This document shows positions 1 through 64,000 of a stretch of DNA of 64,000 nucleotides, piece after piece. Below the pieces are notes generated by a model, which saw only the letters and a list, made by a program, of their open reading frames with translations, searched no databases and was not told the DNA's origin. Positions within the stretch are counted from its first letter, which is position 1. The number at the start of each line of letters is the position of its first letter. This DNA is from Desulfosoma sp. (GTDB lineage: Bacteria > Desulfobacterota > Syntrophobacteria > Syntrophobacterales > DSM-9756). Made by a program: the position numbers and the translations under genes. The stretch spans positions 349,782 through 413,781 of the forward strand of contig JBBFKY010000001.1 in NCBI GenBank assembly GCA_037481875.1, written 5' to 3'.

Positions 1-1415
<1,415 letters not shown>

Positions 1416-1631
1416 GAAAGCCTCCGTTTCCAATCAATGTGGTCCATTCCCAGTTGCCCACCAGTTCCTTCCATCCGCATGCCATCAGCTGAGAAGGCGG
1501 AGCGACATGAGATTCTGAGGCTTGATCGCGAGATCACGAGGTTTGACGGCCACGAATAGAAGCGCACCGTCATGCTACCAGGTTTTGCACGTGAACAAAA
1601 GTTAAAAATGGGCAAACACCACCCAGGTGCC

Positions 1632-1982
1632 TTAGAGTTCCGGGGGACCTGCGGGAATGAGGCAAAGGATGCGCAAGGGTTTATCGGAAGTGTTCTTAAT
1701 TTGGTGGGTTTCATTGGGAGGGATAAAGACGGCGTCTCCCTGAGTGATAGGGACCCACTGTCCTTCTTTGTAAGCCGAGCCGTGCCCTTCATGGACAAAA
1801 ATTTCGTGTTCCCAGTCATGGCTGTGCAAAGGGGTGTGTCCACCGGGGTTGATTTCAAAGAGGCGCATATAGAAACGTTGGGCGCCGTCCCGTGATCCGA
1901 TGAGCACGCGGCCGGTGACGCCTCGAGCCGCTTCGTTGTCGAAAAAGGTTCCGGGAATGTCCTTGTAGGATTGAATCTTCAT
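1632..1982 (-). CDS. Small single-domain cupin protein
   Basis: A 116-residue cupin_2-type beta-barrel protein. Cupin motif 1 is visible as GGHTPLHSHDWEHEIFVHEG (His-x-His and a Glu as likely metal ligands). Motif 2 is GDAVFIPPNETHQIKN, with the third ligand His. The ATG at 1982 (MKIQSYKDIPG) is preferred over a longer reading to 2069, because AGGAG stands about 7 bases upstream of it and the upstream residues look non-coding. Stand-alone cupins of this size bind a metal and are often dioxygenase-like, isomerase-like or ligand sensors. The sequence does not say which. It is divergent from the sugar-isomerase-like gene at 2106 and upstream of aacS on the same strand. Confidence 0.8.
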   Translation of the reverse strand: MKIQSYKDIPGTFFDNEAARGVTGRVLIGSRDGAQRFYMRLFEINPGGHTPLHSHDWEHEIFVHEGHGSAYKEGQWVPITQGDAVFIPPNETHQIKNTSDKPLRILCLIPAGPPEL

Positions 1983-2105
1983 GGTCAAAACTCCTGGCGT
2001 TGAATTAAAGTCTTTGGGAAACTTGAATCTTACCCTTTCGCATTTAGATGTTTTGCGTGGCTGTGACAAGAACTTGTTTAGGGATCGTCGAGGGAAAGGG
2101 AAAAC

Positions 2106-2930
2106 ATGGGAGGGTTTTTCGGCCTAAGGACGCCGCGAAGTGTTCGACACGTGCATGTCAATATGCCTTGGGCCATGTTGCCCAAGTTTATGGAAGTGAT
2201 TCGACAGGAGAGGTTTCATCTGGAACTGGGTTTTACGGGGGAAGATCTGGACCGTTTGGACTGGAAAGCTTTAGAAGGGACGGTGGCCCTGCTGAAGTCT
2301 TGGGGATGCCGACTGACGGTGCACGGACCATTTTGGGATTTGTGTGCGGGAAGTTGTGACTTCCTCATCCGTCAGGTGAGCCTTCTGCGATGGCATCAAA
2401 TTTTCGATGTGGCGGCTCTCATTGGCCCGGCCCACATTGTCTGCCATACAGGGTATGATCCTCGACATCATCGCGAACAGAAGAGCGGCTGGATTCAGAG
2501 AGCTCTGGCGTTATGGGAGCCTCTGGTGGAGAGAGCTCATCGGCAGCATGTGTGTTTGTGTCTGGAGAATGTGTGGGAAGAGGATCCATCGGTTCACGAA
2601 GAAATTTTTTCTCGGCTGGATTCGCCGTATTTGGGGTTTTGTTTGGATGTGGGACATCAACACGCCTTTTCGCGAACGAGCCTGAGGGAATGGCTTGACG
2701 TTTTGAGCGGACGGCTTCTGGAAATCCATTTGCACGACAACGACGGCACTCGAGACGCCCATCTGCCCGTAGGCATGGGCACCATCAATTTTACCTTTCT
2801 TTTTGAAACACTTGTCCAAAAGGGGCGAAAACCTCTTTTGACGGTGGAACCGCATACCAGGGAGCATTTGTTAAAGACCTTGGTTAATTTAGATAAGATG
2901 CTTCCGGAAACGTGGATGCTTGAGCGCTGA
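2106..2930 (+). CDS. Sugar phosphate isomerase/epimerase family protein (AP endonuclease 2-type TIM barrel)
   Basis: A 274-residue protein with the pattern of the xylose-isomerase-like TIM-barrel superfamily (COG1082). Metal-ligand motifs appear in the expected order: LTVHGPFWD, HIVCHTGYD, LCLENVWEE, GFCLDVGHQHAF, EIHLHDNDG and LTVEPH. The ENxW/E, DxGH and HLHDN segments are those that bind divalent metal in this fold. The ATG at 2106 follows AGGGAAAGGG. A second ATG at 2163 would lose the first strand. The substrate cannot be told from sequence, since family members include sugar isomerases, inosose dehydratases and endonuclease IV. It heads a plus-strand series with the MTH1187-type gene (13 bp gap), khpA and the Lon-like protease. 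Confidence 0.8.
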   Translation: MGGFFGLRTPRSVRHVHVNMPWAMLPKFMEVIRQERFHLELGFTGEDLDRLDWKALEGTVALLKSWGCRLTVHGPFWDLCAGSCDFLIRQVSLLRWHQIFDVAALIGPAHIVCHTGYDPRHHREQKSGWIQRALALWEPLVERAHRQHVCLCLENVWEEDPSVHEEIFSRLDSPYLGFCLDVGHQHAFSRTSLREWLDVLSGRLLEIHLHDNDGTRDAHLPVGMGTINFTFLFETLVQKGRKPLLTVEPHTREHLLKTLVNLDKMLPETWMLER

Positions 2931-2943
2931 AAAGGGGGCAAAC

Positions 2944-3255
2944 ATGGCGATTGTGGAAGTAAGTGTGGTTCCTTTAGGGACGGGCAAGACGAGCCTCAGC
3001 GATGAAGTGGCCGGTGCGGTCAAAATTTTAAGAGCCAGCGGCCTTTCTTACGAATTGACAGCCATGGGAACCATCATCTATGGAGATTTGGACAAGATCT
3101 TGGAAATCGTTCGAGCGATGCATGAAAGCTGTTTTCACAGGGGTGTGCAAAGGGTCCTGACCCAGATCAAGATTGACGATCGACGGGATCGCGCCGGCAC
3201 ACCGGCGGATAAAGTACGATCTGTTTTGGAAAAATTGAACGAGACGTCTTCATAA
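2944..3255 (+). CDS. MTH1187/YkoF-type thiamine-binding family protein (DUF77)
   Basis: A 103-residue protein of the MTH1187 family: a ferredoxin-like alpha/beta fold that forms tetramers and, in characterised relatives, binds thiamine or related ligands. Family hallmarks seen are the opening MAIVEVSVVPLGTGKTSLS, the segment LTAMGTIIYGDLDKILEIV and the closing basic region TQIKIDDRRDR. The ATG at 2944 is chosen because a purine-rich AAAAGGGGGC lies just upstream; a start at 2920 would overlap the previous gene. It is 13 bp after the isomerase-like gene and 20 bp before khpA, so the genes probably share a transcript. The biological role is unknown; the thiamine link is family knowledge. Confidence 0.85.
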   Translation: MAIVEVSVVPLGTGKTSLSDEVAGAVKILRASGLSYELTAMGTIIYGDLDKILEIVRAMHESCFHRGVQRVLTQIKIDDRRDRAGTPADKVRSVLEKLNETSS

Positions 3256-3275
3256 GGCATTGAGGTGGGGAAGAC

Positions 3276-3506
3276 ATGCGTGAACTTGTGTCTTATCTTG
3301 CAAAAGCTTTGGTGGATCATCCGGATAGGGTGGTCTTGGAAGAAAAAAGCAGCGGCGACACGGTACTCTTGGAATTGTCCGTGGCCCCTGAGGACATGGG
3401 CAAAGTGATCGGTAGAAGCGGCAAGACCATTGAGGCTTTAAGAACGGTGGTCCAGCTTGCGGCAAGCAGCGTAGGGAAAAAGTGCCGTTTAGAAGTTCTT
3501 GGCTGA
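3276..3506 (+). CDS. khpA: KH-domain RNA-binding protein KhpA
   Basis: A 76-residue protein consisting of one type II KH domain. The nucleic-acid-binding loop GKVIGRSGKT (GxxG) is intact and is followed by the helix IEALRTVVQLAASSV. The size and the opening MRELVSYLAKALVDHP match the YlqC/KhpA family (former UPF0109). In Gram-positive bacteria KhpA pairs with KhpB (Jag) to bind many RNAs and affect cell size; the partner is not in this window. The gene often sits between rpsP and rimM, which is not the case here: its neighbours are the MTH1187-type gene upstream and a Lon-like protease 55 bp downstream. Confidence 0.92.
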   Translation: MRELVSYLAKALVDHPDRVVLEEKSSGDTVLLELSVAPEDMGKVIGRSGKTIEALRTVVQLAASSVGKKCRLEVLG

Positions 3507-3561
3507 AGTCGTTTGGGGTGATGCGGCAACGAACCCTTTGTGAAGAGGCGGAGGATAGGGC

Positions 3562-6027
3562 ATGACCACACATTTCAGGGAACTGGCGGTGGAAGAGCTT
3601 CGAGCGATCGTGGACCCGAATGCTTTTCCCTTTGAACACACAGGGGTTCTCACCCCTTTGGAAGAAGGTGTCGTGGGCCAGGAACGGGCCATCGACGCCA
3701 TTAAGTTCGGTATGGGCATGAAGGAGAAAGGCTACAACATCTTCATTGCCGGCCCCGCCAAAGCCGGACTCACCTACATCGCCCGCACTTTTTTGGAAGA
3801 ACAGGCCAAAAAGGAACCCACACCGCCGGATTGGTGTTACGTCTATAATTTCAAGCAACCCGATGAGCCCAAGAGTCTTCGCCTGTCACCCGGCCGTGGC
3901 AAGGAACTCAAAAAGGACATGGAAGCCTTCATTCAGACACTTCAGGCCAAGATTCCCGAAGTGTTTGACAGTGACGATTACCGTGCCAAAGAGGCCGAAG
4001 TGCATCAGGGCTTTGAGCGAAGGCGGCGTCAGATCATCGACGAATTGTCCGAGATGGCTCGTGAGGAAGGCTTCATTTTGCAGTTTTCTCAGGTGGGCAT
4101 GGTCATTATTCCGGCCAATAAGGAAGGTCAGCCCATGAGCCAGGAGGAGCTCACCGAGCTGAGCGATGAGGAAAAGAAAGCTCTGCGCGAGAAAAGTGAT
4201 GAGCTTCAGGAAAAGATGAAGGCGGCCATCAAACGCATTCGTCAGGCAGAAGCCGAATTCAAAGAAAAGCACGCCAAGCTCGATAATGAAATCGCCATGT
4301 TCGTCGTCGGTCAACTGCTGGAACATTATCTGGAAAAATATCAAGATGAACCCGGCGTTCTGGAATACTTGAAGGCCGTTCAGGAAGATATTCTTGAAAA
4401 TATCGAAGAATTCAAGAAAAAACCTGAAGGCCAGCAACAGATGGGCCCCTTTCCCATGCCGCCTCGTGAAGCGGCCATGCGCCGTTACGATGTCAATGTG
4501 CTTATCGACAATTCAGAAACCCAGGGGGCTCCAGTAGTCATCGAATCCAACCCGGCTTACCCCAACCTTTTCGGAAGCATTGAAAGACAGGCTTGGTTCG
4601 GGGCTTTGTTCACGGATTTCACCATGATCAAACCAGGAGCTTTGCACCGAGCCAACGGCGGTTACCTGGTCATGAAGGCCCTGGACCTTCTTAAATGGTA
4701 CCTTTCCTGGGAAGCCATCAAGAGGGCCCTGCGCGACGGGGTGATCAAGATTGAAGATCTCGGGGAACTTTACGGTATTTTTAGCACACGTACCATTCGT
4801 CCGGAACCTATTCCCATGGACGTGAAGATCGTACTCACCGGCGATCCGTACCTCTATTACCTCATGTATATCTACGACGACCGGTTTCAGAAACTTTTCA
4901 AAGTGAAAGCCCATCTCGACGACCGCATGGATCACAAGGAAGATGCCGTCCTTCAGTGCGCTCGCATGATCAGTCGGTTCTGTGAGGAGAACAAGATTCG
5001 GCATCTGGATCGTACGGGAGTTGCACGCGTGCTTGAATACAGCATGGAAGTGACGGGGGATCGGGATAAACTGAGCCTGGAACTCGGGGATATCAGCGAT
5101 CTGCTTCGGGAGGCCAACTACTTTGCAGCCTTGGACAATTCCGAGTTCATCAAGCGAGAACATGTGCATCAGGCTGTGCAAAAGCGCATTTATCGAGCAA
5201 ACCTCATTGAGGAACGTGTCAAGGAACTGGTCAAGAAAGACATTTTCTGGGTGGAAACCTCGGGTGCCAAAGTGGGCCAGGTCAATGGGCTTTCCGTTTT
5301 GATGACCGGGGATCACGAATTCGGCAAACCGAACCGCATCACCGCCACGGTGTCCGTGGGGCGTGAAGGTGTGGTGGCCATCGAGCGGGAATCCAAGCTG
5401 AGCGGCAATATTCATACCAAGGGTGTGATGATCCTCACCAGTTTTCTCAAGGAGCGATTCGCCCACAACAAGCCTATATCTCTGACCGCTACATTGTGTT
5501 TTGAGCAAAGCTACGGCATGGTGGACGGCGATAGCGCTTCGAGCACGGAGCTCTATGCTATTCTTAGTGCTTTGTCGGGCGTGCCTATTAAGCAGGGCAT
5601 TGCCGTGACCGGGTCGGTGAGCCAGAAAGGTGAGATTCAGCCTGTGGGAGGCGTCACGCAAAAAATCGAGGCTTTCTTTGATATTTGTGCCCACAAGGGC
5701 TTGACCGGAGACCAAGGAGTCATCATCCCGGAAAAGAATGTCCGCAACCTCATGCTCAAACAAGAAGTGCTGGATGCCGTCAAAGAAGGGAAATTTCATA
5801 TTTGGCCTGTGAGCCGTATTGAAGAAGGGATCGAGATTTTGACGGGCGTGCCTGCCGGAGAATTGCAGCCTGACGGCACCTATCCGGAAGGGACGATCTT
5901 TCGAAAGGCCGACGACCGGTTAAAGGAAATTGCCGAGATCGTCAAAAAGTTCGGCAAAGATGAAAACGGCGGCACAAAGTCTTCGGATGAAGGGAGTGGA
6001 GGCGGTTGCCCCACCTGTGATCGCTAA
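3562..6027 (+). CDS. Lon-like (S16) protease with degenerate AAA+ domain, YcbZ/LonH-type
   Basis: An 821-residue protein. The C-terminal S16 protease domain is intact: the nucleophile is Ser658 in DGDSASS and the general base is Lys701 in GGVTQKIEAFF, 43 residues apart as in Lon. The start at 3562 has GGAGG upstream. The N-terminal half resembles AAA+ ATPases (VVGQERAIDAIKFGM, then NIFIAGPAKAGLT), with a long charged coiled-coil insertion at about residues 140-270. The P-loop at residues 64-71 has Leu where Lys is required. The Walker B-like segment GALHRANGGYLVMKA (359-373) lacks the acidic pair. ATP hydrolysis is therefore doubtful, and this may be an ATP-independent or nucleotide-sensing protease. 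The C-terminus ends in a Gly-rich tail with a CPTC motif. Its targets are unknown. Confidence 0.9.
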   Translation: MTTHFRELAVEELRAIVDPNAFPFEHTGVLTPLEEGVVGQERAIDAIKFGMGMKEKGYNIFIAGPAKAGLTYIARTFLEEQAKKEPTPPDWCYVYNFKQPDEPKSLRLSPGRGKELKKDMEAFIQTLQAKIPEVFDSDDYRAKEAEVHQGFERRRRQIIDELSEMAREEGFILQFSQVGMVIIPANKEGQPMSQEELTELSDEEKKALREKSDELQEKMKAAIKRIRQAEAEFKEKHAKLDNEIAMFVVGQLLEHYLEKYQDEPGVLEYLKAVQEDILENIEEFKKKPEGQQQMGPFPMPPREAAMRRYDVNVLIDNSETQGAPVVIESNPAYPNLFGSIERQAWFGALFTDFTMIKPGALHRANGGYLVMKALDLLKWYLSWEAIKRALRDGVIKIEDLGELYGIFSTRTIRPEPIPMDVKIVLTGDPYLYYLMYIYDDRFQKLFKVKAHLDDRMDHKEDAVLQCARMISRFCEENKIRHLDRTGVARVLEYSMEVTGDRDKLSLELGDISDLLREANYFAALDNSEFIKREHVHQAVQKRIYRANLIEERVKELVKKDIFWVETSGAKVGQVNGLSVLMTGDHEFGKPNRITATVSVGREGVVAIERESKLSGNIHTKGVMILTSFLKERFAHNKPISLTATLCFEQSYGMVDGDSASSTELYAILSALSGVPIKQGIAVTGSVSQKGEIQPVGGVTQKIEAFFDICAHKGLTGDQGVIIPEKNVRNLMLKQEVLDAVKEGKFHIWPVSRIEEGIEILTGVPAGELQPDGTYPEGTIFRKADDRLKEIAEIVKKFGKDENGGTKSSDEGSGGGCPTCDR

Positions 6028-6095
6028 GATCGTTCAAAACAGCCGTGGTGGGCGATCCTCACGGTTTGTAAGCGGGGCGCTTGGGACCAACGCGG

Positions 6096-6131
6096 CCGTT
6101 AAGGGCGGACCGATGTGTCCGCCCTTAACGG
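6096..6131. repeat. Dispersed GC-rich palindrome, copy 1
   Basis: A perfect 15-bp inverted repeat (CCGTTAAGGGCGGAC and its complement) around the 6-base loop CGATGT. It lies between the converging ends of the Lon-like protease and the kinase-like gene. There is no T-run, so it is not a classical terminator, though it could stop or stabilise transcripts. Its core GGGCGGAC-CGATGT-GTCCGCCC recurs at 14340, 36012 and 44597. Confidence 0.85.
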
Positions 6132-6208
6132 TTGTCTGACAATAAGGCACACTTGATGCTGTGGTTAGAGGTTGTGGAAGCTTGAGGTCGTTCCTTCGCC
6201 GTTACGGG

Positions 6209-7843
6209 CTAAGCGTTTGCGGCCAACCGGTTTCTGGTTTGGAGGCACTGCCGAGTGTAAAGGTCTGCCAGGAGTTGATGGAACACTTCCAGCGGATCGC
6301 CTTCGGTCTCGCACAGGACATGGCTGTGGAAAGGCAAACCATCCATCATAAAGTCACTTTTTTCAAGGAAATGCGAAAGGTGATGGGCTCGAGCGTCTGA
6401 GATCCCCGGTTTGTCCATGCGCTCAACTAATCGTCGTTCCAAGGTTTTCAGCGAACATCGGCACTCTGCAAAAATCACGTTGGCGTCCTGGTCTTCAGCC
6501 AATCGAACAGCTTCTTCCCGCCATTTTCTCTCGCTAAAGGTAGCGTCAAGGATCACGGAACGTCTTTGTTTAAGCTGTTCATGGGCCAGATTGAGCAGGT
6601 GACCGTACACCATGCCACGTCGATCCTTGTGGTAAAGACCGGCGCCGTACTCGGTATGCTCAGGTTTTGTGTCGGCCACATCCGGAAACAGATTCCGCCT
6701 CACAGCATCCGACTGATAAATGGGAAGCCGAAAAGCTTCGGCCAGACGGCGTGCATGGAACGATTTTCCCGATGCCGGCAGCCCGCAAAACACATAGAGG
6801 GTGGGTCGGGTCATGGTAGCAGCGTAGATGTAAGCCGAATCCAGGTATTTGGCGGCATCATTTCGACAGCGGGAAGGTTCGAAAGCTTCAGGATGATGAC
6901 CTTCGTTTTCTATCAGTTCACGGTACCTGAGGCAGAAGACCTTGACGCGCACCATGGCACGATAGCATGCGTAAAAATCCAGAACCCGGTAAAGCGATGG
7001 GTCATCGGATCGAAACGCATAGGCGTGAAGCACCTGAACACTTTGCGAAAAGGCGCCTCGATGATCCAGGTCCATGTGGAGGAAGGCCAGATCGGCCGCC
7101 ACATCCCCACACCGAAACCGATCATTGAATTCGATGGCGTCAATAATCTGAATACGGTCATCCAAAAAATAAATATGATCCGTTCTCAGGTCGCCGTGCC
7201 CGTCACAGATGCGGTCTTCTTTCAGGCGAGATGCAAAAAGATCCCCGTGGTTTTCCAGGAAAGCGTGGTTCACGTTCCGAATAAGACGCCATTTTTCCGC
7301 ATCCAACAATTCGCCCACAAAAGGGGCAGTCTGATCAAAGTTTTCCATCACATTTTGAGAAATGACGACAAGGGTGCCGAAACCGCGAATGGAATCGTCT
7401 CTATTCGCTTTTTCGTAAATATCGGCGAGATGATATCCCAACTGACGCCAGTGCCTGGGTGACAAAGCGCTTTGGGACACAAGAACTTCCAGACTTTGGT
7501 GTGAAGGTAGTTGACGCATCACGACGGCGCATTCCACCAAGGATCCCGGTCCATCCAGGGACAAGTTTCCTGAAATGTCCTTTCGAACCGTTGCCACTCT
7601 GTCGTAGACGCCGCGGCTGAAACGCTGGTTCAGATTGACTTCACGCTGACAATAATGGCAGCGCGATGCCAAGGTTCTGAAGTCAAGAAAGCCGAAATAG
7701 ACGGGTTTTTTGAGCTTGTAGACCCAGGTGCCGGTGAGGAACACGGCCGAAATGTGGGTGTCGATTCTCTGAACCGACGTCACATCATGAGGATAAAAGC
7801 CGGGGTCGGCAAAAGCGCGGCACACCGTTTCAAAGGTGGCCAT
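6209..7843 (-). CDS. Bifunctional protein: aminoglycoside phosphotransferase-like kinase + AAA/gluconate-kinase-like ATPase
   Basis: A 544-residue two-domain protein (COG2187 fused to COG0645). The first ~330 residues have the APH/choline-kinase fold: HISAVFLTGTWVYKLKKPV for nucleotide binding, the catalytic loop GHGDLRTDHIYF, and the metal site IDAIEFNDRFRCGDVAADLAF. The last ~190 residues carry a P-loop kinase with Walker A GLPASGKS and LDATFSERKWREEA downstream. The ATG at 7843 (MATFETV) is chosen because family proteins begin at this point and GGAAG precedes it by about 6 bases; in-frame starts at 7855 (ATG) and 7891 (GTG) also exist. It is the last gene of a cooC-folE2 group, with a 44-bp gap. 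Resistance is not implied, because the fusion is widespread and its substrate is not known. Confidence 0.85.
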   Translation of the reverse strand: MATFETVCRAFADPGFYPHDVTSVQRIDTHISAVFLTGTWVYKLKKPVYFGFLDFRTLASRCHYCQREVNLNQRFSRGVYDRVATVRKDISGNLSLDGPGSLVECAVVMRQLPSHQSLEVLVSQSALSPRHWRQLGYHLADIYEKANRDDSIRGFGTLVVISQNVMENFDQTAPFVGELLDAEKWRLIRNVNHAFLENHGDLFASRLKEDRICDGHGDLRTDHIYFLDDRIQIIDAIEFNDRFRCGDVAADLAFLHMDLDHRGAFSQSVQVLHAYAFRSDDPSLYRVLDFYACYRAMVRVKVFCLRYRELIENEGHHPEAFEPSRCRNDAAKYLDSAYIYAATMTRPTLYVFCGLPASGKSFHARRLAEAFRLPIYQSDAVRRNLFPDVADTKPEHTEYGAGLYHKDRRGMVYGHLLNLAHEQLKQRRSVILDATFSERKWREEAVRLAEDQDANVIFAECRCSLKTLERRLVERMDKPGISDARAHHLSHFLEKSDFMMDGLPFHSHVLCETEGDPLEVFHQLLADLYTRQCLQTRNRLAANA

Positions 7844-7887
7844 GGTGTCTTCCATGGGCGTGGCATCCTCATGGGCTGAACGGTGCC

Positions 7888-8661
7888 TCACAATGTGCGT
7901 TCAATGAACGCATAAGCGCTGTGGTTATGGATGGATTCAAAGTTTTCCACATCCACCTGAAACCACAGAATATTGGGATTCTTTTTCAACCGGTAAGCCA
8001 CATCTCTCACCACGTCTTCCACGAATTTAGGGTTTTCATAACCTTTTTCGGTAACGAATTTCTCGTCCGGGCGTTTGAGAAGGGAATAGACTTCGCAGGA
8101 AGCCGCTTCTTCCACGATGCGAATGAGATCTTCAATCCAAATAAATTTCTTAAACCGAACGGCAAGCCGTGCCATGCCCCTCTGATTGTGGGCCCCATGT
8201 TCGGATATTTCGCGGGAACAAGGGCAGACCGTTGTAATGGGAACATTGACTTCGACCACGAGGTCAAAACCGTTCTGGCCGTTGAGGGAACCGCTGACAC
8301 GGCACAAATATTCCATAAGCCCCGATGTGGCGGTCACTGGAGAAAATTTTTCGATGAAGTAAGGAAAACTGATTTCCAAATGGGCGGATTCGGCGTTGAG
8401 GCGAGATTGCATGGCTTGAAGGATTTTGGAAAATTCTCGAATGTCCAAGTGTCCGTAAAACTCATTGAGGATTTCCACAAAACGGCTCATATGGGTGCCT
8501 TTGAATTCCCGTGGTAAGCTGACGTACATATTGATGCTGGCCACGGTATGTTGCACCCCGTTTTTCTTGTCCATGACGGTGAGGGGATAGCGGATGTTTT
8601 TCACCCCCACCTTATCCACGTGAATATTTCTGTGGTCGAAAAGACTTTGGACGTCGATCAT
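7888..8661 (-). CDS. folE2: GTP cyclohydrolase I type IB (FolE2)
   Basis: A 257-residue FolE2/COG1469 enzyme. It converts GTP to dihydroneopterin triphosphate, the first step to tetrahydrofolate, using an active-site metal other than, or in addition to, zinc. Seen in the sequence: DHRNIHVDKVGVKNIRYPL near the N-terminus, the FKGTHMSRFVEIL segment, the metal-binding Cys in TTVCPCSREISEHGAHNQRG, and a C-terminal HNHSAYA. The ATG at 8661 gives the family start MIDVQ. A GTG two codons earlier is equally possible, and neither has a strong Shine-Dalgarno. It lies 15 bp downstream of cooC. Canonical FolE is not seen in the window, so this may be the folate-pathway entry enzyme here. Confidence 0.93.
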   Translation of the reverse strand: MIDVQSLFDHRNIHVDKVGVKNIRYPLTVMDKKNGVQHTVASINMYVSLPREFKGTHMSRFVEILNEFYGHLDIREFSKILQAMQSRLNAESAHLEISFPYFIEKFSPVTATSGLMEYLCRVSGSLNGQNGFDLVVEVNVPITTVCPCSREISEHGAHNQRGMARLAVRFKKFIWIEDLIRIVEEAASCEVYSLLKRPDEKFVTEKGYENPKFVEDVVRDVAYRLKKNPNILWFQVDVENFESIHNHSAYAFIERTL

Positions 8662-8676
8662 GGTCACGTCGTCTTG

Positions 8677-9456
8677 TCAGGACATGGGTTGAAGGTGGTT
8701 AAGGTTCTCGGCGATGGCTTCCATGGCTTTTCGAGTGGTTTCGCTGATACGGTCGGCAAAAACCCCGGCGCAATCCGCTTCGATAATGGTTTCATCAAAG
8801 GGAATAAAACCCAGAAAGGAGAATCCGTTCAGGCTTTCCCGCAAAAAGGTCTGGTCTTTTTCGTGACGAATCTTGTTTCCTACCACGTAAAGATTGACGA
8901 TGCCGATATCTGCGGCAAGCTGTTGCACTTTCAAGGCTGTTTCGATACTGCGTCGTCCCGGTTCTACAACAATGATCAAGGCGTTGACGGCCTTGGAAGT
9001 GCCGCGACCCAGGTGTTCGATGCCGGCTTCCATGTCCATGATGACCACTTCATCCCGCCGAAGGATCAAATGGTGCACCAGGTTCTTCAAAAGAACACTT
9101 TCCGGACACACGCACCCTGTTCCCCCTTTTTTGACCCCACCCATGACCATCAGCCGAAGACCTGGACCACAGGGCACAGCAACCTTTTCGGGGAGATCGT
9201 CCACCTTGGGATTCATCTTAAAAAAACCACCGAAGCTTCCAGGCACCGACTCGGTGCGCTCGGCGATCAAGGCCTTCATTTGTGACAGAGGTGTGATCTT
9301 GGACGCCTCGGTGATGCCCAAAGCATGACCCAGATTGGCGTCGGGGTCGGCATCAATGGCCAGGACCGATCTTCCATGTTCGGCAAACCAACGTGCCAGA
9401 AAAGCCGATAGGGTTGTTTTTCCTACACCGCCTTTGCCGCTGACTGCAATCTTCAC
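8677..9456 (-). CDS. cooC: CooC-type nickel-insertion P-loop ATPase for CO dehydrogenase
   Basis: A 259-residue MinD/ArsA-class ATPase. The deviant Walker A SGKGGVGKTT occupies residues 6-15, the switch/Walker A' region is AIDADPDANLG, and a CxC pair (Cys115, Cys117) lies in GGTGCVCPES. The CxC is the nickel/zinc site at the dimer interface in characterised CooC proteins, which load Ni into the C-cluster of anaerobic CO dehydrogenase. A CODH/acetyl-CoA synthase is therefore expected elsewhere in the genome; no cooS or acs gene is in this window. The gene is the first of three on the minus strand (cooC, folE2, kinase fusion), and GGGAGG precedes its ATG. AcsF is the alternative name in the acetyl-CoA synthase context. 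Confidence 0.87.
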   Translation of the reverse strand: MKIAVSGKGGVGKTTLSAFLARWFAEHGRSVLAIDADPDANLGHALGITEASKITPLSQMKALIAERTESVPGSFGGFFKMNPKVDDLPEKVAVPCGPGLRLMVMGGVKKGGTGCVCPESVLLKNLVHHLILRRDEVVIMDMEAGIEHLGRGTSKAVNALIIVVEPGRRSIETALKVQQLAADIGIVNLYVVGNKIRHEKDQTFLRESLNGFSFLGFIPFDETIIEADCAGVFADRISETTRKAMEAIAENLNHLQPMS

Positions 9457-10007
9457 AAGTTTTCCTCCCTGCCTGGAAAAGCTGTAGCGCTTGAACCTTG
9501 CACACCCGTTTTAATACGTCCCAGAAAGACTGACAACCTTTAATGGCGTTCTTAGGCCATGCCCGCAAAGGCGCGTTCGTGCCAAGGGGTTCCGTCCAGC
9601 AACGGGGTACACTTCGAGCTCTTTGTTCGTAAAACAACCTTGAACCCAGGGACCCGAGGAGACGTCTACGGCTTCAGGCAAGGGTGCTTGATCTTTCCTT
9701 GACGGTGCTTTGAAGGGGTCGGCGTGCATTGCTTCCGAAAGAACAGCTCTAGGGGCACCTGATAACGGATCGGCTGCTTGAAACCCTTGATCACGTGGAG
9801 GAACTGGGCGTCTTTGACGAATCGAACTTCCGTGTGCTGCGGCTGCATCGAGCTGTGGAGCGATGGATGGAAAAGCCTCGTTCCCACATAATGGGAAAAC
9901 ACTGTTTTGACGTTTTTTAGCGGTAAGGCATGAAAACCCTTTCAGGGCGACGAACTGGCGGAGCGTCTTTACAGAATGATGACTCTTGGCAAGAGATGAC
10001 AGATTTT
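9457..10007. other. 551-bp gap between cooC and nusB with no confident gene
   Basis: Both flanking genes read leftward, so this should hold the end of the nusB transcript and the promoter of cooC. An open frame of 166 codons on the minus strand has no family look. The only coding-like stretch is a plus-strand fragment at 9753-9920, described separately. No clear hairpin terminator, tRNA or promoter consensus was found. Confidence 0.5.
9753..9920 (+). pseudogene. Possible remnant of a decayed coding sequence
   Basis: On the plus strand, against the direction of the neighbouring genes, a 55-codon open stretch without a start codon translates to a protein-like, charged helical sequence (TDRLLETLDHVEELGVFD, then NFRVLRLHRAVERWMEKP, ending GKHCFDVF before a stop). 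In the same frame an in-frame TAG at 9750 precedes it, and a further 12 codons upstream also look coding. The family was not recognised. It may be the tail of a gene broken by stop codons, or chance. Confidence 0.25.
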
Positions 10008-10439
10008 TCACCCCTCCTTAGCTTGGGTCGCAAAAGCGGGGTTTTCGCGATAGATCTTGTCCAGCACGCCGTTAATGAAGGCGCTGGAATCCTGCGACCC
10101 AAAGCGCTTGGCCAGTTCAATGGCTTCATTGATAGACACACGCGGTGGAATATCATCCCGATACAGCATCTCGTAAAGAGCGATGCGTAGAATGTTTCGA
10201 TCCACCGGAGACATACGGTCGAGTCGCCAGTGTTCGGAAGCGGCTGCCAAATGGCGGTCGATGTCCTTTTGATGGGCGCTCACGCCGTCCACGAGGATCC
10301 TGGCAAAAGCCCTCGGCCCCTGAGGCAGCTCAAAAGAAGCACAGGCCAGATCAAAGGCTCGATCCGGCGCCATGCGGTTGAGGTCCATCTGGTAAAGGAC
10401 CTGAAGAGCCATTTCTCTGGCTTGTCGACGTGTTCCCAT
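10008..10439 (-). CDS. nusB: Transcription antitermination factor NusB
   Basis: A 143-residue all-helical protein of the NusB family. With NusE (S10) it binds boxA RNA and supports rRNA antitermination. Diagnostic segments are [17 protein letters not shown] at the N-terminus, [17 protein letters not shown], the strongly conserved [17 protein letters not shown], and [28 protein letters not shown]. The C-terminus carries a short non-conserved tail. It is the last gene of the long minus-strand rib operon, 9 bp downstream of ribH, which is the usual ribH-nusB order in many bacteria. Confidence 0.96.
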
Positions 10440-10448
10440 ACCCAGCGC

Positions 10449-10910
10449 TTACATGCTTTTCAGCAAATTGGCCATTTCCACAGCCGCCATGGCGGCTTCA
10501 AAACCCTTGTTGCCGGCTTTGGATCCTGCTCTTTCGATAGCCTGTTCCAGAGTGTCGGTGGTGAGCACACCAAAGGTGACCGGCACCGAAGTCTCCAAGC
10601 TCACTGTGGCGATCCCCTTGGCCACTTCATTGGCCACGTAATCAAAATGCGGCGTGGCACCCCGAATGACCGCGCCGAGGCAAATTACGGCGTCAAAACG
10701 GCCGCTTCCGGCAAGCTTTTTGGCCGCCAGCGGAATCTCATAAGCTCCGGGAACTCGAAACACCTCAATGTTTTCCTCGCTGGCGCCCGTTCTCTTTAAA
10801 GCGTCCAGCGCACCTCCCAGGAGCCGTTCACAGATAAAGTCGTTGAAACGACTGACCACGATGCCAAAAGACAATCCTTCAGAACGCAGTTGTCCTTCAT
10901 GCACTTTCAT
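10449..10910 (-). CDS. ribH: 6,7-dimethyl-8-ribityllumazine synthase
   Basis: A 153-residue lumazine synthase. It condenses 5-amino-6-ribitylamino-uracil with 3,4-dihydroxy-2-butanone 4-phosphate to lumazine, the penultimate riboflavin step, usually as a pentamer or 60-mer shell. Visible motifs are [50 protein letters not shown] and [20 protein letters not shown] with NKGFEAA following. The ATG at 10910 (MKVHEGQL) has AAGGGG upstream and overlaps the last 14 bases of ribBA; a longer frame to 10994 lies wholly inside ribBA and is rejected. Translational coupling with ribBA is likely. Confidence 0.96.
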
Positions 10911-12135
10911 TGTCGACCCCTTGTGACGTGAAGCACTGGAGCACATGTCCCATTTTTTGGCATTTGGTTTTGAGGTAATGCAGGTTGCATTCATTGGGTT
11001 CCACCTCGATGGGAACCCTGTCGGTGACCGTGATGCCGTACCCCTGAAGCCCGACGATTTTTTTCGGGTTGTTGGTCATGAGGCGCATTTTGCGTACGCC
11101 CAAGTCCACCAGAATCTGGGCGCCGATCCCGTAGTCTCGAAGATCTGCCTTGAACCCCAAAGCTTCATTGGCTTCTACAGTGTCGTAGCCCTGTTCCTGA
11201 AGGGCGTAGGCTTTGATCTTGTTCACAAGCCCGATGCCTCGCCCTTCATGGTTTCGCATGTAAAGAAGAACCCCTCGGCCTTCCCGATCGATTTGCCTCA
11301 TGGCTGCCCGTAGTTGATCACCGCAGTCGCACCGCAGCGACCCAAACACATCGCCGGTGAGGCATTCCGAGTGAACCCGCACCAAGACCTCATCCTCGGG
11401 CCCAAAGGTCCCTTTGACCAAGGCCAGGTGCGTGAATTCGTCGATGGAGTTCTTATAGGCGATGACCCGAAAATCGTGGCAGTATTTGCTGGGAAGGTGA
11501 GCTTCGGCAACCCGTTGCACAAAGCTTTCAGTGCGCATGCGGTATTCAATGAGATCGGCGATGGTAACGATCTTGAGACCGTGTTCCGCGGAGAATTTTT
11601 CCAAATCCGGCATACGGGCCATGGTGCCGTCATCTTTCATGATTTCGCAGATGACGGCAGCCGGCTTCAAGCCTGCAAGTCGGGCTAAATCGACAGACCC
11701 TTCCGTTTGGCCCGTGCGGACCAGAACACCACCTTTTCGCGCTCGAAGAGGGAACACATGGCCGGGACTGACCAAGTCTTCCGGGCGGGCGTCGTCGGCC
11801 ACAGCTGTCAGGATCGTGTGAGCTCGGTCCGCTGCACTGATTCCTGTGGTGACCCCGGTGCGGGCTTCAATGGAAACGGTGAAAGCCGTTCCAAATGAGG
11901 ATTTGTTCTGTTGCACCATCATGGGCAGCTGCAGCCGGTCCACCCATTCCGGTGTGAGGGCGAGGCAGATGAGGCCTCGGCCGTACTTGGCCATGAAATT
12001 GATAGCTTCCGGCGTCACCTTTTCAGCGGCGATGCACAGATCGCCTTCGTTTTCACGGTCTTCGTCGTCCACCAAAATGACCATCTTGCCCTGGCGAATG
12101 TCCTCCAGAGCCTCAGGAATTGTAGCAAGCGGCAT
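10897..12135 (-). CDS. ribBA: Bifunctional 3,4-DHBP synthase / GTP cyclohydrolase II
   Basis: A 412-residue fusion catalysing both entry reactions of riboflavin synthesis. Residues 1-200 are DHBP synthase (RibB), with the acidic metal/substrate loop [11 protein letters not shown], plus [14 protein letters not shown] and a conserved [10 protein letters not shown]. Residues ~210-412 are GTP cyclohydrolase II (RibA), with the zinc Cys cluster in [29 protein letters not shown] and TNNPKKI. Both halves look intact. The ATG at 12135 is chosen because GAAGGGAG stands about 6 bases upstream; a start at 12156 would place that site inside the gene. No FMN riboswitch fold was recognised upstream. Confidence 0.96.
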
Positions 12136-12448
12136 GAGAAAACTCCCTTCACGCAAAAAATGCAGGGGATTTTGATTCTCCCCCTTTGCCGAGAGCGCCG
12201 TACCTCATGGGAGCGCCAAGACGCGTGACCTATAACACGCCGACCGAAGAGACTCAAGACGGGTTTCTTTTCGTGAAAGTCTCTGTGGTCCTTGAGCTGT
12301 TTGCACACCTTCGGAGAGCGAGCCTCGATTTCTCTTACCAGGAATCGAGTGGGGTTGGACCGATAGGTCTGCCCCAACAGGCACGGCGTTTGTCGCTTTC
12401 TTTTTCGACGGAAAAACCTGGGGATCGGACACTGGCTATCCCGAGATT
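12136..12448. other. 313-bp gap between ribE and ribBA
   Basis: The sequence carries no recognised gene. The minus-strand reading was inspected for the conserved FMN (RFN) riboswitch segments (GGGGCAGGGTGAAATTCC-like and paired elements), and they are absent. A leaderless or processed junction in the rib operon is likely. The segment just before ribBA holds its ribosome-binding site. Confidence 0.5.
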
Positions 12449-13117
12449 TCAGAGAAAACCGTGTCGTTTGAGAAAAGCCGTGTCGATTCCCTTGGATTGG
12501 TCGGTGGAGTCCTTTGGGGATGTTGTGGTCCAAGCCTGCAAAAAGTTTTGTACATACTTGGCGATGATGTCCGTTTCGATGTTCACCGGATCTCCTGGGG
12601 AGAGCAGGCCAAGCGTGGTGACTTCGGCGGTATGAGGAATAAGGTTGACATCAAACCGGCCAGGGCTGCATCCGTTTACGGTGAGGCTCACGCCATTGAC
12701 GGCAATGGATCCCTTGGACACGATAAACGGCGAAAGATGTTCCGGGACGGTGAAATAATAACGCCACGAACGGCCTTCCATTTGTCTATGGACCAGAGTG
12801 CCCACACCGTCCACATGGCCTTGCATCAGGTGTCCTCCCAGGCGATCCCCAACCCGCAGGGACCGCTCAAGATTCACCAACATTCCAGGACTCTTTCGTC
12901 CCAGGGTGGTTTTCGCCAGGGTTTCCGCCGAAACATCCACAGAAAAAACAGCGCCGTCAAAAGAGACGACCGTGAGGCAGGCCCCATCGACGGCTACGCT
13001 TTCCCCAAGGGTCATGTCGGTAAAAACGCGTTCCGATCGAAGCACCATGCGCGCATCCACTCCGTGACGTTCCACGCGCAGCAGGGTCCCTCGACATTCC
13101 ACAAGTCCTGTAAACAT
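12449..13117 (-). CDS. ribE: Riboflavin synthase, alpha subunit
   Basis: A 222-residue protein with the internal duplication of riboflavin synthase, which dismutates two lumazine molecules into riboflavin and the pyrimidine precursor. The first barrel begins MFTGLVECRGTLL and holds GESVAVDGACLTVV. The second holds GSIAVNGVSLTVNG and FDVNLIPHTAEVTTLG, matching in-register repeats of GxSVAVxGxxLTV. GGHLMQGHVDG marks the junction. The length is slightly above the usual 200-215 because of a basic, non-conserved C-terminal tail after about residue 195. It follows ribD by 55 bp and precedes ribBA by 313 bp. Confidence 0.95.
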   Translation of the reverse strand: MFTGLVECRGTLLRVERHGVDARMVLRSERVFTDMTLGESVAVDGACLTVVSFDGAVFSVDVSAETLAKTTLGRKSPGMLVNLERSLRVGDRLGGHLMQGHVDGVGTLVHRQMEGRSWRYYFTVPEHLSPFIVSKGSIAVNGVSLTVNGCSPGRFDVNLIPHTAEVTTLGLLSPGDPVNIETDIIAKYVQNFLQAWTTTSPKDSTDQSKGIDTAFLKRHGFL

Positions 13118-13172
13118 CTGAAAAAACCTCTAGCGACACGGCGAACGATGGGAAACGGTCGGTTAGTACCTT

Positions 13173-14282
13173 TCAATAAAGTTCAGGCAGAAAACGTCCG
13201 CGGATCATAAAGTCCATGTCCACGCGCTGCATATGACAATCGTGTAGGGGTACAGCCTCGCGCATGAACAACCGGGATTTTCCCTGAAACATGGGCACGC
13301 TGGAGCCGTTGCCGAGGATTTTTGGCGCAAAAAAGAAACAAAAATCGTCGGCCAGACCCTGATCAAGGAACGTTCCATGAAGGCGTGCTCCCCCTTCCAC
13401 CAGAACACTGGTGATGGAACGCCGCCCCAATTCATCCAAAAAGGCTTCCAGATCAACGCCGGTAGCGGTTGTTGGGAGCGTGACCACCTGAACTCCGTGG
13501 TCCATTAGTCGTTCCCGTGCGACCTTGGGAGCAGTCTCGCCGCAGGCCAAAAGAACGGGGACTTGTGAAGCGGTTTGAACAAGCCGGGAAGCCAAGGGCA
13601 ATCGGCACTGGGTATCGAGAACGATGCGAATGGGCTGACGACAAGATTTTGAACCCAAACGGGCCGTGAGCATGGGATCGTCGGCCAGAGCCGTGCCGAT
13701 ACCGACCAAGACCGCGTCTAAGGTGGCTCGAAGCTGATGGACCAGTCGCCGAGATTTTTCTCCCGTGACCCATCGAGAATCGCCCGTGCGTGTAGCCATA
13801 CGCCCATCCAAGGTGGCGGCGCATTTGAGTGTTACGTGCGGGCGGCCTCGAGTCACCCACTTGATGAAAGGCTGGTTCAAGGCACGGCATTCTTTTTCCA
13901 ACACCCCCATGGTGACGTCAAGTCCAGCTTGCCGTAAACGCTCCGCACCACCTCCCGTTACCTTTGGATTGGGATCGGCCATACCGATGACCACTCGAGC
14001 GATCCCTGCCTTCAGAACCGCTTCCGTACAAGGAGGCGTTCGACCATGGTGGTTGCAGGGTTCCAAAGTGACGTAGAGGGTAGCTCCTTGGGCTGAAGCG
14101 CCGGCGCGACGCAGGGCACGCACTTCAGCGTGCGGGCCGCCTAGTTTTTGATGATAGCCTTCCCCCACAATGTTTCCGTCTCGCACCACCACAGCCCCTA
14201 CAAGAGGGTTGGGGCTTGTGCGTCCGTGACCCTTCCAGGCTAAACGAAGGGCTCGCCGCATAAAATGCTCGTCTTGAACCAT
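13173..14282 (-). CDS. ribD: Bifunctional pyrimidine deaminase/reductase RibD
   Basis: A 369-residue enzyme. The N-terminal zinc deaminase domain has the HAE motif in GGPHAEVRALRRAG and the PCxxHGRTPPC motif in TLEPCNHHGRTPPCTEAV. The C-terminal reductase domain (from about residue 150) has PHVTLKCAATLDGRMATRTGDSRW, split here only for display, and a late VLVEGGARLHGTFLDQ. It carries out steps two and three of riboflavin synthesis. The ATG at 14282 (MVQDEHFMRRAL) is preferred: it fits the family start and has GGAAGG four bases upstream. An ATG at 14294 is possible. Readings beyond that enter the palindromic repeats and are rejected. Confidence 0.94.
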   Translation of the reverse strand: MVQDEHFMRRALRLAWKGHGRTSPNPLVGAVVVRDGNIVGEGYHQKLGGPHAEVRALRRAGASAQGATLYVTLEPCNHHGRTPPCTEAVLKAGIARVVIGMADPNPKVTGGGAERLRQAGLDVTMGVLEKECRALNQPFIKWVTRGRPHVTLKCAATLDGRMATRTGDSRWVTGEKSRRLVHQLRATLDAVLVGIGTALADDPMLTARLGSKSCRQPIRIVLDTQCRLPLASRLVQTASQVPVLLACGETAPKVARERLMDHGVQVVTLPTTATGVDLEAFLDELGRRSITSVLVEGGARLHGTFLDQGLADDFCFFFAPKILGNGSSVPMFQGKSRLFMREAVPLHDCHMQRVDMDFMIRGRFLPELY

Positions 14283-14339
14283 GCTGCCTTCCATGAGCAA
14301 CGTACCCCAGGGTCGAACTGCCATGTTGGCCCACGCAGA

Positions 14340-14394
14340 GGCGGACCGATGTGTCCGCCGTCGAGCAGGCACGAACCGATGTGTCCGCCCCTAA
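14340..14394. repeat. Dispersed palindrome, copy 2, tandem composite
   Basis: GGCGGAC-CGATGT-GTCCGCC (14340-14359) is followed by the linker TCGAGCAGG and a second half-unit ACCGATGTGTCCGCCCC. The same linker plus half-unit layout recurs at 14604-14667, so the two are diverged copies of one composite unit. It lies 58 bp upstream of ribD within the operon. Confidence 0.75.
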
Positions 14395-14603
14395 ACACTT
14401 CACCGGGGCAGGTTTTCGGGGCACACACCCGTGCGTCCTTACAGTGCTTTACCGCGCAGCCTGCATCCACACCGCCGGGGCAAACCCTTATACCCATACA
14501 TGCGCCGATATGCCACAAACCGTCGGCATGGACCCATGTATCGGCCCATCATTTCTCCCCTCGCACGTGACGGCCCCATAGGCCAAGGGTCATCGCAGCC
14601 CCC
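14395..14603. other. Remainder of the ribD-glyA gap, GC-rich and repeat-derived
   Basis: The gap between ribD and glyA is 437 bp. Besides the two composite palindromes it holds scattered fragments such as GCCGATATG and CCATGTATCGGCCCATC, which look like decayed copies of the same element. No gene or promoter consensus is evident. Several short frames in both directions owe their openness to the repeats. Confidence 0.45.
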
Positions 14604-14667
14604 TGTAGGGCCGGACCGATGTGTCACCCCTCGAGCAGGAATGGGCCGATATGTCCGCGCCAGAATG
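14604..14667. repeat. Dispersed palindrome, copy 3, diverged composite
   Basis: GTAGGGCCGGACCGATGTGTC, broken by ACCCC, is followed by the shared linker TCGAGCAGG and the half-unit GGGCCGATATGTCCGCGCC. Arms are imperfect compared with copy 1. It is located 53 bp from the stop codon of glyA. Confidence 0.65.
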
Positions 14668-14719
14668 CATTTACGGGACGGCGTCTTGACCGTCAGGTTT
14701 CACACCTAAAGGCTGTCAG

Positions 14720-16039
14720 CTAAAGCAGGGCTCCCGCCTTTTGAGCCACACCCGATGCCGACACCGAGACCCAGGGTTCAGAGAAATTTTCCGACCATGC
14801 ATGCAGCGGAAACTGGGAACAAAAAGCAGCCACATCCCGTTTGAGTTCAGCCAGGCGCTTCTCATCACCGACGGCATTCAGAGCCTGGTCAATGAACCGA
14901 GCGATATCAAGCATGTGGGAAGGTTCCATGCCCCGCGTCGTCACAGCCGCAGTGCCGATTCGAATGCCGCTGGCGATGTTCGGCTTTTGTGGATCAAACG
15001 GGATGGAATTCTTGTTGACGGTGATTCCCGCATGATCCAAAGTCTCTTCGGCGACTTTTCCCGTGATGCCCTTATTTCTTAAATCCACGAGCATGAGATG
15101 GTTATCGGTGCCGCCGGAAACCAAACGGTAGCCCAGCTTGAGCAATTCATCGGCCAAAGTTTTGCAATTGAGCACAATACGTCGCTGGTATTCTTTAAAG
15201 GACGGTTGTAAAGCTTCTTGAAAGGCTACGGCCTTGGCGGCGATGACATGCATCAGCGGCCCGCCTTGAATGCCGGGAAAGATTTGACTGTCCAGTTTTT
15301 TTCCCAGGTCCATATCGTTGGAAAGAATAAGACCGCCTCGGGGCCCTCTCAGGGTTTTGTGAGTGGTGGAAGTAACCGCATGGGCATAGGGAACAGGGGT
15401 GGGGTGCAAGCCGGCGGCGACCAAGCCGGCGATGTGCGCCATATCCACCATCAAAAAGGCTCCAACCTCGTCACAGACTTCTCGAAACCGGGCAAAATCG
15501 ATGAGGCGTGGATAGGCACTGGCGCCGGCCACGATCAGTTTGGGACGGTGTTCTCGAGCCAGCCGAATCATCTGGTCAAAGTCGATGGTTTCTGTTTCCG
15601 GATGGACACCGTAGGAGACCACTCGAAACAATCGTCCGGAAAAGCTAACAGGACTGCCGTGGGTCAGGTGTCCTCCTTGGCGCAAATCCATGCCCATGAT
15701 GGTATCCCCCGGTTCCAGCAGCGCGAAATAGACCGCCATGTTGGCCTGGGATCCCGAATGAGGCTGCACGTTGGCGTAAAGACATTGAAAAAGGGCTTTC
15801 GCACGTTCCTGAGCCAAAGATTCGGCCACATCCACATGCTCGCAACCACCGTAGTAACGCCGTCCTGGATATCCTTCGGCATACTTGTTGGTCAGGACCG
15901 ATCCTTGTGCGATTCGCACAGCGTCACTGACAAAGTTTTCGGACGCGATCAGTTCCAGCTTGCTTTTCTGACGGGTCTCTTCATCACGAAGGACCTTTGC
16001 TATGGCCGGGTCCGTTTTTTCCAAGGCTTTCATGTTCAT
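14720..16039 (-). CDS. glyA: Serine hydroxymethyltransferase
   Basis: A 439-residue PLP enzyme interconverting serine and glycine with tetrahydrofolate, the main source of one-carbon units. Seen: [15 protein letters not shown], the [16 protein letters not shown] loop, [27 protein letters not shown], the PLP lysine in [15 protein letters not shown], and [18 protein letters not shown]. It is slightly longer than the usual 415-420 residues because of a C-terminal extension. The ATG at 16039 overlaps the stop of rpiB as ATGA, which favours translational coupling. Later ATG codons are less likely. Confidence 0.97.
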
Positions 16040-16488
16040 TGACGGTGACTCCACGAGGAAGGATTGTCCAAAAGATCCAAACGTCGGCAGTGGCGACCTC
16101 CTTCAAAAGGTTCGGCCAGCCACACATCAACGATTTCCAAAGCCAGATCCAAGCCGAGGAAACGTCCGCCGAGGCACAGAACATTGCTGTCATTATGACG
16201 CCGACTCATCTTGGCCGCATAAGGTTCCGAGGCCAGGACCGCTCGCACTCCGGGCACTCGGTTGGCGGCCATGGACATACCGATACCGCTCCCGCACAGA
16301 AGAATACCTCGATCTACTGTTCCCCGTGAAACGGCTCGGGCCACCGTAAAAGCGTAATCCGGATAGTCCACGGAATCCAGACTAAAGGTTCCGATATCGT
16401 GCACATCATGACCTTCACGGCGCAGATGTTCAGCAATCTTTTCTTTGAGTTCAAAGCCGGCGTGATCGGCACCGATCATGATTTTCAT
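16036..16488 (-). CDS. rpiB: Ribose-5-phosphate isomerase B
   Basis: A 150-residue RpiB/LacA family enzyme interconverting ribose 5-phosphate and ribulose 5-phosphate. Seen: [18 protein letters not shown] at the start, [30 protein letters not shown] holding the catalytic Cys, and [24 protein letters not shown]. Ribulose 5-phosphate is the precursor of the four-carbon unit in riboflavin, which suits its place just upstream of the rib genes. The rpiB-glyA pairing is conserved in many bacteria. It is coupled to glyA by an ATGA overlap and starts 38 bp after the end of fabF. Confidence 0.95.
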
Positions 16489-16526
16489 GGGAAAAACTCA
16501 CGGAGTCTTTTAAGGGTTTCTTGTTC

Positions 16527-17780
16527 TTATTCCGTCCATTTTCTGAAGACGACCGTGCCATTGGTTCCACCAAACCCGAAGGAGTTGGACAAGGCCACAC
16601 GAACTGGGGCTTTACGGGCTACGTTAGGCACATAGTCCAGATCGCAGTCTGGATCCGGGGTTTCGTAGTTGATGGTCGGGGGCATGATGTCATGATAAAT
16701 GGCGAGCACCGTGTAGGCCCCTTCCACACCTCCGGCGGCTCCCAACAAGTGCCCCGTCATGGACTTGGTGGAACTCACGGCCAGCTTTTTGGCATGGTCC
16801 CCGAAAACGGTCTTGATGGCCAGGGTTTCCAACCGGTCGTTCAGATCCGTGGAGGTTCCATGGGCGTTGATGTAATCGACGTCACAAGGGGAAATGCCGG
16901 CGTCGGCCAGAGCCGCCCGCATACACAGAACGGCGCCTTCGCCGTCGGGAGCCGGCGCCGTCATGTGGTAAGCGTCTCCGGAAGCGCCGAAACCGATGAC
17001 TTCCGCGTATATTCGCGCTCCACGACTCTTGGCCCGTTCCGCCTCTTCCAAAATCAACACCGCGCTGCCTTCTCCCAGAACAAAGCCGTCCCGATCCTTG
17101 TCAAAGGGGCGGGACGCTTTTTCAGGTTCGTCATTTCGTGTGGATAGAGCGCGCATGGCATTAAAGCCGCCCACACAAAGGGGTGTGATAGTGGATTCCA
17201 CCCCGCCGGTGATCATAATGTCGGCGGCTCCATCTCGAATGAGGTGAAAGGCGTGTCCGATGGCATGCGTGCCTGCGGCACAGGCTGTCTGAATGGAAAG
17301 GTTGGGCCCTTTGGCACGGTGTTGGATGGAGATGAGTCCCGGAGCCATATTGCCGATGAGCATGGGAATAAAGAACGGGCTGATTTTGCGCGGTCCTGAT
17401 TGCAAAAGGGTTTTGTGGCATTCTTCGATGGTGGTGAGTCCTCCTAAACCGCACCCCATGACCACGCCCGCTCGAGGGCTTTCCGAGGCTTCAATGGTCA
17501 AAGACGCGTCTTGAACCGCCAATTGCGCGGCAGCGATGGCGTAGGTGAGAAAAATATCCATCTTGCGCAAGTCTTTTTTGGGAATGAAGTCTTCCGGCTG
17601 AAACCCTTTGACCTCACCGGCGATACGTGTGGCGTATCCTTCTGTGTCAAATCGTGTGATGAGTCCGATGCCCGAAACACCACGGATCACATTGGTCCAG
17701 TTCTGTTCGACGCCGACCCCCAAGGGCGTGACCATGCCCAATCCTGTCACCACCACTCGTCGCTTTCCGCCTTGTGCCAT
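16527..17780 (-). CDS. fabF: Beta-ketoacyl-ACP synthase II
   Basis: A 417-residue condensing enzyme of type II fatty-acid synthesis, elongating acyl-ACP with malonyl-ACP. The Cys-His-His triad is visible: Cys in [15 protein letters not shown], His in [12 protein letters not shown], and His in [15 protein letters not shown]. The ending [18 protein letters not shown] is typical. The ATG at 17780 ([15 protein letters not shown]) has GAGGG just upstream and fits the family better than the longer reading to 17804. It follows fabG directly, with no acyl carrier protein gene between them, although fabG-acpP-fabF is the common order. Confidence 0.96.
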
Positions 17781-17831
17781 GATTCCCTCGTTGTTCTTTC
17801 CCAAGAATCTCTATTGAGTCGCTTCGTGCGA

Positions 17832-18575
17832 CTATCCCATGAACATGCCGCCGTTCACGTGCAGCACCTGTCCCGTGATATAGCCCGCTTCATCAGAAGC
17901 CAAGAACCGTACGGCCGCAGCCACCTCCTCTGGGGTTCCCGTGCGTCCTGCGGGAATCTGGGCCAAAAGGGCTTGTCGAGCCTCGTCGCCGAGAGCCTGG
18001 GTCATTTCCGTTTCGATATAACCCGGAGCCACGGCGTTGACGGTGATGTTTCGGGAAATGACTTCTCGAGCAAGCGAACGCGTCAGACCCAGAATACCGG
18101 CCTTGGCGGCAGCATAATTGCACTGGCCGGCGTTTCCTGTAAAGCCCACAACGGAGGTGATGTTGATGATGCGACCGTAGCGTTGTTTGAGCATGGGGCG
18201 CATGGCGGCTTGGCAGCACAAAAACACACCCCTGAGGTTCACGGCCAGAACCTCGTCCCAGTCTGATTCTTTGAGGCGTGGCAAGATGTTGTCCCGAGTG
18301 ATACCGGCATTGTTCACCAAGACGTCCAGGCGTCCCCAAGAGTCCGAGATCTCCTTGAAGGCCGCTTTCACCGCTTCGGCGTGGGCCACGTCAAAAGGGC
18401 TGAGAACCGCCTGGGCGCCGCGTTCTTTGACGATGCGCGCCGTTTCTTCCGCGGCTTCACGCCCTGATTGATAATTGACCACCACGGTGGTGCCCGGTTC
18501 CGCAAAGGCCACCGCGACAGCTCGGCCGATACCACGGCTGGCTCCTGTCACCATAACCACTCTGGTTTCCGCCAT
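17832..18575 (-). CDS. fabG: 3-oxoacyl-ACP reductase
   Basis: A 247-residue classical short-chain dehydrogenase. It has the NADPH motif TGASRGIGRAVA, NNAGITRDN, the catalytic Ser in NITSVVGFTGN, the Tyr-x3-Lys in CNYAAAKAGILGLTRSLA, and the C-terminal GEAGYITGQ-like DEAGYITGQVLHVNGGMFM. All four catalytic residues are present, unlike the SDR at 40419. It reduces 3-ketoacyl-ACP in fatty-acid elongation. Upstream within 86 bp is etfA; downstream (51 bp) is fabF. Confidence 0.95.
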   Translation of the reverse strand: MAETRVVMVTGASRGIGRAVAVAFAEPGTTVVVNYQSGREAAEETARIVKERGAQAVLSPFDVAHAEAVKAAFKEISDSWGRLDVLVNNAGITRDNILPRLKESDWDEVLAVNLRGVFLCCQAAMRPMLKQRYGRIINITSVVGFTGNAGQCNYAAAKAGILGLTRSLAREVISRNITVNAVAPGYIETEMTQALGDEARQALLAQIPAGRTGTPEEVAAAVRFLASDEAGYITGQVLHVNGGMFMG

Positions 18576-18661
18576 GGATTCCTCCCTGTGTTATGCCGCA
18601 CGCCCAAATGATCAAAATATCGTTTAAACCTTGTCTGTAAAAATCCTTCAGCGGTTCAGGA

Positions 18662-19858
18662 TCATGGAGTGTCTGAAGTCCCACCCCGCTTGATGCGGTC
18701 GATGAAAGCCGGCACGAATTCAAAAAGATCCGCCACCACGCCGCAGGAGGCCACATCAAAGATGGGAGCTTCAGGGTCCTTGTTGACGGCAACGATGATT
18801 TTGGATCCTTGCATCCCAACGATGTGTTGAATAGCCCCCGAGATACCGATGGCCATATAAAGGGTCGGGGACACCGTCTGTCCCGTTTGTCCTACTTGAT
18901 GGGATACCGGAGCCCAGCCTTCTTCCACGGCACTGCGGGAAGCCCCCACGGCTCCTTTTAGAAGCCGCGCCAGTTCTTCCACCATTTTGAAATTTTCCGC
19001 TTTTTGCAGTCCCCGTCCACCGGAAATGATCACTTCGGCTTCGGAAAGTTTTGCCGTGGTGTCTTCTTCAGGAGTCACCTTAAGGACCTGCACGCGCGTA
19101 CGAAAAACATCCTCGGACATCGTGACCCGTTCGACTCGACCGTTGCGTGGATCCACAACCGGACGCATGACTCGAGGGCGTACCGTGGCCATTTGAGGGC
19201 GCCCGTGGGGACAGATGATGGTGGCCATGACGTTGCCGCCAAAGGCTGGGCGGGTTTGCAAAAGGAGACCTTCTTCACTGATGTCCAAATCGGTGCAATC
19301 GGCCGTGAGGCCCGTTCGTAGCATGGCTGCGACTCGAGGGATAAAGGACCGGCCCATGGATGTGGCTCCGGCAAGGAGGATTTCCGGTTTCTTGCTTCGC
19401 ACCAGTTCCACAAGGCACCGGCTGTAGGCTTCATCCGTAAAATGCTTTAAAGCCGAATGGTCCACCACGTAAACCACATCGGCCCCGTAACGAAGCAGGT
19501 GCTCCGCCTCATCGTCGAGGTTTTCTCCCAAAAGCACGGCGGCGCATTCAACCCCTTTCTTGTCCGCAAGGCGGCGAGCGGCACTCAAAAGCTCATAACT
19601 GACCGAATGCACCGCTCCATGGCGCCATTCCGCGAAAGCCCACACCCCTTTGTAAGCCGCCGCATCGATCGCGACGCCGGAGCCTACATCGGGAAGTTTT
19701 ATGGCCTGAAACTCGCAAGTATCCACGCACATCCCGCACAGGGTGCAGTCGTCGGAAACCTGAGCGTGAGTTTCCAAAACCGTAATCGCACCTACGGGAC
19801 AGACATCTTGGCATACGCCGCAGGCTGTACATTTTTCCAGATCGATGAGTGCTTTCAT
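18662..19858 (-). CDS. etfA: Electron-transfer flavoprotein alpha subunit with N-terminal 2x[4Fe-4S] ferredoxin domain
   Basis: A 398-residue protein. Residues 1-60 form a ferredoxin domain with two cluster motifs, CTACGVCQDVCP (Cys10, 13, 16, 20) and CTLCGMCVDTCE (Cys38, 41, 44, 48). EtfA domains follow, with the FAD-binding elements ISGGRGLQKAENF, GASRSAVEEGW, HQVGQTGQTVSP, GISGAIQHIVG and NKDPEAPIF. The ATG at 19858 overlaps the stop of etfB (ATGA). Ferredoxin-fused EtfA is known from CarE of the bifurcating caffeyl-CoA reductase CarCDE. Together with the adjacent EtfB and acyl-CoA dehydrogenase this gives the same three-part layout, so electron bifurcation or confurcation with ferredoxin is a reasonable inference. 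Confidence 0.93.
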   Translation of the reverse strand: MKALIDLEKCTACGVCQDVCPVGAITVLETHAQVSDDCTLCGMCVDTCEFQAIKLPDVGSGVAIDAAAYKGVWAFAEWRHGAVHSVSYELLSAARRLADKKGVECAAVLLGENLDDEAEHLLRYGADVVYVVDHSALKHFTDEAYSRCLVELVRSKKPEILLAGATSMGRSFIPRVAAMLRTGLTADCTDLDISEEGLLLQTRPAFGGNVMATIICPHGRPQMATVRPRVMRPVVDPRNGRVERVTMSEDVFRTRVQVLKVTPEEDTTAKLSEAEVIISGGRGLQKAENFKMVEELARLLKGAVGASRSAVEEGWAPVSHQVGQTGQTVSPTLYMAIGISGAIQHIVGMQGSKIIVAVNKDPEAPIFDVASCGVVADLFEFVPAFIDRIKRGGTSDTP

Positions 19859-20646
19859 AAACCGGGAACCTTGGCTTCTTTGAGGTATTGGTAAAGTTTT
19901 TCCACCTGTTCGGCAACGGAGCCTTCCAGCATCCATCGGTCCGAACGTTTAGGCGGGCTAAAGACGCGCACCACCTGGGTGAAGGAGCCTCTAAGACCGA
20001 CTTGGTCTTCCGAAAGTCCCACATCCTTAAGGCCCCACACGGGAATGTCGGCTTTTTTGGCGCGCATTTTGTGCTTCAGGGATGGAAGCCGAGGATCACC
20101 CACATCACGAAGAACGGTTACCAAAGCGGGCAAAGGCAAAAGCCATTCCTCGGTGCCTTCATCCGTTTTGCGTACCACACGAAGGTGGTGCTTGTCTTGA
20201 AGTTCCAAGTGCTTGACAAAAGTGGCATAGGGAATATTCAGCAAAGTGGCCAGTTCGGGGCCTACCTGAGCCGTGTCTCCGTCGATGGCTTGTTTACCGC
20301 AAAAGATGAGCGACACATTCTGAAGTTTTTGAATGGCCGCGGCCAACGCCGTGGCTGTCGCCCAGGTGTCCGCACCGGCAAAGGCCCGGTCACTCAACAA
20401 GACCGCATCGTCGACACCTCGGGAGAGGACTTCCCGTAAAGCCTCTTCCGCTTGCGGTGGTCCCATGGTGAGTGCCGTCACATGGGCATCGTGGGAGTCC
20501 TTAAGGCGAAGAGCGGCTTCCACGGCGAAAAGATCAAAAGGATTGATGATGGATTCCACGCCCTGACGCACCAAGGTATGGGTGTGAGGATCGATGCGGA
20601 CGTTTTTGGCGTCTGGCACCTGTTTGATACAGACGACGATTTTCAT
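19855..20646 (-). CDS. etfB: Electron-transfer flavoprotein beta subunit, clostridial/CarD-like
   Basis: A 263-residue EtfB. Seen: the opening MKIVVCIKQVPDAKNVRID, the ETF signature NPFDLFAVEAALRLKD, and RGVDDAVLLSDRAFAGADTW followed by ATA. The DRAFAGADTxAT segment is the form seen in bifurcating ETFs of clostridial type rather than mitochondrial-type AMP-binding EtfB. That is a family comparison from memory, not a computed alignment. The ATG at 20646 gives the normal start; the longer reading to 20712 lacks family similarity. It is coupled to etfA by ATGA and lies 139 bp downstream of the acyl-CoA dehydrogenase gene. Confidence 0.93.
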   Translation of the reverse strand: MKIVVCIKQVPDAKNVRIDPHTHTLVRQGVESIINPFDLFAVEAALRLKDSHDAHVTALTMGPPQAEEALREVLSRGVDDAVLLSDRAFAGADTWATATALAAAIQKLQNVSLIFCGKQAIDGDTAQVGPELATLLNIPYATFVKHLELQDKHHLRVVRKTDEGTEEWLLPLPALVTVLRDVGDPRLPSLKHKMRAKKADIPVWGLKDVGLSEDQVGLRGSFTQVVRVFSPPKRSDRWMLEGSVAEQVEKLYQYLKEAKVPGL

Positions 20647-20785
20647 GGTTTTCGGCGACCTTCTATGGCTGAATCTAAGTTTTAAAACTCCCGTTCGCTT
20701 GAGCCGACACATTGGTCCGCCCTGGCAGTGCGAACGGGCTCATGGACGGCCCTGTCCGATAACATCGGCGCATTTCAAACGGGCG

Positions 20786-21955
20786 CTAAAAAAACGTTTC
20801 CTTCATACGGCCATATTCCTTGTTAAGTTCCTGACCGATGATGTTTCTTTGAATTTCGTTGGTGCCTTCGTAAATTTGAAGAATCTTGGCGTCTCGGAAC
20901 ATCTTTTCCACGGGATAGTCGCGCATGTATCCATAACCGCCCAGGATTTGCACGGCTTCGGTGGTCACTTCCATGGCCGCGTCACTGGCGAACACTTTGC
21001 ACATGGCAGCCACTTTACCGGCATCGGGCGGGTCTGTGTCCAGGTGCCGAGCGGCGCAATAGACCAGAGCACGAGCCGCTTCGGTTTTGATGGCCATGTC
21101 CGCCAGCTTGTGTTGGATGGCCTGAAACGTAATGATGGGCTTGCCGAACTGGATGCGTTTTCGCGCGTATTCGACGGCGATGTCTAAAGCGCCTTGAGCC
21201 AGTCCCACCCCTAAGGCTCCGATACCCGGTCTGGATTTGTCAAAGGTTTTCATGGCGATGATGAAACCCATGCCTTCCCGGCTGATCAAGCGGTCCTTGG
21301 GAATACGGCAATCCTGAAACACCAATTCCCTCGTGGCCGAGGCACGAATTCCCAGCTTTTTTTCCTTTTTTCCGAAAGTAAAACCCGGGTCTCCCTTTTC
21401 CACAATGAAAAAGCTGGCGCCTCGAGGACCTTTGGTTTTGTCGGTCACGGCCAAGACACTGTAAATGTCCGCTTCACCCCCGTTCGTAATCCACTGCTTG
21501 GTGCCGTTGAGGACATAAAAATCACCGTCTTTGACGGCCGTTGTGCGAACGGCCGTGACATCGCTTCCGGCTCCTGATTCCGTCACCGCAAAGGCCGCAA
21601 GCCGTTTCCCGGACGCGATGTCCGGAAGATAAGCGGCTTTTTGGGCTTCCGATCCATAGAGCAAAATGGGATAAGCACCCAAACCGCTTGCGGCAAAGGA
21701 AGTGGCTACCCCGATACAGGCTCGAGCCAGTTGCTCCACGGCCAGACAGTTTTCCAAAATACCTCCTCCTAAACCACCGTATTCCTCGGGAATACACACC
21801 CCGAAAAGATCCGACTGGGCCAAGACTTTTAAAATCTCCGTGGGGAATTCTTCGGCCTCGTCCAACTGCGCTCGCACAGGCCGAATCTTTTCTCGAGCGA
21901 TTTGTGCGGCCAATTCTTGAATCATCTTTTGTTCGTCGGTCAAAAAGTAATTCAA
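20786..21955 (-). CDS. Acyl-CoA dehydrogenase (ETF partner)
   Basis: A 389-residue flavoprotein of the acyl-CoA dehydrogenase family. Seen: the N-terminal [34 protein letters not shown], the FAD/substrate segments [18 protein letters not shown] and [11 protein letters not shown], the RIQFGKPI helix, and the C-terminal catalytic Glu in [17 protein letters not shown]. The length and catalytic-Glu position fit short/medium-chain enzymes. The frame opens with TTG at 21955, overlapping the plsX stop as TTGA. A strong AAAGGAGG 7 bases upstream supports that start, and the first ATG would cut ten conserved residues. Genes for EtfB and ferredoxin-EtfA follow, so this is probably the dehydrogenase/reductase component of one complex. 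The substrate is not evident. Confidence 0.93.
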
Positions 21956-23043
21956 GGCTGTCCTCCTTTATCGGTTTCCGGCTTCTTCGTGCCGAAGCGC
22001 CATGGTCCCTTGAGACCCGAAAGCATCCATCTCGTGTAATGGCCCCGAACGGCCGTGAGATGCTCCAGAAGTTCCCCATCCTTTTCCATGCTGGGGTAGA
22101 GCCCTTGCTCCACCAACTTTTCGGCTTCCAGAATTGCATTGGCGATTTCGTGAGCTTGAGAACGGCCATGGGCGATCAGTACAGGTTTACGCACCCCGAG
22201 AAGGGGAGCTGCCCCCATTTCTCTGAAAGCCAGTCGATGAAGCCATTGTGCAGGTGGAGGCGCTTTGGCATCGCCTCTTTGCTTGAGCTCGGGGTCTGAG
22301 AATGCTTTGAGGCATTGACGGGCGGCATCGGAGACTCCCTCCAGAAGCTTGAGCAGGGCGTTGCCCACAAACCCGTTGCACACCACCGCGTCTACGGTGC
22401 CGTGAAAAAGCGTGTGCGGTTCAACATAACGCACGGGATGGGCGGAGGTTTCTGCAAGAAGTTTCACGGCGCCTTGAATGGCGCGTGGGCCCTTGGTCGG
22501 TTCATGTCCAATATTGAGGATGCCGATGCTGGGATCGGGACGACCGCAGGAATGTTTCAGAAAAGAAACCGCCAAAAAGACTGTTTGCGCCAAATGAATG
22601 CTGCCGGATTCGCTGTGAGCGCCGGCATCGGCCAAAAGCACGTCAGGGCCAAAGGATGGTAGAAGCACACCTAGAGCCGGCCGTTTGAGTCCAGGAATCA
22701 GGCCCAGATGATGCGTTGCCGTGGCCACAATGGCCGAACTGTTGCCGGCGCTGACCACCGCGTCGACGGTAGCGCGTTGCAATTGATCCATGGCCACATA
22801 GAGAGAAGAGAGCTTTTTTTTTCGAAGGGCCAGAGGACCGATGTCCCCCATGTCCACAGTTTCCGGAGCATGGAGAATATCGACGGGCGGCGAATGCCGT
22901 TCGGAGGCCAAGCATCGATGAAGGCGCTTCTCGTCCCCGACGAGAAGGATTCGCGCATGGGTGCGAGACGACGCCAAGAGCGCACCCTGCACAACCACAT
23001 CGGGGGCCGTGTCCCCCCCCATGGCATCTACGGCGATGACCAT
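21952..23043 (-). CDS. plsX: Phosphate acyltransferase PlsX (somewhat divergent)
   Basis: A 363-residue PlsX-type enzyme, which turns acyl-ACP into acyl-phosphate for phospholipid synthesis. Seen: [17 protein letters not shown] at the N-terminus, [43 protein letters not shown], and [18 protein letters not shown]. The usual DxGAN motif reads ADAGAHSES, and the NIGxExxKG motif has Pro after the Glu, so it is more divergent than typical PlsX. The C-terminal ~40 residues are a family-specific extension. It lies downstream of rpmF (33 bp), the classic yceD-rpmF-plsX order, but fabH and fabD do not follow. Confidence 0.9.
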
Positions 23044-23076
23044 CGGCCCAGCCCTTCAAAGGTCAACGCCCCCGTC

Positions 23077-23259
23077 TTAGACTTCTTCCGTGACCAAAAC
23101 CGGCTTGCCTTTGTAATACCCGCACGACGGGCAGATGCGATGCGGCATGCAGGGCTCATGGCATTGGGGGCAGGTGGAAAGGGATGGAGCCGTCAAGTGC
23201 AGATGGCTTCGACGTTTGTCTCTTCGCGATTTGGAAGTTCTTCTTTTAGGTACGGCCAT
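23077..23259 (-). CDS. rpmF: 50S ribosomal protein L32
   Basis: A 60-residue protein opening [19 protein letters not shown], the invariant L32 start. A four-cysteine zinc ribbon (CPQC ... CPSC) is followed by [14 protein letters not shown]. All four Cys are kept, so this is the zinc-binding (C+) form. AAGGAG stands 8 bases before the ATG at 23259, which excludes the longer reading to 23298. It lies 35 bp after yceD. Confidence 0.97.
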
Positions 23260-23294
23260 GGTTTGGATCTCCTTGTCTATGAGCGTCGAGGCAT

Positions 23295-23825
23295 TCACGG
23301 TTTGAGACTTCTGAGGACTTCAAAAGCCGAAAAGGCCTTGGTTTTGGAACACGAACACGTTTCTCTGTTGAGGTTGGCGCCGCAGCCTGGACACAGACCT
23401 CGACATGCTTCGGAACATAAGCACCGAATGGGGAGCTCCAAAAACACTTCTTCGGCGATCATTCGGTCCACCTCGATGATCTCCCCATCAAAAAACTCGT
23501 ATTCCATTTCATCAGGCTCCAGTTCCACCTCTTCCATGCCGGGACCGTGGATTTCATGGAAAAGGAGCACTCGCACGGCGCGCTGCATGGTCGAAGTGTA
23601 TTCATCGAGGCAGCGATCGCACCTCAGAGCCAAATCCCCCGCAATGGTTCCCGTGACTTCGATGTGGTCGGATTTCTTGTGAATTTCCAGATCCACGTTG
23701 AGAGGCCGGGCCAAAGCAAAACCTTTGGGATCGTTGGGGGGCAGCATCCGTTCCAAACGATCCTGGGTCCAATGGACATGAAGCAGGCGCCCTGAATCTG
23801 GAATTTCATCCACACGTATCTTCAT
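23295..23825 (-). CDS. yceD: YceD/DUF177 family protein
   Basis: A 176-residue protein of the DUF177 family, whose gene stands upstream of rpmF in most bacteria and whose plant and bacterial members are linked to 23S rRNA accumulation. Seen: the [18 protein letters not shown] core with one CxxC, the acidic central stretch ([18 protein letters not shown]), and a C-terminal cysteine-rich region [19 protein letters not shown] plus a CSC motif. These cysteines suggest a metal-binding tail. It is the first gene of the long lipid/riboflavin series; a promoter stands about 33 bp upstream of its ATG. Confidence 0.9.
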
Positions 23826-23857
23826 GCATACCTCTCACGGTCACGAGTAAAGCGTTG

Positions 23858-23885
23858 AGTATAGGCAGGAACGTCCTTCTGTCAA
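23858..23885 (-). promoter_or_regulatory. Sigma-70 type promoter of the yceD-nusB series
   Basis: Read on the minus strand, TTGACA (23880-23885) and TATACT (23858-23863) are separated by 16 bases. The -35 is a perfect match and the -10 is five of six. The expected transcription start is about 25 bases before the yceD ATG. This is the best promoter seen upstream of the 15-gene series. Confidence 0.75.
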
Positions 23886-24384
23886 GCACACTTTGCACGT
23901 TTTGAAACCCATGCGTGCTGGAAGTCGGCACATAGGCACGTGGGAAATCCCATAAGCGAACACGGTGCCTCCAGAGGGTAGACAGGGTCGCCTCATGGGC
24001 CCGTGGCGCCGCAACGGGGCGCACACGCCGGGGCGCCCCTCCGCGAGGCATCCGTAGGGACGCCCCTAAGTGTCCGTCATGGGAGGTGCGGTGTGGAGCC
24101 TGCAAGGAGCACACCCTGGCGCGTGGCCGCACAAAAGGCATGGGCCTGTCGAGGGACACCGATGTGTTCGCCCCAAGACACCCGGCTGCAACGGACACAA
24201 GGCTAAAGACCGTGCGGCTTGGGCGTCCCCGGGCGTACCCGCTGCAAAAAAAGAGCGTTTATCTGGCCTCCGACACCGTTGAAAGGCTCAGGGAACAGCA
24301 ACGGGGGGCACGCACACCAGCGCACCCACGCAAGATTCTTCCATGTGAAGCGTTCGGTTCGAAAACCGCTGCTTAAGCGAACCC
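23886..24384. other. Gene-free stretch upstream of yceD with decayed palindromes
   Basis: This is about 500 bp between yceD and the nitroreductase gene, both on the minus strand. It is unusually GC-rich at 24003-24200 and contains degenerate members of the dispersed palindrome family: CCGGGGCGCCCCTC near 24028, GTAGGGACGCCCCTAAG at 24054-24070, and GGACACCGATGTGTTCGCCCC at 24154-24174, which has lost its left arm. Short open frames here show no family features. Confidence 0.5.
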
Positions 24385-24996
24385 TTACCGTAAAATGAAA
24401 ACCTCTTCAAAGGATCGTCGCATTCCTCGAGGCAACAAAGGTGCGTCGGGGCGCTTTCGGCCGATGGCAATGAGCATGACCGGGACATACTTGGGGTCCA
24501 GGCCGAAAAGTTTTTGCACGCCTTCCACGTCAAAACCGTCCATGGGATGTGTGTCCCAACCCTGGTCCAAGGCCGCCAACATAAAGTTCATGGCGAATAA
24601 CCCCACATTTCGAGAGGCGTAGCCCAAAGCGCGTTCACCTCCGTAGAGCTGTTGCATTATCGCCGTGACCTGAGGGACCGCTTCCGCTTTTAGGTATCCT
24701 TTGGTGACTCGGTCGTCTAACACATCCTGGCATTCTAGAAACTGCTGGGTGTTGCCAAAAAGAACCAGCACGGCGGAAGCCTCCGTCACCTTGGGCTGGT
24801 TCATGGCGACAGCCCTCAGTTTCTCTTTTTCTTCCTTAGAAAGGACGGCCACCACCTTCCAAGGTTGTAGGTTAAAGGAAGAGGGCGCTAGCTTTGCTGC
24901 ATCGTAGATCTTTTGAAGATCCGAGGCCGTGATGGTTACAGAGGGATCAAAAAAATTGACCGAGCGTCTCTTTTCATTCAGGGCACTCCATTCCAT
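24385..24996 (-). CDS. Nitroreductase family flavoprotein
   Basis: A 203-residue FMN-dependent oxidoreductase. Seen: the N-terminal LNEKRRSVNFFDPSVTIT (the Arg-Arg-Ser FMN phosphate contact), DAAKLAPSSFNLQPWKVVAV, GLFAMNFMLAALDQGWDTHPMDG, and a C-terminal LIAIGRKRPDAP with RRSFEEV. It would use NAD(P)H to reduce nitro compounds, quinones or similar acceptors; the natural substrate is unknown. The ATG at 24996 has AAGGAG 6 bases upstream, so the longer reading to 25203 is rejected. It is divergent from gltX. Confidence 0.92.
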   Translation of the reverse strand: MEWSALNEKRRSVNFFDPSVTITASDLQKIYDAAKLAPSSFNLQPWKVVAVLSKEEKEKLRAVAMNQPKVTEASAVLVLFGNTQQFLECQDVLDDRVTKGYLKAEAVPQVTAIMQQLYGGERALGYASRNVGLFAMNFMLAALDQGWDTHPMDGFDVEGVQKLFGLDPKYVPVMLIAIGRKRPDAPLLPRGMRRSFEEVFILR

Positions 24997-25165
24997 GTTC
25001 CGCTCCTTCCTTGTTTTCGTTCTTGGTGAGGCGATCCCGGGCGTCTTGAGATCCTCCTGGCTTTGTGTTAAGCGATAACCTGGTTTCAATGACCAAATGA
25101 TAGCGCATAATGAAAAAAACGACATGCTGCAGTCGATCAAAAACAACTCAGGAGATCTCCCGTCC

Positions 25166-26587
25166 ATGGACACCGTGATCACGCGATTTGCTCCAAGCCC
25201 CACAGGTTACCTCCACATTGGAGGCGCTCGCACGGCTCTCTTCAACTGGCTTTTTGCCCGCCACCATGGTGGGATCTTCATTTTGCGCATCGAAGATACG
25301 GATTTGGAAAGATCCACGGAAGAATCCATTCAAGCCATCTTAAATGCCATGGAATGGCTCGGAATGGATTGGGATCAAGGCCCTTTTTACCAAACTCAGC
25401 GCATGGCATACTACCGACAGTATTTGCAAAAGCTCTTGGACACAGGGCATGCTTACTATTGCGAATGTTCCGCCGAAGATGTGGAAAAACGCCGCCAAGA
25501 AGCCCTCAGGGCTGGAAAAAAACCCAAGTATGACGGTCGATGCCGAGACAAAAATTTGGGGCCTGGACCCGGTCGGGTTGTTCGCTTTCGATGCCCTCAA
25601 GTGGGCACCACGGTGCTTCCTGACTTGATTAAGGGACCCATTGAGTTTGACAACGCGGAACTGGACGATTTGGTCCTTTTTCGAAGTGACGGCATGCCCA
25701 CATATAATTTTGCCGTGGTCGTCGACGATGTGTCCATGGGAATCACCCATGTCATTCGAGGAGACGACCATGTGAACAATACACCGAGGCAAATTTTGCT
25801 CTACCAGGCGCTGGGAGCTCCCCTACCCCGATTCGCTCATGTGCCCATGATTTTGGGTCAGGATCGCACAAGGCTTTCCAAACGCCATGGGGCCACATCG
25901 GTCATGGCTTACAAAGAGATGGGGTTTCTTCCCGAAGCCCTGGTGAACTACCTGGTTCGCCTCGGATGGTCTTACGGAGACCAGGAAATTTTCAGCCGAC
26001 AGGAGCTTATCGAAAAATTCGATCTGGATCGCGTGGGATCTTCGGCCAGCGTTTTCGATATGGAAAAGCTTCTGTGGCTGAACGCCCATTATCTTCGAGA
26101 AAAACCGGCTTCGGAAATTCGAACTCTTCTTCGCCCCTTTCTTCAAGAACTTCATCTGCCCGACAAAGACGATGCTTTTCTTGAAAAGGCCGTGGCGACA
26201 CTTCAACCTCGTTCGCGCACCCTAAAGGAATTGGCCGAGGGACTACGTTTTTACCTTGTGGATGAAGTCGCTTACGATGAACAGGCTGCTCGAAAGTTTC
26301 TTACCCCGGACATGGCACGTCCCCTGAGACTTCTCATGGAACGGTTGCGGGCATTGGACCGATTTTCTGAAGATTCCGTGGAAAAGATTTTCAGGGAATT
26401 GGCCGAGGAAATGGGTGTGAAACTGGGAAAAATCGCTCAGCCGGTGCGTGTCGCCCTAACGGGCGTAACGGCGAGCCCTGGGCTTTTCGAGATCATGGAT
26501 ATTTTAGGAAAAGATGCCGTGTTGGACCGCTTGCAAAGAGCCTGCGCTTACATCGAAGCCTTGAACGACAAGGCGCAATCTTCCTGA
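25166..26587 (+). CDS. gltX: Glutamyl-tRNA synthetase
   Basis: A 473-residue class I aminoacyl-tRNA synthetase, charging tRNA-Glu (and possibly tRNA-Gln if the organism uses the amidation route). Seen: [20 protein letters not shown] with the HIGH-type motif at His17, [33 protein letters not shown], and the KMSKS-type RLSKRHG near residue 237, followed by the anticodon-binding helical domains. The ATG at 25166 is chosen because AGGAG precedes it and family proteins begin here; the frame is open back to 25097. It stands alone between the nitroreductase and the sensor kinase. Confidence 0.96.
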
Positions 26588-26703
26588 ATCCGGGTCGAGT
26601 TGCGCGTGAGGTGTGAGAAGGCATGGAGGGCTCGCACGTTTTTGTTTCCTATGTCTATGGATGAGGATGGCGCCCGCACATATCGCGGCTTCGGGCGACC
26701 GAC

Positions 26704-28935
26704 GTGGGGAATACGAATAAGGAATCCTGGGCCTTGAAGCAACTGAGAAGTTTGCCCCTGCGTTATCGTCTCATTGTGCCTTTTATTGTCCTCGCCTTTT
26801 TCGGCACCTGTTCTCTTGTCTGGCTTGCCATTCTCAGCCAAAACACCCTTATTCAGCGTCAAGAACAGCAACGGCTCGAGAGTTTCTACAAAACCTTTCT
26901 TCATACACTGGAATTGCGAGGGCAATGGGCGGTCTCTTTGGCTTCCGGTTTTGCTCGAAACCCGGAAATCGCCAAAGCTCTCGCAGACAGGGACCGGCTA
27001 CGACTCCTTCAATTGTGCTATCCAGCCTACGAATTCATGAGGCGCCATTACGGTATTCACCAGTTCCATTTTGAAATTCCTCCTGGGCGCTCTTTCCTGC
27101 GTTTGCATAGGCTATATCAATTCGGTGATGAGCTTTGGACCTATCGAAAGCAGATTCAGAATGTTCTCAGAGATGGCCGAGAGGTCTATGGGCTGGAGTT
27201 GGGAGCCACTGGGTATGGCATTCGCGGGGTGGTGCCTGTCTATTGGCAGGAACAGCTGGTTGGCCTCTTGGAAGTTGGCTTTTCCCTCAGCGAAAAGATT
27301 CTGGAGCCCATGCGGCTTCACGGTGATGTGGATGTGACCATCCTATCGCCGCACGAAGGGAGGCCCGAAGAATTTCAAGTGGTGGCCTCCACTTTGCCCG
27401 AACCTATTGAAAGACCTCATGGAACTTATAGCGCTGTGTATGAATCGGGCGCTCCTCGGTACATCAACACGAAGGTAGGAAATCGACCGTACGCTTTCCT
27501 CGTGCACACTGTGACCAACTATCGAGGAGATCCGGCAGCGCTGGTGGAAGTGGGAGTGGACCGCTCTGACGCTTTGACCTTGACGGTTCGCTACCGTCGT
27601 TGGATGCTCGGCCTAGGCATCCTCGGCATGATCCTTTCGGTAGGGGCCATCTATGTCATTGTGCACATCTTTACTCGCCCCATTGACCGTATGATCGCCT
27701 TTGCTCGAGAAATCGCCATGGGTCGCGCTGTCAGGCCCTTGGAAGTGCGACCTTCCGGAGAACTGGGCACCCTGGCTGACGCTTTGGATGAAATGCTGGG
27801 GTCCATGGAAATGTCCCGGGAACAGATCAAACTGTATGCCGCCACCTTGGAAGAAAAGGTTCAGGCTCGGACGCGGGAGCTTCGGGAATCCGAAGAAAAG
27901 TATCGCACCCTGGTGGAACGGGTGCCTCTGGTGGTGTATCGTTTGGACAAAGACGGAAACATGGTTTTCGTCAATCGTTTCGTGGAAGAACTGCTCGGCA
28001 TGTCTCAGGCGGAAATTTTGGAAAGGCCTCGTTTTTGGAAAGAGAAAGTCTGGTTCGAAGACCGTGACCGCATCTGGCCTCTCATGGATCAGTGCTTAAG
28101 GGAAGGCCGAGAATTTCGCGAAGAATATCGCTTGCGTCATCGAAACGGTCAACCCATCTATGTCCTGGATCATGCTTTGCCGGCTCTTGATGCGGAAGGC
28201 AAGGTTCAAATGGTGGACGGCTTTTTGGTGGATGTGACGGAACGGCACGCCCTTCAGCAACAAATCATTCAAACGGAAGAGCTGAGAACCTTGAGCGAGA
28301 TCTCCGCTCGCTTGGCTCATGAAATCCGTAATCCTATTGCGGTGGCGGGAGGATTTGCCCGTCGTCTTCTGACTCGCCTGCCCGAAGACGATCCTCATCG
28401 ACAAAAGGTTCAGATTATCCTCAAAGAAATGGCACGGCTGGAAAGCATTTTGGAAAGGATTCAAGAGTATCTGAAGCCTGTGGTCGTGGTTCCCGTCAAA
28501 AGCGATTTCAACACCTTGGTCACTGAAGTCATCAAGGATCTTACACCGCGCCTTCAAGCCCAGGCTGTACGGTGGGAAACGCACCTCCAGCCGGATTTGC
28601 CCTTACTGATGTTAGACCGGGACCTGATCAAGAAATCTTTACATGTCCTGGTGGAAGCCCTTTTGAGTTATTGTCCTGAAGACGGAGGCACCCTGAAGAT
28701 TTCTTCCAGCTCGGGGCTCAACAGTGTCCTCTTTGAAGTGAAAGCCTGTGGTTTGCATGTTTCCGACGATGATATCGAACATTTCTTCTACCCTTTTACC
28801 AGTCGCGTGGATGAGTCCCGCTTGCTGGATCTTCCACTGGCCAAAATGATTCTTCACCGGCATCGCTGTCTTGTGCGGCTGCAACGCAAGGGAGAAAGAG
28901 AATTGCTTCTGACGGTGACTTTTCCAGTTTGCTGA
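26704..28935 (+). CDS. Membrane sensor kinase-like protein: Cache-like sensor, HAMP, PAS, HisKA, degenerate ATPase domain
   Basis: A 743-residue protein with a GTG start. A membrane helix at about residues 20-45 precedes a ~250-residue extracytoplasmic double-Cache-like sensor. A second helix at about 297-325 leads into HAMP, a coiled coil, a PAS domain (~395-515) and a HisKA dimerisation helix with His539 in ARLAHEIRNPIAV. The catalytic domain is abnormal. The N box reads KKSLHVLVEALLSY with no Asn. The G1 box reads VKACGLHVS with no Asp-x-Gly. The glycines of G2 are gone (ESRLLDLPLAKMIL), although the F-box-like FFYPFTS remains. ATP binding is unlikely, so it may act through a partner kinase or as a phosphatase/scaffold. 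No response regulator is adjacent. Confidence 0.87.
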   Translation: MGNTNKESWALKQLRSLPLRYRLIVPFIVLAFFGTCSLVWLAILSQNTLIQRQEQQRLESFYKTFLHTLELRGQWAVSLASGFARNPEIAKALADRDRLRLLQLCYPAYEFMRRHYGIHQFHFEIPPGRSFLRLHRLYQFGDELWTYRKQIQNVLRDGREVYGLELGATGYGIRGVVPVYWQEQLVGLLEVGFSLSEKILEPMRLHGDVDVTILSPHEGRPEEFQVVASTLPEPIERPHGTYSAVYESGAPRYINTKVGNRPYAFLVHTVTNYRGDPAALVEVGVDRSDALTLTVRYRRWMLGLGILGMILSVGAIYVIVHIFTRPIDRMIAFAREIAMGRAVRPLEVRPSGELGTLADALDEMLGSMEMSREQIKLYAATLEEKVQARTRELRESEEKYRTLVERVPLVVYRLDKDGNMVFVNRFVEELLGMSQAEILERPRFWKEKVWFEDRDRIWPLMDQCLREGREFREEYRLRHRNGQPIYVLDHALPALDAEGKVQMVDGFLVDVTERHALQQQIIQTEELRTLSEISARLAHEIRNPIAVAGGFARRLLTRLPEDDPHRQKVQIILKEMARLESILERIQEYLKPVVVVPVKSDFNTLVTEVIKDLTPRLQAQAVRWETHLQPDLPLLMLDRDLIKKSLHVLVEALLSYCPEDGGTLKISSSSGLNSVLFEVKACGLHVSDDDIEHFFYPFTSRVDESRLLDLPLAKMILHRHRCLVRLQRKGERELLLTVTFPVC

Positions 28936-28983
28936 GATGATCCATGCAGAGGTGCCGGCGCTTCCTTGGGTTGGCGAAAAAGT

Positions 28984-29007
28984 AGGGGCGAGCGGCGGCT
29001 CGCCCCT
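28984..29007. repeat. Dispersed palindrome, GTAGGGGCGAGC variant
   Basis: AGGGGCGAGC and its exact complement surround the loop GGCG. It is one of two near-identical hairpins in the 236-bp space between the converging ends of the sensor kinase gene and the radical SAM gene. Confidence 0.8.
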
Positions 29008-29063
29008 CCTGGAATTCAGGCCGTAAAGCGGCCATACCAAGGTGTTTCAAGGCATTTCAAGGT

Positions 29064-29088
29064 AGGGGCGAGGCGGCGGTTCGCCCCT
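29064..29088. repeat. Dispersed palindrome, second GTAGGGGCGA copy
   Basis: AGGGGCGA pairs with TCGCCCCT across a 9-base loop rich in GGCGG. It lies 56 bp after the previous copy and has the same orientation of the GTAGGGG edge. The two may together serve as a transcript end for both converging genes. Confidence 0.75.
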
Positions 29089-29171
29089 GCAGACCTGAAA
29101 CCATGTCTTTCGTTGAGGACACGGGCTTCGGACCCGCATGTTGTGCGTTGACTTTCAATGGTGACGTATCC

Positions 29172-30095
29172 TTACGGTCTGCAAAATTTTCCCTGAAAGA
29201 GTTGTTCCCGCCCCATGTAAGCCAAGAGAGCTTGAATGTTTTTTTGTTTTTCCAAAGCCCACTGGGGGGCGACCAGCTCATCCGGATGGGGATCTCCTGT
29301 TACCCTCTGAACAATCACATGGGGAGGAAGATGTGCCAAAAATGCCGCACAGGCTTTCACGTAATCCTCTCTTGTCAGACATCGATAACGTCCCTGCCGA
29401 TACAAGCTTTCGAGAAGCGTTCCACGAACCACATAGAGCACATGAATCTTCACCCCTTGGATATCCAAACGGCTGAGAAAAGTCGCCGTCTCGATCATGT
29501 GTTCCAAGGTTTCGTCAGGAAGTCCAAGGATCACATGCACACAGACGGGTAATCCTCGAGCGCGGGTCCTTTTCACTGCGTCCACGAAACAGGCCACATT
29601 ATGGCCGCGCCGAATACGTTCCAGTGTCTTGTCATGGGCCGATTGCAGGCCGTATTCCAGCCATACGAGATAGATTTGTGAAAGCGATTGGAGGTAGTCC
29701 AGGATCGAATCCGGAACACAGTCGGGCCGAGTGCCGATGCTGAGCCCGACCACATCGGGGTCGCTTAGAGCCTCTTCATAGAGTTGGCGAAGCTTTTCCA
29801 AGGGAGCGTAAGTATTGGTGAACGATTGAAAATAGGCTAAAAATTTCTTGGCCTTGTATCGTGACGCAAGATAAGATTTGGCGGCTCGAATCTGGTCCTG
29901 AATGGATAGACCTTGATGAAAAGCGCCGGTACCCGAACCGCGAGGGTTGCAATAGATGCAGCCGCCGGTTCCTCGAGTGCCGTCACGGTTGGGGCAGGTG
30001 AGTCCTGCATCCAGGCTGATCTTGTGCACGCGGCACTGAAAGAGACTTCGCAGATAACTGTTGTAGTCGCGGTAGGGCAAGGCGCTGTCAAACAT
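29172..30095 (-). CDS. yhcC: Radical SAM protein of the YhcC/TIGR01212 family
   Basis: A 307-residue radical SAM protein. The N-terminal cluster motif is atypically spaced, CPNRDGTRGTGGCIYC (Cys-x12-Cys-x2-Cys), which is the hallmark of this family (also Elp3-related). Other segments are YFQSFTNTYAPLEKLRQLYE, VGLSIGTRPDCV, LEYGLQSAHDKTLERIRRGH, VHVILGLPDET and the late VTGDPHPDELVAPQW. Its reaction is not established. The ATG at 30095 gives the family-like start MFDSALPYRDYNSYLRSLF. Upstream codons would overlap the divergent mnmG. Confidence 0.88.
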   Translation of the reverse strand: MFDSALPYRDYNSYLRSLFQCRVHKISLDAGLTCPNRDGTRGTGGCIYCNPRGSGTGAFHQGLSIQDQIRAAKSYLASRYKAKKFLAYFQSFTNTYAPLEKLRQLYEEALSDPDVVGLSIGTRPDCVPDSILDYLQSLSQIYLVWLEYGLQSAHDKTLERIRRGHNVACFVDAVKRTRARGLPVCVHVILGLPDETLEHMIETATFLSRLDIQGVKIHVLYVVRGTLLESLYRQGRYRCLTREDYVKACAAFLAHLPPHVIVQRVTGDPHPDELVAPQWALEKQKNIQALLAYMGREQLFQGKFCRP

Positions 30096-30168
30096 GGAAT
30101 GCCAAGGTCCTCCATGATCGGGAAAGATCACGTGAGAAGTATACAAGAGTTCAGAAGGATAGACCACC

Positions 30169-32061
30169 ATGAGTTCCACCTATGATGTGATCGTCGTCGG
30201 GGCCGGCCACGCGGGATGCGAAGCCGCCATCGCTTCCGCCCGCATGGGATGCCGTACCCTTCTCCTTAGCCTTTATTTGGACACCGTGGCCCATATGCCC
30301 TGTTCACCTTCCGTTGGAGGTATCGGCAAAGGGCATCTGGTGAAAGAAGTGGACGCTCTGGGCGGGGTCATGGCCAGAGTGACCGACCAAACCGCCATTC
30401 AGTTTCGGCGGCTTAACACCAAGAAAGGTCCGGCTGTTCGAGGCACTCGCACGCAAAACGATAAGGTGCGCTATCGCACCGTCATGAAACACGAAATCGA
30501 AAAGACACCAAACCTGGAACTCAAGCAAAGCCTTGTGGAATCTCTGGTTGTGGAAGGAGGCCGCGTCGTCGGTGTTATGGATCAGCTGGGAGTTTTTCAC
30601 GCCGGAGGTTGCGTGGTATTGGCTACCGGGACCTTTCTTCACGGCCTTATCCATATCGGTACGGCACACATTCCCGCCGGCCGTGCCTGGGAACTCCCCT
30701 CCATCGCCCTGGCCGACCAGCTCAAAAACTTGGGGTTTCAACTGGGTCGCATGAAAACCGGGACTCCTGCACGTCTTCATCGACGTTCCATCGATTTCAG
30801 TTGTTTTCGAGAACAACCCGGAGACACCGATCCTCGACCTTTTTCTCTCTTCACCGAGCGCATTGAGCTGCCTCAAGTGTCTTGCCATCTGGGACACACA
30901 CACCCTCGCACACACGAAATCGTGCGCCGCCACATTCATCTTTCCCCACTCTATAACGGCACCATCAAGGGAGTTTCCGCTCGTTATTGCCCGTCCCTGG
31001 AAGACAAGGTCATGAAATTTCCTCACAAGGAAGAACACCAGATCATTCTGGAACCGGAAGGCTTGGACACCGAAGAAATCTATGCCAGCGGGACCGGCAA
31101 CTCCTTGCCCTACGAAGTGCAGTTGACCCTGATTCGAAGTATTCCCGGCTTGGAACAGGCGGAAGTCATGAGACCGGCTTACGCCATCGAATACGATTTC
31201 GTCCAGCCGACCCAACTCAAGCGGACTCTGGAAACCAAATTGGTGGCGGGACTCTTTATGGCCGGACAAATCAACGGCACTTCCGGCTACGAAGAAGCGG
31301 CGGCTCAAGGCTTGTGGGCAGGTATTAACGCAGCCCTCAAGGCCCAAGGGCGTCCACCCTTCATTCTGGACCGTTCCCAAGCCTACATGGGGGTCATGGT
31401 GGATGACCTGGTCACCCGCGGCACCAATGAACCTTATCGCATTTTTACGTCCAGAGCCGAATACAGGCTCTGGCTTCGAGAAGACAACGCTGATCTTCGA
31501 CTTCTGGAGTTGGGCTACCAGTTGGGTCTTCATTCCCGGGACACCTATGAGGAGCTTGTTGACCGAAGGCATGCCATCGAAGAGGAACTGAAACGGTTGC
31601 GAGACCATAGAGTGTTTCCATCTGCGGAAGTGAACGCCTACTTGGCGTCTAAAGGTAGCACGCCCCTGGAGGAGCCCTTGAGCCTGGATCGGCTCTTGAA
31701 AAGACCGGAACTTACTTACGACGATGTGGCCCATTTGGCGCCGCCTTCAGAACCCCTTCCGGAGCGTGTTCGAGAACAGGTGGAAGTGGAATGCAAGTAT
31801 GAAGGATACTTGCAGCGGCAACAAAAAGAGATGCACAAATTTCGGAACCTGGAAAAAATGCGTATTCCTGATGATTTTTCTTACGAACGGATCCCGGGGC
31901 TTTCCCATGAAATAAGACAAAAACTCACGGCCGTGCGCCCGGAGAATTTGGGCCAGGCTTCCCGCATTCCCGGCATGACGCCGGCGGCTCTGTCTGTGCT
32001 GATGGTCTACCTCAAACGACATCCATCTGAAAAGGCACCGGCTCTGGCCGTTCATGAATGA
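30169..32061 (+). CDS. mnmG: tRNA uridine-34 5-carboxymethylaminomethyl modification enzyme MnmG (GidA)
   Basis: A 630-residue FAD protein which, with MnmE, modifies the wobble uridine of several tRNAs. Seen: the FAD-binding [19 protein letters not shown], the [22 protein letters not shown] loop (given here as family consensus region, residues ~45-65), [58 protein letters not shown]-type [16 protein letters not shown], and [17 protein letters not shown]. It is full length. It is divergent from yhcC with only 73 bp between starts. MnmE is not in the window. Confidence 0.97.
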
Positions 32062-32079
32062 ATTGTCATTCATTTTTTT
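32054..32079 (+). terminator. Rho-independent terminator overlapping the mnmG stop
   Basis: ATGAATGA and TCATTCAT form an 8-bp stem around the loop ATTG, followed by a run of seven T. The mnmG stop codon (32059-32061) lies inside the left arm. Confidence 0.75.
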
Positions 32080-32263
32080 CTTGGCTTTTGGGGGTCGGTT
32101 CGTGTAAGGTGCGAGCCTGTGATTTTTTGAGTTGACAATTCTTTGTAAAAGGACGGTGTTTTAGCCGTCGACTGTTTTCAGGCAGGGTTTTGTCGTCCGA
32201 AGGCAGGCGGGCGACGTTGTGCAGGATGAAGCGGCAAGTGACAAAGTAAAAGGAGGACAGGTC

Positions 32264-33061
32264 GTGAACATTGTGGTGCTTCTCAAGCAAACGCCGGACA
32301 CGGAATCGGTTATTCGCATCGCTCCGGACGGACAATCCATCGTCACGCAGGATCTCAAATGGATCATCAACCCTTATGATGAATTTGCCGTAGAAGCCGC
32401 GCTTCGGCTCAAGGAAAAGCATGGCGGTACGGTGACCATCGTCAGTTGGGGCCCGCAGCGCGTGGTGGAATCCATTCGAACGGCTCTGGCCATGGGAGCG
32501 GACAAAGGGATCCTTTTGGAGGACGACGCTTTAGACGGCGGTGACAGTCTGGGGGTGGCTCGAGCCTTGGCGGCGATCGTGCAAGGCTTGCAGCCGGACA
32601 TCGTTTTGTGCGGCTCTCGGGCCGTGGACTACGATTTGGCCCAAAGAGGCCCCATGGTGGCGGAGCTTTTAGGCTGGCCGCATCTGGGGTTGGCGGTTTC
32701 TTTGGAATCGGACGGTTCTTCGGTGACCATTGAACGTCCCATCGAAGGTGGCAAGGTGACCTTGCAGGCGACGCTTCCGGCTTTGGTGACCATGGGTGGC
32801 TCCCATGCCGTCTGGAATCCTCGTTACGCGTCTCTTCCCGGCATCATGAAGGCCAAGAAGAAGCCTTTGGAGATGAAAAAACTTGCCGATTTGGGTTTGA
32901 GTGCCGAGGAATGTGGATCCCAGGCCGCCAAGATTCGCATAGTGTCTTTGGAGATGCCTCCGGAGCGCAAGCCGGGTCGCATCATCGACGACGGGTTGGA
33001 TACGGAAGGCAAAGCCGCGGCTTTGGTCAAGGCACTGCATGAAGAAGCGAAGGTGATTTAG
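32264..33061 (+). CDS. etfB: Electron-transfer flavoprotein beta subunit, second copy
   Basis: A 265-residue EtfB starting with GTG at 32264, placed 7 bases after AGGAGG; an earlier GTG at 32219 is less likely. Seen: NIVVLLKQTPDTESVIRI, LKWIINPYDEFAVEAALRLK, ALAMGADKGILLEDDALDGG, and VLCGSRAVDYDLAQRGPMVAELLG. At the position where the first copy has DRAFAGADTWAT this one has DDALDGGDSLGV, so the two copies belong to different ETF groups. It is followed by etfA after 58 bp and a fatty-acid CoA ligase, a setting that suggests acyl-CoA oxidation with transfer to a membrane acceptor (inference). Confidence 0.94.
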   Translation: MNIVVLLKQTPDTESVIRIAPDGQSIVTQDLKWIINPYDEFAVEAALRLKEKHGGTVTIVSWGPQRVVESIRTALAMGADKGILLEDDALDGGDSLGVARALAAIVQGLQPDIVLCGSRAVDYDLAQRGPMVAELLGWPHLGLAVSLESDGSSVTIERPIEGGKVTLQATLPALVTMGGSHAVWNPRYASLPGIMKAKKKPLEMKKLADLGLSAEECGSQAAKIRIVSLEMPPERKPGRIIDDGLDTEGKAAALVKALHEEAKVI

Positions 33062-33119
33062 GTAAGGGCTTGAAAATCCAACAGAAGTTCAACGCCATGG
33101 GAGCGTAAGGAGATAGAAA

Positions 33120-34106
33120 ATGGCCGATTGTGTTGTATCGATTGCCGAATTTCGTTCAGGGAATTTCCGGCGTGTTTCTTTTGAAGTGGCCAGCGAGGCG
33201 CGAAAGGTGGCCGATGCTTTGAATCTGCCTCTTTACGGCATTGCCGTGGGATCCGGTGTGAGCGATAAAGCTGTGGAGTTGGGCTATTATGGCGTGGATA
33301 AGGTGTTTGTGGCAGATGATCCCGCGTTGGAACATTATGTGCCGGAAATCTACGTGCCGGTGGTGGCTTCTTTGATCGAACAATGGAATCCGGCAGCGGT
33401 GTTGTTGCCGGCTTCAGTGGACGGCAAAGATCTGAGCGCTCGGCTGGCGGCCAGGTTACAGACGGGATTGGCTCAAGACTGTATTCAAGTGGTGTGTGAA
33501 GACGGCGTCATCAAGGCCAAGCGACCTATCTTTGCCGGTAAATGTTTGGCCTGGTGTGAGTGGGCTGAAGGGGCCTTGCCCATGATTTCATGCCGTCCCA
33601 ATGTCATGGATTGCAAGGCGGCGGATGCCACACGGCAGGCTCAAGTGGAAAAAGTGACAGCGACTCTTCCGGAATCCCGCTCACGAGCCTTGGGTGTAGA
33701 ACTGGATACTACGGGTAAGGTGGAACTGACGGAAGCGGAAATCATCGTCTCAGGCGGCCGTGGGATGAAGGCTGCGGAAAACTTTGCCATTTTGGAAGCA
33801 CTGGCCAAGGAACTCGGGGCCGCGGTGGGAGCTTCACGAGCCGCGGTGGATGCCGGCTGGCGGCCTCATTCCGATCAGGTGGGCCAGACGGGCAAAGTGG
33901 TCAACCCGAATCTGTACATCGCGGTGGGTATTTCCGGGGCCATTCAACACCTGGCCGGCATGGGATCTTCCAAGTACATCGTGGCGATCAACAAGGATCC
34001 GGAAGCCCCCATTTTCACCAAAGCCGACTACGGTATCGTGGAAGACCTGTTCAAGTTTATTCCGGCCTTTACGGAAGAAGTACGCAAGTTGAAGAGCACC
34101 TGTTAA
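33120..34106 (+). CDS. etfA: Electron-transfer flavoprotein alpha subunit, second copy (no ferredoxin domain)
   Basis: A 328-residue EtfA. Seen: ADAxNLPLYGIAVG-like start, LLPASVDGKDLSARLAARL, the FAD site IVSGGRGMKAAENF, GASRAAVDAGW, HSDQVGQTGKVVNP, GISGAIQHLAGM and NKDPEAPIFTKADYG. There is no N-terminal cysteine cluster, unlike the copy at 18662. AAGGAG stands before the ATG at 33120. It forms a pair with the upstream etfB and would hold FAD at the subunit interface. The 193-bp gap to fadD has no terminator, so co-transcription is possible. Confidence 0.95.
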   Translation: MADCVVSIAEFRSGNFRRVSFEVASEARKVADALNLPLYGIAVGSGVSDKAVELGYYGVDKVFVADDPALEHYVPEIYVPVVASLIEQWNPAAVLLPASVDGKDLSARLAARLQTGLAQDCIQVVCEDGVIKAKRPIFAGKCLAWCEWAEGALPMISCRPNVMDCKAADATRQAQVEKVTATLPESRSRALGVELDTTGKVELTEAEIIVSGGRGMKAAENFAILEALAKELGAAVGASRAAVDAGWRPHSDQVGQTGKVVNPNLYIAVGISGAIQHLAGMGSSKYIVAINKDPEAPIFTKADYGIVEDLFKFIPAFTEEVRKLKSTC

Positions 34107-34299
34107 GAGAAGCCTTGGTGTCGAGACAGGGCGCGGCCACGTTTCGACACCGAGAGCAAACGCTTGAGTGTTGTATGGTCGAGTGTGTGCAAACGCCCCG
34201 GCCCACGTGCTGCTGCCTTGAAACGTTTCGGAGGGGGAAATCGTCGGGTCAAGGGGAAGGTCGGCGTAGTGAGGGTAGGGGACATGGAGGAGGACGTGC

Positions 34300-35997
34300 A
34301 TGGATCGCCCGTGGCTTAAACATTACAACAGCAGGGTGCCTCAGGAAATCGAGTTTCCCAATTGGTCGCTGCCGGTCCTGGTGTCTCGGACGGCGGAAAA
34401 GTATGCCGCAAATACGGCGACGGAATTTTTCGGCGCCAAATTGACTTACAAGCAGTTTTGGGATCAGGTGCTGCGTTTGGCCGAGGCTCTCAAGAACATG
34501 GGGGTGGGCAAAGGGACACGGGTGGCCATCATGCTTCCTAATTGTCCTCAGACCATGATCGCCTACTATGCCACCTTGTGGTTAGGCGGCGTGGGGGTCA
34601 TGACCAATCCCATGTACGTGGAACGGGAAATGGAGCACCAATGGAACGATTCAGGGGCCGAGGTGCTTTTTGTTTTGGACCACCTTTTCCCCAAGGTGGA
34701 AAAAGTTTTGGGAGCCACCAAAATCCACACGGTGGTGGTGACCAGCCTTCGAGAGTATTTGCCTTTCCTTTTCAAGTACCTATATCCCATCAAAGCCAAG
34801 AAGCAGAATCTTTTCATGGCGGTTCCCTACGATGGCCGTCGCATCGTGAATTTTTCTCATCTGATCTCAAAGAACGCCCCTGTGACGGACGCCTGTCAAG
34901 CCGAATTGGATGATCTCGCCCTGCTGCAGTACACGGGTGGAACCACGGGTGTATCCAAAGGGGTTATGCTGAGCCATCGCAACATTCTGGCCAATGTGCT
35001 TCAAGTCGCTGCCTGGTTTCCTGATTTTCGGTGGGGTCGGGAAAGGCTCATAGCGATTCTTCCTTTCTTTCACGTTTTCGGCATGACGGTTTGTATGAAT
35101 TTTTCCCTTTATGGGGGCTGCACGACCATTGTGGTTCCCAAGTTCGATGCCGATGAATTTCTGAAACTTCTTCACAAGAGCAAGCCCACTTTGTTCCCGG
35201 GAGTTCCGACCATTTACGTGGCCTTGATCAATCACCCCAAGGTCAAGGACTACGACCTGTCTTCCATTCGGTTTTGCATCACAGGTTCCGCGCCCATGCC
35301 TGTGGAGGTGTTGAAGAAATTCGAGGAAATGACGGGGTGCATCATTGTGGAGGGTTACGGGCTTTCAGAAGCAAGCCCGGTCACTCATGTGAATCCCATC
35401 AGCGGCATGAGAAAACCTGGTTCCATCGGGATTCCTGTATCGAGCACCGATGCACGGATTGTCAGCTTGGAAGACGGAGTGAGCGAAGCCCCCGTAGGGC
35501 AGCCCGGGGAGCTGGTGGTGAAGGGTCCTCAGGTGATGATGGGTTACTGGAACATGCCGGAAGAGACCGCTTCAACCCTACGCGATGACTGGCTCTACAC
35601 CGGGGACATCGCCACGATGGATGATGACGGTTACTTTTTCATCGTGGATCGCAAGAAAGACATGATCATTTCTGGAGGCTACAATATTTATCCTCGTGAA
35701 ATCGACGAGGTTTTGTACACCCATCCGAAGGTTTTGGATGCCGTCGCCGTAGGTGTACCGGATCCCTACCGAGGGGAAGCGGTCAAGGCTTTTGTGGTGC
35801 CCAAACCCGGCGAAACGGTGACGGAAGAGGAAATTATTCAGTTTTGCAAATCCAAGCTGGCAGCTTACAAGGTGCCCAAAGCCGTGGAGATTCGAGAATC
35901 GTTACCCAAGACCATGGTAGGCAAGATCTTACGAAAGGAATTGAGAGCGGAAGAATTGCGCAAAGCCCAACAGAAGGCCTCTTCAACCAACCCATAA
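34300..35997 (+). CDS. fadD: Long-chain fatty-acid--CoA ligase
   Basis: A 565-residue ANL-superfamily ligase making acyl-CoA from fatty acid, ATP and CoA. Seen: the P-loop LLQYTGGTTGVSKGVMLSHRN region (~residues 210-230), LPFFHVFGMTVCMNFSLYGG, ITGSAPMPVEVLKKFEE, VEGYGLSEASPVTHVNP, the hinge-region WLYTGDIATMDDDGYFFIVD (20 residues) with RKKDMI following, and the catalytic Lys in KTMVGKILRKELR. These are the FadD-type long-chain motifs. Placement after etfBA fits fatty-acid activation for beta-oxidation. The chain length preference is not shown. Confidence 0.94.
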   Translation: MDRPWLKHYNSRVPQEIEFPNWSLPVLVSRTAEKYAANTATEFFGAKLTYKQFWDQVLRLAEALKNMGVGKGTRVAIMLPNCPQTMIAYYATLWLGGVGVMTNPMYVEREMEHQWNDSGAEVLFVLDHLFPKVEKVLGATKIHTVVVTSLREYLPFLFKYLYPIKAKKQNLFMAVPYDGRRIVNFSHLISKNAPVTDACQAELDDLALLQYTGGTTGVSKGVMLSHRNILANVLQVAAWFPDFRWGRERLIAILPFFHVFGMTVCMNFSLYGGCTTIVVPKFDADEFLKLLHKSKPTLFPGVPTIYVALINHPKVKDYDLSSIRFCITGSAPMPVEVLKKFEEMTGCIIVEGYGLSEASPVTHVNPISGMRKPGSIGIPVSSTDARIVSLEDGVSEAPVGQPGELVVKGPQVMMGYWNMPEETASTLRDDWLYTGDIATMDDDGYFFIVDRKKDMIISGGYNIYPREIDEVLYTHPKVLDAVAVGVPDPYRGEAVKAFVVPKPGETVTEEEIIQFCKSKLAAYKVPKAVEIRESLPKTMVGKILRKELRAEELRKAQQKASSTNP

Positions 35998-36011
35998 TGT
36001 CGATTCTTGTA

Positions 36012-36035
36012 GGGGCGGACCCATGTGTCCGCCCC
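36012..36035. repeat. Dispersed palindrome, clean copy after fadD
   Basis: GGGGCGGAC-CCATGT-GTCCGCCCC: perfect 9-bp arms, 15 bp after the fadD stop codon. It could act as a transcript-stabilising hairpin; no T-run follows. Confidence 0.85.
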
Positions 36036-36066
36036 ATAATCACCTGTGAAACGGATCCCTTTACCG

Positions 36067-36416
36067 CTCACATTCTTGGATCAACCGAGACAATGCTTCA
36101 CCCCTCAATGACTCAATGACTCAATGACTCAATGACTCAACGACTCAAAGACTCAAAGACTCAAAGACTCAAAGACTCAACGACTCAACGACTCAACGAC
36201 TCAACGACTCAACGACTCAATGACTCAACGACTCAATGACTCAATGACTCAATGACTCGATGACTCAATGACTCAATGACTCAACGACTCAACGACTCAA
36301 CGAGTCAATGACTCAATGACTCAATGACTCAATGACTCAATGACTCAACGACTCAACGACTCAATGACTCAATGACTTAACTCACACCCTTGGTCAACCG
36401 AAACCGTGCTTCACCC
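36067..36416. repeat. Imperfect 37-bp direct repeats bounding the octamer array
   Basis: 36067-36103 and 36381-36416 align over about 37 bases with five substitutions and one single-base gap. Both run CTCACA, then CTTGG, TCAACCGA, and end TGCTTCACCC. They stand immediately left and right of the octamer array, so the array lies inside a duplicated segment. Confidence 0.8.
36104..36375. repeat. Tandem array of 34 octamer units (CTCAAYGA)
   Basis: 272 bp made of 34 contiguous 8-bp units. The consensus is CTCAATGA, with CTCAACGA and CTCAAAGA variants; single units read CTCGATGA and GTCAATGA. The variants are clustered (for example four CTCAAAGA in a row at 36144-36175), which is the pattern left by slippage of blocks. 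The unit length is not a multiple of three and no gene spans it. It lies in the 513-bp space between fadD and the dnaJ-like gene. Confidence 0.95.
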
Positions 36417-36510
36417 TTCTTTTTTTGCTACAATAATCGATACCCGAAGCCGTCATGGCTTGAGAACTTGAAATCCTATCAAGTCGACGTGTGGGCGGAG
36501 GTTTCAGCCC

Positions 36511-37170
36511 ATGGGACGCAAGGATTACTATCGCATTCTTGGAGTTTCCAGAGACGCTTCCAGGGAGGACATTCGAAAAGCTTACCGAGAACTGGTTCGA
36601 AGACATCATCCTGACCGAAACGAAGGGGATGCAGCCTGCGAAGAAAGATTGAAGGAAATCAACGAAGCCTATTCAGTTTTGGGAGATCCCGAAAAAAAGA
36701 AAGCCTATGATGCCGAACCCAGGAGATTCTCGCCGAGCGCCGTGAGGTCTTCTCAAGTTTTTTGCCCTTATGAAACCCAGAGGCCTTCATTTCCACTGAG
36801 CCCTTTAGACGGCTTTCTTACATGGATCCGCGAGCACTTATTGGCGGACGATTTTTCTTTTGAGGATCCATGGTTACGGTCTGAATTGGACGTCGGGGAG
36901 CGGGTGCCTTTTTCCTCGAAGAAATCTGCGGGAATAAAAGGCCCTTCGCTGGAAGTGCACATCGAGGTTTCCAGATCGCGCTTGGCTCAGGGTGAAAATC
37001 GTTGGGTCACTTATCGTGTTGGAAAGCGCCTGGAACAGGTTTTCGTGAGAATCCCGCCCAATGTCAGTGACGGGGCGCGCCTTCGCATGGCCGGCCGCGG
37101 GGGAGATTCCCCGTATGGGGGGCCACCCGGTGACCTTTACGTCATCGTTCACCTAGTCCCTGAAAGTTAA
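36511..37170 (+). CDS. Short DnaJ-type co-chaperone (J domain plus C-terminal substrate-binding-like domain)
   Basis: A 219-residue protein. The N-terminal J domain is complete, with DYYRILGVSRDASREDIRKAYRELV, the Hsp70-stimulating HPD tripeptide in RRHHPDRNEG, and YSVLGDPEKKKAYD. A ~70-residue linker leads to a single C-terminal DnaJ-type beta domain (EVHIEVSRSRLAQGE, VFVRIPPNVSDGARLRMAGRGGD, GDLYVIVHL). There is no Gly/Phe-rich or zinc-finger region, so it is a class B/C-like J-protein and roughly half the usual DnaJ length. GGAGG stands upstream of the ATG at 36511. A specialised partner for DnaK is likely. Confidence 0.9.
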   Translation: MGRKDYYRILGVSRDASREDIRKAYRELVRRHHPDRNEGDAACEERLKEINEAYSVLGDPEKKKAYDAEPRRFSPSAVRSSQVFCPYETQRPSFPLSPLDGFLTWIREHLLADDFSFEDPWLRSELDVGERVPFSSKKSAGIKGPSLEVHIEVSRSRLAQGENRWVTYRVGKRLEQVFVRIPPNVSDGARLRMAGRGGDSPYGGPPGDLYVIVHLVPES

Positions 37171-37194
37171 CTTTTTCCGTATGGGACTTCTCAC

Positions 37195-37905
37195 ATGCCG
37201 AGGCCAGGGCAGATGCATGCGGACGAAAAAATTTACCGAGCCGCAGGCGATTTTCTTCTTTTCCAGGACCTAGGGTACCCTCGGGAAGCCGCTTTGCAAT
37301 GGGTGGGAAATCATTTCGCGTTGGTGCGCGTCCATCGAGACATCCTTTGGCGTGGTGTGTTTTCGCGTAAGAGCGCGGCCCGAAGGCTGGCGAAACGGGT
37401 ATGTGGGGCTCGATGGCGCCGCTTCCCCTTATGGGTGGACGGCCACAATGTGCACATCACCGTGGAAAGCCTTCTTCTTCAAAGACCAATGGTTCTGGCC
37501 AATGATGGAGCTTTGCGCGACGTGGCGGCCCTGTCTCGAAACTATCGCCTGTCCCAGATCACGGACACGGCTGTGGATTTAGTATGCAGGTTCTTGCAGG
37601 CGTTTGCGCCCTTGGAGGTTCACTTTCGGTTTGATGCTCCCTTGAGCCGAAGCGGCGAATTGGCGGCTCGTTACAGGGAAAGCCTTCAAAGGCATGGCCT
37701 TCAGGGTGATGCGTGGGCTGTGCCGGTCCCGGAAAAAGATTTTCCCCTTTCCAAGGCAGTTATTGCCTCCAGCGATCATGTGGTGTTGGAAACCTGCATG
37801 TTGTGGATCGATCTTGCTCGATGGCTGATGGATTTTATGAAACTTCCCTTTTCCGGCTATGATTTTCGAGTCCTCAATGGCATGCATCAGACTGCCTGGG
37901 AATGA
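37195..37905 (+). CDS. DUF434-family protein
   Basis: A 236-residue protein matching the DUF434/COG2454 pattern: FLLFQDLGYPREAALQWVGNHF, a basic helix region (RKSAARRLAKRV), LWVDGHNVHITVESLL, VLANDGALRDVAALSRNYR, HFRFDAPLSRSGELAARYRE, and a late VIASSDHVVLE. The DG(F/H)N, DG..RD and SRSGE motifs with conserved acids look like an active site of a PIN- or Toprim-like nuclease, but the function is unknown. An ATG at 37213 is an alternative start. It follows the dnaJ-like gene by 24 bp and may be co-transcribed. Confidence 0.75.
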   Translation: MPRPGQMHADEKIYRAAGDFLLFQDLGYPREAALQWVGNHFALVRVHRDILWRGVFSRKSAARRLAKRVCGARWRRFPLWVDGHNVHITVESLLLQRPMVLANDGALRDVAALSRNYRLSQITDTAVDLVCRFLQAFAPLEVHFRFDAPLSRSGELAARYRESLQRHGLQGDAWAVPVPEKDFPLSKAVIASSDHVVLETCMLWIDLARWLMDFMKLPFSGYDFRVLNGMHQTAWE

Positions 37906-37978
37906 GCCAATTCAAGGCTTTCAAAAGGCCTTGGAATTCGAGGGAGGGTTTTCTCAGCGTTTCGCCATTGAACCCTTA

Positions 37979-38002
37979 GGGGCGGAAAGATGTATCCGCA
38001 CC
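37979..38002. repeat. Dispersed palindrome, decayed copy
   Basis: GGGGCGGA-AAGATGTA-TCCGCACC: the arms match apart from one substitution. The loop AGATGTAT retains the family GATGT core. It is located between the DUF434 and DUF1015 genes. Confidence 0.65.
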
Positions 38003-38162
38003 GTTTTCGCCTCTTGGAGAAACCTGTCGCATCCTGGTGCATGCCCTTCTTGCTTCAATGACGCGCGTGTGATACGGAGGCGCTGTTACAGCTCCAAAGC
38101 TCAAAGGCGTCCTCATGGCAGGACAGGCACCAAGAAACTTTTCAAAGAAAGGCGAAGCATTC

Positions 38163-39515
38163 ATGGCTGTTGTCGCTCCTTTTCGTGCCCTCCATTATAA
38201 CCCGGAACGGGTCGGAGACCTCGGTCGCGTGATCACGCCTCCGTACGACATCATCAGTCCCGTTGAACAAGATGCCTTTTATGCCATGCATCCCTACAAC
38301 ATGATTCGCCTGGAACTGGGAAAAACAACGCCCCAAGACACGGCTCAGGATAATGCTCACACAAGAGCCTCTCAATATCTTCATCAATGGAGCCGAGAGG
38401 GGATTCTCGTGCGTGAAGCCGAACCGGCCTTTTTTCCTTATGAACTGGAGTATCCGTTTCAAGAAGGTCGTAAGATTCGCAGAGGTTTTTTTGGCTTGCT
38501 TCGCCTTGAAGAATTCGGAAAGGGCTGCGTTCGTCCTCATGAACGAACCTTTCACAAGGTGAAAGAGGAAAGACTTTCCCTTTTAATGCAGTGCGGCGTG
38601 CATTTCAGTCCCATCTTTGTTCTTTTCAGTGATTCGGACGGTCGTGTACGTCACATGCTGGAAAGTTACTGTAAACAGAAAGCTCTTTTGGAATGCCAAG
38701 ACTATCGAAACTGCGACCACCGTCTTTACCGCATGAGTGATCCCACCCAGGTGCAGCAGCTTCAAGCCATGCTGGCCGACAAGGACATCTTTATCGCCGA
38801 CGGGCATCATCGTTATGAGACGGCCCTCAATTACCGGCGGCTCATGATGGAAAAACATCCGGAAGCTTCTTCCAATGCCCCTTTTCATTTCGTGCTCACC
38901 TATTTTTGTCCCATGGAAGATGACGGCCTGCTCGTGCTTCCTACCCACAGACTGCTGCCTCGGCTCAATGCCGAAAAGGCATCGGCTTTTCTCGAAAAGG
39001 GACGACCCTATTTTAAGGTGTTGTCTTTTCCCATGAATGATGCCGGGCGTGAAGGGTGGCAGAACTGTTTGGACTCTTTTCGTGTCCAAAAAGAAACCGC
39101 CATTGGATTCGTGTGTCAGGGAGGTGACGCTTATTGGGTGCTTCACGTGGACAGAAAGGCTGCCCGGTCTTATCTCGCCCCGAAAGGCTTTCCTGAAGTT
39201 TTGCAGGAGCTGGATGTGGTGGTTGTGGATCACCTCTTTCTACGAGGTCTTTTGGGCTTGGATGAAACGTACCTTTCAGACGCCGAAAATATTCGATTCA
39301 GTCATGACCGTGACGCGGCGCTCCATGCCGTAGCCGCCGGACAAGCGGCCATGGGCTTTTTCGTCAACCCGACCCGTGTGGATCAGGTACGTGATGTGGC
39401 TCGTGCCGGCTTGATCATGCCGCACAAGGCCACCTATTTTTATCCAAAAGTTTTCAGCGGTCTTGTCATGCATCCCATGGATGTGAAAGAGACGGTCTGT
39501 GTTTCCGTTTCCTGA
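38163..39515 (+). CDS. DUF1015-family protein
   Basis: A 450-residue protein of the DUF1015 (COG4198) family. Diagnostic segments: FRALHYNPERVGDLGRVITPPYDII at the start (positions 6-30), a FFGLLRLEEFGKGCVRPHERT region, DGHHRYETALNYRRLM in the centre, and AVAAGQAAMGFFVNPTRV plus LIMPHKATYFYPKVFSGLVM near the C-terminus. The PPYD, HERT and DGHHRYET motifs are invariant in the family and suggest a catalytic site. Some DUF1015-related proteins are ParB-like serine kinases (a family report, not shown here). The ATG at 38163 matches the family start; the reading to 38115 adds a non-conserved leader. Confidence 0.9.
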   Translation: MAVVAPFRALHYNPERVGDLGRVITPPYDIISPVEQDAFYAMHPYNMIRLELGKTTPQDTAQDNAHTRASQYLHQWSREGILVREAEPAFFPYELEYPFQEGRKIRRGFFGLLRLEEFGKGCVRPHERTFHKVKEERLSLLMQCGVHFSPIFVLFSDSDGRVRHMLESYCKQKALLECQDYRNCDHRLYRMSDPTQVQQLQAMLADKDIFIADGHHRYETALNYRRLMMEKHPEASSNAPFHFVLTYFCPMEDDGLLVLPTHRLLPRLNAEKASAFLEKGRPYFKVLSFPMNDAGREGWQNCLDSFRVQKETAIGFVCQGGDAYWVLHVDRKAARSYLAPKGFPEVLQELDVVVVDHLFLRGLLGLDETYLSDAENIRFSHDRDAALHAVAAGQAAMGFFVNPTRVDQVRDVARAGLIMPHKATYFYPKVFSGLVMHPMDVKETVCVSVS

Positions 39516-39554
39516 CCTGTTCATCCCCCTTGGCTTTCTGCTGCCCCTTTTCCC

Positions 39555-40397
39555 ATGACGGCCCGCTCAAGGGACAGGCTTGACATTGTGCACAATCCCA
39601 TGTGTTTCGATGAGGCGGAAGCGAAGTCACCGGAATCTTTGGGAGAAGGGGAAGAGGTCACTTGTGACCGCCTTTTTGGGGGAGCTCTCACCCTGTACCA
39701 GGACCGTCGCGGCTATCGGTTTTCCATCGACGCCGTGCTGCTGGCGGGATTGACTCGCGTCAAAGCCGAGGATCGCATCATGGAATTGGGGACCGGCTGT
39801 GGTGTTGTGCTTTTGGCCATGGCGGTGCAACAAGCGGGAAGACACTGGGAAGGGGTGGAAATTCAAAAACGCTTGGCTTCCTTGGCGGTGAGAAACGTGG
39901 AAGCGAACGGTTTGACAAACCGTGTATGGATCCATTGTCTGGACTGGAACCATGTGAAAAAGGTGTTTCCACCCGAAGGGTTTGACCTTGTCATTTCAAA
40001 TCCACCCTATCGGCGACTCGGCTCAGGCAGAATCAATCCCGATCATCAGAAAGCCGCGGCACGCCATGAAATTTTCGGCACCGTGCAAGAAATGTTTCAA
40101 GCCGCATCCTACCTTTTAAAACAAAGTGGGCGTTGTGCCGTGATCTACCCGGCGTCTCGGCTGGACGACCTGATCATGGGGGCCTTGGAAGCGAAATTGC
40201 GCCCTAAACAATTGACCCTCATTCATTCGCATTGTCAGGCCCCGGCAACGCTCGTGCACATGGAATGCCTCAAGGGAGCGGGTCAAGATCTTCGTGTGAT
40301 GCCGCCTTTTTTCATTTACGATAAAACCGGTCGCCGCTACAGCCCTGAGATGCTTCGGCTGCATGCGGGGTATCGGCTGGATCAAGAACAGAACTGA
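39555..40397 (+). CDS. N6-adenine methyltransferase, TrmN6/YfiC-like
   Basis: A 280-residue class I SAM-dependent methyltransferase. Seen: the family start LFGGALTLYQDRRGYRFSIDAVLL, SAM motif I IMELGTGCGVVLLAMA, motif II GVEIQKRLASLAVRN, and the catalytic NPPY in LVISNPPYRRLGSGRINP, the form used for N6-adenine targets. YfiC-type enzymes modify A37 of tRNA1-Val. The exact RNA target is inferred from similarity. The first ~40 residues are not conserved, and the start at 39555 lacks a clear ribosome site; 39600 is an alternative. It precedes the SDR gene by 21 bp. Confidence 0.85.
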   Translation: MTARSRDRLDIVHNPMCFDEAEAKSPESLGEGEEVTCDRLFGGALTLYQDRRGYRFSIDAVLLAGLTRVKAEDRIMELGTGCGVVLLAMAVQQAGRHWEGVEIQKRLASLAVRNVEANGLTNRVWIHCLDWNHVKKVFPPEGFDLVISNPPYRRLGSGRINPDHQKAAARHEIFGTVQEMFQAASYLLKQSGRCAVIYPASRLDDLIMGALEAKLRPKQLTLIHSHCQAPATLVHMECLKGAGQDLRVMPPFFIYDKTGRRYSPEMLRLHAGYRLDQEQN

Positions 40398-40418
40398 TCG
40401 GAGAGCAAAGGAGGTCTT

Positions 40419-41210
40419 ATGGATCTGGGTCTTAAGGGCAAGGTGGCTTTTGTGGCTGGAGCCAGTCAAGGTTTGGGAAAGGCCGTGGCGATGACCTTGT
40501 GTCAGGAGGGGGCCAAGGTGGCCATCTGTGGTCTGGACGATCCCGAACTCCCCAAAGCGGTTGAAGAGATTGCGGCCACTACGGGAGGTGAAGTCATCGG
40601 GATTCCTGCCGATGTCAGCGTCTCTGAACAGGCTCGTGAGTTCATTCGTAAGGGCCTTGATCATTTCGGGACCGTGGACATTTTGGTGAACAACGCCGGA
40701 GGACCTCCGGCCAAGACCTTTCTAGAAATTGACGACGATCTATGGCACTTCGGGTTTCGGTTGAACCTTTTGAGCACCATTGTCATGACACGGGAAGCTG
40801 TGCCGGTCATGATGGAAAAGCGCTGGGGCCGCATCATCAACATGACTTCTGTTTCGGTCAAACAACCCATTGATGGTTTGATCCTTTCCAACACGATTCG
40901 ATCCGGCGTGGTCGGGTTGGCCAAAACCTTGTCCAACGAACTGGCTCCTTACAACATCACGGTGAACAATGTCTGTCCCGGCTACACGTTGACCGAACGG
41001 GTACGAAGCCTGGCTGTGGTGACGGCGCAAAAGGAAGGCACGACTCCGGAAAACATCATCGATCGTTGGCGTGCCACCATTCCCATGGGCCGTTTGGGAA
41101 CCCCCGAAGAATTTGCGGCCTTGGTGACGTTTCTTGCCTCGGAACAAGCCGGCTACATCACGGGTGCCTCCATCCACATCGATGGCGGATACTACAAAGG
41201 CGTGATGTGA
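40419..41210 (+). CDS. Short-chain dehydrogenase-like protein lacking the catalytic Tyr/Lys
   Basis: A 263-residue SDR-fold protein. The dinucleotide motif VAGASQGLGKAVA, NNAGGPP and the C-terminal GYITGASIHIDGGYYKG are present, as is the Ser in NMTSVSVKQP. At the position of YxxxK it reads SNTIR (LILSNTIRSGVVGLAKTLS), so Tyr and Lys are replaced by Ser and Arg. Such proteins form a recognised SDR subgroup resembling 3-ketoacyl-ACP reductase but without the standard tetrad. An activity as an oxidoreductase is therefore uncertain. AAAGGAGG precedes the ATG. fabH follows after 11 bp, so a linked role in lipid metabolism is plausible. Confidence 0.88.
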   Translation: MDLGLKGKVAFVAGASQGLGKAVAMTLCQEGAKVAICGLDDPELPKAVEEIAATTGGEVIGIPADVSVSEQAREFIRKGLDHFGTVDILVNNAGGPPAKTFLEIDDDLWHFGFRLNLLSTIVMTREAVPVMMEKRWGRIINMTSVSVKQPIDGLILSNTIRSGVVGLAKTLSNELAPYNITVNNVCPGYTLTERVRSLAVVTAQKEGTTPENIIDRWRATIPMGRLGTPEEFAALVTFLASEQAGYITGASIHIDGGYYKGVM

Positions 41211-41221
41211 AAGGATGAGCC

Positions 41222-42217
41222 ATGAGCCGAAGAGGGGTGCGTATTCGTTCCGTGGGTCGATATCTTCCGGAACGGAAACTGACCAATGCCGATTTGGAAA
41301 AGATGGTGGACACCACCGATGAATGGATCATCACACGAACGGGAATCCGTGAACGACGCATTCTCGAACCCGGCTTGGGCTGTTCCTTTATGGCGGCTCG
41401 AGCCGCTCAGGAATGCTTGGAGCGTGCCCAGGTCGCGCCGGCCGATGTGGACGCCGTCATCGTGGGGACCGTCACTCCCGACATGTTTTTTCCGTCCACA
41501 GCGTGCCTGGTGCAACGAGCCATCGGAGCGGACAAGGCATGGGGATTTGATCTTTCGGCGGGCTGCTCGGCTTTCATCTTTTCCATGACAACAGGGGTGA
41601 TGATGATCGAATCGGGTCGTTACGAGAAGGTTTTGGTCATCGGAGCCGATGTCATGAGCAGCATCATTGATTATACGGATCGAAACACCTGCGTTTTGTT
41701 CGGTGATGCCGCCGGCGCTGTCCTTTTGGAACCTTGCGATGAAGAGGGGTACGGAGTCCTAGACTTTATTCAAAGGATTGATGGGGCTGGAGAGCCGTAT
41801 CTACACATGAAAGCCGGAGGAAGCCGTCGCCCGGCCAGTGAAGAAACCGTAAGGGCTCGGGAGCACTATGTGTACCAGGAAGGCAAGAAGGTTTTTAAGT
41901 TCGCTGTGACGGAAATGGCGGATGTCTCCGTCAAGATCTTGGAACGCAACGGGCTTTCTGGGAAAGATGTGAAGGTGTTTATTCCCCATCAGGCCAATTT
42001 GAGAATTATTGAAGCCTGCGCCAATCGTATGGGTTTGGACATGGACCGGGTCATCATCAATATTGATCGTTACGCCAACACCACCGGTGCCACGATTCCA
42101 TTGTGCCTTTACGAAGCCGTTTTGGAAAAAAACCTTTTGAGCAAGGGGGACTATCTCGTTATGTCCGCCTTTGGCGCCGGCTTTACCTGGGGAAGTATCC
42201 TCATGCGTTGGATCTAA
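41222..42217 (+). CDS. fabH: 3-oxoacyl-ACP synthase III family protein
   Basis: A 331-residue thiolase-fold condensing enzyme. The Cys-His-Asn triad is present: Cys in DLSAGCSAFIFSM, His in VFIPHQANLRIIEAC, and Asn in RYANTTGATIPL. Other FabH features are the start RGVRIRSVGRYLPE, the WIITRTGIRERR loop and the final GAGFTWGSILMRW. FabH primes fatty-acid synthesis by joining acetyl-CoA (or another acyl-CoA) to malonyl-ACP. It could instead be a KASIII-like enzyme of a special pathway, given the SDR partner. It may supply the FabH that is missing from the plsX-fabG locus. Confidence 0.92.
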   Translation: MSRRGVRIRSVGRYLPERKLTNADLEKMVDTTDEWIITRTGIRERRILEPGLGCSFMAARAAQECLERAQVAPADVDAVIVGTVTPDMFFPSTACLVQRAIGADKAWGFDLSAGCSAFIFSMTTGVMMIESGRYEKVLVIGADVMSSIIDYTDRNTCVLFGDAAGAVLLEPCDEEGYGVLDFIQRIDGAGEPYLHMKAGGSRRPASEETVRAREHYVYQEGKKVFKFAVTEMADVSVKILERNGLSGKDVKVFIPHQANLRIIEACANRMGLDMDRVIINIDRYANTTGATIPLCLYEAVLEKNLLSKGDYLVMSAFGAGFTWGSILMRWI

Positions 42218-42250
42218 AAGAAAGGGGGGCGAACCGCCCCCCTTTCTTTT
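42216..42250. terminator. Bidirectional terminator between fabH and porB
   Basis: A perfect 16-bp inverted repeat (AAAAGAAAGGGGGGCG and complement) around the loop AAC. The stem's outer A/T tracts supply U-runs in both directions. It sits between two converging genes: the left arm touches the end of fabH and the right arm ends at the porB stop codon. Confidence 0.9.
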
Positions 42251-43149
42251 TAGATGCCGGCTCGAGCCAGAAAACCTTCCCAACGCTCATCCACGGCTTT
42301 TTGGAAGGCTTCCATTTGTTCCGGGGTCATTTTTCTAAACCGTGCCTGAGTCTTCACATAGTCTTCCACGGGGCGTTTACGGCGCGTCTTGGCCAGATTC
42401 AGGCTTTTTCCCGTGAGGCGAAAAATTCCGTCTTCCACTTCATAAAGAACGATCACGCCGGTTTCTACGGCCAATCGACCGATCTTTACGGTTTCTCGAG
42501 TTGGAAAGCCCCACCCGGCAGGACAGGGCACGGCCAAGTGAATGAATCGGGTTCCTTGAATGTGGCGTGCCTTGGAAAACTTGTCGTAAAGATCCATGGG
42601 GTACGACGAACAGGTGGTGGCCAGGTATGCCGGATGATGGGCTTCCATGATTTGAATGAAATCCTTTTTAGGCTGTTCCTTGGGATGCACCGGCGTGGTC
42701 GTCGTGATGGCTCCGGAAGGTGTGGCGCTGGAACGTTGCACGCCCGTATTCATGTAGGCTTCATTGTCGTAACACACATAGATAAAATTGGTTTGTCTTT
42801 CCGCAGCGCCGCTCAACGCCTGAATACCCATGTCGAACGTGCCGCCGTCTCCGGCCATGGCCAGCACCACATAGTCCTCCTTGCCCAAGGCCTTGAGTCC
42901 TGCGGCCAGTCCCGAAGCCGATGCGGCGGTGCCGCCGAAGACGTTGTTCACGGCATTGACGAGCACAGGCGTTTTGGGGTACATGCCGTGCAAAATGGTG
43001 AGGCAGCAGGCCGGAAGGGTCACGATGGTCTTGGGGCCTAGGGCCTTCAGAATATGTCGGTAGGCGATAGGAAGGCCGCATCCGGCGCAGGTGCGCGTGC
43101 CGGGAAGAATGTATTCTTTTTCGGGAAGATCCATCAGTGCGGTCGGCAT
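42250..43149 (-). CDS. porB: Pyruvate:ferredoxin oxidoreductase beta subunit (TPP-binding)
   Basis: A 299-residue beta subunit of a 2-oxoacid:ferredoxin oxidoreductase. Seen: a cluster-binding CAGCGLP near the N-terminus, the TPP motif beginning AMAGDGGTFDMGIQALSG, and FIYVCYDNEAYMNTGVQRSS, the PorB-type segment; the final Cys ligand is in PAYLATTCSSYP. With the alpha subunit it oxidises pyruvate to acetyl-CoA, CO2 and reduced ferredoxin, or the reverse. The ATG at 43149 (MPTALMDLPEKEYILPG) is chosen; the extended frame to 43221 overlaps porA. It lies 16 bp after porA. Confidence 0.93.
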   Translation of the reverse strand: MPTALMDLPEKEYILPGTRTCAGCGLPIAYRHILKALGPKTIVTLPACCLTILHGMYPKTPVLVNAVNNVFGGTAASASGLAAGLKALGKEDYVVLAMAGDGGTFDMGIQALSGAAERQTNFIYVCYDNEAYMNTGVQRSSATPSGAITTTTPVHPKEQPKKDFIQIMEAHHPAYLATTCSSYPMDLYDKFSKARHIQGTRFIHLAVPCPAGWGFPTRETVKIGRLAVETGVIVLYEVEDGIFRLTGKSLNLAKTRRKRPVEDYVKTQARFRKMTPEQMEAFQKAVDERWEGFLARAGI

Positions 43150-43165
43150 GGTATGTCCTTGTTCT

Positions 43166-44371
43166 TTAAATTTCGTTGGAAAACCAAATGGAATGTTCAG
43201 GGACCTCTTCATGACTGCCAAAGCTGAGGGTTTGTCGAGCGATCTCGCAGAGATCTAAAGGTTTGACGTCTTTGCCTCCAAGCCCCACGATGTAGCCCGC
43301 GGTTATGGGTTGTCTTCCATTAAGGCCATAGAGGGCTGCTTTGATTTCCGTGGCCAGAGCTCCTTCCAGGCCGTAACTGATAGCCTTTTCCACGACGGCT
43401 AAACGCGCTTGTGTGGCCAAAAGGTCACGGATCGCTCGCTTGGGAAAGGGTCGAAAGACACGCAGGCTTGCCACTCCGGCCTTGATGCCTTGATCTCGTA
43501 AAACGTCACACGCCTCGGAAGCTTCACTGCCCAAAGAACCCATGGTCACAAAAAGAATGTCCGCATCTTCGGTCCGGTAGCGGAAAATGGGGTCTTCATA
43601 ACTTCGCCCGAAACGTTCCCCAAAAGCTCGCCCCTCTTCGGCGATGACGGGCAGGGCGGATTCCAGAGTCGCCTGAAGGCGGCGTCGAATGCCCATATAG
43701 CCTGGGTACAGACGACCATCGGCCCCAGGAATGGGATCCGTCAGAACCACCGGATTGATGTTGACCGGTCGTTCAGGGTCCAGGTGATAAGCCGGCGTAA
43801 AAGGAGGTAAAAAGGCATCCACGGCTTCCTGGTCAGGAACCTCGACGGGCATCATGGTGTGGGAAAGGCGAAAGCCGTCAAAACACACCATCACAGGGAC
43901 CAACAGCCTTTCGGCCACTTTGTAGGCAAGGATCACCTGGTCGAGGATTTCCTGGTTGTTCAGGCAATAAAACTGCATCCAGCCCGTGTCTCGTTGCGCG
44001 ATGCTATCCTGCATGTCGTTCAAAATGGTCCAAGGAGCTCCCAGCCCTCTGTTCGTGACAGGCATGACAATGGGCACTCGTGCTCCAGCCGCCCAATGGA
44101 GCTGTTCATGCATATACGCCAGCCCATTGGCGGCCGTGGCGGTGAAGGCGCGAGCCCCGACAAGGGAAGCGGAAATACAGACGCCCATGGCTGAATGCTC
44201 GCTTTCCACTCGAACAAATTCCGCTTGGAGCTCACCTCGTTCCACATATTCCGAAAGTTCTTCAGGAATCTTGGACTGAGGCGTGATCGGGTAGGCCGCA
44301 ATCACCTGAACGCGACAGAGCTTTGCCGCTAAGGCCGCTGTTTGGTTTCCGGTAAGAATTTTGGTCGCCAC
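43166..44371 (-). CDS. porA: Pyruvate:ferredoxin oxidoreductase alpha subunit
   Basis: A 401-residue alpha subunit. Seen: LTGNQTAALAAKLCRVQVIAAYPITPQS (positions 6-33), the VESEHSAMGVCISASLVGARAFTAT region, GAPWTILNDMQDSIAQRDTGW, and DILFVTMGSLGSEASEA with FRPFP. The start is a GTG at 44371. In four-subunit enzymes gamma and delta (2x[4Fe-4S] ferredoxin) genes normally lie alongside. None is found upstream in the 396-bp gap or downstream, so the partner subunits must be encoded elsewhere or differ. Family members for 2-oxoisovalerate or 2-oxoglutarate are possible, but the alpha/beta motifs favour pyruvate. Confidence 0.92.
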   Translation of the reverse strand: MATKILTGNQTAALAAKLCRVQVIAAYPITPQSKIPEELSEYVERGELQAEFVRVESEHSAMGVCISASLVGARAFTATAANGLAYMHEQLHWAAGARVPIVMPVTNRGLGAPWTILNDMQDSIAQRDTGWMQFYCLNNQEILDQVILAYKVAERLLVPVMVCFDGFRLSHTMMPVEVPDQEAVDAFLPPFTPAYHLDPERPVNINPVVLTDPIPGADGRLYPGYMGIRRRLQATLESALPVIAEEGRAFGERFGRSYEDPIFRYRTEDADILFVTMGSLGSEASEACDVLRDQGIKAGVASLRVFRPFPKRAIRDLLATQARLAVVEKAISYGLEGALATEIKAALYGLNGRQPITAGYIVGLGGKDVKPLDLCEIARQTLSFGSHEEVPEHSIWFSNEI

Positions 44372-44596
44372 TTTGACGTTAGCCTTTCTTTGCTTTTTGC
44401 GGAATAAAGGTCTCGCCCATGGACCTTGTCGAAAGAGTTTTTGACATATCGATGCGAACGTTGCAAGTCAATGGGAATAAGTGGATGTTTGTGCCGAAAA
44501 AGGGCCGTAGCGTGGATTTGGGGGGCTTTTCGACGACATGGCCTCGAGGGACCCTATGGACGGCCTCATGCGTTTGGGGTTTGCGCAGGATCCGAA

Positions 44597-44620
44597 GGGG
44601 CGGACCGATGTGTCCGCCCC
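44597..44620. repeat. Dispersed palindrome, clean copy upstream of porA
   Basis: GGGGCGGAC-CGATGT-GTCCGCCCC, with perfect 9-bp arms. It is identical to the core of copy 1 at 6096 and differs from the copy at 36012 by one loop base. Confidence 0.85.
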
Positions 44621-44693
44621 GCATGCCACGCCTGAATTTTAATATGGAGAGAACCTACCCTGCCCGCTCGCACCGTCGGGGGTATGTAGAGAC

Positions 44694-44741
44694 AAAAAAA
44701 GAGAGCCGAAGCCCGTGCATCCTAAGCTTAGGGCGGCTCTC
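44694..44741 (-). terminator. Terminator of the PxxKW gene
   Basis: On the minus strand GAGAGCCG (44734-44741) pairs with CGGCTCTC (44701-44708) across a loop that itself contains a small GGGC/GCCC pairing. Seven T follow. It begins 26 bp past the stop codon of the PxxKW gene. Confidence 0.75.
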
Positions 44742-44767
44742 CTTGTCATCCCGGAGGATGGTGCGAA

Positions 44768-45052
44768 CTACTTGGACTTGGACGCCCGCTTCGAGGCCTT
44801 GAGCGGGTTAATCTTCGCTTGCTGTGTCGTCACAGGCGCTTTGACATGGGTCGCAAAATTACAATGACCCGTTTTCCACTTGATGCTGGGATTCGGATAA
44901 CTGGCACAGAAACGCCCCGCCGGGACCTCAACGATCCTCTGGCACCCTTCGCACTGCTCCACCACCTGATGGCAAGAGCCCCCATTGTACCCGCAGCCGG
45001 CCTTGGTCATGAAGGCGCAGTCCACACCCGCCTTCACCGTTTGACAAATCAT
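44768..45052 (-). CDS. PxxKW-family cysteine-rich protein
   Basis: A 94-residue protein with eight cysteines (residues 3, 12, 20, 27, 34, 37, 49, 64) and the PSIKW motif at 55-59 that names the family. The tail after residue 65 is lysine-rich and low in complexity. The cysteine spacing suggests a metal or Fe-S site, but no standard ferredoxin motif is present. The family is found mainly in sulfate-reducing and syntrophic Desulfobacterota (established knowledge), and its role is unknown. The ATG at 45052 has GGAGGTG upstream; the GTG at 45061 lies within that site. It is followed by its own terminator, so it is a single-gene unit. Confidence 0.88.
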   Translation of the reverse strand: MICQTVKAGVDCAFMTKAGCGYNGGSCHQVVEQCEGCQRIVEVPAGRFCASYPNPSIKWKTGHCNFATHVKAPVTTQQAKINPLKASKRASKSK

Positions 45053-45340
45053 GGCGATCACCTCCGTTTTTTCTTATAATGTGCCCCGAAAATCGGCGTA
45101 ATACTACTCATGAAATTGCCGCTGTCAAGCTCGATGCGACGCGTTTTTTGCAAATGGAGCGAAAAAAATTTCGTCCTGACAAACCCGTGCAACCTCTCGA
45201 TCTCCCATGATTTGTTTAAAAATCACAGGGCCTCTGACCGGACGAGGCAAAAACGGGTTAAAGTTTTTTCGAAAAAAGGCGATTCCCTTAAAGAGACATT
45301 GGAATGGTGAACAATACAGGGAGCGGACATTCGAGCATCC

Positions 45341-47092
45341 ATGATGACGGCGGCGGATGGACAGGGTAGAAGCGCGGATCGAGTCGCGCTCAAGAGGAAC
45401 AAGATCGGCCAACTGTTGTTGGAAGCCGGTCTGATCGCACCAAAGGACCTGGAGCGCGCTTTGCAAGAGCAAAGCCGAAACGGGGATCGTTTGGGGACTA
45501 TTCTCATTCGGCAGGGTGTCATCGACGAAAGGATCCTGACCGAATTTCTTGCCAAGCAGTTTCGTGTTCCAATGGTGAATCCGGCGCGCCTGACGCCTCC
45601 CAAAGATGCCCTGAAGATTGTTTCTCCTCAGGTCATCCAAAAGTACCAGGTTTTTCCTCTGGGCCTGATCGGCACGACGTTGCATGTGGCCATTTCGGAT
45701 CCAGGTAACCTTTTCGCCATCGATGATCTTCGGTTTATCACGCAAAAGAACATTCGTGTCCATGTGGCTCCGGAAAGCTTGATCAAAAAGGCTTTTGAAT
45801 CGGTGCATACGGCCGGAGTCGAAGAAAGTTTTGAGGCCGTCATGGGCATGATCCGTGACGAAGCGGAAGCGGAGGTGGTGGAAGGGTCTCAGGAAATTGA
45901 CCTAGCCCATCTGGAAAACGCCGCCGGAGAAGCCCCGGTGGTCAAATTAGTCAACCTGATTCTTCTTGATGCCATTCGCAAGAAGGCGAGCGATATTCAT
46001 GTGGAGTGTTATGAGAAGATCATGCGGGTAAGGTATCGCATCGACGGGTTGCTGTACGAAGTGATGCGTCCTCCTTACCAGCTTCGAAACGCCATCATTT
46101 CCCGACTCAAAATCATGAGCCGGTTGGATATCGCGGAACGCCGACTGCCTCAAGACGGCCGTATCAAGCTCAAGAGTAAAAGCGGCGAGATGGAATTTCG
46201 TGTGTCCGTTCTGCCGACCCTTTTTGGGGAAAAAGTGGTTTTGCGTCTTTTAGATAAGTCCAATCTGCAGCTGGACATGACTAAGCTGGGGTTTGAACCC
46301 AAGCAATTGGACCTGTTTCGGGAAGCCATCTACAGGCCTTACGGCATGGTTTTGGTGACCGGCCCGACCGGAAGCGGTAAGACCACAACACTTTACAGCG
46401 CCCTTTCCGAATTGAACAAGATCAGCCATAACATCTCCACAGCGGAAGACCCCGTGGAATTCAGTCTTCCGGGTATCAACCAAGTGCAAGTTCATGAAGC
46501 TATTGGGCTCACCTTTGCGGCGGCATTAAGGTCCTTTTTACGCCAAGACCCGGACATCATCATGGTGGGTGAAATTCGGGATTTTGAAACCGCCGAAACC
46601 GCCATCAAGGCGGCTTTGACGGGCCATTTGGTCTTGAGCACACTTCATACCAACGATGCACCAAGCACCGTGAACCGCCTGCTCAACATGGGTATCGAAC
46701 CGTTTCTGGTGGCTTCCGCTGTGAATCTGGTCATGGCTCAGCGGCTCGCTCGGCGAGTGTGCCCCGAATGTCGAGTGGTGGAAGAGGTGCCTCCGGAGGC
46801 CCTCATCGATCTCGGGGTCAAAGAAGAAGATGTGGGGACTTTTAAGTGCTATCGAGGTCGAGGTTGCCCGGCATGTTCCAATACGGGGTATAGAGGCCGC
46901 ATCGCCCTTTATGAAGTGATGACCATGACCGATGAAATACGGGATTTGGTGTTGGTGGGGGCTTCAGCCGGGGAAATCAAGCGGGAAGCCATGCGACTGG
47001 GAATGGTGACATTGCGACAAAGCGCCATCAATAGACTCAAAGAAGGTATTACTTCGGTGGAAGAAGTGCTTCGATCGACGGTGAGGGATTAG
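45341..47092 (+). CDS. pilB: Type IV pilus assembly ATPase PilB
   Basis: A 583-residue GspE/PilB-type hexameric ATPase that drives pilus extension at the inner membrane. Order: an N-terminal MshEN/GspII_E domain (KIGQLLLEAGLIAPKDLERAL), a linker, an N2 domain beginning KLVNLILLDAIRKKASDIHVE, then Walker A GPTGSGKTTTL, the Asp box region AEDPVEFSLPGINQVQV, Walker B DPDIIMVGEIRD, and the His box HLVLSTLHTNDA. A tetracysteine zinc site (CPEC, CPAC) follows in RRVCPECRVV and GRGCPACSNTGYRGR. All catalytic parts are intact. It forms an operon with pilC (10 bp) and pilS. PilT is not in the window. Confidence 0.95.
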   Translation: MMTAADGQGRSADRVALKRNKIGQLLLEAGLIAPKDLERALQEQSRNGDRLGTILIRQGVIDERILTEFLAKQFRVPMVNPARLTPPKDALKIVSPQVIQKYQVFPLGLIGTTLHVAISDPGNLFAIDDLRFITQKNIRVHVAPESLIKKAFESVHTAGVEESFEAVMGMIRDEAEAEVVEGSQEIDLAHLENAAGEAPVVKLVNLILLDAIRKKASDIHVECYEKIMRVRYRIDGLLYEVMRPPYQLRNAIISRLKIMSRLDIAERRLPQDGRIKLKSKSGEMEFRVSVLPTLFGEKVVLRLLDKSNLQLDMTKLGFEPKQLDLFREAIYRPYGMVLVTGPTGSGKTTTLYSALSELNKISHNISTAEDPVEFSLPGINQVQVHEAIGLTFAAALRSFLRQDPDIIMVGEIRDFETAETAIKAALTGHLVLSTLHTNDAPSTVNRLLNMGIEPFLVASAVNLVMAQRLARRVCPECRVVEEVPPEALIDLGVKEEDVGTFKCYRGRGCPACSNTGYRGRIALYEVMTMTDEIRDLVLVGASAGEIKREAMRLGMVTLRQSAINRLKEGITSVEEVLRSTVRD

Positions 47093-47102
47093 GGAGTCCA
47101 CC

Positions 47103-48320
47103 ATGCCGGAATTTCTCTATAAAGGGATCAATCGTAAGGGGCAAAAGGTTCAAGGGGAAATCGAGGCCGACAACATCACCATCGCCCGCCAACTGCTGGA
47201 ACGTCAAGGGCTTTCTCTGAAAGCCCTTAAGCCCAAGCCCAAGGATCTTTTGGAATACGTTCCCGTTCTTCAAGAAAAGGTCAAGGAAAAGGATCTGGTT
47301 CTTTTTACGCGCCAGTTTTCCACCATGATCGATGCGGGCCTTCCGATTATTCAGTGCCTTGAAATTCTTCGGGATCAGACGGAAAACAAGGCCTTTCGCA
47401 AGGTGCTTCGAACGCTCAAAAAAGATGTGGAAGAAGGAGCCACCTTTTCCGACGCTCTACGAAAGCATCCTAAAGTGTTCGACCAGCTTTTCGTTAACCT
47501 GGTGGCCGCCGGAGAAGCAGGCGGCATTTTGGATGTAACCCTCACACGTCTTGCAGCTTACCTGGAAAAGGTCGCCTCGCTTAAGAAAAAGGTCCGAGGC
47601 GCCATGACCTACCCGGCCATCGTGGTAGCCATCGCCTTCATTGTCATCGCGGTTATTCTCATTTATGTCATTCCGGTCTTTGCCGGCCTTTTTAAGGATG
47701 CCGGGGTTTCCCTACCCGCGATGACCTTGCTTGTCATGAACATCAGTGATTTTACCAGGAATTATTTTCATTGGATGATCCTGGGCCTCGTGATTCTCGG
47801 CTTTTTGTTTCAACGTTTTCGTAAGACTCAGCGCGGGCGCGACATCACAGACCGCTTCTTTCTCAAGGTGCCTGTCTTCGGTATTCTAATCAAAAAGGTG
47901 GCCTTGGCTCGGGTGACCCGCACCTTGGGGACTATGTTGGGCAGTGGAGTTCCCATCCTTGAAAGTATGGAACTGGTGGCTGCGACGGCAGGCAACACCG
48001 TGATTGAAAAAGCCATACGGCAAGCGCAACAGGCCGTTTCTGAAGGCAAAACCCTTTCGGAACCCTTGCAGGAAAGCGGCATTTTTCCGCCCATGGTGGT
48101 CCACATGGTTTCCGTCGGCGAAGCGACGGGAGCTCTGGACAGCATGCTCTCCAAGGTGGCCGATTTCTATGATGAGGAGGTGGACGCTACCGTGGAAGCC
48201 CTGACATCTCTTTTGGAACCCATGCTGATTGTTTTTCTCGGCGTGACCATCGGAGGATTGCTGGTGGCCATGTATATGCCCATTTTCCAATTGGCCGACG
48301 TGGTCTCTCGAGGCGCATGA
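47103..48320 (+). CDS. pilC: Type IV pilus inner-membrane platform protein PilC
   Basis: A 405-residue member of the GspF/PilC family. The tandem T2SSF domains can be seen as FTRQFSTMIDAGLPIIQCLEIL (residues ~63-84) and a matching RVTRTLGTMLGSGVPILESM later. Both are followed by the family GE(A/T)GG motif region (VAAGEAGGILD; VSVGEATGALD). Three membrane helices are evident: about 170-195, 210-235 and a last one near 375-400. The start MPEFLYKGINRKGQKVQGEIE is typical. It anchors the assembly ATPase to the growing pilus. Its stop codon overlaps the pilS start as ATGA. Confidence 0.95.
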   Translation: MPEFLYKGINRKGQKVQGEIEADNITIARQLLERQGLSLKALKPKPKDLLEYVPVLQEKVKEKDLVLFTRQFSTMIDAGLPIIQCLEILRDQTENKAFRKVLRTLKKDVEEGATFSDALRKHPKVFDQLFVNLVAAGEAGGILDVTLTRLAAYLEKVASLKKKVRGAMTYPAIVVAIAFIVIAVILIYVIPVFAGLFKDAGVSLPAMTLLVMNISDFTRNYFHWMILGLVILGFLFQRFRKTQRGRDITDRFFLKVPVFGILIKKVALARVTRTLGTMLGSGVPILESMELVAATAGNTVIEKAIRQAQQAVSEGKTLSEPLQESGIFPPMVVHMVSVGEATGALDSMLSKVADFYDEEVDATVEALTSLLEPMLIVFLGVTIGGLLVAMYMPIFQLADVVSRGA

Positions 48321-50347
48321 TCGAGGACGGTGAAGCGAGTTCGGCCATGACGAAGGCCCTGCGCGGTTCAGGAAGCGCCGAAGAAAACGCCTCCTTTCAG
48401 CGCAAAGTGCACACGTACCTTGTGCTAAGGCTTCTTGCGGCGGTTTTTCTGCTGGCCGTCACGTTCGTCTTTCAGCTTCGCTTGTCCCGAGATGTTTCGG
48501 AGCCGATGCTCACGCCGCTTTACATCTACGCGGCGGTGCTTTTTTCCGTGACCCTCTTCAGCGCCTTTGTCCTGCCAAGGGTATGGCGTCACGGACTTTT
48601 TGCGGCAGCTCAATTTGCCTTTGACATAATGGCCGTCACCTTTCTGATCTACCATACCGGCGGAGTCACCAGCCCCTTTCCTTTCCTCTACATGGCCCTG
48701 ATCATGGCGGCGGCTGTGTTGTTTCAACGCCGCGGCAGTTTCCTTGTGGCCGCAGCAGCGATTATCGCCTATGGAGTCCTACTGGATTTGCAGTACTTCG
48801 GTTGGGTGCATCCTTCGCCTTTTATGGGAAGAGGGACACCACCCGTTTCCAGTGACGTGTATTTCTATACTTTGCTGGTCACAATGACAGCATTTTTCCT
48901 CGTGGCATTTCTGAGTGGGTATCTGGCCACGGAACTTCAGAAATCGGCAAGGCTTTCCGCCCAACAAAGCCAAGACATGGAACGCTTGGAATTTTTTTAC
49001 CGTCGGCTGGTGGAAAACCTGGGTGCGGGGCTTCTTTCCACAGACACTCAAGGGATTATCACCTATGCCAATCGGGCGGCGCAGGGATTGCTGGACACTG
49101 CCGAGCACCCCCTTGAAGGTCGCCCCATCGACCAGGTGCTTCCCGGTTTGGCAGGCTGTCCGGCCGTGAGGGCCATCGATGGTGTTCCTGGGAGTGTAAG
49201 CCTTCGGCCCGGTCATGCTGCGGGCGGGACGCCAGGACTCCCAGAAAAACAAACGGTTTCGAACGTAGGGGCACGGCGCGCCGTGCCCCTACGTCAAGCG
49301 GCGTTGCCTGGGGAAGCTCATTTTGAGTTCTCAGATAAAGTCTCGGGAAACGGAAAGCCTCACGCTCAGCAATCCCCGGATTCTGCGGCGACGAACCAAG
49401 AAACACCTTTGTCGAATGCCGGGGAACAAGACAAAACGGCCCAAAGTTTTCACGCGCCATCCATCTACCTTGTGCCAAAGGAAGCGGCGCAAGACCGGGG
49501 CAATCCTTCGCGTGTGTTTGAAATCATGCAGGAAACTTCCAGCGGAGAAAAAAGATCCTTTGTGGTGACGATGTCTCCCTTGGAAACGGTGTCCAGGGGT
49601 CGAGCCAGTGTCATTGTGTTTCAGGATCAAACGGAACTCAAAGCTCTGCAGGAACGTATGAAGCGTCTGGAACAACTGGCTTTTGCCGGAAAAATGGCCG
49701 GAGAAGTCGTTCATGATATCAAAAATCCTTTGGCGGCCATCAGCGGCGTCATCCAGATGATGGCTTCTCACTGGGCGGAAGATGATGTCTCACAGCGCCT
49801 GTACGAGATTCTGACTCGAGAAATCGAGCGACTGAATACACTTGTCAGCCGTTTTTTATGGATCGCTCGAGAAGGCAAAGCCTCAGAACGCCCCGAACCC
49901 GTCTCCATTGCCGAAACCATACGCCAGGTCCTGGAAGCTCTGACCATGAGCAAGCACCTGACGGACCGACACCGAGTCCATGTGGATGTTCCGGAAGAAC
50001 TCAAAGTGACTCTGGTGCCGCGCCATCTCTTTCAGATCCTCTGGCACCTGGTGGCCAACGCCGCGGAAGCCTTGCCGAACGGAGGTCTTGTGCGTATCGC
50101 CGCTCGAAGCCACACCCATGAAGACGGCCGCTTTGGGATTCTGCTCAAGGTGGCTGATAGCGGAGCAGGGGTTTCCGAAGACGTGATCCAAAAAATGTTC
50201 GAACCTCTTTTTACCACCAAGGAAGGCCACCTGGGTCTGGGCCTCAGCCTCGTGAGCCGCCTTGTGGAAGAAGCCGAAGGCCGAATCCATGTGGGTTCCT
50301 CCGCCGCCTTTCCCATGTGTGTCCGCGTCTTTTTCCCTCAGCCTTAA
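48317..50347 (+). CDS. pilS: PilS-like membrane histidine kinase with an inserted segment in the PAS domain
   Basis: A 676-residue kinase. The N-terminal ~210 residues hold about six membrane helices, as in PilS. A PAS domain starts at about 235 (LLSTDTQGIITYANRAAQGLL). It is interrupted at about residues 285-400 by a low-complexity Gln/Ser/Pro-rich insert and resumes with VVTMSPLETVSRGRASVIVFQD. HisKA has His466 in AGEVVHDIKNPLAAI. The ATPase domain is complete, with LVANAAEALPNGG (N box), VADSGAGVSEDV (G1), EPLFTT and EGHLGLGLSLV (G2). In Pseudomonas and Myxococcus PilS phosphorylates PilR, which drives sigma-54 transcription of pilA. No pilR is adjacent. The insert carries a genomic palindrome (see repeat at 49263). 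Confidence 0.9.
   Translation: MIEDGEASSAMTKALRGSGSAEENASFQRKVHTYLVLRLLAAVFLLAVTFVFQLRLSRDVSEPMLTPLYIYAAVLFSVTLFSAFVLPRVWRHGLFAAAQFAFDIMAVTFLIYHTGGVTSPFPFLYMALIMAAAVLFQRRGSFLVAAAAIIAYGVLLDLQYFGWVHPSPFMGRGTPPVSSDVYFYTLLVTMTAFFLVAFLSGYLATELQKSARLSAQQSQDMERLEFFYRRLVENLGAGLLSTDTQGIITYANRAAQGLLDTAEHPLEGRPIDQVLPGLAGCPAVRAIDGVPGSVSLRPGHAAGGTPGLPEKQTVSNVGARRAVPLRQAALPGEAHFEFSDKVSGNGKPHAQQSPDSAATNQETPLSNAGEQDKTAQSFHAPSIYLVPKEAAQDRGNPSRVFEIMQETSSGEKRSFVVTMSPLETVSRGRASVIVFQDQTELKALQERMKRLEQLAFAGKMAGEVVHDIKNPLAAISGVIQMMASHWAEDDVSQRLYEILTREIERLNTLVSRFLWIAREGKASERPEPVSIAETIRQVLEALTMSKHLTDRHRVHVDVPEELKVTLVPRHLFQILWHLVANAAEALPNGGLVRIAARSHTHEDGRFGILLKVADSGAGVSEDVIQKMFEPLFTTKEGHLGLGLSLVSRLVEEAEGRIHVGSSAAFPMCVRVFFPQP
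49263..49294. repeat. Perfect 32-bp palindrome embedded in pilS
   Basis: ACGTAGGGGCACGGCG followed directly by its exact complement, with no loop. It belongs to the GTAGGGGC class of the dispersed palindromes. It is translated in frame as residues 316-326 (NVGARRAVPLR) inside the PAS insert of the kinase. Confidence 0.9.
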
Positions 50348-50356
50348 TTTTTCCTC

Positions 50357-50385
50357 TTGCCAAGGCTCACCCTCGTGATTATATA
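50357..50385 (+). promoter_or_regulatory. Sigma-70 promoter of groES-groEL
   Basis: TTGCCA (50357-50362) and TATATA (50380-50385) are separated by 17 bases. The -10 overlaps the left arm of the CIRCE operator, which fits repression by HrcA. Confidence 0.7.
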
Positions 50386-50409
50386 GCACTCGTTCTTGAT
50401 GAGTGCTAA
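50383..50409 (+). promoter_or_regulatory. CIRCE operator (HrcA binding site)
   Basis: ATAGCACTC, nine bases, GAGTGCTAA: this matches the CIRCE consensus TTAGCACTC-N9-GAGTGCTAA with a single mismatch at the outermost base. It starts 86 bases upstream of the groES ATG. HrcA, not in the window, is the expected heat-shock repressor. Confidence 0.95.
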
Positions 50410-50468
50410 TAAAGCCTCGGTGTGATCCTTTAAAAATCCATGATTTTATAAGGAAAGGAGAGGGTTCC

Positions 50469-52411
<1,943 letters not shown>

Positions 52412-52460
52412 AAGGGATTTTTCGGGAACTCCTTCCCGGTCCTTTAAGTTGCACGTGGAA

Positions 52461-52488
52461 GGCCTCTCCTTGCGGGGAGGCCTTTTTT
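52461..52488 (+). terminator. Rho-independent terminator of groES-groEL
   Basis: GGCCTCTCC and GGGGAGGCC form a 9-bp stem with one G-U pair around the loop TTGC, followed by six T. It lies 50 bp beyond the groEL stop codon. Confidence 0.92.
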
Positions 52489-52778
52489 CGTGAAATCGTG
52501 AAATTGTGAATCGTGGAGTCGTGGAGTCTTGAAATGGTGAGGGTGTGGGGGTGTGGAAGAGGGCGAGACTTTAAACTATCGGAGTTGACGACTCAGGCTT
52601 TTGCGATTATCGATGGTGCGATTTGGGCTCCGTGCTTTGACGGTCAATGACTTGGCGATTTACACTCACCCGATACACGATGGAAGATTTAAGGTATCAC
52701 GATCCACGATTTCACGATTCATGACTTATCGCTCAGCATTCACGACTTCACCACACTCAGGGGGTTAAGACAGGACTG
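52489..52778. repeat. Low-complexity, partly self-complementary stretch between groEL and ileS
   Basis: The left part is built from related short words such as GTGAAATCGTG, GTGAATCGTGG and AGTCGTGGAGTC. The right part (about 52695-52755) carries their complements (CACGATCCACGATTTCACG, ATTCACGACTTCACC). The two parts can pair over stretches of 10-15 bases with a ~160-base interval. No gene is present. The ileS ribosome site and promoter must lie at its right end, but no consensus is clear. Confidence 0.6.
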
Positions 52779-55568
52779 ATGGACTACAAGAAGACGCTGA
52801 ACCTTCCCAAGACCGATTTTCCCATGAAGGCAAACCTGGCCCAGCGCGAACCGGAAATGCTTGCCCGGTGGGAACGCATGGACCTTTACGGAAAGCTTCG
52901 CCAAGCTTCTGCAGGCCGAACACCTTATATCCTGCACGACGGTCCGCCTTACGCCAACGGCCACATTCATTTAGGCACGGCCCTGAACAAGATTCTCAAG
53001 GACATGATCGTCAAGAGCCGCCAGATGAGCGGGTTTGACGCCATTTATGTGCCTGGATGGGATTGCCATGGGTTGCCCATCGAACACCAGGTGGACAAGG
53101 AACTCGGACTCAAGAAAAAAAGCATGACCCAGGTGGAGATTCGAAGACATTGTCGTGCGTACGCCGAAAAGTTCATCGATATTCAGCGTGAGGAATTCAA
53201 ACGCCTGGGCGTTTTGGGCGAATGGGACAATCCGTATCTGACCATGTCCTATGACTACGAAGCCACCATTGCTCGAGAACTGGGCCGGTTTTTTGAACGG
53301 GAAAGCGTGATTCGAAGCAAGAAACCCATCTACTGGTGTTGCAGTTGCCGAACAGCCCTTGCGGAAGCCGAAGTGGAATACCATGACCATGTGTCCCCGT
53401 CGATCTATGTGAAGTTTCCCTTGAGTGATGAAAGTCGAGCGGCTTTCCCGGAATTAAAGGATGTGCCCGTTTTTGTTCTTATCTGGACGACCACACCCTG
53501 GACCCTTCCGGCCAATCTGGCCATTGCGCTGCATCCGGATTTCGCCTACGCGGCCGTTCGAGTGAACGGCGAGGTGTGGATTCTTGCCGAGGGACTCTTG
53601 GAAAGCTGCATGAAAACCTTTGGGATCAGCGTCTACGAAAAGGTTCGAACCTTTTCCAGCCGTGAACTGGAAGGGCTTACCTGCCGCCATCCTTTCATCG
53701 ATCGGGAGTCGCGTCTTGTGCTCGGAACCCATGTAACCCTGGATGCCGGCACAGGGTGTGTGCACACGGCCCCGGGTCATGGTCGGGAAGACTATGACAC
53801 GGCCCTGGAATACGGGTTGGATGTGTATTCCCCCGTGGACGACGATGGTTGTTTCACCGAGGATGTGCCGTTCTTTGCCGGGCAGTTTGTCTTTGACGCC
53901 AATCCGGCCGTGAATGCCAAGCTCAGGGATTTGGGCGCCCTGGTTCTGGAAACCAACGTTTCTCACAGTTATCCTCACTGTTGGCGCTGCAAGAAACCTG
54001 TCATCTTTCGAGCCACCGAACAGTGGTTCATTTCCATGGAACGCAATGACCTTCGCAAGAAGGCTCTGAAAGCGATCGATGAAGTGCAATGGGTGCCGTC
54101 ATGGGGCCGGGATCGTATCTATCAGATGATCGAAAACCGTCCCGACTGGTGTATTTCTCGACAGCGCTCGTGGGGAGTGCCCATCACGGTTTTTATCTGC
54201 CGAAAATGCGGAGAAATTCTGGCTTCACCTGAAGTTTTTGAAAAGGTGACGGCACTTTTTGAGAAAGAAGGGGCCGACTGCTGGTTTGAAAGGGAAGCCT
54301 CGGAACTCCTTCCGGAAGGAGCTGTGTGTCGCGGCTGCGGCGGGACCGATTTTGAAAAGGAAATGGACATTCTGGATGTGTGGTTCGATTCCGGAGTGTC
54401 ACATGCGGCGGTTTTGGAACGGCGTCCCTATTTGCGATCCCCCGCCGATCTTTACTTGGAAGGCAGTGACCAGCATCGAGGCTGGTTCCATTCGTCCCTT
54501 TTGGCATCGGTGGGCACGCGGGATCGAGCTCCTTACAAAGCGGTGCTGACCCATGGTTTCGTGGTGGACGGACAAGGCTACAAGATGTCCAAGTCCTTGG
54601 GAAACGTCATTGCGCCCGATGAAATCATCGAGAAGTTCGGAGCGGAAATTTTACGTTTGTGGGTTTCCGCCGAAGACTATCGGGACGACATTCGTATATC
54701 CCAGGATATTCTGCAGCGTTTGAGTGAAACCTACCGAAGGATTCGAAACACTTGGAGGTTTCTGCTGGGGAACCTGCACGATTTCAAGCCGACTCAAGAC
54801 AGTGTGCCTGCCGAAGCCATGCTTGAACTGGATCGCTACGCTTTGCACACGCTGCAAAAGCTGGTCGGTAAGGTGCGACGTGCTTACGACCGGTTTGAAT
54901 TTCACCGTGTGTATCATGCCGTCCATAACTACTGCGCGGTGGACCTCAGCGCCTTTTATCTGGATATCCTTAAGGATCGCCTCTACACGGCACCGCCGGC
55001 CAGTGTTAAGCGCCGATCGGCGCAGACGGCCTTGTATCGTATTCTTACCACGCTGCTCAAACTCATGGCGCCCATCTTGTCCTTTACGGCGGAAGAAGCG
55101 TGGGCCCACCTGCCCGGGGATCACGGACCGTCCGTGCATTTGGAAGCCTTTCCTGAGGTGGACGAATCTCTTCTCGATGAAGCTTTAGAAGAACGATGGG
55201 AACGGATTCTTCGTCTACGTGCCGATGTGAGCCGTGCCCTGGAAGCGGCTCGACAGGCCAAAACCATCGGACATCCTCTGGATGCCTGCGTCCGATTGGA
55301 TCTTCCTGAAGAATGGCGCCAAGTTTTGGGTCAAGATGCCGAACTGTTGCGCACGGTGTTTATCGTGTCAGAGGTCCGGCTGGAAAAGCTGGACGATCAG
55401 CCCGGGGTCAAGGAAGGTCAGGAGGTTTCGGGCCTCAAGGTTTTGGTGGAACCGGCATCTGGAGAAAAATGCGAACGTTGCTGGGTGGTTGCCAAGACCG
55501 TGGGCGCTTTTTCGGATCATCCTACCATTTGCGGTCGTTGCCACGACGTTCTGAGTGCGAGCGGGTGA
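52779..55568 (+). CDS. ileS: Isoleucyl-tRNA synthetase
   Basis: A 929-residue class I synthetase with editing domain. Seen: [20 protein letters not shown] carrying the HIGH-type signature (His64-Leu-Gly-Thr67), [16 protein letters not shown], the CP1 editing region with [18 protein letters not shown] and [42 protein letters not shown], and KMSKS at residues 602-606. A C-terminal zinc ribbon has CERCW and CGRCHDV. Mupirocin-sensitive type I versus resistant type II cannot be settled by eye, though the editing and zinc features fit the common bacterial type. It is followed by lspA with only 3 bp between stop and the GTG start, the frequent ileS-lspA pair. Confidence 0.97.
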
Positions 55569-55571
55569 TTC

Positions 55572-56156
55572 GTGAAGGGGTTTCGAAAGCTTTTTATGCT
55601 TCTTGAAAGCGGGAGTACGGCTGACGCACGGCCTTCGGCGTACCTTTTACTCGCCTTGGTGGTGCTGGGTGTTTTCGTGGTGGACCAGGCCACCAAGGCG
55701 TGGGTGCTTGCCGCCTTGCCGCTTTACAGTCAGAAGGAAATCATTTCCGGTTTTTTTAACCTGGTGCATGTTCGAAACACGGGAGTGGCTTTCAGCTTTT
55801 TTGCAGGAAGCGAAAGCCCATGGCGGGTGTACGGGCTTTCGGGCCTGACCTTCATGGCCTTGGTGGTGATTTTCTTTCTGTATCGCCAAACCGGTTCTGA
55901 AGAAAAGGCAAGACGCGTGGCTTTAGGACTTATCGCCGGAGGAGCCCTCGGCAATGTGGTGGACCGCCTACGGTTTGGAAACGTTGTGGATTTTCTGGAC
56001 TTTTACATCGGACCCTATCACTGGCCGGCCTTCAATGTGGCCGATATGGCTGTGACGACCGGAGCCGCCCTTTTACTGTTCACTGTGCTGCGCACCGAAA
56101 AAAAAACTCATCCACCCTTTGAAAAAAACCCCGCGTCATCATCCACAAAAACCTAA
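55572..56156 (+). CDS. lspA: Lipoprotein signal peptidase (signal peptidase II)
   Basis: A 194-residue inner-membrane aspartyl protease that removes signal peptides from prolipoproteins. Four membrane helices are visible at about 18-38, 70-90, 98-118 and 148-170. The two catalytic Asp lie in GNVVDRLRFGNVVDF and AFNVADMAVTTGA, with NTGVAFSFF earlier. The frame opens with GTG at 55572 immediately after ileS; ATG at 55596 is an alternative (neither has a strong ribosome site). The C-terminus adds ~25 hydrophilic residues. A likely client is the lipoprotein at 61136. Confidence 0.94.
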   Translation: MKGFRKLFMLLESGSTADARPSAYLLLALVVLGVFVVDQATKAWVLAALPLYSQKEIISGFFNLVHVRNTGVAFSFFAGSESPWRVYGLSGLTFMALVVIFFLYRQTGSEEKARRVALGLIAGGALGNVVDRLRFGNVVDFLDFYIGPYHWPAFNVADMAVTTGAALLLFTVLRTEKKTHPPFEKNPASSSTKT

Positions 56157-56240
56157 ACCAGAATACTCGTGTCCCACACCCGACACCATTACCCCATGCT
56201 TTCTTCCATCACTCCTAGGAATTCACCGATCCCTTCCACC

Positions 56241-56921
56241 CTATTTCTCCTTTTCCTTCTTCAACTGCACGGTGACAAAATCCGGTACCCACTGATTTTC
56301 TTTGGCATTCCAAACATATTGGCGAACCACCAAGGCGTCCTTGTAAATGCGTTCCACCAGGCCGTCCGGGGTCACAGGTGTTCCCTCCCTGACGATGTAG
56401 CCTCGGCCTGCAGCGTCTTCGATAAGGGCACGAGATCCCATATCCCCCCAAAGGATAGCCTTGAGCCCTCTCTCGATTTCGCCTAGGCTCATCTTTTGCA
56501 AAGGTGTCAAAGGAAATCCGGCTGATGGAACAGGCGGGGGCTCCCTTTCGCTTTCGGGATAGGTCTCGGTGACCGTCACTCCGGGTTTGACAAAGGGGAC
56601 AAAGGGATCCAGCAGCCCCAAAGGGCGATAACGAAACTCATCGCTTAGAACAGCCTGATGCATTTGCCCTCGAAGGACAAGAGCCTGTTCGGGGCTGATC
56701 TCCATGTCTTCGAAAGCTTGTCCGGAAGATACCGCCGCAGGCTCTTTGGGTGTCGGCGCCGCAGAGGTGGAATCCGTCGGCGTTGCCATACCGAAGCCCA
56801 GCATCACAAAAAACAGCATGGCAGAAACCGCAAACACCGAATTTTTTCTCAAGCCCTTCCAAGCCCTGGAAGATTTACCCGCCTGCCCTCTCTTTGTGTG
56901 CGCGTGCCGTTTTCTGATCAT
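56241..56921 (-). CDS. pilP: PilP-like type IV pilus assembly protein
   Basis: A 226-residue protein. A basic N-terminus and a single hydrophobic segment (SVFAVSAMLFFVMLGFGMA, about residues 31-49) are followed by a flexible Pro/Ser-rich region. A C-terminal PilP beta domain comes last: LGLLDPFVPFV, PLTPLQKMSLGEIERGLKAIL, SRALIEDAAGRGYIVREGTPV and ERIYKDALVV. PilP links the inner-membrane PilMNO complex to the PilQ secretin. The lipobox Cys of classical PilP is not seen. The ATG at 56921 has AAGGGG upstream. The gene is isolated: pilM, pilN, pilO and pilQ are not adjacent. It is divergent from pilA. Confidence 0.8.
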   Translation of the reverse strand: MIRKRHAHTKRGQAGKSSRAWKGLRKNSVFAVSAMLFFVMLGFGMATPTDSTSAAPTPKEPAAVSSGQAFEDMEISPEQALVLRGQMHQAVLSDEFRYRPLGLLDPFVPFVKPGVTVTETYPESEREPPPVPSAGFPLTPLQKMSLGEIERGLKAILWGDMGSRALIEDAAGRGYIVREGTPVTPDGLVERIYKDALVVRQYVWNAKENQWVPDFVTVQLKKEKEK

Positions 56922-57107
56922 CTCAGCACCCCTTCCCCTCGCTCCACATGAGCCATGCCCTTTAAATGCAGGCAACCAAGGACCATTTTCCACTTCGAGA
57001 TCCTTTCCCATGGCCCTTTTTGGCACCAAATTCTTTACGATTCAACAAAAAGATCCTTCCATGAATCTAGAAATCTTATCGTCAATCCCCCTCGCTTCCT
57101 TGAATCC

Positions 57108-57143
57108 TGACAATTATTGTCACTTAACCGACAAAGTTTGTCA
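57108..57143. promoter_or_regulatory. Two phased palindromes upstream of the pilA promoter (candidate activator sites)
   Basis: TGACAATTATTGTCA (57108-57122) is a perfect 15-base palindrome. GACAAAGTTTGTC (57130-57142), which extends to TCA on its right, is another. Both share GACAA-N3-TTGTC. Their centres (57115 and 57136) are 21 bases apart, two helical turns, and lie about 95-130 bases upstream of the -24/-12 element. This is where an enhancer-binding activator such as PilR would be expected; the identity is inference. Confidence 0.65.
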
Positions 57144-57229
57144 CTTCCCCGCAAGTATCGGGGGCATTGTTCCTCGGCAGTTGCTCCTAATCGTTTGAGA
57201 AGAATCACAAAAAAAGTTTTTGGGTTTCC

Positions 57230-57245
57230 TGGCACAACCTTTGCT
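57230..57245 (+). promoter_or_regulatory. Sigma-54 promoter of pilA
   Basis: TGGCACAACCTTTGCT matches the RpoN consensus TGGCAC-N5-TTGCW, with exactly ten bases between the GG at -24 and the GC at -12. Transcription would start near 57256, giving a leader of about 150 bases before the pilA ATG. Confidence 0.92.
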
Positions 57246-57405
57246 TTAGTTTCAGGCGGGGGGTTCGAGAACACTTAAGGATGGGTTATCCCCAATGATG
57301 CCGAAGAAAGGGGGGAGAGACGACCGACGGCGGGGGATCAGGCTCCCTGAAGAAACCGGATACCGACCCTGGGGTCGGGCTCAATCACACAACAGGAGGA
57401 CAATC

Positions 57406-57831
57406 ATGTTGATCAAGATGAGAGAAAACAAAGGCTTCACCTTGGTGGAACTCATGATTGTGGTGGCCATCATCGGCATCCTGGCCGCCGTGGCGGTGCC
57501 CTTTTATCAGCGCTATGTTCAAAAATCACGACTCACCTCTCTCGTTTTTCCCGCACTCCACTCCATCGAGACCAACATCGCAGCCTTTTACGCTGTAAGG
57601 AATAGTTTTCCGAATTCCATATCGGGCATGACGGCGGATGCCGACATGAGCTATATTGACAACGCAACCTTTGATGGTAACCAAGGGAAGCTTACCATTA
57701 TTATAAACGGTCGGACCGCTCTCAAACAGCTGGATGGTAAAACTCTTACGGCTACGGCTAAAACAAGCGGCGGTAAGATCACTACCTGGGAATTGGGTGG
57801 CACTCTAGCGGACGAGCTTGGTCTTAAATAA
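57406..57831 (+). CDS. pilA: Type IV major pilin PilA
   Basis: A 141-residue prepilin. The leader is 10 residues (MLIKMRENKG) and cleavage is expected before Phe of FTLVELMIVVAIIGILAAVA, with the conserved Glu5. This is followed by PFYQRYVQKSR and a short globular domain of ~100 residues. The mature protein is about 131 residues. The ATG at 57406 has AGGAGGA upstream; the frame to 57295 lies upstream of the ribosome site and is not used. No cysteine pair is present. The gene has its own sigma-54 promoter and terminator, as expected for a major pilin made in quantity. Confidence 0.95.
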   Translation: MLIKMRENKGFTLVELMIVVAIIGILAAVAVPFYQRYVQKSRLTSLVFPALHSIETNIAAFYAVRNSFPNSISGMTADADMSYIDNATFDGNQGKLTIIINGRTALKQLDGKTLTATAKTSGGKITTWELGGTLADELGLK

Positions 57832-57847
57832 TCATTCCACTTTATGT

Positions 57848-57872
57848 GGGGGGCATGGCCCCCCTTTTTTTT
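57848..57872 (+). terminator. Terminator of pilA
   Basis: GGGGGGC and GCCCCCC form a 7-bp all-GC stem with a three-base loop, followed by eight T. It lies 17 bp past the pilA stop codon, and downstream transcription of the next gene would need read-through or its own promoter. Confidence 0.92.
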
Positions 57873-57919
57873 CGTGACACTTGAAGATGCAGTCAATCGT
57901 CCATACCGGAGGCTGACCG

Positions 57920-60310
57920 GTGCCAATGCGAAAACCATACCTTCGCATGTTACCCCTATTCGTTGGGCTTACACTTCTCATCGTCAGTTATTCTAATACG
58001 TTTTATGGCCCATTTGTTTTGGACGACTTCCATAGTTTCGTGAAAAATGCCGATACTCATATTGAGCGGTTTGATAGTGAAAAATTCATCAATCTTGCCA
58101 AAACAAGGTTCGGTATCTATCGATTCGTGCCGATGTTAACCTTTAGTCTGGACTATTTATGGGGCAAAGGGGAAATATACGCCTATCACGTCACGAACCT
58201 GGCTATTCACATCATCGCCTATTTGTTATGCATTTCCTTTATCTACAGTCTTTTTTGCATTCCGAGTATTCGTGTCCAATCGCCTCAAAGTCGTCTCTTT
58301 GTAGCCTTGGCTGTAGGCTCTCTTTGGGCGCTTCATCCTGTGCAAACCAGTGCCGTGACCTACCTGGTGCAGCGCATGGCGTCGTTGCAGGGAATGTTTT
58401 TCCTCGGAGCGACCACCGCCTACGTTAAAGCACGTTTAGCCTTGCTGAACGGTGAAAGAAAAAGGTTCATCTCCTGGGGTGTCGTTCTTGGGCTGGCCGC
58501 TCTAGGGGCGTTTCTTTCCAAGGAAAATTCGGCCGTTCTTCCGCTGGTGATTCTTGTCATCGACACATGGTTCTTCGATGGGCGAATGGTCCGCCGTATC
58601 TTGCAGCCCCTGATCAATTGTTTTCAAAAGCGTTTGGGCAAAGTGGTTCTTTTGGCGTGTACTGTTGTCGTCATGCTTGGAACCTACTTTGTCATGGATC
58701 ATTTGTCAAAAGGGTATTCCGGCCGCCATTTTACGATGACGGAAAGGCTTCTCACCGAAAGTCGTGTGATTCTGCGATACGTAGGGGCGATATTGATACC
58801 TCGTCCCGGAAGTCTTTCTTTGGAGCATGATGTAGAACTGTCGACCTCGATTTTCTCACCCATAACCACACTGTTGTCAATGTGCGCCATTGGGGCGGCC
58901 CTCTTCTATGCTGTTGCCGCAAGGAAGAGACAACCCGTCATTACCTTTGGAATTCTATGGTTTTTTACCACCTTGAGTATTGAATCGTCGATTGTACCTT
59001 TGGAACTCATGTTCGACCACCGTATGTATCTTCCTTCCGTGGGCCTTGTGCTGGCCGGCTTTGTTGCTTTAAGGCAATCCCTTGGCAGGGTCGGGAAACA
59101 CTATTCCGAGAGCGAAAAGAAAAAATTAGCCTGGTCTTTGATGGCCGTGGTGTGCTCCTTTTTGTCCCTCATAACCTTTTTAAGGAACGAAGACTGGAGA
59201 GACCCCGTCACCATTCATGCCGACGCGGTACGGAAAGCGCCGCGAAATCCGAGAGCGCATGCGAATTATGCCGTGTCTTTGTATCTAGCCGGTTTCCATG
59301 AAGAAGCCCTGGTGGAAGCGGAGAAAGCGATCGATTTAGGACGTCAAAATTTCGAAGAAGATGTGGTTTCCGCTGTGACTGTTGTGGCCGTTTACATGGA
59401 GCGGAAGGATTGGCAGAAGGCAATTGCAGAGGGAGAAAAGCTCTTAGCGAAATCTCATGGAAGGGCCGATGCTGATTCCATGGTTGTTTTCTTACTAAGA
59501 TTGGCTGAATGCTATCGGCAAATTGAAGATTATTCCAAAGCATATATGTATGCTCAAAAGGCTATAGATGTTATTCGACAATATCCGTATCTTCGAGTCG
59601 AACGACAGCACCTTTACAGAGTGCTTGTAAATTTATTTGCAGACGCAGAAAAGAAGGGGGTGGTGCTGGACAATACGTTGGAGAATGATCTTTGTCTTGA
59701 CGAGAAAATCGCGCACGCACTGTTTGCCTTCGGTGATTGGGAAGGCGCGCGCTACTTCGCTCAGAAGGGGACAACAGACGGTGTTGATGCTCAACATCTT
59801 GTGAAAACGATTGATCTTCTTGAACAGCGCACGGCTGCCCAAAAAGCGCAGTGGGAGTTTGATGATGCTTCATTCCTTATAAAGGTCGCTTTTTTTATAA
59901 GTAAACACTTATCCCATGATGTTTTCATGAGCTTGGGCGAGCGAATCATCGAGCATAGACTCAAGAAAGATCCGTACGATGCCGCTGCCCATTTGCTTCA
60001 AGGCTGGTACGAATTCCACCGAGGGCGCTATGGAGAGGCTGTCAGTCAAGCGAAGCTGGCCATTGCGTTGGCGCCTCAATGGGCCAAGGCATGGATTGCC
60101 CTAGGATTCTTTGAGCAACAGGCAGGTGGGCTTGAACAGGCATTGACGGCTTTTCAGCACACCCTGGAGCTTTATCCGGGTTACCCCAAGCGGGAAGTGC
60201 TGAAGGTGCTGATGGCTCAGCTTGAGGCTTCTCAAATGGCTGGTCCCGAATCGGTGATCTCCATGCGGACGGAAACCGAAGAGGGGCAGGAAGGTTCTTT
60301 CACCTATTAG
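57920..60310 (+). CDS. Multi-membrane GT-C-like protein with C-terminal TPR repeats (TMTC-type), candidate pilin-modifying glycosyltransferase
   Basis: A 796-residue protein starting with GTG at 57920 (GGAGG 7 bases upstream). The first ~440 residues form about 10-12 membrane helices. A paired acid Asp35-Asp36 stands just after the first helix (VLDDFHSF), the place of the catalytic DD in GT-C enzymes. Other segments are HPVQTSAVTYLVQRMASLQ, FLSKENSAVLPLVI, LRYVGAILIPRPGSLSLEHD and the family mark FDHRMYLPSVGLVLAGF. From ~440 onward helical TPR units follow (PRAHANYAVSLYLAGFHEEA, AHLLQGWYEFHRGRYGEAV, KAWIALGFFEQQAGGLEQAL). TMTC proteins with this plan are O-mannosyltransferases. Position beside pilA suggests pilin glycosylation. 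Its AT-rich codon use differs from that of the neighbours. Confidence 0.8.
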   Translation: MPMRKPYLRMLPLFVGLTLLIVSYSNTFYGPFVLDDFHSFVKNADTHIERFDSEKFINLAKTRFGIYRFVPMLTFSLDYLWGKGEIYAYHVTNLAIHIIAYLLCISFIYSLFCIPSIRVQSPQSRLFVALAVGSLWALHPVQTSAVTYLVQRMASLQGMFFLGATTAYVKARLALLNGERKRFISWGVVLGLAALGAFLSKENSAVLPLVILVIDTWFFDGRMVRRILQPLINCFQKRLGKVVLLACTVVVMLGTYFVMDHLSKGYSGRHFTMTERLLTESRVILRYVGAILIPRPGSLSLEHDVELSTSIFSPITTLLSMCAIGAALFYAVAARKRQPVITFGILWFFTTLSIESSIVPLELMFDHRMYLPSVGLVLAGFVALRQSLGRVGKHYSESEKKKLAWSLMAVVCSFLSLITFLRNEDWRDPVTIHADAVRKAPRNPRAHANYAVSLYLAGFHEEALVEAEKAIDLGRQNFEEDVVSAVTVVAVYMERKDWQKAIAEGEKLLAKSHGRADADSMVVFLLRLAECYRQIEDYSKAYMYAQKAIDVIRQYPYLRVERQHLYRVLVNLFADAEKKGVVLDNTLENDLCLDEKIAHALFAFGDWEGARYFAQKGTTDGVDAQHLVKTIDLLEQRTAAQKAQWEFDDASFLIKVAFFISKHLSHDVFMSLGERIIEHRLKKDPYDAAAHLLQGWYEFHRGRYGEAVSQAKLAIALAPQWAKAWIALGFFEQQAGGLEQALTAFQHTLELYPGYPKREVLKVLMAQLEASQMAGPESVISMRTETEEGQEGSFTY

Positions 60311-60415
60311 GCTCATCCGGCAGGGCGCGTGTTTCGGGGTGCCCAGGCCTTACGTTTTGTCCCGTGTTTTAACCTGGAACCTCAACCGAGGCGGTGCGTT
60401 GAAGCGCCTACTTTT

Positions 60416-60443
60416 CGCCGTCGACTCACGGCGTTTTCTTTTT
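60416..60443 (+). terminator. Terminator after the TPR membrane protein
   Basis: CGCCGT and ACGGCG form a 6-bp stem with a six-base loop, followed by TTTTCTTTTT. It lies 106 bp past the stop codon and before the minor-pilin operon. Confidence 0.7.
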
Positions 60444-60596
60444 GCGGTCTCGTGATCTTTTCTGATTTCCTTAAAGAAATCGTGAACAGCTGCCGAATAG
60501 TACAATGAAAGGTCTGTGTCCCTTTAGAGGCCGCTCTTTAGAAGTGGAGGGACGAAAGTTCGAGCATCTGAAAAGACACTGAGCAAGGAGCGCACA

Positions 60597-61127
60597 GTGA
60601 TCAGGGCATCCCAGCGAAAAGAAAAAAGAGGAAAAGCTTCCGGCGTCAAAGTCTTGGCTCCCTTGGTGACGCAAAGAAAAAAGCGGACGGGCGGGTTTAC
60701 GCTGGTCGAACTTATGGTGACAGTAGCTATCTTGGCCATCCTAGCGGCTGTGGCCGTTCCCGCCTATGTCAACTACGTGAATCGGGCTCGGCAAAGTGAG
60801 GCTATTCTGGCTCTGATGAACGTCAAGATGGACCAAGAAATTTTCTGGGACGATCACAGCCGGTACGCCGGAACCATCGGCTGTCTTTCCTCGTTCGGAA
60901 ATACCTGTTCGGCGGGTACGTCGCGCGTGACCGCAAGCGGCTACAGGGTCAAAATCACGCAAGCAGGGGCGAGCACCTTTCGAGCCCAAGCGTACAAAAA
61001 GGTCTATCCCTACGCGTCTACCGATATCATCGAACTTTACGTGACGGCGAACACGTCGGATTCGGCTCCGAAGGTGCTTCACCCTGACGCCATTGCCTTT
61101 TCGATTTTCAAATGGATTTTCGATTGA
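60597..61127 (+). CDS. Type IV pilin-like protein (PilE/ComP-type)
   Basis: A 176-residue prepilin starting with GTG at 60597 (AAGGAG upstream). The leader is unusually long, 33 residues and strongly basic, ending ...RKKRTGG before FTLVELMVTVAILAILAAVA with Glu5. The mature domain has MNVKMDQEIFWDDHSRYAG and a Cys pair (GCLSSFGNTCSAG) likely to form a disulfide, plus SGYRVKITQAG. This pattern resembles PilE/ComP minor pilins used in DNA uptake or pilus priming rather than PilA at 57406, which lacks Cys. It is the first of at least six genes with tight spacing. Confidence 0.88.
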   Translation: MIRASQRKEKRGKASGVKVLAPLVTQRKKRTGGFTLVELMVTVAILAILAAVAVPAYVNYVNRARQSEAILALMNVKMDQEIFWDDHSRYAGTIGCLSSFGNTCSAGTSRVTASGYRVKITQAGASTFRAQAYKKVYPYASTDIIELYVTANTSDSAPKVLHPDAIAFSIFKWIFD

Positions 61128-61135
61128 GGGTCCAG

Positions 61136-61915
61136 ATGAAGGGAAAGTGCTTAAAAGGAATCTGCCTGGCGGGCCTCGGAATTTTCGTGTGGTTTTCCAT
61201 GCTTTCATGTTCCACCGGGGATGTCCAAGAATCTCGTGAAAAAGAACGGCAGGAGAGGCCCTCTGGTTCGTCGGCGAGAAAGGTCTTCGAGGCTCCAGAT
61301 CGTGGCTTAGATCGAGGGCGAACTCAAGGCGAAGGCGACACCGTGGAGGGGCGCCTGGTTTCGCTCGAGCTGGACCCTTCCCGCCCTGTTACGGGGGACA
61401 CTCTGCGGGCTGTTGTAAACGTGGAAGGCGCAAACGTCGATGAAAAGGCCGTGCATATCCGCTGGAACGTCAATGGCAAGGACCTGGAAACGACAGGCAT
61501 CGTTTTGGAACACCGCTTGCGCTACGGCGACTCCGTGACAGCTACGGCCGAGCTGATTTCCTTCGATGGAAGGCCTCAGGTTCTTTCCACATCGGTTCTT
61601 GTTGGAAATGCTCCCCCCACGATCGGCCTTCTTCAGGAAACGGTCAATGGGGGAGAGTACGTGGCGGTGATCCAGATGGAAGATCCGGAGCAGGACGAGG
61701 TGGTTTTGAAACTCGTGGAGGCACCTGAAGGCATGGTTTTGGACGAAGCGGCCAAAACACTTCGATGGCGGCCTTCTTCCGACCAAATTGGCGGTACCTT
61801 TCAAGTCGTGCTAGAGGGTAAGGATTCTTTGAGCAATGTGTGCCGTTTTGACTTTGACGTCACAGTTACCGGTTCCGGAAAAAATGAACTGTTTGCAGGT
61901 AGTGAGCGGCAATGA
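61136..61915 (+). CDS. Putative lipoprotein with a cadherin/Ig-like domain in the minor-pilin operon
   Basis: A 259-residue protein. The signal sequence MKGKCLKGICLAGLGIFVWF is followed by SMLSC, a near-lipobox with Cys25 as the candidate acyl site. A charged linker (~25-75) precedes two beta-rich repeats: VTGDTLRAVVNVEGANVDE to LRYGDSVTATAEL, and then a He_PIG-type motif APPTIGLLQETVNGG ... MEDPEQDEVVLKLVEAPEGM ... LRWRPSSDQIGGTF. Such domains commonly mediate protein or surface contacts. It starts 8 bp after the pilin gene and overlaps the FimT-like gene by ATGA. A structural role in the pilus system is inferred from position only. Confidence 0.75.
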   Translation: MKGKCLKGICLAGLGIFVWFSMLSCSTGDVQESREKERQERPSGSSARKVFEAPDRGLDRGRTQGEGDTVEGRLVSLELDPSRPVTGDTLRAVVNVEGANVDEKAVHIRWNVNGKDLETTGIVLEHRLRYGDSVTATAELISFDGRPQVLSTSVLVGNAPPTIGLLQETVNGGEYVAVIQMEDPEQDEVVLKLVEAPEGMVLDEAAKTLRWRPSSDQIGGTFQVVLEGKDSLSNVCRFDFDVTVTGSGKNELFAGSERQ

Positions 61916-62430
61916 AAACGTTGAGGACGGATAGAGGTTTCACTTTGGTGGAATTGATGGTCACGGTCGCCATTGTGGCTTTGCTTCTCAAGTTTGTTGG
62001 ATGGGGCTTGGCCGGCGTGACAGAGTACGAAGATGTGCGCATGGCGGCGCGTCGCCTGGAAACCGTTATTCAGGAAGCCAAGACCCTAGCCTATGAAAAG
62101 GGCGCGGTGTATTCGCTGGTCTTTGAATCCAAAGGCTACAAGCTTTTTCGCGACGACGACGGAGACGATAACAAGACGGAACCCGACGACGGAAATTGCC
62201 GTAGGGATAATGACAACGAGCCCTGGATACGAAGCGCGGAACTTTCGTCTCGGGTTTCAATGATTCTTGAAAGCAGCTTGCCGAAAAATTCTGAGGGCAA
62301 GGTCTGTCTTGCCTTTAGAAGCGATGGTCGTTTGGTAAAAGGTTCAGGTGGAAAGGTGCAGTTTATTGGAACGTCCGGGTCGCAGGCGACAGCAACGATC
62401 AATGCCATGGGGTGGGTTCATGTGGACTAG
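61912..62430 (+). CDS. FimT/GspH-type minor pseudopilin
   Basis: A 172-residue prepilin with a 9-residue leader (MKTLRTDRG) and FTLVELMVTVAIVALLLKFVG with Glu5. The rest fits FimT/GspH: MAARRLETVIQEAKTLAYEKG, an Asp-rich loop (LFRDDDGDDNKTEPDDG) that could bind calcium, SSRVSMILESSLPKNSEGKV, and LAFRSDGRLVKG near the C-terminus. It overlaps the lipoprotein gene at 61912 by ATGA and the following pilV start by 11 bp, so translation is coupled. FimT-like pilins act in pilus-tip assembly or DNA binding in relatives. Confidence 0.9.
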   Translation: MKTLRTDRGFTLVELMVTVAIVALLLKFVGWGLAGVTEYEDVRMAARRLETVIQEAKTLAYEKGAVYSLVFESKGYKLFRDDDGDDNKTEPDDGNCRRDNDNEPWIRSAELSSRVSMILESSLPKNSEGKVCLAFRSDGRLVKGSGGKVQFIGTSGSQATATINAMGWVHVD

Positions 62431-62842
62431 GTTTCGGGCCGACTCTACACGTTACACTAGGCCGATCGATTCAAAGGACAAGGGATTTACCTTGGTGGAA
62501 GTCCTGGTTTCCCTTTTGGTTCTGGGGGTTGCGCTCATGTCTTTATGGGGATTTCACTGGACTTCGCGCCATGTCAACATGAATTCCAAAAGAGAAGCGA
62601 GGGCCCTGCTTCTTGCCAATGAAAAACTGGAAGCCTATAGACAGGCCATAGCGGACAATAAAACTTATAACCCCAATGGGACAGAAACACTAACGCAAGA
62701 TAAAGTCGTCTACACCAGGACAACAACGTCGGTCCTCGATCCTCTATACAGCTGGAAGAGAAATGTCACTGTTTCTGTGCAGTGGAAGGAGCAAAGAGGT
62801 GGCCAAGGCCAAGTGGTGCTTCAAACCATCGTGGTGCCCTAG
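62420..62842 (+). CDS. pilV: Minor pilin PilV-like
   Basis: A 140-residue prepilin. The ATG at 62420 lies 8 bases after GGGGTGGG and inside the end of the FimT-like gene. The leader is 22 residues ending in KDKG, followed by FTLVEVLVSLLVLGVALMSLWG with Glu5. The mature part has ALLLANEKLEAYRQAI, YTRTTTSVLDPLYSWKRNVT and a beta-rich end VSVQWKEQRGGQGQVVL, a normal PilV layout. The longer reading to 62348 falls within the previous gene. It precedes pilW, the usual order fimT-pilV-pilW-pilX. Confidence 0.87.
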   Translation: MWTRFRADSTRYTRPIDSKDKGFTLVEVLVSLLVLGVALMSLWGFHWTSRHVNMNSKREARALLLANEKLEAYRQAIADNKTYNPNGTETLTQDKVVYTRTTTSVLDPLYSWKRNVTVSVQWKEQRGGQGQVVLQTIVVP

Positions 62843-63911
62843 TAGGCACTCTCCTGAGGCTGCTCCTGTTATCAGGGATGGTTTCAGGAAATTTCCGCCC
62901 CGGGGGTGGAGCGAGGGCATGACCCTTGTGGAACTCATGGTCTCTCTGGCCGTGACCGCTTTGGTCATGGCGGCGGCCGTGAGTATTTTTTCCGCCCAGC
63001 ATCGAAACTATGTGCGAGATCGGTCGGAAAAAGAGGTTTTTCAAGATACCGTGGATGTCCTCAGAGTCCTGCAAAGGGACCTTCTTGAGGCGGGATGGGC
63101 CGTTGCGCCCAACATGGCTTTTCTCATTCGAGACGGCGGGGACAACTCATCGGATGAAATTTACATCAATGATGTGGACCTGATCGATCCCGTAGACGAT
63201 GCGGAAAGGCTTGTGAAGGCGGCTGCATGTCCTGGGTGCCTGAAAGTGAGCTCCATTTCGGGTTCGACAATAGCTTTGGAAGATCCGTGGGAACCTTCCA
63301 CCAACCCGAATTATGTTTTGGATATCGACGGAGACATCAAGCCACCAGACAACAAGACAGATATTGACATCGGCACTTATCTCATCAGTGATGCTACGGG
63401 TTTGGATAATAAAACGGGTCGCGTGGTGAGCCTATCCGGCACGAGTGTAGGGATTGACAGTTCTTCCCTGAAAGGGACTTTGGTGGCTCCCGCCATTTAT
63501 TACTGCGTGGACGGTGGGTCAGCCCCATGCCATCCGTCCGGCGCTCAAGAGACTTTTGTCCTACGTCGAAATGATCGTAGCACTAAGGGCAAAGCCCTGC
63601 CCATCGCAGATAATGTGGTGGATCTACAGGTGGCCTACCAGGATGATTCTGGAAACTGGTACGGTCAGACCGGCTGTTCCGGCTCAGGTGTCGGCTCTGG
63701 GTTTTGCGAGCGAAGACCTTTTGAACCCAGCCGTATTAAGCTGATTCGTCTGAGCGCGGTGGTTCGAAGCCCGACCAAAGACAAGGACCGTTTGGCAGAT
63801 CCCGCCTTTTGCCGTCCGGCTGTAGAAAATCGATCAGCGGGGACAGGGCCCCATGAGTGCGGTTACCAGTATAAAGTTTATACCGTCCTGATCTACCCTC
63901 GAAACACCTAA
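62763..63911 (+). CDS. pilW: Minor pilin PilW-like
   Basis: A 382-residue prepilin with a very long leader of 52 residues if translation begins at the ATG at 62763. The mature region begins MTLVELMVSLAVTALVMAAAV, with Met instead of Phe at position +1 and Glu at +5. It continues with DVLRVLQRDLLEAGWAVAPN, then a large beta-domain holding Cys pairs (AACPGCLKV, YYCVDGGSAPCHP) and IPDNVVDLQVAYQD-like IADNVVDLQVAYQDDSG, ending SRIKLIRLSAVVRS and CGYQYKVYTVLIYP. No other start is found between 62763 and the Met at 62919, so the gene overlaps the end of pilV by 80 bp; a nonstandard start (ATC) closer to the cleavage site is the alternative. Confidence 0.82.
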   Translation: MSLFLCSGRSKEVAKAKWCFKPSWCPSRHSPEAAPVIRDGFRKFPPRGWSEGMTLVELMVSLAVTALVMAAAVSIFSAQHRNYVRDRSEKEVFQDTVDVLRVLQRDLLEAGWAVAPNMAFLIRDGGDNSSDEIYINDVDLIDPVDDAERLVKAAACPGCLKVSSISGSTIALEDPWEPSTNPNYVLDIDGDIKPPDNKTDIDIGTYLISDATGLDNKTGRVVSLSGTSVGIDSSSLKGTLVAPAIYYCVDGGSAPCHPSGAQETFVLRRNDRSTKGKALPIADNVVDLQVAYQDDSGNWYGQTGCSGSGVGSGFCERRPFEPSRIKLIRLSAVVRSPTKDKDRLADPAFCRPAVENRSAGTGPHECGYQYKVYTVLIYPRNT

Positions 63912-63924
63912 AGGACAGGCGACT

Positions 63925-64000
63925 ATGAGCAAGGCAAAACCACCTGTGAAAGTGCAATTGTCAAGCCCTGGAGGATCCCAGGGCAGCATTTGTAAGAGCC
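63925..64000 (+). CDS. Start of next pilus-operon gene (PilX expected), truncated by window edge
   Basis: Only 25 codons are visible, beginning MSKAKPPVKVQLSSPGGSQG at an ATG 13 bp after the pilW stop, with AAGGA upstream. The prepilin cleavage site is not reached, so identity rests on order alone: pilX usually follows pilW. It has a basic, Pro/Ser-rich leader like those of the upstream pilins. Confidence 0.6.
   Translation, partial: MSKAKPPVKVQLSSPGGSQGSICKS

Follow-up and report, generated by a model that had tools for sequence, protein, structure and literature searches.

A TMTC-like GT-C protein with a TPR arm, encoded directly 3' of pilA, is a predicted pilin glycosyltransferase in Desulfobacterota

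Introduction

Why does the gene of a large membrane protein with a TPR arm stand directly behind the gene of a major pilin? This arrangement is found in a 64,000-nucleotide stretch of Desulfosoma sp. DNA (hereafter, the window), where a first-pass annotation had read the membrane protein as a candidate pilin glycosyltransferase on the plan of the TMTC O-mannosyltransferases, seemingly acquired from elsewhere and distinct from the pilin glycosylation routes described so far. In animals, that plan is represented by TMTC1-4 (CAZy family GT105). TMTC-like TPR proteins also occur in many bacteria, although Pfam recognises only their TPRs, and full-length homologues were noted in uncharacterised prokaryotes including a deltaproteobacterium (PMC7801869). 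Here, we ask what the neighbourhood, the ancestry and the predicted structure of the window's protein say about its function.

Results

The gene (57920–60310, forward strand) encodes a GT-C/TPR protein of 796 aa, a predicted pilin glycosyltransferase that for brevity we call the enzyme; the call draws on the ORF, an alignment, a tree, a structural model and Foldseek. Its start codon is GTG, with GGAGG 7 nt upstream. On the 5' side lies pilA (57406–57831, forward strand), which encodes a type IVa major pilin of 141 aa from the ATG at 57406 (N_methyl 37.8 bits and Pilin 22.8 bits, both over cut-off). On the 3' side lies a pilin-like gene of the PilE/ComP type (60597–61127, forward strand, ComP_DUS 32.7 bits), the first of a minor-pilin-like operon; a pilin-like gene is also present 3' of the enzyme gene in many relatives. 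ORFs and Pfam agree on the position between pilA and the minor-pilin operon that the first-pass annotation had given. Upstream of pilA, the reverse strand (56241–57029) encodes a 262-aa protein with no Pfam match over cut-off and a C-terminus that looks PilP-like by eye, and homologues of this protein lie near the pilA-enzyme cassette in 17 loci.

Several short signals frame the pair. A sigma-54-like promoter motif, TGGCAC-N5-TTGC, lies about 175 bp 5' of the pilA start (57230–57244, forward strand); this pattern match may mark the promoter, and 4 of the 26 relatives whose sequence reaches far enough upstream show a similar motif. Between pilA and the enzyme gene, a hairpin resembling a Rho-independent terminator (57848–57872, forward strand; GGGGGGC-ATG-GCCCCCC followed by T8) is clear by inspection, with seven pairs, all of them G-C. 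Across 34 loci, the 90 nt immediately 3' of pilA folded better than dinucleotide shuffles in most cases (z < -2 in 30, median z -4.9), and a strict terminator test was passed after pilA in 19 of the 34 as against 0.3% of shuffles. The window's own z is only -0.7 because the runs of G and C in its intergenic sequence pair in shuffles too. A second terminator-like hairpin 3' of the enzyme gene (60416–60443, forward strand; CGCCG...CGGCG followed by TTTTCTTTTT) closes a two-gene unit. The order pilin, terminator, accessory gene is known in P. aeruginosa and others, where it has been proposed to hold the enzyme low (PMC11841053), and the hairpin at 57848–57872 may act as a comparable attenuator.

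Is the link to pilA a local coincidence? The enzyme had a match in 54 of 60 relatives. Within the order Syntrophobacterales, a full-length orthologue lies directly 3' of a pilA wherever upstream sequence is present, with the single exception of Desulforhabdus sp. TSK (L075), in which a transposase-like ORF stands between the two genes. When 84,980 genomes were scanned, 77 loci were recovered; because the search patterns were drawn from the order's own alignment, distant members are under-sampled. The pilA-linked orthologues are contained in one 40-row clade of the IQ-TREE tree (support 100/99), whose proteins of about 800 aa come from Syntrophobacterales, Desulfobulbales, Desulfobacterales and other MAGs. 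In this clade, the enzyme gene directly follows a same-strand pilA in 34 of the 36 testable members, counting one (L086) that sits behind a tandem enzyme copy itself following pilA. Four further rows are at a contig edge or interrupted, and two members (L105 and L111) have no pilA in the flanking sequence examined. Among the 39 tree rows that do not belong to the clade, a pilin precedes the gene in just two, L142 and L067, and the pilin directly upstream of L067 is an unrelated one. Throughout the clade, pilins are the sole gene family consistently conserved beside the enzyme. The pilA-enzyme link is not local chance. Finding the gene apart from pilins in most relatives would have counted against the first-pass annotation; the clade shows the reverse, and a pilin-dedicated role is the part of that annotation with the strongest support.

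The association extends to the type of pilin. In an order-wide search for full-length PilA homologues (>90 bits), 24 genomes had both PilA and the enzyme, 11 had neither and 3 were mismatches, all at contig edges: G009 and G022 are truncated at the contig start, and in G037 fragments of the enzyme lie at the contig start. Thus, no genome of the order has a full-length PilA homologue without also having the enzyme or at least a fragment of it. Relatives that lack the pair carry other pilins; in several cases, an unlike membrane protein comes next, and those tested have TPR arms. Among themselves, the paired PilAs show homology from end to end and share a conserved C-terminus, GKITxW...GxLAxxLG. 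Their globular part consists of 22% Ser+Thr; among 33 aligned pilins, no Ser/Thr in this domain is fully conserved as an attachment site. The most conserved hydroxyl residues of PilA are Thr35 (29/33) and position 72 (Thr in 27 and Ser in 1 of 33), the latter being Met in the window's pilin, with Ser as the next residue after it.

How old is the enzyme gene at this place? Its GC content is 48.4%, compared with 53.5% for the 64-kb window, and its GC3 is the second-lowest among 52 long ORFs. These values bear out the AT-richness for which the first-pass annotation had read the gene as if acquired, and they would fit a recent acquisition. However, orthologues stand in the corresponding position throughout the order and also outside it, the window's copy falls inside its own family's clade, and 30 of 37 relatives likewise have an enzyme gene richer in AT than the DNA on either side, which makes the bias a family trait. 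Since the pair dates far back within the order and the bias recurs, recent acquisition is not the explanation; we regard it as very improbable, and this part of the earlier reading has to be dropped.

To what fold does the protein belong? The AF2 alignment comprised 32 sequences, the window's protein and 31 relatives of 27–46% identity. The full-length model (pLDDT 87.5, pTM 0.82) shows a membrane bundle joined to a TPR superhelix. Since TPR matches dominated the full-length fold search, we modelled the GT-C part by itself (pLDDT 88.7, pTM 0.88). This membrane domain (residues 1–432, codons 57920–59215, forward strand) is read here, from AF2, Foldseek and the K/R bias, as comprising 11 membrane helices as well as interfacial ones. 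Against the PDB, Foldseek gave STT3, Pmt4, Pmt1-Pmt2 and ArnT as high-probability matches that are weak by E-value (best 4.4e-3; TM by query length 0.31–0.50), the best being STT3 (8agc). A PDB sequence search found no significant match to the enzyme outside its TPR part. The K/R density of short loops was 0.244 on the predicted cytoplasmic side versus 0.085 on the predicted periplasmic side, and this bias, together with the odd number of helices, places both the loop of Asp35/Asp36 and the TPR arm in the predicted periplasm.

We compared the enzyme with TMTCs by the published scheme of motifs M1, M2, M4 and M7 of TMTC1-4 (PMC7801869). Three of the motifs are recognisable in the alignment of 32: (i) M1, Asp35-Asp36 in the first periplasmic loop (codons 58022–58027, forward strand), is invariant (32/32); (ii) M4 is represented by Ser200-Lys201-Glu202-Asn203 (58517–58528, forward strand), with Lys201 in 32/32 and Glu202 in 27/32, the remaining 5 having Gln, only the KE core being present as the next residue is N and not the T/Q of KE(T/Q)xxT; and (iii) M7, an ERxxY-like motif, corresponds to DHRMYLPSVG (residues 366–375; 59015–59044, forward strand), in which His367, Arg368, Tyr370, Ser373 and Gly375 are invariant (32/32) and which takes the form [ED]-H-R-x-Y, with a spacing slightly off that of ERxxY. 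Of M2 (SHKSYRP), only R68 and P71 are conserved in the matching loop (R68xxP71 in the alignment of 32). Pfam found no DUF1736 (PF08409) in the enzyme, and in the organism's own genome the best DUF1736 score, elsewhere in the genome, was 11.3 bits against a cut-off of 27. The GT-C plus TPR plan with TMTC-type motifs, from the membrane helices and Asp35/Asp36 to DHRMYLPSVG and the C-terminal TPR, was correctly seen by the first-pass annotation. Its match to the TMTC family is upheld for M1, M4, M7 and the outer TPR but not for strict membership: with no DUF1736 over cut-off in the protein or its genome, the enzyme is not a strict TMTC. From its catalytic-type motifs, it would, on paper, work like a TMTC or a PMT, with one mark of the TMTC family absent.

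The C-terminal TPR arm (residues 433–775; 59216–60244, forward strand) is defined by Pfam and by the AF2 superhelix. TPR_12, TPR_2, TPR_19 and TPR_14 scored over cut-off, and no family other than TPR was matched; the TPR part also gave weak PilW/Tgl matches. Mean pairwise identity is 26% in the arm versus 41% in the GT-C part. As modelled, the arm probably lies on the periplasmic side.

Which genes could supply a sugar donor? A GT2 gene is present within 5 kb at 20 of 35 clade loci, in some cases abutting the enzyme gene, versus 4 of 28 loci outside the clade (p 0.0006). For the GT2s tested, the best NCBIfam relatives were AglJ, PgfS and PpgS, of the lipid-phosphate-sugar type, all of them below curated cut-offs. 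Alongside the window's copy and its family there is no GT2 gene, and the organism's own genome holds only weak relatives of that GT2 family. A GtrA flippase was considered as a partner and rejected: the single copy in the genome lies beside a trpA-like gene, unlinked to pilA and with no adjoining GT2.

Discussion

We propose that pilA and the enzyme gene probably form a cassette for periplasmic GT-C O-glycosylation of PilA, with recognition by the TPR arm and an attenuating hairpin. The enzyme would sit in the inner membrane, with a cleft lined by Asp35/Asp36, Lys201/Glu202, His303, Arg368 and Tyr370 facing the periplasm. There, it would take a sugar from a polyprenyl-phosphate carrier, the presumed donor, and move it to Ser/Thr of PilA waiting in the inner membrane before assembly. 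Recognition of the paired pilin may fall to the periplasmic TPR arm, which changes faster than the rest of the protein, and the hairpin after pilA would stop most transcripts to yield much pilin and little enzyme.

How does such a cassette compare with known systems? TMTC1-4, metazoan O-mannosyltransferases of the GT-C/PMT clan, resemble the enzyme in having eleven helices in the GT-C domain, a DD pair in the outer loop that comes first, KE in a subsequent loop, a motif of the [ED]xRxxYxPSxG kind and TPRs that form a C-terminal block on the outer side. Unlike TMTC1-4, the enzyme lacks DUF1736, has SHKSYRP reduced to R68xxP71, has a type IV pilin gene as its partner and belongs to a bacterial inner membrane. 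Compared with PMT, STT3 and ArnT, to which its membrane domain gave fold matches, the enzyme carries TPR in place of MIR or soluble OST domains. Among pilin-modifying enzymes, TfpO/PilO and PglL O-glycosylate pilin at the periplasmic face, as proposed for the enzyme, and TfpO is encoded beside pilA, as is the enzyme here; Pfam found no Wzy_C/PglL-type domain in the enzyme at E up to 1. TfpW, which we compared by description, is likewise of the GT-C class. It is not known to have a TPR arm, and the arm of the enzyme is a clear structural difference between the two. In the group IV pilA-tfpW cassette of P. aeruginosa, D-arabinofuranose is placed on the pilin, and, as in the window, the glycosyltransferase gene stands beside pilA, a terminator follows pilA and the enzyme is tied to the pilin type (PMC11841053); here, the accessory gene is directly 3' of pilA, with a terminator between the two and a tie to one pilin type. 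By domain content, the claim that the enzyme departs from the described routes keeps its force with respect to TfpO and PglL. As TfpW is a known case of a glycosyltransferase that acts on pilin and has its gene next to pilA, the novelty lies in the TPR-bearing TMTC-like type, not in GT-C as such.

Two further systems combine TPRs with a filament. FlmG of Caulobacter is a TPR-GT flagellin O-glycosyltransferase whose TPR reads the filament subunit (PMC7591256). For the enzyme, we likewise propose that the TPR part reads the filament subunit for the glycosyltransferase to which it is joined; in contrast to the enzyme, FlmG is cytoplasmic, is not a membrane GT-C and serves a different filament. 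In cable bacteria (Ca. Electrothrix), at least one TPR gene and the genes of two sugar enzymes lie next to pilA, and the TPR proteins have been described only as putative protein-protein interaction proteins (PMC10580974). By its gene content, the cable-bacteria cluster is probably the same cassette; compare locus L086 (1966–10078), where pilA, two tandem enzyme copies, two GT2 genes and a membrane protein stand in a row.

Could the protein serve the pilus without being an enzyme? TfpY-like proteins, which have no glycosylating activity, are also encoded 3' of pilA (PMC11841053), other TPR proteins act in the assembly of pili, and the weak PilW/Tgl matches of the TPR part would suit a pilotin or chaperone; the protein would then be a non-catalytic accessory factor that aids assembly, its GT-C fold a relic. 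However, divergent members keep the catalytic-type residues of three TMTC motifs with little or no variation, GT2 donor-synthase-like genes co-occur, and conservation is higher in the membrane domain than in the TPR arm, so that we consider an accessory role improbable. Equally, the protein might be a GT-C enzyme that helps to make envelope polysaccharides or lipids, ArnT-like or linked to EPS, and that adjoins pilA but never acts on pilin. ArnT is among the fold matches, and both a paralogue in the organism's own genome (L064) and many relatives outside the clade are not beside pilins. Such an assignment is unlikely given that the pilA neighbour is kept only in the linked clade, in which no other neighbour family is conserved, and that the enzyme co-occurs with one PilA type.

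Alternatively, the enzyme could be an oligosaccharyltransferase that transfers a preassembled glycan to pilin en bloc, in the mode of TfpO, PglL or STT3, a variant that overlaps our preferred explanation. STT3 (8agc) as the best Foldseek match points this way, and TfpW is called both a glycosyltransferase and an oligosaccharyltransferase in the title of a preprint cited in PMC11841053. The motifs, on the other hand, follow the monosaccharide transferases TMTC, PMT and ArnT, and the linked GT2s resemble polyprenyl-monophosphate-sugar synthases; en bloc transfer thus has a modest chance of being right. More broadly, we see about an even chance that periplasmic glycosylation by this cassette amounts to a third route of pilin glycosylation in Desulfobacterota, in which a TMTC-like single-sugar transferase reads its own pilin with a TPR arm and is supplied by a polyprenyl-phosphate-sugar synthase.

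The literature we searched, with subscription journals mostly outside its coverage, holds no description of this enzyme with pilin. Its elements are separately known: pilA-adjoining glycosyltransferases, bacterial TMTC-like homologues, a TPR that reads a filament, and the pilA, TPR and sugar genes of cable bacteria. What we did not find in that literature is a clade of TMTC-like enzymes dedicated to pilin, with its cassette layout. The clade gives one TMTC-like protein a probable substrate, the neighbouring major pilin. Cultured strains, two Desulfacinum type strains among them, make the claim of pilin glycosylation testable, and in Syntrophobacter fumaroxidans MPOB the major pilin is given as Sfum_0126 (PMC10787695). 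If the proposal is true, bacteria would have a counterpart of the animal TMTC pathway with its natural substrate known, and the route would be widespread in Desulfobacterota, in cultured Syntrophobacteraceae and possibly in cable bacteria. Were these pili coated with sugar, this would matter for their phage resistance, for their adhesion and for the structural models made of them.

Related proteins also occur in other settings. The paralogue in the organism's own genome (L064:8369–10648, reverse strand; contig C1, about 66.4–68.6 kb) has TPR, DD and EHRxYxP and no adjoining pilin. In relatives without the cassette, other membrane proteins of different sequence are encoded directly 3' of other pilins or small pilin-like ORFs (L067:6764–8524, L147:5750–7582, L148:1147–2928, L149:4744–6522 and L151:2754–5003), with TPR arms confirmed in L067, L148 and L151; this suggests a repeated pairing of such membrane enzymes with pilins. 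Four loci (L058, L059, L060 and L062) have a short Geobacter-type pilA, a small ORF, an ABC-2 permease, an ABC ATPase and then, about 3 kb downstream of pilA, a TMTC-like TPR protein. At four non-clade loci (L118, L119, L136 and L144), pseudopilin-like genes lie alongside on the opposite strand.
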